Positions 1 to 33,634 of a DNA stretch of 33,634 bases are shown piece by piece. Location: the NCBI GenBank assembly GCA_030836805.1, contig JAUPLS010000058.1, positions 1 through 33,634 of the forward strand, written 5' to 3'. Made by a program: the position numbers and the translations under genes. This DNA is from Campylobacterota bacterium. GTDB lineage: Bacteria > Campylobacterota > Campylobacteria > Campylobacterales > Sulfurovaceae. Each line of letters opens with the position of its first letter. Within the stretch, counting starts at the first letter, position 1. The notes beneath the pieces were generated by a model. It searched no databases, was not told the origin of the DNA, and saw only the letters and a program-made list of their open reading frames with translations.

Positions 1-110
1 CGAGGGAAGCCATACCAGCGCAACAACAAACCATGCCAGCTTGACGGCGAGCAAAAGCATCATGAATACTGTGATCTGCCTAAAAACTTTGGGTTTAAAA
101 AGATGTTTCA
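1..110 (-). CDS. Partial GspC-like N-terminus (type II secretion), truncated by the window edge
   Basis: Reverse complement from 110 reads MKHLFKPKVFRQITVFMMLLLAVKLAWFVVALVWLPS..., a short cytoplasmic stretch plus one TM. It overlaps the end of the gspN-like ORF and is open at the window edge. Confidence 0.5.
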
Positions 111-610
111 TAGTACCACCCCTTCTCGTCTTGCTGAAGCCGTGATTTTATCGTCTCGATATTTTTAGCTTCGATCAAATCAAGGCGCAATTTACGTTCT
201 TTGAGATTTGCATTCCCCTCTATGGTACCAAAATCACAATTTGCATTCAAAGAGACATTCAAAATAGAAAGCAATGTGTGCCTAAGTGTCATATCCCCTA
301 TATGTTCAGGAGCCGTCTCCCTTAAAGACTCATCAAGTAAAATATTTAGAATTTTTATCTTCGAATAAAAAAGCAAAGTAAAAAGTTCCATCTTCTCAAT
401 CGTCACAATTTTGATACCCTTGATAGAGATAGAAGGATTTTCAATATATAAATAAAACCATCCCTCTTTTAGTGTTTCGCCGTCGATTCGAATTTCTTGT
501 TGTTCAAGCACCTCTTCTAGCTTATAATAAAGTTCTTTTTTGGGCATAAATGCAAGCACACCGAACCAAATCAAAAAAAGCCCCAAAAACATTTTTTTTA
601 CCATTTGCAT
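95..610 (-). CDS. GspN-like type II secretion accessory protein
   Basis: 171 aa with an N-terminal TM. Position in a C-N-M-L-K-like gene order; weak sequence signal. Confidence 0.45.
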   Translation of the reverse strand: MQMVKKMFLGLFLIWFGVLAFMPKKELYYKLEEVLEQQEIRIDGETLKEGWFYLYIENPSISIKGIKIVTIEKMELFTLLFYSKIKILNILLDESLRETAPEHIGDMTLRHTLLSILNVSLNANCDFGTIEGNANLKERKLRLDLIEAKNIETIKSRLQQDEKGWYYETSF

Positions 611-999
611 CTAAGCTCCACGCGATAAACTGAACCTGATTGATGTATTGATAGGGCCTCTATCTCTACAGCAAGATTTAAAATCTTAGTTACAAGCTTA
701 TTGAGTTCACTTGCACTTAAATTTTCATAAATTGCAGTGAGCTTTTTGCCCGTTTTGCTCCATTTTACTTTGGATTCGGGGATCAATCCTTGAAGCTGGT
801 CTACTTTTGATGCTGTGTTTTTGTTGCCCCATATTTTCTGGAGAGCAACAGTTTCTCTGAATTCATCAACAGAACGCTTCATACTGTTTGCATTTTCGGC
901 TTGCTTAAAGACCTGTTCATATTTATAGAGATATGCCCCGGACATCATAAAAAGTGCTACCAATACAATCAGTTCATTTTGGTATCTCTTTATGCTCAT
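598..999 (-). CDS. GspM-like type II secretion protein
   Basis: 133 aa, N-terminal TM plus small periplasmic domain, lying between GspL-like and GspN-like ORFs with overlapping ends. Confidence 0.45.
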   Translation of the reverse strand: MSIKRYQNELIVLVALFMMSGAYLYKYEQVFKQAENANSMKRSVDEFRETVALQKIWGNKNTASKVDQLQGLIPESKVKWSKTGKKLTAIYENLSASELNKLVTKILNLAVEIEALSIHQSGSVYRVELRCKW

Positions 1000-1928
1000 A
1001 GCGCCCCCTCTATTTGCACATCGGTACTACCTGGGACAATAGATGTATTGAATTGTTCTTTTTTTGCCAATCCCTGCAATTGTTTTGCGGTCCTCTCGTC
1101 CCTGCAAACAAACCGTGCCTTAAAGTTCTTCTCATCTATTTGCAAAGAAGAGAGTGCTACCCCTTTAAAAATCATAGCCGAAAGCGCTTTGATTGTCTCT
1201 CTTTTCTTTCTTTCCTTGGCATCAATCGCTTTATATTTTGAGGCGATACTCTCTCTTGCGTACTTACTTTGCAGCGAGGGGTATATTGCGGTCAGCTCCT
1301 CTATCTCTCGTTGCTGTTGCTTGGAAGCTTGACCATGCCGCATTCCCTCGACAACATACATTATCCCAAAAACTATCAAAACACCGGCAATTACAACCGC
1401 TTGGGACAAGCTCAAAATCGATCCATAGGCATCATGCAGCGATACGCCTCTTGAGGGGGCAAAATTTGAATTAAACATTCCTGTTTGCGGCATTTCGCTT
1501 AACGCCATCGCAGGGACAACGACAGCAGTATTGTCAATCACCGCAAGAATCTCCCTTTCTCCGAGCGACACTGGGTTTTGCAGTATCTCCAGTGCCTGCT
1601 GAGCAAAATAAAGTTTAGAGATCTTCTCTGGCTTTATTCCTTTTTTACTCAAAAAATCCGTAATTTTCTTGATGCTGTACGCAATAAATACCCATGCATC
1701 TTCTTCTTTAAAAACAAAATATTCATAGGCCCAGTTTCGTTCAAGCAAGCCTTCAAACAATGAAGGAGCTATTTTTTTTGCCTGGTATAAATATTTAATC
1801 GGCAATATTTCTTTTTTGAGGGTATAAAACTGGGGTGTCAGCAGTACATTCACACTTTTTGTCGGCGAAATAGGCTCCATCCCCGCATGCACAAGAATCA
1901 ATTCTTTTTTATTTGCTATCAAATTCAA
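996..1928 (-). CDS. GspL-like / PilM-PilN-like type II secretion protein
   Basis: 310 aa, cytoplasmic N-terminal domain, TM near SQAVVIAGVLIVFGIMYVV, then coiled coil. Start overlaps the gspK-like ORF. Confidence 0.5.
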   Translation of the reverse strand: MNLIANKKELILVHAGMEPISPTKSVNVLLTPQFYTLKKEILPIKYLYQAKKIAPSLFEGLLERNWAYEYFVFKEEDAWVFIAYSIKKITDFLSKKGIKPEKISKLYFAQQALEILQNPVSLGEREILAVIDNTAVVVPAMALSEMPQTGMFNSNFAPSRGVSLHDAYGSILSLSQAVVIAGVLIVFGIMYVVEGMRHGQASKQQQREIEELTAIYPSLQSKYARESIASKYKAIDAKERKKRETIKALSAMIFKGVALSSLQIDEKNFKARFVCRDERTAKQLQGLAKKEQFNTSIVPGSTDVQIEGAL

Positions 1929-2814
1929 AATATTTTATCTCTCCTCGGCTTTGCATAAAAGTGAATCCAAATTTTTTGTTTCCATAAGGAAACCGAACTT
2001 CACACTCCGACTCATCCACAAATCCTTTAGAAAAAAGTTTTTCATACTTCGCATACTCCCCGCCGCTACTCTCCACAAATGACTGCAGGGCTGTTTCACC
2101 GACTATCCAACCTTCTTCGACAAGCGCTATATCAAAATCAAAAAGCAAAGAGATAAGCTCCGCAGACAAATAGTTTCCGTCCATCTGCTCAATCCCTGTA
2201 TCAAAAACAAAAAATTTTTCCCAAGGAATATCGTTTACTTTTGCATCATCTGCTTCGAATTGATACTGTGTGATGATACGCTCAAATTGTTCACGCGATA
2301 TAATACCATTTTTTTGAACAAGCCTGTGCTGCTCTTTTTGAACCCATTTTTTAGCCCCCCCTATCTCCTCAAGGAGCAACTCCTGCAATCTTCCTGCATC
2401 TTCTATGCTATAGGCCTGAGCAATACTGTCAAACACCTGTCGAGCAGCGGTATGGAATACCTCCATAGTCTGATTATTCTCCAGGCCCAACCAATTAATG
2501 TTGATGCCGTTTGCCAGAGGACGACACTTGACTGTCACAGAAAATTCTCCTTCCGGCGAATTAAGTGGAATGGGGTATGAATAGAGCAACTCCATGATTG
2601 ATTTTTTATTTTTCCCAAGCTTCTTAAATGCATTTTGCATATCCACATAATATAGATTGGCTTGTATCATCGCTTTTGTCTGCACTGCATCTTCTCTCAC
2701 CTCATCCAGATAGCTTAAAAGCACACCTGCCAATGCGATCATAACGGACAATACAGAAAGGGTAATAATAAGCGCAAATCCATTTCTGGTTTTGCATCGA
2801 ACCGTTTTATCCAT
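1909..2814 (-). CDS. GspK-like minor pseudopilin
   Basis: N-terminus TRNGFALIITLSVLSVMIALAGVLL: class III prepilin-like G|F signal without Glu5, as is typical of GspK; about 300 aa. Confidence 0.65.
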   Translation of the reverse strand: MDKTVRCKTRNGFALIITLSVLSVMIALAGVLLSYLDEVREDAVQTKAMIQANLYYVDMQNAFKKLGKNKKSIMELLYSYPIPLNSPEGEFSVTVKCRPLANGININWLGLENNQTMEVFHTAARQVFDSIAQAYSIEDAGRLQELLLEEIGGAKKWVQKEQHRLVQKNGIISREQFERIITQYQFEADDAKVNDIPWEKFFVFDTGIEQMDGNYLSAELISLLFDFDIALVEEGWIVGETALQSFVESSGGEYAKYEKLFSKGFVDESECEVRFPYGNKKFGFTFMQSRGEIKYFEFDSK

Positions 2815-2876
2815 CTAAAAGCTCTATTGAAGTAAAATTTGTAGATTATTATACCCAAGCAAACTAAGGATCATTC

Positions 2877-3308
2877 ATGAAAAAAAATAAATATTACAGA
2901 AAAGCTTTTACACTCATAGAACTACTCATTGTTATTGTAATATTGGGCGGACTTGCCGCAGTGGTTGCCCCCGGACTGATGGACGCGGCAGATGAAGCCA
3001 AAAGAGATACCGTTTGCCTCAAGATGAATGATCTCAAAAAACGTTTTGATATGTTTAAACTTGATAACGGTATCTACCCTGACACCGAGGAAGGTTTTGA
3101 GGCACTGCTGAGTAATCCGGATGCAGAAAAATATCCGAATTACCGTACGCAACCTTACCTCAAGGAACTACCAAAAGATGCATGGAAAACCCCTTTCGTC
3201 TATATCAATAAGGGTGAAGATATAGAAATCATCAGTTATGCTGCAGACCGAAAAGAGGGGGGAGAAAACAATAACAAAGATATACTCTTTAGTGAGTGTA
3301 GCCAATAA
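2877..3308 (+). CDS. gspG: Type II secretion major pseudopilin GspG
   Basis: KAFTLIELLIVIVILGGLAAVVAPGLMDAADEAKRDTVCLKMNDLKKRFDMFKLDNGIYPDTEEGFEALL is a strong GspG signature. Confidence 0.9.
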   Translation: MKKNKYYRKAFTLIELLIVIVILGGLAAVVAPGLMDAADEAKRDTVCLKMNDLKKRFDMFKLDNGIYPDTEEGFEALLSNPDAEKYPNYRTQPYLKELPKDAWKTPFVYINKGEDIEIISYAADRKEGGENNNKDILFSECSQ

Positions 3309-3316
3309 GCATCCCC

Positions 3317-3859
3317 ATGACGCAACCGGTAAAGCAGCATCAGGGGTTTACGCTCATAGAATTGCTGGTGGTGATCCTTTTAATCTCTTTGGTCTATTTT
3401 TTAGGATTGAGCGGTGTAGAAAAAATGGGTGCCAAGCCCAGTCCTCTCACCCCGCTTAATCTCAAATCAACACTTTTAAAATCTCATGCCGTCTCAAAGC
3501 ATGCAACGCTTATGTGCCTAAACAACTGCCGAACATGTTATCTAAGGCATGGAATGTATGGATCTTTTGAAGTGTATGAAAACGGTATAGACCTTGCAGA
3601 CACCCAAGCATACACGCTCAACAACAGAAATGATCTGGTAGATCTTGAATATGGACGCTATAAAGATGATAAAATATGTCTTTTGATAGATTTTTATCCC
3701 AATGGAAGCAGCACACAAATTATCTTAAAACAAAAAGACAAAGCCTATTTCCTTCCTGCTTTTTTTGGAGAACCAAAAGAAGTCAAAACGATTGAAGAAG
3801 CAAAAGATCTTTGGCTCAAAAACAATGCACTTTTGTCCGATAAGGGAGATTTCTATTGA
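3317..3859 (+). CDS. GspH-like minor pseudopilin
   Basis: HQGFTLIELLVVILLISLVYFLG prepilin signal; follows gspG. Confidence 0.65.
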   Translation: MTQPVKQHQGFTLIELLVVILLISLVYFLGLSGVEKMGAKPSPLTPLNLKSTLLKSHAVSKHATLMCLNNCRTCYLRHGMYGSFEVYENGIDLADTQAYTLNNRNDLVDLEYGRYKDDKICLLIDFYPNGSSTQIILKQKDKAYFLPAFFGEPKEVKTIEEAKDLWLKNNALLSDKGDFY

Positions 3860-4263
3860 AACCGCTGCGCTCCGCTTTCACCATTATAGAGGTTCTTATA
3901 TCGGTTTTGATTATTTCTGTATCCATTATCTTTGTCCTAAAGCTACACAGCAGTAATCATCAGGAGGCTGTTTACATCTCGGAAAGAAACAAACTCTCTT
4001 TGCAGGATTCACTCTATTTGACCCCTTCCGTTTTACGGTATCACAAAGACACCAAAGATGCTTATACTCTTTTGCAAAATGATTTTCACATAGAATCATC
4101 CAAAAGCAAAGAGATATTGAAAAAAAACAAAAGAACCATTTTTATTCCTGAGTCCAGGCAAACTCTCCCTTCCGAAGAAGAAGAATATGACTATGCGACG
4201 ACTTTTAATCAAATTTTACTCAAAGATGCACACTCTTCAAGCTATTTTCGATTTAGTTTTTAG
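3856..4263 (+). CDS. GspI/GspJ-like minor pseudopilin
   Basis: RSAFTIIEVLISVLIISVSIIFVLKLH prepilin-type N-terminus; 4-nt overlap with the upstream ORF. Confidence 0.6.
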   Translation: MKPLRSAFTIIEVLISVLIISVSIIFVLKLHSSNHQEAVYISERNKLSLQDSLYLTPSVLRYHKDTKDAYTLLQNDFHIESSKSKEILKKNKRTIFIPESRQTLPSEEEEYDYATTFNQILLKDAHSSSYFRFSF

Positions 4264-4750
4264 GTTTTGGGCGCGTTTTAATAAAGGCAAAAAAAAGCAA
4301 CAATCCCAGAGCCATCAGCAAAAAATTTCCCAAAAGATCATGCGCCCAATAAAAATTGTCTCTTCCGCCTTCACGCTGGACAAAATATACTACTATTAAC
4401 ACTCTCAAAATATTTGTGACGGTAAACGATAGATATCCGATGAACATCCAAATGATTTTAGGCAACACCCCCGAGGGGTACGCAAGAATGGAAGCAAATA
4501 AAAAAAGGATGGGTATCATGCCGTTACAAGCTTGCGTAATGACAATCTTATAGTGTGAACTGATCCGAATATCAATACCTTGAATCTGCTGTGAACCTAA
4601 AAACTCTTCCAAAAAAAAGAGTGTCAGCTTGGTTTGCATTTGATTCAATGCGATAGATATTTCCGAAGTAGGTGCGTACAAAAACACAAACAACAATGCC
4701 AGAAAAAAGAAATAAAGGACGACAAACCGGTTCATCTTTGTTCGCACCAT
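4253..4750 (-). CDS. Exosortase/archaeosortase family protein (orphan)
   Basis: 165 aa multi-TM protein with the catalytic-triad pattern of the family: TQACNGMIP (Cys), TNILRV (Arg), WAHDLLGN (His). Confidence 0.8.
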   Translation of the reverse strand: MVRTKMNRFVVLYFFFLALLFVFLYAPTSEISIALNQMQTKLTLFFLEEFLGSQQIQGIDIRISSHYKIVITQACNGMIPILFLFASILAYPSGVLPKIIWMFIGYLSFTVTNILRVLIVVYFVQREGGRDNFYWAHDLLGNFLLMALGLLLFFAFIKTRPKPKN

Positions 4751-4786
4751 AATACAAAAAAACCCATTGCGGGCCTAAACAAACTT

Positions 4787-6601
4787 CTAACGCAATGCAT
4801 TCAGTACACGGCGGTCTTTTATGTGCAAATCCAACTGAGGGTGGGGCATGGCTATACCATGGGCGCTAAGCGTATCATAAATCAAAATAAGAAGTTCTGA
4901 TTTTGTAGAAGGCTTAATCCCCTCAATCCAAACAAGAAGATCCAGTTCGATGAAACTTTCACCAACCGCGCGCATCCAAACCGCAGGTTTTCTTCTGGGC
5001 ACGTCCCTAAGTAGTTTGACATTGCTTGCAAGCACTGCTTCCAAAATCAATGATCTTACTTTTTTGATATTGGTGCCGTAGGGAACTTTAAACGGTATAT
5101 AGATTCTGCGTATGCGATCTTCAAAAGTAAGGTTGATTACCTGGCCATCAATCAGATCACTGTTGGGAACAATCATGTCAATATTGTCAATGGTTCTCAC
5201 TACGGTTGCCCTAAACCCTATGTCTATCACTTTTCCCGTCAATGTTTCATTGATGCGAACATAATCTCCGATCTTAATATATTTTTCGCTTAACAAAATC
5301 ATCCCGGAAATCATGCTTGAAACAATACTTCTCAATGCAAACCCAACCCCGATAGAAAGTGCACCGGCGATTACAGCCAAATTGGCAACACTCAATCCGA
5401 TACTGCTCATTGCAACAACAAATGCAATAAAAATAATGAAAGTTGAACCCATGTTTGCTACAACTTTAATGGAAACAGCCCTCATATCTTTGCGTTTTTT
5501 ATGTAACTTTGTAAAGAGGGTAAAATAAATTTTTGCGATAAAAAATCCTAAAAGCAAAATGACAAGCATTTTCAATATACTCAAAAAACTTATCGGTGTT
5601 TCATCAAGCACGACAAAAGGTGTACGGATATAGGAAAAAATGTTCTCATATGTTGTCAAAAGGTTCTCTTTGATCGTCAAAACATTATAGTTGATTGAAT
5701 CTCCGCTACCCTTGGTCAATTTCTCTAGCTCTACAAGTTTGGCATTGTAAAGTGCATTTTCGCCGGAAAACTGCTTAAGAATTGACCGGAATTCTTTTTC
5801 TTGCAAAAGTACTGCTTTAATATTTTTTTGCTGGAAATAATACAATCCTGCCAATAATCTTTTATCTGCAAGCGCCCTAAGGACTCCATCCCGCTCATTC
5901 TCTGTTTTTTTGAATGTATCTGCGAGCTTTGGAGAAATAGTCTCCTGGGAAAGAAGCTCCCGTTCTTTTGAAAGGTTGGCGGCGATAAGTTTTTTGTTAA
6001 GGCGTTCTATTTCTTTTTGACTTTTTGCAATAGACACCTCATAGGCCTGCAGCTCAAATTTAACGCGCGGTATAAGCATAGATAAAACCTTATCGCCTTC
6101 TGAAATAAACTGTTCATAGTTTTTAATAGATATTCCATCATAACGCTGCTTGAGCTTGTAGTAGGCAAACTGAAGCTGATAGAGTCGCAGACTTTCATGC
6201 TGCAAATCAGAGATTCCCTCAATACGTTTTTTAAGATAGGAAAGTTTCTCCTGAATGAACATCTGGTTTGCTTCAAGCTTGCTTTTCTCCTTAAGCGCAG
6301 AAGCGACAATATCAAACAATCCTATATATTCATCGTCTTTTATCTGCTCTTTTTCGATCAGTGAGGTGCTGAGTGTCTGAATCGGCGGCTCTTTTACGAT
6401 TAGTATGCGGAGTTTTTCAAGCAGTGTCTTTTCGCTTCGCAAACGCTCTTTGGCTTCATCGTCCATTGCTGTATCATAAGAAAGTTTCTCGGCCAACTGG
6501 TCATAATATGCGAGTGTATTTTCACCTTCATATAAATTTGTATCTATCTGTACGCCCAGCAATGATATGGTTAAAAAAACTGCGCCTACAAAAATCTTCA
6601 C
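4787..6601 (-). CDS. MscS-family mechanosensitive ion channel
   Basis: C-terminal MscS core (GALSIGVGFALRSIVSSMISGMILLSEKYIKIGDYVRI...GKVIDIGFRATVVRTIDNIDMIVPNSDLI). A GTG start at 6601 gives a signal-peptide-like N-terminus VKIFVGAVFLTISLLGVQ with GGGAG upstream; the 663-aa track start is probably overextended. Confidence 0.85.
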   Translation of the reverse strand: MKIFVGAVFLTISLLGVQIDTNLYEGENTLAYYDQLAEKLSYDTAMDDEAKERLRSEKTLLEKLRILIVKEPPIQTLSTSLIEKEQIKDDEYIGLFDIVASALKEKSKLEANQMFIQEKLSYLKKRIEGISDLQHESLRLYQLQFAYYKLKQRYDGISIKNYEQFISEGDKVLSMLIPRVKFELQAYEVSIAKSQKEIERLNKKLIAANLSKERELLSQETISPKLADTFKKTENERDGVLRALADKRLLAGLYYFQQKNIKAVLLQEKEFRSILKQFSGENALYNAKLVELEKLTKGSGDSINYNVLTIKENLLTTYENIFSYIRTPFVVLDETPISFLSILKMLVILLLGFFIAKIYFTLFTKLHKKRKDMRAVSIKVVANMGSTFIIFIAFVVAMSSIGLSVANLAVIAGALSIGVGFALRSIVSSMISGMILLSEKYIKIGDYVRINETLTGKVIDIGFRATVVRTIDNIDMIVPNSDLIDGQVINLTFEDRIRRIYIPFKVPYGTNIKKVRSLILEAVLASNVKLLRDVPRRKPAVWMRAVGESFIELDLLVWIEGIKPSTKSELLILIYDTLSAHGIAMPHPQLDLHIKDRRVLNALR

Positions 6602-6850
6602 TCTTCTTCTCTCCCAAATAAAATCTTTGCACAATATGCACTCTGCATTTATGCATTTATAGAATGTTATCATACCATTTTTTCCAGCACATAAGAAGCC
6701 ATTCCTTTCAAGAAAAGCAAAAGGTGCTCCATTTGGCATTACGAAATTTTTCCTTCTTGATTGTCGCAGTGCATTCAAAACAAAGACAATCTAAAAACCA
6801 AAGCAAAAAAAGTTATAATATCAACAATCAACAATAAGGATATTGGCTCA

Positions 6851-8068
6851 ATGCTCTTTAAGTATAAAGGTTTTGACAAAACAGGCAAAAAAGCCAAAGG
6901 CACGATAACTGCGAGTAGTGCAGAAGAAGCCGCCCAAAAACTTCGTAATCAAAATATCTACTACGAATCATTGACAGCCACAAAAGAATTTTCCTTTGAA
7001 GTGTTTTCAAAACGCCAAATGCAAGGAGAACAGCTTAGTACTTTTTCCAAAGAACTTTCCTCTTATCTTGGTTCGGGCATGACCATACTTACTGCTATCA
7101 AATTGATGGAAAATCAGCATGAACAAGAAAAAAAATATCTCTCTTTTTTAAACTCTATTAAAACAATGGTAGACGAAGGCAAATCTCTCTACCACGCACT
7201 TAATGCCCAAAAAGTCTATGCTTTGCCTGAATTTTATCTACAGAGCCTTAATGTCGCCGGGCAAAGCGGCAAGATGGTTGAAGTGCTTATCAATATGGGA
7301 AATTTTTTCTCTGCACAGAATAAAGTAAAAAAACAGGTTAAGGGTGCAATGGTCTACCCTTCCATCATCTTTACCGTAGCCATTGCAATGACTGCTTTTT
7401 TGATCACATTTGTAGTGCCAAAAATTACCGGTATTTTTGAAGATACCAATCAAAAACTACCACCCATTACACAGTTTGTGCTTCACATCAGTGACTTTTT
7501 AACCAGACATTACCTTGCCTTAATTATGGGGATTGTTTTAATTATCGCGATCTACAAACTGGCTTATGCAAAAAGTGAAAGTTTCCATAAATTTATCGAT
7601 ACTTTATGGCTTAAATCACCCGTAATAAGCACATTAATCCAAAATCATGAATTAGGAAGGTTTTCCTACATCCTTTCATTGATGTTGAGCTCCGGGGTAG
7701 CTTATGCGCAAGCAGTCAGACTTGCCACTGCTACTTTTGGAAATTATGCCTTGAAAGATCTTTTTGAAAAAGCCGCCACTAAAGTCATGGAGGGAAACAA
7801 ACTCTCAAATTCTCTGCAGGCAACCAAGGGAGCCAAACCAAAAAGAAACTTTATGCAATCCCTTGCCCTAGGAGAAGAGTCAAGCGAAGTAGCTAATATT
7901 TTAGGCAATATCTCCAAGCTCTACACCGAAGAGAATGAAGATAGACTTAAAATCTTGCTGGCACTACTTGAGCCGGTAATGATGCTTTTCATCGGCGCAG
8001 TAGTAGGTATTATCGTTTCTGCAATGCTGCTTCCTATCTTTACTATGACCCAAGGGCTTTCACGCTAA
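6851..8068 (+). CDS. gspF: Type II secretion inner membrane protein GspF
   Basis: MLFKYKGFDKTGKKAKGTITASSAEEAAQKLR..., then T2SSF repeats (LSTFSKELSSYLGSGMTIL; LLEPVMMLFIGAVVGIIVSAMLLPIF). True start taken at 6851, not 6761. Confidence 0.88.
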   Translation: MLFKYKGFDKTGKKAKGTITASSAEEAAQKLRNQNIYYESLTATKEFSFEVFSKRQMQGEQLSTFSKELSSYLGSGMTILTAIKLMENQHEQEKKYLSFLNSIKTMVDEGKSLYHALNAQKVYALPEFYLQSLNVAGQSGKMVEVLINMGNFFSAQNKVKKQVKGAMVYPSIIFTVAIAMTAFLITFVVPKITGIFEDTNQKLPPITQFVLHISDFLTRHYLALIMGIVLIIAIYKLAYAKSESFHKFIDTLWLKSPVISTLIQNHELGRFSYILSLMLSSGVAYAQAVRLATATFGNYALKDLFEKAATKVMEGNKLSNSLQATKGAKPKRNFMQSLALGEESSEVANILGNISKLYTEENEDRLKILLALLEPVMMLFIGAVVGIIVSAMLLPIFTMTQGLSR

Positions 8069-8102
8069 AAGCATCTCTAGAATACTCAAAAAGGAAACAA
8101 AT

Positions 8103-8855
8103 ATGCATTGGAAAAAGTCTATTATTGTCGTGCTGCTTGGCCTAACAAACCTCTATGCCAAAACAGTAGAAGGAGAGATCTTGCTGGGCATATTTAGCCA
8201 TGCGCCTTCGGGAAATGCCTCCTATACGCTTCCAGGGAAGACTATGAATGCTGCGGTTGATTTGGAAAATACATTCGGCTGGAAGCAGGAGAATGATGTG
8301 GCGGCGGAAGCTTATCTTGAACATTCACTCCCATTTTTTCCCAACACCAAAATAGGCTATACAAACCTTTCACATACCGGACAAGGCAACGCTACAGATT
8401 TTTTTTGGGGGAACATTATCTCTTTTGACGGATTTGTGGCAAGCAATTTGGATCTTGAACTTTATGATATTACTCCCTATTACAAAATTTTAGACAACAC
8501 GCTAGAAGCTGATTTGGGAATCACCCTAAGATACATTGATGGCAATATTGCCGTAAACACATTTTTACAAAACGAAACAACAGACTTTGAGAGTTTGGTT
8601 CCCATGTTATATGGCAAGGCGAAAGTTGCCATACCAAATACCGATATCAGTATACAATGTGAAGCCGATGCCATCAGCGCAGACAGGACTACTTTTTATG
8701 ACTATGAAATAAGTGTCCGTTATGCCTTTGGGTTGGGCCTGGGCCTTGAGGGGGGCTATAAAGCTTTTCACCTCAACAGCGATGAGCTTGCTGATGGGCT
8801 AAAAACAAATATAGATTTTGAAGGTCCCTACACTATGCTTACATGGAGTTTTTAA
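8103..8855 (+). CDS. TIGR04219-like outer membrane beta-barrel protein
   Basis: Signal peptide, then EGEILLGIFSHAPSG...; alternating barrel-like strands; ends in F. Pattern recalled from the epsilonproteobacterial family. Confidence 0.7.
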   Translation: MHWKKSIIVVLLGLTNLYAKTVEGEILLGIFSHAPSGNASYTLPGKTMNAAVDLENTFGWKQENDVAAEAYLEHSLPFFPNTKIGYTNLSHTGQGNATDFFWGNIISFDGFVASNLDLELYDITPYYKILDNTLEADLGITLRYIDGNIAVNTFLQNETTDFESLVPMLYGKAKVAIPNTDISIQCEADAISADRTTFYDYEISVRYAFGLGLGLEGGYKAFHLNSDELADGLKTNIDFEGPYTMLTWSF

Positions 8856-9331
8856 TGGCAAAAAATAGATTCAGAAAAATCAAACAAGGCAAAAAGTTGG
8901 CTCAAAAGATAGACACTTCTCCTGCCCGTATTTATGCCAAAAGCACTATAAAAATAAAAGCATTTTTGACTGACAGCTTTATGCTTTTGATGCCCATCAT
9001 GTATGTAGTCTTTTATCTGATCATGGACGGAAGAGAAGATTTTGCAGCACACAAGCTGACCGGATGGATTTACATACTTGCCCCCTTGGTGATCGCACAG
9101 ACCCTCTTCATGTTAAAATCAGCACAAACGCCGGGATACCGTGCATACGGATTGAAAATTATTGATGAATCTACGGGAGAAAAGCCTGCGGCAGGAATTA
9201 TACTTTTTAGAAATTTGTGTGCCATTTTGTCTTTTTTCTCTTTTTTTGGGTGGGTCATGATGTTTTTTAGAAAAGACCATAAAACTTTACATGATCTTTT
9301 AAGCCATACTGCCGTCATTGATACCAAATGA
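8855..9331 (+). CDS. RDD family membrane protein
   Basis: AFLTDSFMLLMPIMY ... TPGYRAYGLKIIDESTGEKPAAGIILFRNL ... FFRKDHKTLHDLLSHTAVI. TAATG overlap with the previous gene. Confidence 0.8.
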   Translation: MAKNRFRKIKQGKKLAQKIDTSPARIYAKSTIKIKAFLTDSFMLLMPIMYVVFYLIMDGREDFAAHKLTGWIYILAPLVIAQTLFMLKSAQTPGYRAYGLKIIDESTGEKPAAGIILFRNLCAILSFFSFFGWVMMFFRKDHKTLHDLLSHTAVIDTK

Positions 9332-10443
9332 AACCTCAAGCTCCACTCTTTTCCCCGCTTTTGGGGGGATATTATTTTTTTTATTTTGCCCTGGTAGGCA
9401 TTTATGTAATCTTTATGCCGAAAGTATTACTCTCTTTGGGATACAGTGCTTTGGAGGTAGGGGTTATTTACGCTGCTGCGCCTTTTATGCGCTTTTTACT
9501 TCCATTTGTTTTTCGTCACTATTTCGCACTCACTTCTAGGGTTTATTTTTTCTCCCTTTTGTTTACTTTTGGCGGGACATTGCTCTTTTTGATCACCATA
9601 GAGAATTTCTGGATCTATCTTTGCGCCAATTTGCTTTTTGGCGGGGCAATGGGGATCTCTCTTCCTTATGTGGAAACCATTGCGCTTGCCGCCTTATCAA
9701 AAAATCGCTACGGGAAAATACGTCTTTGGGGATCTTTGGGTTTTATGGGTATAGCCTTATGGCTGGGACGCAAGTTAAATATGCCGTTTGATGCACTCTA
9801 CTATCTAAGCGCCACAGCATTACTTACTTTTTTGTTTGGCGCTCTCCTGGTACGGTACGATACAATCCCCATGGGGGATTCCAAAGGAGATGTCAGTTTT
9901 TCTCTCTTAAAATATTGGGCTTTTTGGGTTTCTGTCTTCTTAATGCAAGTAGGCTTTGGAGGGTTTTATAACTTTTTTACCATCTATGAAACTGCTCACG
10001 GTATTTCGCTTGAGATGACAAGCTGGATGTGGAGCTTTGGTGTAATCTGTGAAATTATCATGCTCTACTTTCAGGGGCCCCTTCTCCAGCGAAATTTACT
10101 TCATATTTTACAATTTGCAACCCTCGTGACTGCTCTAAGGTGGCTGATGCTGTACTTTTTTGCAGATTCAGTGATTCTTACATTTGCTTCTCAGTCCCTG
10201 CATGCAGTAAGCTTCGCACTCTATCATACTGCAGCCATCACCTATGTCTTTTCTCTTTATGCGCAAAAAAAGCTTGCACAACAGTTTTTTTTAGGTATCG
10301 CTTTTGGCCTTGGCGGTTCTGTGGGTGCCATTCTTTCTGGAAAAATGTATGGGGAGTATCTTTTCCTCATGGAATCTTTAATTACTTTTATTGCATTTTT
10401 GGTATTATGGATTCATCAAAAACGTAAAGTGCATATCCCATGA
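9328..10443 (+). CDS. MFS transporter
   Basis: About 12 TM segments; MFS_1-like motifs (GLWGSLGFMG-type KIRLWGSLGFMGIALWLGRKL). ATGA overlap with the RDD gene. Confidence 0.8.
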   Translation: MKPQAPLFSPLLGGYYFFYFALVGIYVIFMPKVLLSLGYSALEVGVIYAAAPFMRFLLPFVFRHYFALTSRVYFFSLLFTFGGTLLFLITIENFWIYLCANLLFGGAMGISLPYVETIALAALSKNRYGKIRLWGSLGFMGIALWLGRKLNMPFDALYYLSATALLTFLFGALLVRYDTIPMGDSKGDVSFSLLKYWAFWVSVFLMQVGFGGFYNFFTIYETAHGISLEMTSWMWSFGVICEIIMLYFQGPLLQRNLLHILQFATLVTALRWLMLYFFADSVILTFASQSLHAVSFALYHTAAITYVFSLYAQKKLAQQFFLGIAFGLGGSVGAILSGKMYGEYLFLMESLITFIAFLVLWIHQKRKVHIP

Positions 10444-11009
10444 ATAAAAAAAAAGGCGTTGCCGTTGTATTTGCCGGAGGTAAAAGCTCGCGAATGGGGG
10501 CAGATAAAGCCCTGCTTCCCTTTGGCAAGCATCCTACACTTAGCGAGTTTCAATACTTTAAGCTTTCTGCATTGTTTCACAAAGTATATCTTTCAACCAA
10601 AGAAAAAAAATTTGATTTCACGGATGCGCTTATTTTTGATTGTCAGAAAGAGTCCTCCCCTCTTGTAGGGATTGTTTCTGTTTTTGAAGCTTTGGATATA
10701 GATGAAGTGTTCATATTAAGCGTAGATATGCCATTCGTAAATAAAGAGATTATCCGCACACTGCAAGAAAATAATTCGCAACAATGGGACGCGATTGTAG
10801 CAAAAAGCCCCAAAGGCATACAGCCCCTGTGCGGTTTTTATAAAAAAAGTATTCTTTCTTTGGCCCGCAACCATCTCGCTATCGGCAACCATCGTTTACA
10901 AAATCTGCTTGAAGAGGCCCGAACACATTATGTAGCTTTTGATTCAGATATGCCCTTTGCCAATCTCAATACTCCCGATGAATACCAAAATGCATTTGGA
11001 ATTATTTAA
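10440..11009 (+). CDS. mobA: Molybdenum cofactor guanylyltransferase
   Basis: VVFAGGKSSRMGADKALLPFG nucleotidyltransferase signature, VDMPFV, NLNTPDEY C-terminal motif. Confidence 0.88.
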   Translation: MNKKKGVAVVFAGGKSSRMGADKALLPFGKHPTLSEFQYFKLSALFHKVYLSTKEKKFDFTDALIFDCQKESSPLVGIVSVFEALDIDEVFILSVDMPFVNKEIIRTLQENNSQQWDAIVAKSPKGIQPLCGFYKKSILSLARNHLAIGNHRLQNLLEEARTHYVAFDSDMPFANLNTPDEYQNAFGII

Positions 11010-11922
11010 CATGCTTAAATCTTGCACTCTGCTCGGATTCCAACATCTGAACCATCAATTTCTTGGAAAAATAGACAAATTTTTCAAAAAGCGTACTATG
11101 GTATTTATCTTTATGATATATCATCAAAAAATCTCTTTTACAATCAAAGTTTTTGACGTCGACACGATAAAGCTTACCTTCTTTGAGCTCATTTTCTACA
11201 GAAATTTTAGAGATACATGTCAAACATTCACGATTGGTCAAAATGCTTTTGATAGATTCCGTATGTCCAAGTTCTAAAAAGATATTCAACTTGTCTACTT
11301 TGTCTTTGATATAGTTCAAAAAGACCTCTCTTGTTCCGGAACCCTCTTCTCTGAGAATCCATCTCTCCTTTGCCAATTCATCTATATAACAGCTTTTATT
11401 AAATTTTGGACTTGCACTAATTACTAAAAGCTCGTCTACGCCTATCTTCTCTTTGATGATATCAGGCCCCAAAACCAATCCTTCTACGAAACCGATATCA
11501 ATAGTTCCTTCTTGGATCATTTGCGTAATTTCTTTTGTATTTCCCTCTTTAAGAGTAATTTTCACATCTGGATACGAACTCATATAGCTGCAAATAATGG
11601 TCGGCATCAAATAATCGACAATAGTCGTACTGGCACCCACCCGGATCATCCCTTTATTTTCTGAATTTTTAAATTCGTATTCGATATCAGAAAGCTTTTT
11701 AAAAATCGGATCAATCTCTTTATAAAAAGCCCGCCCTACTTCATTAAGTACAAGTTTTTTGTTAATACGGTCAAATACGGGTTTTCCCAAAATATTTTCC
11801 AGTTCTTTGATAGACATTGATATTGCCGACTGGCTCAGCTTCATCTCTTTGGCTACATTGGTTAAATGTCCAGAAGCCACCACCTTTAGAAAGATCTCCA
11901 TTTGCCTTAAAGTCAGTTTCAT
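11002..11922 (-). CDS. LysR family transcriptional regulator
   Basis: MKLTLRQMEIFLKVVASGHLTNVAKEMKLSQSAISMSIKELENILGKPVFDR HTH plus substrate-binding domain; internal start at 11922 preferred. Confidence 0.9.
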   Translation of the reverse strand: MKLTLRQMEIFLKVVASGHLTNVAKEMKLSQSAISMSIKELENILGKPVFDRINKKLVLNEVGRAFYKEIDPIFKKLSDIEYEFKNSENKGMIRVGASTTIVDYLMPTIICSYMSSYPDVKITLKEGNTKEITQMIQEGTIDIGFVEGLVLGPDIIKEKIGVDELLVISASPKFNKSCYIDELAKERWILREEGSGTREVFLNYIKDKVDKLNIFLELGHTESIKSILTNRECLTCISKISVENELKEGKLYRVDVKNFDCKRDFLMIYHKDKYHSTLFEKFVYFSKKLMVQMLESEQSARFKHVK

Positions 11923-11967
11923 TTTCACTCTTTTATTCAAATATTTTTATGATAGTTTTATATTAAA

Positions 11968-11987
11968 TTGATTTTTTATTATATCAA
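11968..11987. promoter_or_regulatory. Candidate LysR-type operator TTGAT-N10-ATCAA in the divergent lysR/yeiH-like promoter region
   Basis: Inverted repeat ttgattttttattatatcaa read directly; intergenic and divergent. Confidence 0.4.
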
Positions 11988-12039
11988 AATTATAGTACAA
12001 TCTCAAGATTCTTATCAAAAATACTGAAGGAATTTGCAT

Positions 12040-13107
12040 ATGCCCTTTTCTCCCCAAAAACGTTCAGGCACCCTTAATGGCATCTTATTTGTAGCCATCT
12101 TTTCTGCTGCCGCAACCTACATCGCCGACATAAGCGCCGTCAAGGCCCTGGGGCTTTCTCCTTTGGTGATCGGTATTGTCATGGGTATATTTTATGCCAA
12201 CACCCTGCACAACAAATTTCCTGCTGCCTGGGAAAGCGGTATCGCATTTTCGGCAAAGAAAATTTTACGCTTTGCTATTGTATTTTACGGGTTTAGAATT
12301 ACATTTCAAGAGATTGGAGCGGTGGGGCTGGAAGGCTTTCTTGTTTCGCTCATCATGCTCTCTACCACCTTTGTACTCGGAACATGGCTAGGCCAAAAGA
12401 TTTTTGGCATGGACAGGGATACTTCTATACTAAATGCCTCCGGTGCTTCTGTTTGCGGGGCGGCGGCCGTGCTTGCCACGGAGCCGGTACTCAAATCAGA
12501 AGAATACAAGGCAGCAATTGCAGTTTCGATGGTTGTACTTTTCGGAACCATATCTATGTTTCTTTATCCTGTGCTTTACACTATGTTCATCGAAAATGCT
12601 TCAGGCTTTTTGCATATGGACGCAAGAGAATTTGGTATCTATGCGGGCGGAACGATCCACGAGGTTGCACAGGTAGTCGCTGTGCCGTTTTCTGTGCCGG
12701 GAACGCCGCAAGAAATGGCGGACAATGCCATAATCGTCAAAATGACACGAGTCATCATGATCGCACCCATGCTCATCATTTTGGGTATTTATCTCAGCTA
12801 CACTGCCAAAAAAGAAGGCGGCAAGGCAGGAGGCGCTGTTCAGCTTGTTATTCCTTGGTTTGCTGTCTATTTTATCGGCGTTGCCGGATTTAACTCGCTT
12901 CATTTTATTCCCTCAAATATGGTAGAGATGGTTAACGAGATTGATACATTCTTGTTAACGATGGCAATGACAGCACTGGGCATGGGAACACGCTTTGCCA
13001 AATTTAAAGGATTAGGCCTCGCTCCTGTCTATACTTCAGCAGTAATGTTTATATGGCTTTTGGCGGGGGGGTTTATTGTGACTAAAGTCGTTTGTGCTAC
13101 GCTGTAG
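12040..13107 (+). CDS. YeiH/PSE-family putative sulfate exporter
   Basis: NASGASVCGAAAVLATEPVLKS, GTIHEVAQVVA, multi-TM. ATG at 12040 has SD GAAGGA upstream. Confidence 0.85.
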   Translation: MPFSPQKRSGTLNGILFVAIFSAAATYIADISAVKALGLSPLVIGIVMGIFYANTLHNKFPAAWESGIAFSAKKILRFAIVFYGFRITFQEIGAVGLEGFLVSLIMLSTTFVLGTWLGQKIFGMDRDTSILNASGASVCGAAAVLATEPVLKSEEYKAAIAVSMVVLFGTISMFLYPVLYTMFIENASGFLHMDAREFGIYAGGTIHEVAQVVAVPFSVPGTPQEMADNAIIVKMTRVIMIAPMLIILGIYLSYTAKKEGGKAGGAVQLVIPWFAVYFIGVAGFNSLHFIPSNMVEMVNEIDTFLLTMAMTALGMGTRFAKFKGLGLAPVYTSAVMFIWLLAGGFIVTKVVCATL

Positions 13108-13173
13108 TTCAAAATCTCTTTTTTCATGCACTGATAAAGTCCAAGGGTTCGCTTTTTACATCCGGGCGCATCT

Positions 13174-14751
13174 TTACTTCCTCCTGCGATAGCTTAAGGC
13201 TTCTAAAATATCTGATTTTTCAATCATCTCGTGTTTTCCAAGATCGGCAATCGTTCTTGCTATCTTCTTTACGCTTGCAATACTTCTGTGCGACAGGTCA
13301 AACCTACCGATAGCTCCATCGAGTATCACCATCGCCTCATTTGTGAGCAAGCAATACTTCTCTATCTCTTCCTCGCTCAACTTCCCGTTAAGCCGCTCCT
13401 GCCCTCTTTGTTTTTGCATCTTAAATGCCTCAATCACCTTTTCGTGCATCTGCTTGGAATTTATATCGCTTTTGTCCTGTCCACCCACTTCTTGCATCAC
13501 CACAAAAAGATCTATACGATCCAAAAACGGATCGGAAAGTCTGTTTTGGTATCTTTTGATCTCTACTTCGCTGCAGCGGCATGGTTTGTTTTTTGAAAGC
13601 AAATTGCCGCATGGACACGGATTCATTGCCGCAACAAACATAATATCGGCTTCATACTCTATCTTTGCATTGACTCTGGCAATATGTACCTTTTTGTCCT
13701 GCAAAGGCTCCCTTAGTGCTTCAAGCACATTCTTGGAGAAATGGGGAAGCTCATCAAAAAAAAGGATCCCTTTGTGCGCAAGCGCCACTTCTCCTATCTT
13801 CGCCTGCAAAGAACCTCCTCCGAAAATCGAAGCAGAGGTGGCAGTATGGTGCGGTGAACGCATAGGTCGCAAGGCAGAAAAGTTTGGCGCAACCCCGTCT
13901 AAAAACTGATGCTTCGCTATGGAAAGCATCTCCTCTTCGAACAAAGGAGGCAAAATGTTTTTGATGCGTTTGGCGATCATACTTTTACCGCATCCGGGAC
14001 TTCCTTCCATTAAAAAGTTATGCATCCCGGATGCGGCAATAAGCGAAGCTCTCTTTGCTACGCTCTGGCCCTTTACATCCCCAAAATCGACCTCATATCT
14101 CTGCTCAAAATAATAAACCCTTTCCATCAACTGAACCTGATTTGCATCATAAGAAAACGACTTTACATTTGCTTCAAAAGTTTTACTTTTTAAAATCTCT
14201 ATGGCCTCGCTAAGCGTCTCGATGGCAATAAATTCAACGCCTGAAATATGACTCAGATAGTTAATAGCCTCCTTGGGTACGACCGCCCGTTTGATAACCC
14301 CCTGCTCTTTAAGTGATAAGATTAAAGGAAATAGCATAGAACTTGATTTGACCTTTCCGTCAAGCCCCAATTCCCCAAAAACAAAAAGACCTTCTTCATC
14401 GATTGTATGCTTATGGAGCGCAATCAAAAGAGCCAAAGAAAGATCGAAATGGGTTCCGGATTTCTTCAAATCGGAAGGACTCAAATTCACAGTAATCTTA
14501 AGCGGCGGAAAAATAAATCCATTGGTTAGCAGTGCCGATTTCACGCGTTCCTTCGCTTCTTGAATATCATTACTCGCCAGCCCAACAACTGCAAATCCAG
14601 GCAGGCCTTTGGTAAATGTTGCCTCCACCTCTATGACTTTTGCATTAACCCCCTCAAGGGTGGCACAAGTGAGCCGATTGACAATTGCAGATTGATTTTC
14701 TTTCTTTTTGTTTTCCGGTGGAAAATTACCACTATCTGTTTTTGCATTCAT
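13174..14751 (-). CDS. comM: YifB/ComM family Mg-chelatase-like AAA ATPase
   Basis: TCATLEGVNAKVIEVEATFTKGLPGFAVVGLASNDIQEAKERVKSAL, MEGSPGCGKSMIAKRIKNILPPL, RSPHHTASxxSIFGGG-type, FFDELPHFSKNVLEALREPLQD. Start set at 14751. Confidence 0.92.
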   Translation of the reverse strand: MNAKTDSGNFPPENKKKENQSAIVNRLTCATLEGVNAKVIEVEATFTKGLPGFAVVGLASNDIQEAKERVKSALLTNGFIFPPLKITVNLSPSDLKKSGTHFDLSLALLIALHKHTIDEEGLFVFGELGLDGKVKSSSMLFPLILSLKEQGVIKRAVVPKEAINYLSHISGVEFIAIETLSEAIEILKSKTFEANVKSFSYDANQVQLMERVYYFEQRYEVDFGDVKGQSVAKRASLIAASGMHNFLMEGSPGCGKSMIAKRIKNILPPLFEEEMLSIAKHQFLDGVAPNFSALRPMRSPHHTATSASIFGGGSLQAKIGEVALAHKGILFFDELPHFSKNVLEALREPLQDKKVHIARVNAKIEYEADIMFVAAMNPCPCGNLLSKNKPCRCSEVEIKRYQNRLSDPFLDRIDLFVVMQEVGGQDKSDINSKQMHEKVIEAFKMQKQRGQERLNGKLSEEEIEKYCLLTNEAMVILDGAIGRFDLSHRSIASVKKIARTIADLGKHEMIEKSDILEALSYRRRK

Positions 14752-14838
14752 AAGTGAAGTTTTACACAAACGGCTAAAAAAATACAAAAATATGTCAAAT
14801 TGTAATATAATATTGCCATTTATTTTACAAGGACTTCT

Positions 14839-16194
14839 ATGGACTATATTGATAAAGCAATGAAACTCGCAACAGAAACAAACTGCAAAGATAGCACAAA
14901 CTTTTTTCAGGCCCTCAAAGAAGTTTTGGTGTCCATAAAACCACTCATTCAAAATCACCCCGAATATGAACGTCACAACATTATAGAGCGCATCGTATCG
15001 CCCAATAGAGAGATACGTTTCAAAGTCGAATGGCTGGACGACAAAAACAACATCTGCGTCAATAACGGCCACAGAATACAATTTAACAATGCCCTGGGGC
15101 CCTACAAAGGGGGTGTGCGTTTTCACCCCAGTGTCAATACGGATATTTTAAAATTCCTTGCTTTTGAGCAAATCTTCAAAAATGCACTGACAGGATTGCA
15201 TATAGGCGGAGCAAAGGGGGGCGCTGATTTTGATCCCAAAGGAAAAAGCGACAATGAAATTATGAAATTTTGCCAGTCATTTATGTCTTCTTTCTATAAC
15301 AGCATCGGATCTGATATCGATATATTGGGAGGAGATATAGGAGTGGGGGAGCGAGAAGTGGGTTATTTGTTTGGACAGTACAAACTGCTGACCAACTCCT
15401 ACGACAGCATCATTACCAGCAAGCCTCTTTCTCTTGGAGGTAGCCTTGGGCGCACGGAAGCTACGGGATATGGATTGATCTATTTTACCGAAACGCTTTT
15501 GCAAGATCAAAATGATACGCTCAAAGGCAAGATTTGCACCGTAAGCGGAAGCGGAAATGTTGCCATTCATGCCATCGAAAAACTTTATGATCTTGGGGCC
15601 ATTCCTGTTACCTGCTCGGATTCAAGAGGCGCGGTACACGACAGCAACGGCATTGATCTTGCCCTTCTTAAAAAGATCAAACTAGAACGCAGAGCTTCTT
15701 TGGAATATTATGCATTGGAGAGAAAAAGTGCCGTATACGTAAAAAATGATGCTTTCAATAACGGTTCAAACTACGTATGGCAGATCCCTTGCTTCGCCGC
15801 TTTTCCGTGCGCCACGCAAAATGAACTTGACGCAATCGCCGCACAAACGCTTATAGACAACAACGTCAAAATCATTGCCGAAGGAGCCAATATGCCCACT
15901 GTGCCTGAAGCCATAGACCTGTTTGCAGGAAACGGGGTGCTCTTTGCCCCTGCCAAAGCAGCAAATGCGGGAGGTGTTGCGGTCAGTGTACTTGAGATGG
16001 GGCAAAACAACTCTCTTAATTATTTTTCTTTCAAAGAGGTTGACCAAAAATTACAATATATTATGTCCAATATCTATCATGATATGAAAAAAACCTGCGA
16101 GGAATATGCCCTGGGTGCGGATCTGATTGCAGCAGCAAACATCTTAGGTTTCAAACGTGTAGCCAATGCAATGATTGCGCAAGGAGTGTTATAG
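14839..16194 (+). CDS. gdhA: NADP-type glutamate dehydrogenase
   Basis: GPYKGGVRFHPSVN, IGGAKGGADFDPKGKSD, GGSLGRTEATGYG; about 451 aa. Confidence 0.95.
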   Translation: MDYIDKAMKLATETNCKDSTNFFQALKEVLVSIKPLIQNHPEYERHNIIERIVSPNREIRFKVEWLDDKNNICVNNGHRIQFNNALGPYKGGVRFHPSVNTDILKFLAFEQIFKNALTGLHIGGAKGGADFDPKGKSDNEIMKFCQSFMSSFYNSIGSDIDILGGDIGVGEREVGYLFGQYKLLTNSYDSIITSKPLSLGGSLGRTEATGYGLIYFTETLLQDQNDTLKGKICTVSGSGNVAIHAIEKLYDLGAIPVTCSDSRGAVHDSNGIDLALLKKIKLERRASLEYYALERKSAVYVKNDAFNNGSNYVWQIPCFAAFPCATQNELDAIAAQTLIDNNVKIIAEGANMPTVPEAIDLFAGNGVLFAPAKAANAGGVAVSVLEMGQNNSLNYFSFKEVDQKLQYIMSNIYHDMKKTCEEYALGADLIAAANILGFKRVANAMIAQGVL

Positions 16195-16218
16195 TCTTTT
16201 GTGTCGTTCCTGCTGGCC

Positions 16219-16256
16219 GAACGATATATATTCAATGTTGCGAATATGTATCGTTC
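16219..16256. repeat. 15-bp inverted repeat (GAACGATATATATTC / GAATATGTATCGTTC, one wobble) with 8-nt loop
   Basis: Read directly between convergent gdhA and def. A further TCGTTC at 16204-16209 could form a competing stem. Confidence 0.7.
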
Positions 16257-16282
16257 CCAAAAAACACACAAAAAGCAAAAAT

Positions 16283-16807
16283 TTATGGGGTTTTTTGTCT
16301 TTTTTTCCACTCTTTTTCAAACTTTTTACGTTTGATGTAAGAAAGTTTTTCTATAAAAACCCTTCCCTCAAGATGGTCTATCTCATGCTGCATCGCAATA
16401 GCAAGAAATTCATCATCTTCTATAATATGGGCATTGCCTTCTCTGTCTTGATATTCAACTTTAACATATTTTGCGCGATCTACATCTTCATAGACACCGG
16501 GAACACTCAAGCACCCCTCTTGAAATTGAGTAGCGCCATCCATTTGAATAATGACAGGATTGATCATCTCCAATGTATTTTCTTTGGGTTGGCTGTGTTC
16601 GTTGTCTGTTTCTTCCAGCGGGATATTGATGATTAATACACGCAGGTCGACCCCGATTTGGATGGCAGCAAGCCCTATGCCATTTTTAGCAATCATCGTA
16701 TCATACATATCGTCCAGCAGGGTATGGATCTTTTCATCAAATACCTCAACTTTTCTAGAGATCAGCTTGAGCCTTTTGTCAGGATAAACAACTATTTCTC
16801 TTACCAT
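16283..16807 (-). CDS. def: Peptide deformylase
   Basis: NGIGLAAIQIGVDLRV, EGCLSVPGVY, QHEIDHLEG motifs. Confidence 0.95.
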   Translation of the reverse strand: MVREIVVYPDKRLKLISRKVEVFDEKIHTLLDDMYDTMIAKNGIGLAAIQIGVDLRVLIINIPLEETDNEHSQPKENTLEMINPVIIQMDGATQFQEGCLSVPGVYEDVDRAKYVKVEYQDREGNAHIIEDDEFLAIAMQHEIDHLEGRVFIEKLSYIKRKKFEKEWKKRQKTP

Positions 16808-16816
16808 ACTTCAAGC

Positions 16817-17404
16817 CTAACTAAAGCTCTTTGTAAGTACCTTATCTACCAATCCGTATTCCATCGCTTCCTTGGCTGACATAAAGTAGTCTCTTTCTGT
16901 ATCTTTTTCAACTCTTTTAGGAGTTTTGCCTGTCTGGGCTGCCAATATCTCATTGAGTGTATCTTTGAGTCTTTGTATCTCTTGGGCCTGAATCTGAATA
17001 TCAGTCGATTGCCCCTGCGCTCCGCCTGAAGGCTGATGTATCATGATGCGTGCATGAGGCAATGCGTAGCGCTTCCCTTTTGTTCCGCTTGAGAGCAAAA
17101 ATGCCCCCATGGATGCCGCCTGGCCGATACAAATAGTGACAATATCCGGTTTGATATAGTTCATCGTATCATACATAGAAAGCCCCGAAGTGATCACGCC
17201 GCCCGGAGAGTTGATATAAAAATAGATGTCTTTGTCCGGATCCTGCGCTTCAAGAAAAAGAAACTGCGCTACGATGCTCGAAGCCACTTGGTCGTTGACT
17301 TCGCCACTCAACATGATGATCCTGTCCTTTAAAAGACGTGAATAAATATCATAACTTCTTTCGCCTCTGCCTGTTTGTTCTATCACGTATGGAATATAAC
17401 TCAT
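16817..17404 (-). CDS. clpP: ATP-dependent Clp protease proteolytic subunit
   Basis: [46 protein letters not shown]. Confidence 0.96.
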
Positions 17405-17471
17405 AATGCACCTTTAATAATATATAGTTAAATAGATCATCCTATCGACTCAAATATACACTCTAATGGTT

Positions 17472-17502
17472 AACAGACAACAACAGAAGGTTGTTGTCTG
17501 TT
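17472..17502 (+). terminator. 13-bp perfect hairpin followed on + strand by TGTTTTT
   Basis: AACAGACAACAAC-agaag-GTTGTTGTCTGTT then tgttttt; terminator-like on the + strand, between minus-strand tig and clpP. Confidence 0.55.
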
Positions 17503-17509
17503 TGTTTTT

Positions 17510-18802
17510 CTATCGATGCAAACCTAAAAGTTTTGAAAAGAGTTTATCTTCGATCATCCCCATTTTTATGGCCGGGAGCAAATTGTTCTGCTGATAATAT
17601 TTGATCACTTCTTGCGGGTTTTGCCCATGCATCATAGCTTCATAGTAGATTACTTGCGTTACTTCTTGGTCATTGATGCTGATCTCTTCTTTTTTTGCCA
17701 ATGCATCCACAATAAAGGTTGCCTTGACGCTGTCTGCGGCATCTTTTCTTACTTCCTCGCGAAGTGCTTCTACTTTTTGGGGATGTTCTTTAAAATCCTC
17801 TAGCTCTTCTTTGCTCATTGCTCTTGCTTTTTCGTTGATTTTTGCATCAATCTCTTGCTCTACGATATTGTTGGGCAATGCAAAATCGAATTTCTCTACC
17901 AATGCTTCGATTAATTTTGGCTTCAACTCTTCACCGTAAAGCTTAGAAATTTTTTCTGACATGATTTGTTCTTTTACTTTTTCTTTAAGTGTCTCCAGCG
18001 TGGCATTTTCATCACCTTGCAACATTTTTTTTGCAAATTCATCATCTATTGCTGCCGGGACTTGTTCTTGAATTTCATGAAGCTTTATTTTGAATTCTGC
18101 TTCTTTTCCGGCTAAATCTTTTGCCTGATATGTTTCAGGAAAAGTCGCTTTTATGGTTTTTTCTTCTTCATACTGCATGCCGATGATTTGCTCTTCAAAT
18201 CCCGGGATAAATTGTCCCGATCCGATTTTAAGACTGAATTTTTCAGCTTTGCCTCCGGCGAAAGGAACACCGTCGATAAACCCTTCAAAGTCTATCACCG
18301 TCATATCTCCGTCTTTAACCATTCTTTTTCTTTTGATTTTCTGGAACGGCGCCTGAGCTGAAGCCATACTCTCAAGCCTTTCGTCAATCTCTTCGGCTGA
18401 AGCCTCGGGATGCTCAAAAGCCGGAATAGTCTCTTCATAGCCTTTGGCATCAAAATTTGGCCTTGTAGAAATTTCTATCTCCACATCGATACCTGTATCT
18501 TTTTTTTCATATTTTTTGAAAATTGGCTGGCCGATAATCTGGGCAACGTCGATTCCTGCCTCTTTTGCGCCCTTATCCATAAATGCTCTGAGTGCATCCG
18601 CTTCTGCATCCTGAGACAACTTTTCACCATGCATTTTTTTCACTACGTGGGCGGGGACTTTTCCTTTTCTGAACCCGTCTACTTTCATCTCTTTGCCTGC
18701 TTTTACAGCAAGCTTATCGATATTTTCCGCTATCATACTGTTTTCTATCATACCGCTTACCAACACATTGGCATCATCTATTTTATTTACCGTAACTTTC
18801 AC
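17510..18802 (-). CDS. tig: Trigger factor
   Basis: 430 aa. KVDGFRKGKVPAHVV ribosome-binding signature and a PPIase domain (GDMTVIDFEGFIDGVPFAGGKAEKFSLKIGSGQFIPGFEEQIIGM). Confidence 0.95.
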   Translation of the reverse strand: MKVTVNKIDDANVLVSGMIENSMIAENIDKLAVKAGKEMKVDGFRKGKVPAHVVKKMHGEKLSQDAEADALRAFMDKGAKEAGIDVAQIIGQPIFKKYEKKDTGIDVEIEISTRPNFDAKGYEETIPAFEHPEASAEEIDERLESMASAQAPFQKIKRKRMVKDGDMTVIDFEGFIDGVPFAGGKAEKFSLKIGSGQFIPGFEEQIIGMQYEEEKTIKATFPETYQAKDLAGKEAEFKIKLHEIQEQVPAAIDDEFAKKMLQGDENATLETLKEKVKEQIMSEKISKLYGEELKPKLIEALVEKFDFALPNNIVEQEIDAKINEKARAMSKEELEDFKEHPQKVEALREEVRKDAADSVKATFIVDALAKKEEISINDQEVTQVIYYEAMMHGQNPQEVIKYYQQNNLLPAIKMGMIEDKLFSKLLGLHR

Positions 18803-18895
18803 TACAATCCTTTTGCTTTGTTTGTATAATGCTGTGATTTTATCGAAATATTGATAAAAAACGAACTATAGCTAAAAATATGGCTATAATCTGTC

Positions 18896-19861
18896 ATGCC
18901 AAAAGCCCTTGCACAAATCCATAAAAATATCCGAAATTGGTATCAAAAACACGGCCGGCTAGACTTGCCTTGGCGAAACACGCATGAAGCCTACCATATC
19001 TACCTCAGCGAAGTGATGCTTCAGCAGACACAGGTAAAGACTGTGCTTGAGCGTTACTATATTCCGTTTATTGAACGCTTCCCTACACTTAAAATTCTGG
19101 GTGAAGCACCACTTGATGAGGTACTCAAGATGTGGGAAGGGCTAGGCTACTACAATCGTGCCAAAAATCTTCATCTCACCGCCAGACTTACAGAAGCATT
19201 GCCCCACGAAATAGACAAACTTATCAAATTGCCCGGCATAGGAAAGAATACTGCGCATGCCCTTGCTGCTTTTGCCTTTGGGCAACCCGTACCCATCATG
19301 GAGGCAAATGTCAAACGCATTTTATGCCGATTGCACCGATTGGAAAATCCGGGCGAAAAGCAACTGTGGCAGATCGCCGAGAGGATGCTTGACCGGCTTA
19401 ATCCTTTTGATTACAATCAGGCGATGATGGATATCGGTGCAACGGTCTGTCTGCCAAAAAATCCCAAATGCGAAATTTGTCCCCTTGTAGACCTCTGCGA
19501 AGGAAAAAAAAACCCTGATCTCTATCCCGCCAAAAGAAAAAGGGTTGCACCCCTCAAAACCCAAAATATCCTTGTGCGGGTCCGTGAAAACAAACTTGCC
19601 CTCATCCAAAGAAAAACAAAACTGCTGCACGGGCTTTGGGGATTTGAAAGCATCGACACCCCTCCTCCCGCCTCAAATTGCATTGGAGAGGTTTCACATG
19701 CCTACACACATTTTAAACTCCAATGCAAGATTTTTGTACACAACGAGTACAGTACCGGGCAAAGATTTTATTTCAATTCTAAAGAGATCAAAAAGCTCGC
19801 CATCTCCAAAATAGACGAGAAGATACTTAAACTCTTTTTGCTACAATGTGAAAAAGATTAA
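18896..19861 (+). CDS. mutY: A/G-specific adenine glycosylase
   Basis: [43 protein letters not shown], FeS loop C-x6-C-x2-C-x5-C ([17 protein letters not shown]). Confidence 0.95.
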
Positions 19862-19878
19862 TAATTACAGGTACGCAT

Positions 19879-20457
19879 ATGAATCAAGAAAAAGAATTTG
19901 AAGAGGCTGTCACCAAAATCCTTGAACTTTTAGGTGAAGATCCTCAAAGAGAAGGGCTGCTCAAAACACCGAACCGTGTAGTTAAAGCCTTGCAATTTTT
20001 AACAGAAGGGTATCATCAGGACCCCAAAGAGATCTTAAATCAGGCGCTTTTTTCCACAAGCAATGATGAGATGGTGCTGGTGCGCGACATTGAATTTTAC
20101 TCGATGTGTGAACACCATATGCTTCCGATCATAGGCCGTGTGCATGTAGCCTATATTCCCGATGGCCAAGTTGTTGGGCTCTCAAAAATTCCTCGTATCG
20201 TCAATGTCTATGCCAGACGTTTGCAGATACAAGAACAGATGACCGAGCAGATTGCCGATGCCATTTTGGAAACGATCAAGCCAAAAGGTGTCGCTGTCGT
20301 AGTGCATGCCCGCCATATGTGCATGGAGATGAGAGGCGTACAGAAAATTAATTCCACGACGGTAAGCTCGGCTCTTCGGGGTCTTTTCAAAAAAGACGAG
20401 CGCACCAGAAGCGAATTTTATAATCTTATCAATACACCCACCCCTTCCAATTTTTAA
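19879..20457 (+). CDS. folE: GTP cyclohydrolase I
   Basis: [51 protein letters not shown]. Confidence 0.96.
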
Positions 20458-20472
20458 TCATACGTTTTCTTC

Positions 20473-20497
20473 TTGGGATTGACTTTGTTGATCCCAA
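20473..20497 (+). terminator. Possible folE terminator hairpin
   Basis: TTGGGAT-N11-ATCCCAA followed by an AT-rich attctatttt tract. Confidence 0.4.
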
Positions 20498-20675
20498 ATT
20501 CTATTTTATCGGAACAAACACTTTTTGATTTGAGGCAAATCAAGCTTATTTAATTTAATTGGGAGTATAATCGTCCTCTTTTATTTTTCATTTTTATGTT
20601 ACTTTAAGAAAAATAGCGTAAGATGCAAGAAATTAATTCGGATAAAATTTGTCTTAATTAAAAAATAAACAAAAA

Positions 20676-20706
20676 CTTTTACTATAAGCCAAATCAATAG
20701 TAAGAG
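20676..20706. promoter_or_regulatory. 10-bp dyad (one wobble) upstream of nifS
   Basis: CTTTTACTAT-aagccaaatca-ATAGTAAGAG, ending 46 nt upstream of the nifS ATG. Confidence 0.45.
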
Positions 20707-20737
20707 GAATTAGAAACGGGTTTTTACTCACCCCTAA

Positions 20738-21943
<1,206 letters not shown>

Positions 21944-22040
21944 TCTAGAGTACAACCGACATGGCACCTCTATACAAAGACATGATCAACCAAAAAGAAG
22001 CCTAGGCTTTCTTTAAGAAGAAACAATAAAGGAAAAAATT

Positions 22041-23012
22041 ATGGGAATGGACAGTTTAATCGGCGGAACCATCTGGTCCGAATACAGTCAAAAAGTAACG
22101 GATTCAATGAACAACCCAGTACATAAGGGAGAGATAACCCAAGAGCAGGCAGATGCGATGGGAGCAAAACTTATCATAGCTGATTTTGGCGCTGAGAGTT
22201 GCGGGGATGCGGTAAGACTTTATTGGGCAGTTGATCCCGAAACCGACATCATCCTTGATGCTAAATTTAAAAGTTTTGGATGCGGTACGGCGATTGCCAG
22301 TTCCAATACAATGGTGGAACTATGCATCAGCAAAACCGTTGATGAGGCAGTTAAGATCACAAACATTGATGTAGAAAATGCCATGAGAGATACTCCGGAT
22401 GTTCCTGCAGTGCCGCCTCAAAAAATGCACTGCTCGGTCATGGCCTATGATGTGATCAAAAAAGCGGCCGCACTATACAAAGGTGTGGATATGGCAAGTT
22501 TTGAAAATGAAATTATCGTTTGTGAATGCGCACGCGTCAGCCTGTCTACCCTTAGAGAAGTTATTCGCCTTAACGATCTTACGACTGTAGAGCAGATCAC
22601 AGACTATACCAAAGCAGGAGCTTTTTGCAAATCATGTATCAGGCCTGGAGGGCATGAAGCAAAAGATATCTACCTTGTTGACTTGCTTGAAGAGTATGAA
22701 AAAGAAAAAATGGCCAAAGCAGCAGATGCTTCTGCAAGCGGTGCAGCTATTGATTTTGCCCAAATGACGGTTGTTCAAAAATTAAAGGCCGTGGATAAAG
22801 TAATTGATACCAATATTCGTCAAATGCTCATCATGGACGGTGGGGATATGGAGATTTTGGATATTAAAGAAAATGGCGCACATTTTGATATTTATATCAG
22901 ATATCTTGGCGCCTGCAGCGGCTGCGCAAGTTCATCGACGGGTACACTTTATGCAATCGAAAATATTCTAAAACAGAAACTCGACGAAAATATACGGGTC
23001 CTTCCTATTTAA
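22041..23012 (+). CDS. nifU: NifU-type Fe-S scaffold (IscU-like, ferredoxin-like and Nfu domains)
   Basis: FKSFGCGTAIASSN, VCECARVS...CKSCIRPGGHE, C-terminal GACSGCASSSTGTLYAIE. Confidence 0.94.
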   Translation: MGMDSLIGGTIWSEYSQKVTDSMNNPVHKGEITQEQADAMGAKLIIADFGAESCGDAVRLYWAVDPETDIILDAKFKSFGCGTAIASSNTMVELCISKTVDEAVKITNIDVENAMRDTPDVPAVPPQKMHCSVMAYDVIKKAAALYKGVDMASFENEIIVCECARVSLSTLREVIRLNDLTTVEQITDYTKAGAFCKSCIRPGGHEAKDIYLVDLLEEYEKEKMAKAADASASGAAIDFAQMTVVQKLKAVDKVIDTNIRQMLIMDGGDMEILDIKENGAHFDIYIRYLGACSGCASSSTGTLYAIENILKQKLDENIRVLPI

Positions 23013-23023
23013 TCTTACTCTGA

Positions 23024-23044
23024 TCCTCGGCTTATGCCCGAGGA
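23024..23044. terminator. Hairpin between convergent nifU and small membrane protein gene
   Basis: TCCTCGG-cttatgc-CCGAGGA, 7-bp GC-rich stem. Confidence 0.5.
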
Positions 23045-23046
23045 CC

Positions 23047-23265
23047 TCATCTTCTAAAAAATCTTATAATACTTCTTATCGCGACAAACGGGATATAAAC
23101 AACCAGCGTAAAAACCAATGGATGTATCGCGCCTATGCCATATGCTCCCGCTGTCGGCAATGCCATAGCATGCTCAATGGGATGGTCCATCCACTCTTTG
23201 AAGTGCATACCAAGCGCTAAAAATAGAAACAGCCCGATAAATATACCCAATTCTTTTTTCATCAC
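23047..23265 (-). CDS. Small two-TM membrane protein, unknown function
   Basis: 72 aa, with AAGGAG upstream of the start; two hydrophobic segments flanking HFKEWMDHPIEHA. Confidence 0.65.
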   Translation of the reverse strand: MMKKELGIFIGLFLFLALGMHFKEWMDHPIEHAMALPTAGAYGIGAIHPLVFTLVVYIPFVAIRSIIRFFRR

Positions 23266-23423
23266 AACTCCTTGAAAACAATCCCGTAATCATATCGAAA
23301 AATATACTTGCAAAAGCTATAATTGGGGCGGCAAAGAAGTCTATTGCCGACATTGTGTTCAATGTTAACTATTTTCTTATGCTCTAAATAAAATCATATT
23401 TCCAAAGTAAAACCCTGCGCAGG

Positions 23424-24242
23424 CTAAAACTCACGCTCAACTTCCGGCATGTTCTTAAAAGCATCACATGCCAAAACAGCCGCACCAAAAGAGGTCGTAA
23501 TTTGCGGATATTCCGGTACAAATATCTTTTTGCCGAGTTCGTTTTCGATGGCATGAACCAGTCCGGCATTCAAAGCCGGTCCGCCGTCAAAATAGACATT
23601 TTCTTTGATGCCGACTCTTTTAACCAGCTTCACGATTCTTTTAGCAATAGAATAGTGAACCCCGGAAACAATGTCCTCGACACTATGGTTGCTCCCCAGC
23701 AGTCCGATGATCTCTGATTCAGCAAAAACAGCACAGGTGCTGCTGATCGAGAGCGGAGTTCCGGTTGATTTAAAATGATAGTCACTGAGCTCATCGACGC
23801 CTATCTCCAAATTCATCGCCACCACATCTAAAAATTTTCCGGTTCCTGCCGCACATCGGTCATTCATGGCAAAGTTAACCACATTACCTTCACTGTCTAG
23901 TGAAATCGCTTTGCTGTCTTGACCGCCTATATTGATAATCGTTTTTATCTCTCCGTATTCTCTTGCCGCCTCTTGCGCTCCGATCGCATTGGCGGTAATT
24001 TCACTGATGTTTTCATCTGCCTCTTTAAACAGTTTTCTGCCATATCCCGTTGCAACAGTATATGCGATGTCATCTTGGCTGATATGCAGCTCATCGAGCA
24101 AACTTTGCAAAGTTTCTTTGGCATATTTATAAAACATGCTCCCGCTTGCGTTGATTTTAAATCCAACCAAACGTTTATGTTCATCCGTAACAGTAATTTT
24201 GATCGCTGTCGAACCGATATCTATCCCTACAAAATAGTTCAC
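23424..24242 (-). CDS. BadF/BadG/HgdC-type ATPase, activator of 2-hydroxyacyl-CoA dehydratase / double-cubane cluster protein
   Basis: GIDIGSTAIKI, NIGGQDSKAI, NDRCAAGTGKFLD, SSTCAVFAESEIIGLL (bridging FeS cysteines); GTG start overlapping the upstream stop (GTGA). Confidence 0.92.
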   Translation of the reverse strand: MNYFVGIDIGSTAIKITVTDEHKRLVGFKINASGSMFYKYAKETLQSLLDELHISQDDIAYTVATGYGRKLFKEADENISEITANAIGAQEAAREYGEIKTIINIGGQDSKAISLDSEGNVVNFAMNDRCAAGTGKFLDVVAMNLEIGVDELSDYHFKSTGTPLSISSTCAVFAESEIIGLLGSNHSVEDIVSGVHYSIAKRIVKLVKRVGIKENVYFDGGPALNAGLVHAIENELGKKIFVPEYPQITTSFGAAVLACDAFKNMPEVEREF

Positions 24243-25513
24243 TTTTTCATTCTCCGTCTATTTTTTAACGATTCTATAAATGCTTCCACCCTCGTACTAA
24301 GCTGTCCGCCTTGCGACGGACTGTAATCACTTTCCAGATAAATAATCGGGATTCCTTCTTTCTCCATCGCTTCAAGTACACTTCTTTGTTCCATCTCATA
24401 TACAGTACATCCGGCAAATGCCTGATAAACCACCCCATCAGCTTTATATGCTCTTACTAATTGTATAACTCTTCTGATGCGGTCTTCATTTTTTGTAAAA
24501 ATCGGGCAAGTACACGCTTTGAGATATTTATCCGATATAGAATCCATCATATCGTATATATTCCACTCATCTACGGCTACCATGTCATTAAACATCCTGT
24601 TTGAACTGCACGTTTCATCTGCGACTATGATGGCATCTGATTGTTCTACTATAAGAGGGATTTTATAGTTTGGAAATATAGGCGGCGAACCAGTGTAAAC
24701 TATCCTTGGACTGGCTTTGCCTGATACTGTTATCTTTTCTTTTGCTCTTATTTCAAGCTCGCTTAGGAGTTTTTCAGTAGCTTCTATCCAATTGTCAATT
24801 TTGTCAAAGAAAAAAGCATTAGTTACCAAAAAAACATCCAATCCCAAAATTGGAACAAGCTCATTTTTTCTAAATTCTGATAATTTATGATAAAGTGATT
24901 GGGCATAGCCTATCTTTTTTATAGCATTTTTTAGACTTGTTCTGGTTAGTTTTTTGCCTTGGAATCTAGAGAGTTCTACTGCAAATTGTTTGACACTTCT
25001 TCTCCAGTATTCACGACTCGCTTCACTCTCTTTTGTTCTAGGAAAATCTATATCAATAAGTTTATATCCAAAACTCTCAATAGTAACACCTGCTTTTGTT
25101 TTTTGGTCGCAAGTAGTAGGAGAAAAAACAATATCCGGTTTATCAGTGAAATTTCCGGAAGCAAAATGTCCAACGGTTGCTTTTATAAGTGGACAAGCTT
25201 TTTGAGGCATAAGATCACTTCCTATCTCGTCATCCGTATAAAAGCCATTGCAAAGGCGTATAGGCACACCATCAAGTGCATAGATGATCTCAGATGGTAT
25301 CTGGATGCACATGGTTCCTATTTTTGTTTTGTCATCATGTAAAGATTCATGTTTGCAATGAACTCTTTCAAATAGATCATAGAAATACTCCATACTAGAA
25401 ATCGGCGCTTTGAAGTCTTCTCTTAAAGTATTTAAAAGCTTTATTGCTTCCATCGCCTTGTGTCTGTTTTGTTTTTCTTTCGGTGATTCTATGTTGTGAT
25501 TTATATTATTCAT
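24239..25513 (-). CDS. 2-hydroxyacyl-CoA dehydratase family protein (HgdB/FldC-like; candidate double-cubane cluster protein)
   Basis: 424 aa. QKACPLIK, SPTTCDQK, ADETCSSNR, CTCPIF, FAGCTVYE, YLESDYSPSQGGQLSTRVEAFIE C-terminal signature. Confidence 0.88.
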   Translation of the reverse strand: MNNINHNIESPKEKQNRHKAMEAIKLLNTLREDFKAPISSMEYFYDLFERVHCKHESLHDDKTKIGTMCIQIPSEIIYALDGVPIRLCNGFYTDDEIGSDLMPQKACPLIKATVGHFASGNFTDKPDIVFSPTTCDQKTKAGVTIESFGYKLIDIDFPRTKESEASREYWRRSVKQFAVELSRFQGKKLTRTSLKNAIKKIGYAQSLYHKLSEFRKNELVPILGLDVFLVTNAFFFDKIDNWIEATEKLLSELEIRAKEKITVSGKASPRIVYTGSPPIFPNYKIPLIVEQSDAIIVADETCSSNRMFNDMVAVDEWNIYDMMDSISDKYLKACTCPIFTKNEDRIRRVIQLVRAYKADGVVYQAFAGCTVYEMEQRSVLEAMEKEGIPIIYLESDYSPSQGGQLSTRVEAFIESLKNRRRMKK

Positions 25514-26504
25514 GAGATTCCTTTTGCATATCCATTGCCATTCTTAAAATAAATCCCTCTTTTGAAGATTCAAATATTGTAATTCCAATAAAATTTGCCT
25601 CCAAACACCCATCTTCCGGACAAGCAGCTATGCATTTCAGACACAAAATGCAATCTTCGGTAACTAAATTTTTACTTGTCACATCATCTGCGATTTCCAA
25701 AATATCCATATCGCAAGCCCTATAACAATCGCCGCATTTAGTGCATTTGGCACCATCTTTGTAGAGCTTGAGAAGTGCCGGCTTGGAAAATATATACTGT
25801 AATGCAGCCATGGGGCAAAAGTAGCAAAAAAACCTCTTTTTGATAAATGAACCGACTAAAAACAGACCCACAATCATCATGCCCAGAATAGTCATGACCA
25901 AATCGGTCTTAGACGAAAAATCAATATAGAATTGATTAAAATTTCCAGTAAAAGCCGGGATTAGCATTCTGCCAGGGCAAATATCACAAAATGGCATAGA
26001 TAGACCATTTGGAAGTTTTGGGAGTCCCCCAATAGAATTACTTATCATGACCGGAATTATCAAAAGAAGTATCAAAAGAATATATTTAATACTCTTTATC
26101 TTGCTTCTGTTTGCCCATGAGTACTCTGAAAATCTTATTTTTAGCTTTTCTCTTAATGCCGTAAGCCAATCTTGCATTGTTCCAAGTGGGCAAACAAAGC
26201 CACACCAGCCTTTGTTTAAGACCCAAAACCACGCTATAAACATGGCCAAAGAGATAAGAAAAGCATATCCTGCAAAACCCATAAATGTCTCCAGTGGATG
26301 CTTTAGATCATGCTGAAGCATTCCGACATAGCACTTTCCGCCGGTACCTTCCGAATTGTATACGCATGCAAAAGTGGGAAGCTTGTCTCCTAAATCAAGA
26401 CCGACATAGCCTCCATACACTATAATCAAAAATGCAACTATCTGAAACCAAAAACGAAATCGTACAAGATTCATATTGTTTATTTTTCTTTTTAAATTGA
26501 GCAA
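25506..26504 (-). CDS. NapH/CcoG-like polytopic membrane polyferredoxin (4Fe-4S)
   Basis: WCGFVCPLGTMQDW, FCDICPGR, RFFCYFCPMAALQ, CTKCGDCYRACDM, CILCLKCIAACPEDGC; TTG start with SD AAGGAG. Confidence 0.85.
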   Translation of the reverse strand: MLNLKRKINNMNLVRFRFWFQIVAFLIIVYGGYVGLDLGDKLPTFACVYNSEGTGGKCYVGMLQHDLKHPLETFMGFAGYAFLISLAMFIAWFWVLNKGWCGFVCPLGTMQDWLTALREKLKIRFSEYSWANRSKIKSIKYILLILLLIIPVMISNSIGGLPKLPNGLSMPFCDICPGRMLIPAFTGNFNQFYIDFSSKTDLVMTILGMMIVGLFLVGSFIKKRFFCYFCPMAALQYIFSKPALLKLYKDGAKCTKCGDCYRACDMDILEIADDVTSKNLVTEDCILCLKCIAACPEDGCLEANFIGITIFESSKEGFILRMAMDMQKESHE

Positions 26505-26513
26505 CTTTTCTCC

Positions 26514-28217
26514 TTAAAATAGATAATTCATACCAAAAAGGTAAGTTCGACCTGCTGCAGGGTAACCTATATGTACATCATAGTCTTTATCAAATAAATT
26601 TTCCACTTCTACATAAAACTTCATATTTTTATATCCATATTCAACTTTTGAATTAGCCGAAAAGTACCCTGGCAATACTTCTTTGTTTTTGTTATCATTA
26701 AACGATTCACTGACATAATAGCCACCAAGATTAGCTTTGAAATTTTTATATGTAGCATAAATATCTGATTGAATTTTATGTTTTGGTTTGGCCGGCAGGT
26801 ATAGACCTGTATCATCATTTTTAAATATCAAATTTAGATATGAAGTATCTATATTGAGCATATCGTTAATCTTTACATCAAAACCAGCTTCATAGCCTTT
26901 TCTTGTGCTTGAAGTAACATTCTCATAAATATATATACCATCCGCATTATATGAACCACTGATACCGTCATCTATTTTGCTATAAAAAAGATTAAAGTTA
27001 GCACTTAAATTATCCGTAACTTTTATAGAGTTGCCGAGCTGATAATTTGTAGCTGATTCCATCTCTAGATCCGGATTGCCTTTGAGTGTACTGCTTTCGT
27101 AATATCTTTGTTTAAACGTTGGAGTTTTTGATGATCTGCTTATTTTCAAATCGGATCTGAAATCACCATTTTTATACATTAACCCAAGCTCGGGATTAAA
27201 AGAAGAACCAAATTCCGTATGAGAGTTCAATCGAAGACCTAAATTTATACCAAACTCGCCAAAATTTAAATTTTTAATACCATATATACCATATAAATTT
27301 TCGTTATGATCGCCACTATTTGTAGCTTCGGCACTTCTATTTTCAAAGTTTATTCCGACAATAGATTGACCCAAAAATGATAGATCACCATTATGTTTTA
27401 TGTCAGTTCCCAAAGTTTTTGTTTTCAAAAAAGAGTCTATACTATAGTCGGGGTCCGTATTGAAATCTTCATTACAATTAAGATATCCACGACCTTCAAA
27501 GCTATCATTTTTTAGCAAAACCAAAGCACCAAAAGACTCTTTTTCATATCTTGCATTTAAAGTGGGTTTCGTTATTTTCCCGGTAGTGCCACCTTTGTCT
27601 GTTATATAATTTGTAGTAAAGCTTGTGTCTATATCTCGAAACAACAGCGTATTTAAATCTATCTTCATAGAATTAACCTCGCTATCTCCATTTAACCTAT
27701 GGCCGTCACTTTTTTCATGATTTGCACCGAGTGATACACCAATACCATCAAATGATTTTCCTACATTTAAGCCATATTTGTTGGTATCCAGCGAACCCTT
27801 GGCAATGTCAAGTTTATTTACAAATGATTTGCCTGTTTTTTTTGAAGTTATCATAATGACTCCACCGCTTGTATTGTCCCCATATTGAGCTGCTCCAGCA
27901 CCTTTGATTATCTCTATCTTTTCTAAATTATCAGTAGAAATTCCACCCAAATTTGCAGTCCCGGTAAGCGAGTCTGTCAATGGCCTGCCATCAAACAGCA
28001 CTAAAACCTCATTTGTTGTAGAACCTTGTATACTTATAAAGCCATCGCTTGCTTTGACTCCGGGCAATTTATTTAACAAGTCTACAAGCATTTGAATGTT
28101 CATGGCTTTTATCTCTTGAGACGAGATAATTATGGAACCATTAGTTTGACCTATCTCATTTGCACCAAGCAAGCCGCAAAGCAAAACAGAGATGATGAGA
28201 GTTTTATTTTTCTTCAA
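26514..28217 (-). CDS. TonB-dependent outer membrane receptor
   Basis: Plug: LVDLLNKLPGVKASDGFISIQGSTTNEVLVLFDGRPLTDS...IEIIKGAGAAQYGDNTSGGVIMITSKK; barrel; C-terminal NYLF. TTG start at 28217 with SD AAGGAG; the track start at 28292 is overextended. Confidence 0.9.
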   Translation of the reverse strand: MKKNKTLIISVLLCGLLGANEIGQTNGSIIISSQEIKAMNIQMLVDLLNKLPGVKASDGFISIQGSTTNEVLVLFDGRPLTDSLTGTANLGGISTDNLEKIEIIKGAGAAQYGDNTSGGVIMITSKKTGKSFVNKLDIAKGSLDTNKYGLNVGKSFDGIGVSLGANHEKSDGHRLNGDSEVNSMKIDLNTLLFRDIDTSFTTNYITDKGGTTGKITKPTLNARYEKESFGALVLLKNDSFEGRGYLNCNEDFNTDPDYSIDSFLKTKTLGTDIKHNGDLSFLGQSIVGINFENRSAEATNSGDHNENLYGIYGIKNLNFGEFGINLGLRLNSHTEFGSSFNPELGLMYKNGDFRSDLKISRSSKTPTFKQRYYESSTLKGNPDLEMESATNYQLGNSIKVTDNLSANFNLFYSKIDDGISGSYNADGIYIYENVTSSTRKGYEAGFDVKINDMLNIDTSYLNLIFKNDDTGLYLPAKPKHKIQSDIYATYKNFKANLGGYYVSESFNDNKNKEVLPGYFSANSKVEYGYKNMKFYVEVENLFDKDYDVHIGYPAAGRTYLFGMNYLF

Positions 28218-29160
28218 ACCAAATCTCCTTGGGAGTTTTTCGTTTTTTTCTCCGGTTGTAATACAGTCCCAAAGAAAAGACCAGCATGACACCTATGGCA
28301 GTTGCAAATCCCAAAAATTTTGATTCGTATTCAAGCGGAGATGAACCAAAAGAGAGAGGCATAGTCATTGTATATTCTGCAGCATGATACGCCTCCCCAT
28401 TATAGGCACCCGATTCATTTACTTTATATACTGCCTCAATGACCATTTTTTCAGAATATTTTTCTTCTTTTTCTGTTTTAGCATATGTGTTTCTGGGGAT
28501 TTCAAATGAGACAACTCCATCATCGGATGGTTTGATCACATTGGTCCATCCTGTCTCCATGGTTACTTTCAGAGGTATGTTTTTTTGAAGCTTTCCTTTG
28601 TAGTAAACCTTAAAGGGGGCAATGTCGCCTGAGTACAAACAGCAATTAATATGGTGCTTTCTGATCGGCCTTTCCATAATAATCTCAAACGGTAATTGCG
28701 CCAAAGGCTCTCTTCCATACTGAGAATCATTCGTTTTTCCACGTACCTCTTTCAATAAAGATTTGGCGATCTCTCCCTCTTTGTTATATACTCTGAGCGT
28801 TGAAAGCGTTACATGTAGTATCTCGTCCTGTACATATTTTTGTTCAAAAAATAGATGGTAGTTTCCTTTGTATAGAGGAGCAAAAGAGATTTTTTCGCCT
28901 TTGATACTCTGTTCAATAATTTTATTGTCCATATCTCTGATATACACTTTTGCATTTTTAAAATCACAGACAGTTTCACTACTCTGCAAATCACCATTTT
29001 TAATACTAAACTCTTTGTGCCCTGGCTCTCCAGCTTCTGTCGCACAGCAAGATTCCACTTTGATTTCTTCCAGCCAAATTGAGTTACTCCCAAAAAGGGG
29101 CAAAAAAGCCAAAAGTGCTAATATGGAAGTGGTTTTATGAAAATTATTTTTCATTTTCAT
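28204..29160 (-). CDS. Exported, C-terminally membrane-anchored protein with Ig-like/DUF4198-like domain
   Basis: Signal peptide, SCCATEAGEPGHKEF, TGWTNVIKPSDDGVVSFEIPR, YTMTMPLSF, C-terminal TM plus RRKKRK. Clear paralogue of the ORF at 32559. Confidence 0.6.
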   Translation of the reverse strand: MKMKNNFHKTTSILALLAFLPLFGSNSIWLEEIKVESCCATEAGEPGHKEFSIKNGDLQSSETVCDFKNAKVYIRDMDNKIIEQSIKGEKISFAPLYKGNYHLFFEQKYVQDEILHVTLSTLRVYNKEGEIAKSLLKEVRGKTNDSQYGREPLAQLPFEIIMERPIRKHHINCCLYSGDIAPFKVYYKGKLQKNIPLKVTMETGWTNVIKPSDDGVVSFEIPRNTYAKTEKEEKYSEKMVIEAVYKVNESGAYNGEAYHAAEYTMTMPLSFGSSPLEYESKFLGFATAIGVMLVFSLGLYYNRRKKRKTPKEIWFEEK

Positions 29161-29165
29161 ACCGA

Positions 29166-31373
29166 TCAGAAAGTCATTACTAATTCGGTTGTTATGTTTC
29201 TTCCCGGCAACAAATAGTACTGATAGATTGTTTCATCTGTCAAATTGTTAACTGAAATAGAAGCTTTTAATTCTTTATTTATCTGATATTCAATTTTTGC
29301 ATTGCTCAACCAGTAAGAATCCCAGCTTCCGAACACTCCTCCCACATCCGGGGTATTCAATTCAGTAGAATACACGCTATCACTGTATTTCGTTTCGATC
29401 AGTCCTGACCAATTTTCGTATTTCGTTGAGAGTGCCGCGCTCCACATATGTGTTGGTGTTTGAACCAATTTATTTCCGATTGTCAAAGGTTCAGCATCGT
29501 TTTTGAGAACTTCAGAATCTATATAAGAATACGCCATATCAAGATTTAACCATGATGTGAGATTGGTATTCATGGAGAGTTCGATTCCTCTAACACGAGC
29601 TTCACCGGCATTTGCTTTTTCAACATGGGTAGCATCGATTGTCTTTCCATAAATCATATCTTCCAAAGTCGTTTGATAGAGTGACAAGACTGTTTTAAGA
29701 TCAGAAGTAGGTCTCCATTCTCCCCCAATCTCATACGTTGTTGCGATTTCCGGTTTGAGATCAGGATTGCTTTGGTAGTATTTACCGCAGCAATAGAGTG
29801 TTCCGTACAACTCATAGTTATCCGGCGCACGGAATGATTTGCCGACAGAGGCGCGAAGCGTCACATCATCGATTGGCAGATACACCACTGAGAGTTTTGG
29901 ACTGAACGCGCTGTCGCTTCTCTTGTCAAAATCATTTTGATAAGCGCCTGTACCTATTTTAAAATTGTTTCCTTGTGTTTCCCAGCGATCGTATCGACCG
30001 CCTAGATAAACGGTAAATGCATCACTCAGTGCAATTTCATCCTGCAAAAACACTGAACTGGCCGATGATTCTCCATACGCCCCTTCCGTAGCTGAACCAG
30101 TTATAGAATCTTCATCTCTCCAGCTTGTCAAAGTGTAAACTTTTCGATCAAGTTCGGTATTGCGTTGATTTATTCCAATTGTAAGATAATTGAAATCGTT
30201 GAAGGCAAAGGCTGTTTGCGCTAATACATCCAAAGCTTCACTGGGGTTGTCTTTTTTACTTCCGGGTCCCGAATAAAATGTAGCTCCTGTTCCTTTTTCA
30301 TTATACCAGTTGCTAATTTCAGCTTTAGAAATTTCAAATTTTGTGTCGTATTCACCCCCAAAGAGACCATTGTATCCTGCAAAAGTACGGATGCTTCCGT
30401 TTTCAAGAGGTGATGTTGACGCGAAATCGGTCTCAGTAAGGCTTATTTTATTGCTTCCGTCTATACTCATACTAGTATTATTTACAACAGGATTTCCGCT
30501 TAAATCATAAAGGTAGGAATGGTAATCGCCTTGATCCATTTTATATACATTGTAAGTCACTCCCCCGTATATTTTAGATTTTGGGTCCAAATCGTAGTCC
30601 AATTTCAAAGTTGCATTGTTTTGTGTCCAAGCCATTTCCCCTTTATCGCCTACAATATACGCTGGCGTACCTGTTGCAGTCGTAGTCGGTATTCCTCCTG
30701 TCACAGGTGTTGTTCCCGCCGTCGTTCCGGGAGTTTTTACTACGAATTCATTCACATAACCCGTACGATCTTCTCTTCCAAAGCCAAGAACAACACCCAA
30801 ACCGTTCTCATTTTTACTACGATGATATAGTGAAAAATCATTACCTTCTGCATCGCCAAACCCTTTTTTATAGCGGATCGTTGTTTCCGGTTTTGATGAT
30901 TTTTTGGTGATGATATTGATAACACCGCCGATTGCATTGCTTCCGTACAGCGAAGAAAAAGCGCCGGGTACAACTTCGATACGTTCGACATCGTCTGTCA
31001 ATACTGTCCTAAAATCAACTTTGCTAGAGAATCCATCCACCAAAGGTACGCCATCGATTAAAACAGCTGTTCGTGATGCATTCATCCCGCGAAGCGTGAA
31101 AGTCCCGGATCCCACCCCTTGGCTCATCTGACCGTTCATCGGTGTTCCCATGCTCAACCCCGGAACCATCAGTAATGCATCACTAACTCGGGAAACATTT
31201 CTCTGTTTCAACTCAGCATTTGAAATAACGGTAACCGAAGCAGGTGAGTCAGATGATGCCTGTTCTGTTTTTGTAGCTGTTACCGATATGTCCCCCAAAT
31301 CAATACTTTCAGCCATAGCGTTAGTTGTGCCGATGGCAAATATAGCCAAAGCGGACAATGTAATTGTTTTCAT
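29166..31373 (-). CDS. TonB-dependent outer membrane receptor
   Basis: Signal peptide, TonB-box-like DISVTATK, plug VLIDGVPLVDGFSSKVDFRTVLTDDVERIEVVPGAFSSLYGSNAIGGVINIITKK, barrel ending ELVMTF. Confidence 0.94.
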   Translation of the reverse strand: MKTITLSALAIFAIGTTNAMAESIDLGDISVTATKTEQASSDSPASVTVISNAELKQRNVSRVSDALLMVPGLSMGTPMNGQMSQGVGSGTFTLRGMNASRTAVLIDGVPLVDGFSSKVDFRTVLTDDVERIEVVPGAFSSLYGSNAIGGVINIITKKSSKPETTIRYKKGFGDAEGNDFSLYHRSKNENGLGVVLGFGREDRTGYVNEFVVKTPGTTAGTTPVTGGIPTTTATGTPAYIVGDKGEMAWTQNNATLKLDYDLDPKSKIYGGVTYNVYKMDQGDYHSYLYDLSGNPVVNNTSMSIDGSNKISLTETDFASTSPLENGSIRTFAGYNGLFGGEYDTKFEISKAEISNWYNEKGTGATFYSGPGSKKDNPSEALDVLAQTAFAFNDFNYLTIGINQRNTELDRKVYTLTSWRDEDSITGSATEGAYGESSASSVFLQDEIALSDAFTVYLGGRYDRWETQGNNFKIGTGAYQNDFDKRSDSAFSPKLSVVYLPIDDVTLRASVGKSFRAPDNYELYGTLYCCGKYYQSNPDLKPEIATTYEIGGEWRPTSDLKTVLSLYQTTLEDMIYGKTIDATHVEKANAGEARVRGIELSMNTNLTSWLNLDMAYSYIDSEVLKNDAEPLTIGNKLVQTPTHMWSAALSTKYENWSGLIETKYSDSVYSTELNTPDVGGVFGSWDSYWLSNAKIEYQINKELKASISVNNLTDETIYQYYLLPGRNITTELVMTF

Positions 31374-31515
31374 TTTTTTTCCCTTCTTTGTGTTTTAAAC
31401 TGACAACAAGAGGCTTGATGAAGAATAATATAATATGGTTTACGTTACATTCGTACATAGTAGTATTTATTGTTAGAATCCGCGTAATATCAGTATTATT
31501 TTATGAATTAAGCCT

Positions 31516-31529
31516 TCTTATTAATAAGA
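31516..31529. promoter_or_regulatory. 14-bp perfect palindrome TCTTATTAATAAGA in the leader of the TonB receptor operon
   Basis: Read directly in the AT-rich 31374-31582 intergenic region. Confidence 0.35.
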
Positions 31530-31582
31530 GTATAAATATAAATTGTTAATTTAATGTTAAGCTTAAGAAATATTTATCATAA

Positions 31583-32572
31583 CTAGAAATTAACATTTTT
31601 TGTATTGAGCTCGATACCCATTCTTTTTGCAAATCCTTCTTTTGTGGAACTAAAGACTCTCATATTCAAAATATCCACATGCAAAGCATCATCTTCGGGG
31701 CAAGCCGCGACACATTTCATACAGAACATACAGTCATCCCTTAGGATATTTGTGCTTGTTACGTCATCGGCGATATCTTTGATTTGCATATCGCACACTT
31801 TATAGCAGTCTCCGCATTTTGTACATTTATCCCCATCTTTTCTAAGTTTTAAAATAGCCAGATCAGAAAAAGTATAATGCAGTGCGCTCATGGGACAAAA
31901 AAAACAAAAGAATCTTTTTTTGATAAAACTTCCTACAAAAAATACTGCGGCAAACAAAACTCCGATCGTCGTTAAAATCATCGCGGCAATTGAAGAAAAA
32001 TCTATTGTCCACTGGGAAAAATCACCTACAAACATGGGAGATATGACTCTTGCCGGACATATTTGACAAAAAGCCCCGGACCATTCTCCCCCCAAAACTC
32101 CAATGCCTATAAGCAAAGGGATAAAAACGACGATTGCTAAAAAAATATATTTGATTTTTGACAATTTATCAAACTGGGGTTGAGAATAGGTACTGTATCT
32201 GATCCCCAGTTTTTTTCTCAATGCGGTTATCCAGTCCTGCAAGGTACCAAATGGGCATGCATATCCGCACCAAGCTTTATTTAAAACAACAAACCATCCG
32301 ATAAAAGTCAACAGCCCGATAAATACAGAAATAGCCGCGGCTCCAAAAAGCACATTTGCCGGCATTGCAAGCTGATGCTGCAAAGGCATGAAATAACAGG
32401 TTGCCCCCGTTTCACTATTGTACGGACAGGCAAATATCGGGATGCTTGAGCCAAAATCTATAAAAACATATCCCCCGTATGCAAAAAGTATAAACATAAC
32501 CAGCTGAATCCAAAACCTAACCTTGTTTAAGGGCATATTGTTGATCATATTTTTTATTTTATTTTTCATCAT
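31583..32572 (-). CDS. NapH/CcoG-like polytopic membrane polyferredoxin, paralogue of 25506-26504
   Basis: WCGYACPFGTLQDW, FCQICPAR, RFFCFFCPMSALH, CTKCGDCYKVCDM, CMFCMKCVAACPED; start set at MMKNKIKN. Confidence 0.85.
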   Translation of the reverse strand: MMKNKIKNMINNMPLNKVRFWIQLVMFILFAYGGYVFIDFGSSIPIFACPYNSETGATCYFMPLQHQLAMPANVLFGAAAISVFIGLLTFIGWFVVLNKAWCGYACPFGTLQDWITALRKKLGIRYSTYSQPQFDKLSKIKYIFLAIVVFIPLLIGIGVLGGEWSGAFCQICPARVISPMFVGDFSQWTIDFSSIAAMILTTIGVLFAAVFFVGSFIKKRFFCFFCPMSALHYTFSDLAILKLRKDGDKCTKCGDCYKVCDMQIKDIADDVTSTNILRDDCMFCMKCVAACPEDDALHVDILNMRVFSSTKEGFAKRMGIELNTKNVNF

Positions 32573-33634
32573 ATCTAACTTCTGCAAATGGTTTTGTTCT
32601 GTTTCTTCTGAATCTGTATGCAACAAAAGATGCCAACAATAGTATTAAAATAGCAATAATCAATCCGTCTTGATAGGATTTATATTCACTCTCATTTGGA
32701 TAAAAAGAGAGAGGGTATGTAAGTGTATATTTTATTTTGCTATAGTCGGCTCCATCCAAAACACCTCCGACATCATCTGTATACGATAAGGATACCAGCA
32801 GCATTTCTTTGTGTCTCTTGTCAAATTCCGGCCATTTTGGAAAATAGTCTTTTATGATATTAAATGCTGCGACCCCCTCTTTGTCTGTCTTTAAATCCCT
32901 TGTCCAGCCTGTATTTATAAATACTTTTATATCAGCATTGGCCAACGGCTTGTTGTTCAAAATGGCTTTGAATCTTAAAAGATCCCCGCTCGAATGGGTA
33001 TAAAAAAAGCTGTCCTCTTTTTTGTCTCTCAATCTAATCAAATCTATTCTGTTTTTTTCCGCGATAAACGGTTGGCTTTTGTGTGCCTCATAGATATCAG
33101 TAAGCCCATGGCTTCCATTCAAAAATTCCAACTTTGCGCTTTTGTAATACAATGTATTTTCTTTAACCGTCGAATGATTAAAAAACAGATTATAATAACC
33201 GTTATGCGGCATTTCAAAACTATAGGCAGCGCAATTGTATTGAAGAGCAGATTTGACAGGTTTTTCTTTGTTAAATGTATCATACAGCAACAACTCCCCC
33301 TCCAGCTTTCCGACACACTCATTTTGTCCAAAATTCTCACCATAAACCAGCCATACTTTTTGCGTGGGTGCCGCCATTGGATTGCCGCCATACATCCTGG
33401 CATGAGAACCTTTTGATGTTGCTTTTGGATCACTGCAGGTAAAATAGATCAAATCGCCGGCTTGAATGCTATTTTTAAAATCCAAAATCTCTCCGCCATT
33501 ATCCTCGGGCTGCGAGGAAGATGTTACATAGGAGGGCCTTTGCGCCATGCTTTGCCCTCCCATATGATGGGAATGATCTGCTGCTTTGACGCCATACACT
33601 TTAAATACATACCCTCGATAGATATTGATCCCTA
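32559..33634 (-). CDS. Ig-like/DUF4198-like membrane-anchored protein, partial at N-terminus (runs off the window)
   Basis: Frame stays open to the window edge (...GINIYRGYVFKVYGVKAADHSHHMGGQSM...), so the listed GTG start is probably internal. TGWTRDLKTDKEGVAAFNI, YTLTYPLSF, C-terminal TM plus RRNR. Confidence 0.6.
   Translation of the reverse strand, partial: GINIYRGYVFKVYGVKAADHSHHMGGQSMAQRPSYVTSSSQPEDNGGEILDFKNSIQAGDLIYFTCSDPKATSKGSHARMYGGNPMAAPTQKVWLVYGENFGQNECVGKLEGELLLYDTFNKEKPVKSALQYNCAAYSFEMPHNGYYNLFFNHSTVKENTLYYKSAKLEFLNGSHGLTDIYEAHKSQPFIAEKNRIDLIRLRDKKEDSFFYTHSSGDLLRFKAILNNKPLANADIKVFINTGWTRDLKTDKEGVAAFNIIKDYFPKWPEFDKRHKEMLLVSLSYTDDVGGVLDGADYSKIKYTLTYPLSFYPNESEYKSYQDGLIIAILILLLASFVAYRFRRNRTKPFAEVRYDEK

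Follow-up and report, generated by a model that had tools for sequence, protein, structure and literature searches.

This locus raises the question of why TonB-dependent receptors, a membrane polyferredoxin and an ATP-driven double-cubane reductase should be encoded side by side, a gene set for which an earlier note knew of no characterised pathway and for which we likewise found none in the searchable literature. In the window, by which we mean the whole stretch of 33,634 nucleotides that was analysed, the six open reading frames and five junctions described in that note were borne out in place, all on the minus strand, and the features are as follows.

23424 to 24242, minus strand: activator of the HgdC/DCCR type, ATP-hydrolysing, resident copy (PF01869, TIGR00241)
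24239 to 25513, minus strand: double-cubane protein (DCCP) family reductase (PF06050, NF040772, 7yyl/6eno)
25506 to 26504, minus strand: NapH-like membrane polyferredoxin (a) (Fer4_5, Fer4_10)
26514 to 28217, minus strand: TonB-dependent receptor b, TBDTb (Plug PF07715, translation)
28204 to 29160, minus strand: DUF4198-like periplasmic protein (a) with C-terminal membrane anchor (AlphaFold, Foldseek)
29166 to 31373, minus strand: TonB-dependent receptor a, TBDTa (PF00593, PF07715)
31543 to 31560, plus strand: predicted site for a regulator, an 11-bp direct repeat TTGTTAATTTAATGTTAA in inverted orientation with respect to the operon
31583 to 32626, minus strand: second NapH-like polyferredoxin (b) (Fer4_5, Fer4_10; 95% identical to L023)
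32559 to 33634, minus strand: second DUF4198-like protein (b), truncated where the contig ends (comparison with L023)

The TBDTa stop lies 5 nt before the start of DUF4198-like (a), which overlaps TBDTb by 14 nt given a TTG start at 28217 (the longer frame has a GTG start at 28292); TBDTb is followed after 9 nt by NapH-like (a), which overlaps the DCCP gene by 8 nt, and the DCCP gene in turn overlaps that of the activator by 4 nt (GTGA). Repetition of the gene order across dozens of genomes places this grouping beyond chance. The grouping into six genes was thus confirmed, but the unit so drawn is incomplete, as a second NapH-like gene and a truncated DUF4198-like gene precede TBDTa. The N-terminus of that upstream DUF4198-like protein was sought elsewhere in the assembly and not found, and nor was DsbD_2, which is absent from this locus. 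The activator region is 92-99% identical at the nucleotide level to L023 right up to the DCCP junction, and the six genes form a mosaic in which an incoming TBDTa-to-DCCP block is joined to a resident activator at around 24250.

We then compared 53 loci from a genome collection, mostly from Campylobacterota with a few from Gammaproteobacteria. A NapH-like gene lay directly upstream of the DCCP gene in all 47 testable loci, the activator followed DCCP in 46 of 50, and a DUF4198-like protein preceded NapH in 37 of 40. Also linked to the system were DsbD_2, TonB receptors and ExbB/ExbD/TonB, sometimes with a NosL domain or an RND pump, giving the conserved order TBDT-(ExbBD)-DsbD_2-DUF4198-NapH-DCCP-activator-(RND)-TonB. 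Gammaproteobacteria carry the same module, and in one case (L154) TBDT-ExbB-ExbD-TonB is divergent to it. The double-cubane protein, polyferredoxin and DUF4198-like protein thus recur together, strongly, as the earlier note's co-occurrence check required, and its view that TonB receptors, polyferredoxin and ATP-driven reductase form a genuine functional unit was upheld. In the window and four other loci (L002, L003, L018 and L039), there are two receptor/DUF4198/NapH sets to a single DCCP and activator, an arrangement that is suggestive of DCCP acting as a power unit rather than as a substrate-specific enzyme.

The window DCCP matches PF06050 at 307 bits in a profile search (cut-off 28, 2.3e-91). 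Against the NF040772 double_cubane equivalog it scores 325.2 bits, 25 below the cut-off of 350, which a gammaproteobacterial copy (L047) clears at 360.2 bits; judged by sequence, the window protein is filed as a DCCP-like subfamily. Its closest PDB match is DCCP itself (7yyl/6eno, 3e-60, 207 bits), with BzdN well behind (1.8e-18, 70 bits). Taking the [8Fe-9S] ligands from the BzdN paper (Cys36/73/100/263/293/327; PMC11971306), C69, C107, C302, C336 and C369 align with them exactly and C135 with the sixth after a one-residue slip. All six are invariant across 54 sequences, and the window DCCP has, by prediction, the full complement of cluster-ligating cysteines. The activator scores 182 bits to PF01869 and 233 bits to TIGR00241 (cut-off 125), and its C130 and C170 are invariant in 53 sequences. 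Membership among the acyl-CoA dehydratases or benzoyl-CoA reductases was rejected, as each locus has one HGD-D gene and the gene for a second HGD-D subunit is missing. The DCCP solved together with its activator (6eno, 7yyl, 7yzm, 7yzq) likewise belongs to PF06050, aligns at all cluster cysteines and has an adjacent ATPase activator, whereas here TonB genes and a membrane polyferredoxin always accompany the pair.

NapH-like (a) matches Fer4_5 and Fer4_10 and is NapH-like only: assignment as the NapH quinol dehydrogenase subunit failed at 73.5 of 213 bits for TIGR02163 and 71.1 of 234 bits for NF007013. An apparent NapH-DCCP fusion, a 747-aa frame in G408 and G532, proved to be no more than an extended open frame in DNA of high GC content. 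C47, C58, H65, C173 and C176 are invariant, on loops predicted to be periplasmic by the positive-inside rule; the structure model (pLDDT 58) was too poor to place the periplasmic cysteines together and was left out of spatial claims. The CcoG cupric reductase and the NapH/NosR polyferredoxins are likewise membrane polyferredoxins with CX2-3CP and paired [4Fe-4S] motifs, but the window protein scores far lower to the NapH models (73 versus 213 bits) and differs from CcoG and NapH/NosR in having five Cys/His, all invariant, in loops predicted to face the periplasm.

The 318-aa DUF4198-like protein (a) had no match in Pfam, PF10670 included, and type b reached 22.8 of the 34 bits of the PF10670 gathering score. 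The AlphaFold model of (a) (pLDDT 75, helix at 275-307) returned at Foldseek ranks 1-9 the protein Zcp, bound to Zn, Cu or Co or in apo form, and the Ni-bound Ideonella DUF4198, with TM-scores by target of 0.57-0.64 and bound metal in most structures. The DUF4198 label, weak by sequence, is supported by this modelled fold. H169, C173 and C174 are invariant in 13 type-a sequences. At full length in L023, type b has 794 aa with an N-terminal polyferredoxin domain; the long protein of L052 contains a NosL domain, whose conserved Cys/Met/His are present in all seven DUF4198-like proteins of that length class.

Both window receptors carry Plug domains, TBDTa exceeds the PF00593 and PF07715 cut-offs, and TBDTb has orthologues at the matching place in L003, L006 and L013. 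Receptors inside the system match heme, siderophore or B12 models best, not copper; classing the window receptors as TonB-copper (TIGR01778) was rejected, since they fall short of the cut-off of 472 bits and match other models better. Among receptors sharing the control site described below and lying outside the system, TonB-copper was the best model in five of seven scanned, all below cut-off (161-234 bits). The earlier note saw no TonB/ExbBD gene in the window, and ExbB, ExbD and TonB do occur in the same genome with that same site; as they also belong to the system in many genomes, we consider the TonB system complete.

That site is an 11-bp direct repeat, GTGTTAA-N4-GTGTTAA, found at 25 of 31 Campylobacterota operon starts (shuffle mean 0.08) spanning 10 of 13 sequence clusters. 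Over all operon starts it occurs at 25 of 36 versus 8 of 91 control regions (Fisher p 1.7e-11, uncorrected for relatedness), and it is absent from the gammaproteobacterial operons. The window copy at 31543 precedes the start of TBDTa by ~170 bp. The same repeat precedes nosZ in seven genomes (G000, G034, G035, G111, G114, G199 and G317) and also in relatives that lack the system (G016, G020 and G273), DsbD_2-ccoN (L132) and TBDT-ccoN (L144, L146), NosL proteins (L139, L143), a TBDT-PepSY pair (L145), and ExbBD, TonB, RR-HK and copper-receptor-like genes. Sub-threshold sites with 3 mismatches include chance matches, such as one inside a gene of L134. Control by NikR, Zur or CueR was rejected, their boxes showing no enrichment upstream. 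The earlier note gave no metal, and this shared site adds what may be a pointer to copper. NosZ and cbb3 oxidase are also both respiratory enzymes, and the site could report electron acceptor, not copper. Among carriers, 25 of 43 have nosZ versus 76 of 250 in the phylum sample, with the carriers related to each other; NosZ is missing from 18 of 43, near-complete genomes among them, so the system is not dedicated to NosZ, and NosZ as its sole reason was rejected, the link being loose at most.

We favour, tentatively and at slightly under an even chance, TonB-dependent acquisition of a metal, most likely copper, with reducing power from the ATP-driven double-cubane pair. The gene set and its conservation, the invariant residues and the shared site are observed; from them we infer copper as the metal, the electron direction, the substrate and a NapH-DCCP interaction. 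Receptors and the dedicated ExbBD-TonB would import a metal complex as far as the periplasm, where the DUF4198-like protein would bind metal; the activator would hydrolyse ATP and charge DCCP, which would feed NapH from the cytoplasmic side; NapH would carry the electrons through the inner membrane to its conserved Cys/His site on the periplasmic side, for reduction of the complex or of the metal in it; and metal would then pass to N2O reductase, cbb3 oxidase or other copper enzymes. The full version, in which the nitrogenase-like reductase pushes very low-potential electrons outward via the polyferredoxin to strip copper from imported complexes, is doubtful. Ordinary Cu(II) reduction needs no ATP-driven electrons, and the best models of the in-system receptors, the preference of the solved Ideonella DUF4198 for nickel (copper gave no stabilisation; PMC12537917) and the lack of the repeat in Gammaproteobacteria likewise stand against the favoured reading.

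The same ATP-powered reduction might instead release iron from very low-potential ferric siderophores for which ordinary donors are too weak. This would account for a requirement for electrons of very low potential, fits the siderophore/heme matches of the receptors and recalls the DUF4198 genes of Fur-controlled clusters with proposed ferric iron reduction (PMC3751524, PMC11870441, PMC8238504, PMC7190382), yet it is improbable: by simple consensus, Fur-like boxes were not enriched upstream over control regions, and it is nosZ, ccoN and NosL genes that carry the shared site. The earlier note proposed ATP-dependent reduction of an imported compound, fed by a membrane electron donor; spelled out, the compound would reach the cytoplasm for reduction by DCCP, and NapH would hand membrane electrons to the activator or DCCP. 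DCCP has no evident signal peptide in its sequence, its known substrates (acetylene, azide, hydrazine; PMC11971306) are all small molecules, and for some NapH-like proteins quinol is believed to be the electron source (PMC8238504). However, just as that note saw no inner-membrane permease in the window, an importer is missing from the conserved set, so work at the periplasmic face fits better than cytoplasmic reduction; one DCCP can serve two NapH/DUF4198/receptor sets, and the co-regulated genes encode copper proteins, not catabolic ones. The unit stands, but electrons entering the reductase seem quite unlikely, outward flow being more likely. Alternatively, the system might mature or activate copper enzymes by supplying NosZ, cbb3 oxidase or their chaperones with low-potential electrons, the receptors being simply co-regulated. 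This accords with the nosZ and ccoN sites and the NosL-domain and DsbD_2 proteins of the operon, but is hard to credit given receptor and ExbBD/TonB genes within the same operons at short gaps or overlaps and the many carriers without NosZ.

Reductive copper acquisition has partial parallels. Bordetella CruR-CrtA-CrpH likewise combines a copper-controlled TonB receptor (CrtA) with an inner-membrane protein, the putative copper reductase CrpH, for proposed periplasmic copper reduction, but CrpH is a heme PepSY_TM protein, whereas here a polyferredoxin is coupled to an ATP-driven reductase; CcoG is cited there as a polyferredoxin cupric reductase (PMC13038864). PepSY-DUF2271-DUF4198 ferric reduction clusters also place a periplasmic DUF4198 protein beside a membrane electron carrier and in some cases include a TonB receptor, but with flavin/heme carriers and Fur rather than an iron-sulphur carrier and a non-Fur repeat (PMC8238504). 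NosL/NosDFY copper delivery to N2O reductase shares the NosL fusion of some long DUF4198-like proteins and the nosZ regulatory site, but lacks an ATP-driven FeS reductase.

What the characterised DCCP does physiologically is still described as unclear (PMC11971306). The conserved operon, the fixed NapH partner and a control site shared with nosZ and cbb3 oxidase give a concrete, testable hypothesis for such a role. Double-cubane proteins reduce nitrogenase-type substrates in vitro, and N2O reductase needs copper, so the role of the system also bears on how a greenhouse gas is produced or consumed by sulphur-oxidising bacteria in oxygen-poor waters. If true, ATP-powered reductive metal scavenging would be an energy coupling without earlier description in the searchable literature and would give a DCCP clade its first physiological role, and the predicted part in copper scavenging may provide a testable function for enzymes of a family that has had no assigned role.

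We found the six genes and all their junctions in the window as the earlier note had described them; the window is one complete contig (C37) of G000, a 1.73-Mb Campylobacterota assembly whose closest named relatives are Sulfurovum. Family searches backed the activator, the double-cubane-cluster protein (DCCP)-like reductase, the NapH-like polyferredoxin and the two TonB receptors (TBDTs). The DUF4198 label fell below the Pfam cut-off but was supported by structure prediction: for the model of the 318-aa protein (pLDDT 75), the best nine PDB matches are Zcp (zinc, cobalt, copper or apo) and a nickel-bound DUF4198.

The earlier note had proposed looking for co-occurrence of these genes, and the gene set does recur across genomes. 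Among 53 loci from a genome-collection search (DCCP identity 94% to 52%), NapH lies directly 5′ of DCCP wherever that position is visible (47/47), the activator immediately 3′ in 46/50, and a DUF4198-like gene ahead of NapH in 37/40, a receptor intervening in the remaining three. The six-gene unit is a piece of a larger system: neighbour clustering over 60 loci gave DsbD_2 (40), TonB receptors (38), ExbB (23), TonB (23), ExbD (21) and an RND permease (14), counts that are lower bounds, some contigs stopping early. Many DUF4198-like genes carry a fused N-terminal polyferredoxin. Pfam detects a NosL domain in the DUF4198-like protein of locus L052, and its conserved Cys/Met/His residues are common to seven longer DUF4198-like proteins (906–919 aa). 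Gammaproteobacterial loci share this core; in L154, TBDT-ExbB-ExbD-TonB runs divergently from it. Few genomes carry the system (10/250 Campylobacterota; 4/274 genomes in a class sample, query genome included), and we found no description of it in the open literature searched, subscription papers lying mostly outside that search. Like the window, L002, L003, L018 and L039 have two receptor/DUF4198/NapH sets per single DCCP. Two genomes, each assigned to one assembly by contig accession, have two DCCP copies (L013 and L030; L015 and L051), one without an adjacent activator gene.

Six cysteines ligate the [8Fe-9S] cluster of BzdN (PMC11971306). The window DCCP has counterparts for all six, one of them displaced by a single residue in the alignment, and the counterparts are invariant across 54 sequences. 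In addition to cytoplasmic-side FeS motifs, every NapH has C47, C58, H65, C173 and C176, predicted from charge distribution to lie in periplasmic loops; the structure model is too weak to show whether they come together in one site.

Fur, NikR, Zur and CueR boxes were not enriched upstream of the system operons. An 11-bp direct repeat, TGTTA-N6-TGTTA, came out of an unbiased search: 25/36 operon-start regions have it, versus 8/91 other upstream regions (p 1.7e-11, with related sequences non-independent). It occurs at 25/31 Campylobacterota operon starts (200 shuffles: mean 0.08, maximum 1), in 10/13 clusters of similar upstream sequence, and in the window at 31543–31560, 5′ of TBDTa. Such spacing is typical of OmpR/PhoB-type regulators, and response-regulator/kinase pairs adjoin several repeat sites. 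G000 has seven exact sites.

Exact repeat sites in G000, with the associated gene or position
Site 1: nosZ
Site 2: TonB
Site 3: copper-receptor-like gene
Site 4: TBDT/Na-Pi transporter pair
Site 5: ExbB-ExbD
Site 6: the window
Site 7: contig C78, at the position that in L023 precedes DsbD_2

The repeat also lies 5′ of nosZ in G034, G035, G111, G114, G199 and G317, likewise 5′ of nosZ in three further, same-genus genomes without the system, and elsewhere ahead of DsbD_2-ccoN, TBDT-ccoN, NosL proteins and TBDT-PepSY (identities from TIGR04246, 885 bits, cut-off 625; TIGR00780, 681, cut-off 583; and PF05573). The simplest common factor of these genes is copper, although the repeat could answer to a respiratory signal instead.

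Several further arrangements were observed. G000 has two nosZ genes (C15, C155), the C15 copy with the repeat. The same repeat accompanies paired membrane proteins of 440 and 464 aa that end in cytochrome c domains (L008 16457–19173, L133 3924–6637), their Pfam match being limited to the cytochrome part. A Na/Pi-cotransporter-like gene beside the repeat, divergent from a receptor or regulator pair, recurs in L091, L098 and L138, Pfam-confirmed in L138 only. In L034 (1–1742), a regulator/kinase pair diverges from the operon, followed by NosL, DsbD_2 and NosL genes; in L093 (G000:C18) and L096, TonB and a copper-receptor-like gene have as neighbours cytochrome c-like genes and two response-regulator/kinase pairs in tandem.

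The window is 92–99% identical to L023 on the activator side and 61–89% on the DCCP side; against L002/L003 the pattern is reversed. The nearest relative switches inside the operon at about 24250, and from 31609 on, in NapHb and beyond, identity to L023 is back at 93%. These switches indicate that TBDTa-DUF4198a-TBDTb-NapHa-DCCP came in or was replaced as a single block, which now works with a resident activator; the abrupt changes at 24250 and about 31600 mark the recombined block. The contig ends (33634) within the upstream DUF4198-like gene, whose first 437 residues, with DsbD_2, are absent from the G000 assembly. The start of L095 (G000:C78) resembles the region 5′ of DsbD_2, and some 2 kb of sequence is probably missing between the window end and the C78 end.

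The weakest point of the copper reading is why copper would require ATP-driven electrons. An iron-siderophore substrate would explain that need better, but is without regulatory support. The nearest precedents in logic are a Bordetella copper receptor with CrpH, a putative periplasmic copper reductase (PMC13038864), and DUF4198-containing ferric reduction clusters (PMC8238504). The earlier note's interpretation, that an imported compound or metal complex is reduced by ATP-dependent chemistry fed by a membrane electron donor, is supported in part, the observation itself being confirmed. We think that the activator and DCCP form a power unit shared between substrate-specific heads, each comprising receptor, DUF4198-like protein and NapH, with electrons passing outward. 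Three features favour this reading without proving it: the conserved set holds no inner-membrane importer, NapH has its Cys/His residues on the predicted periplasmic side, and two heads can share one engine.
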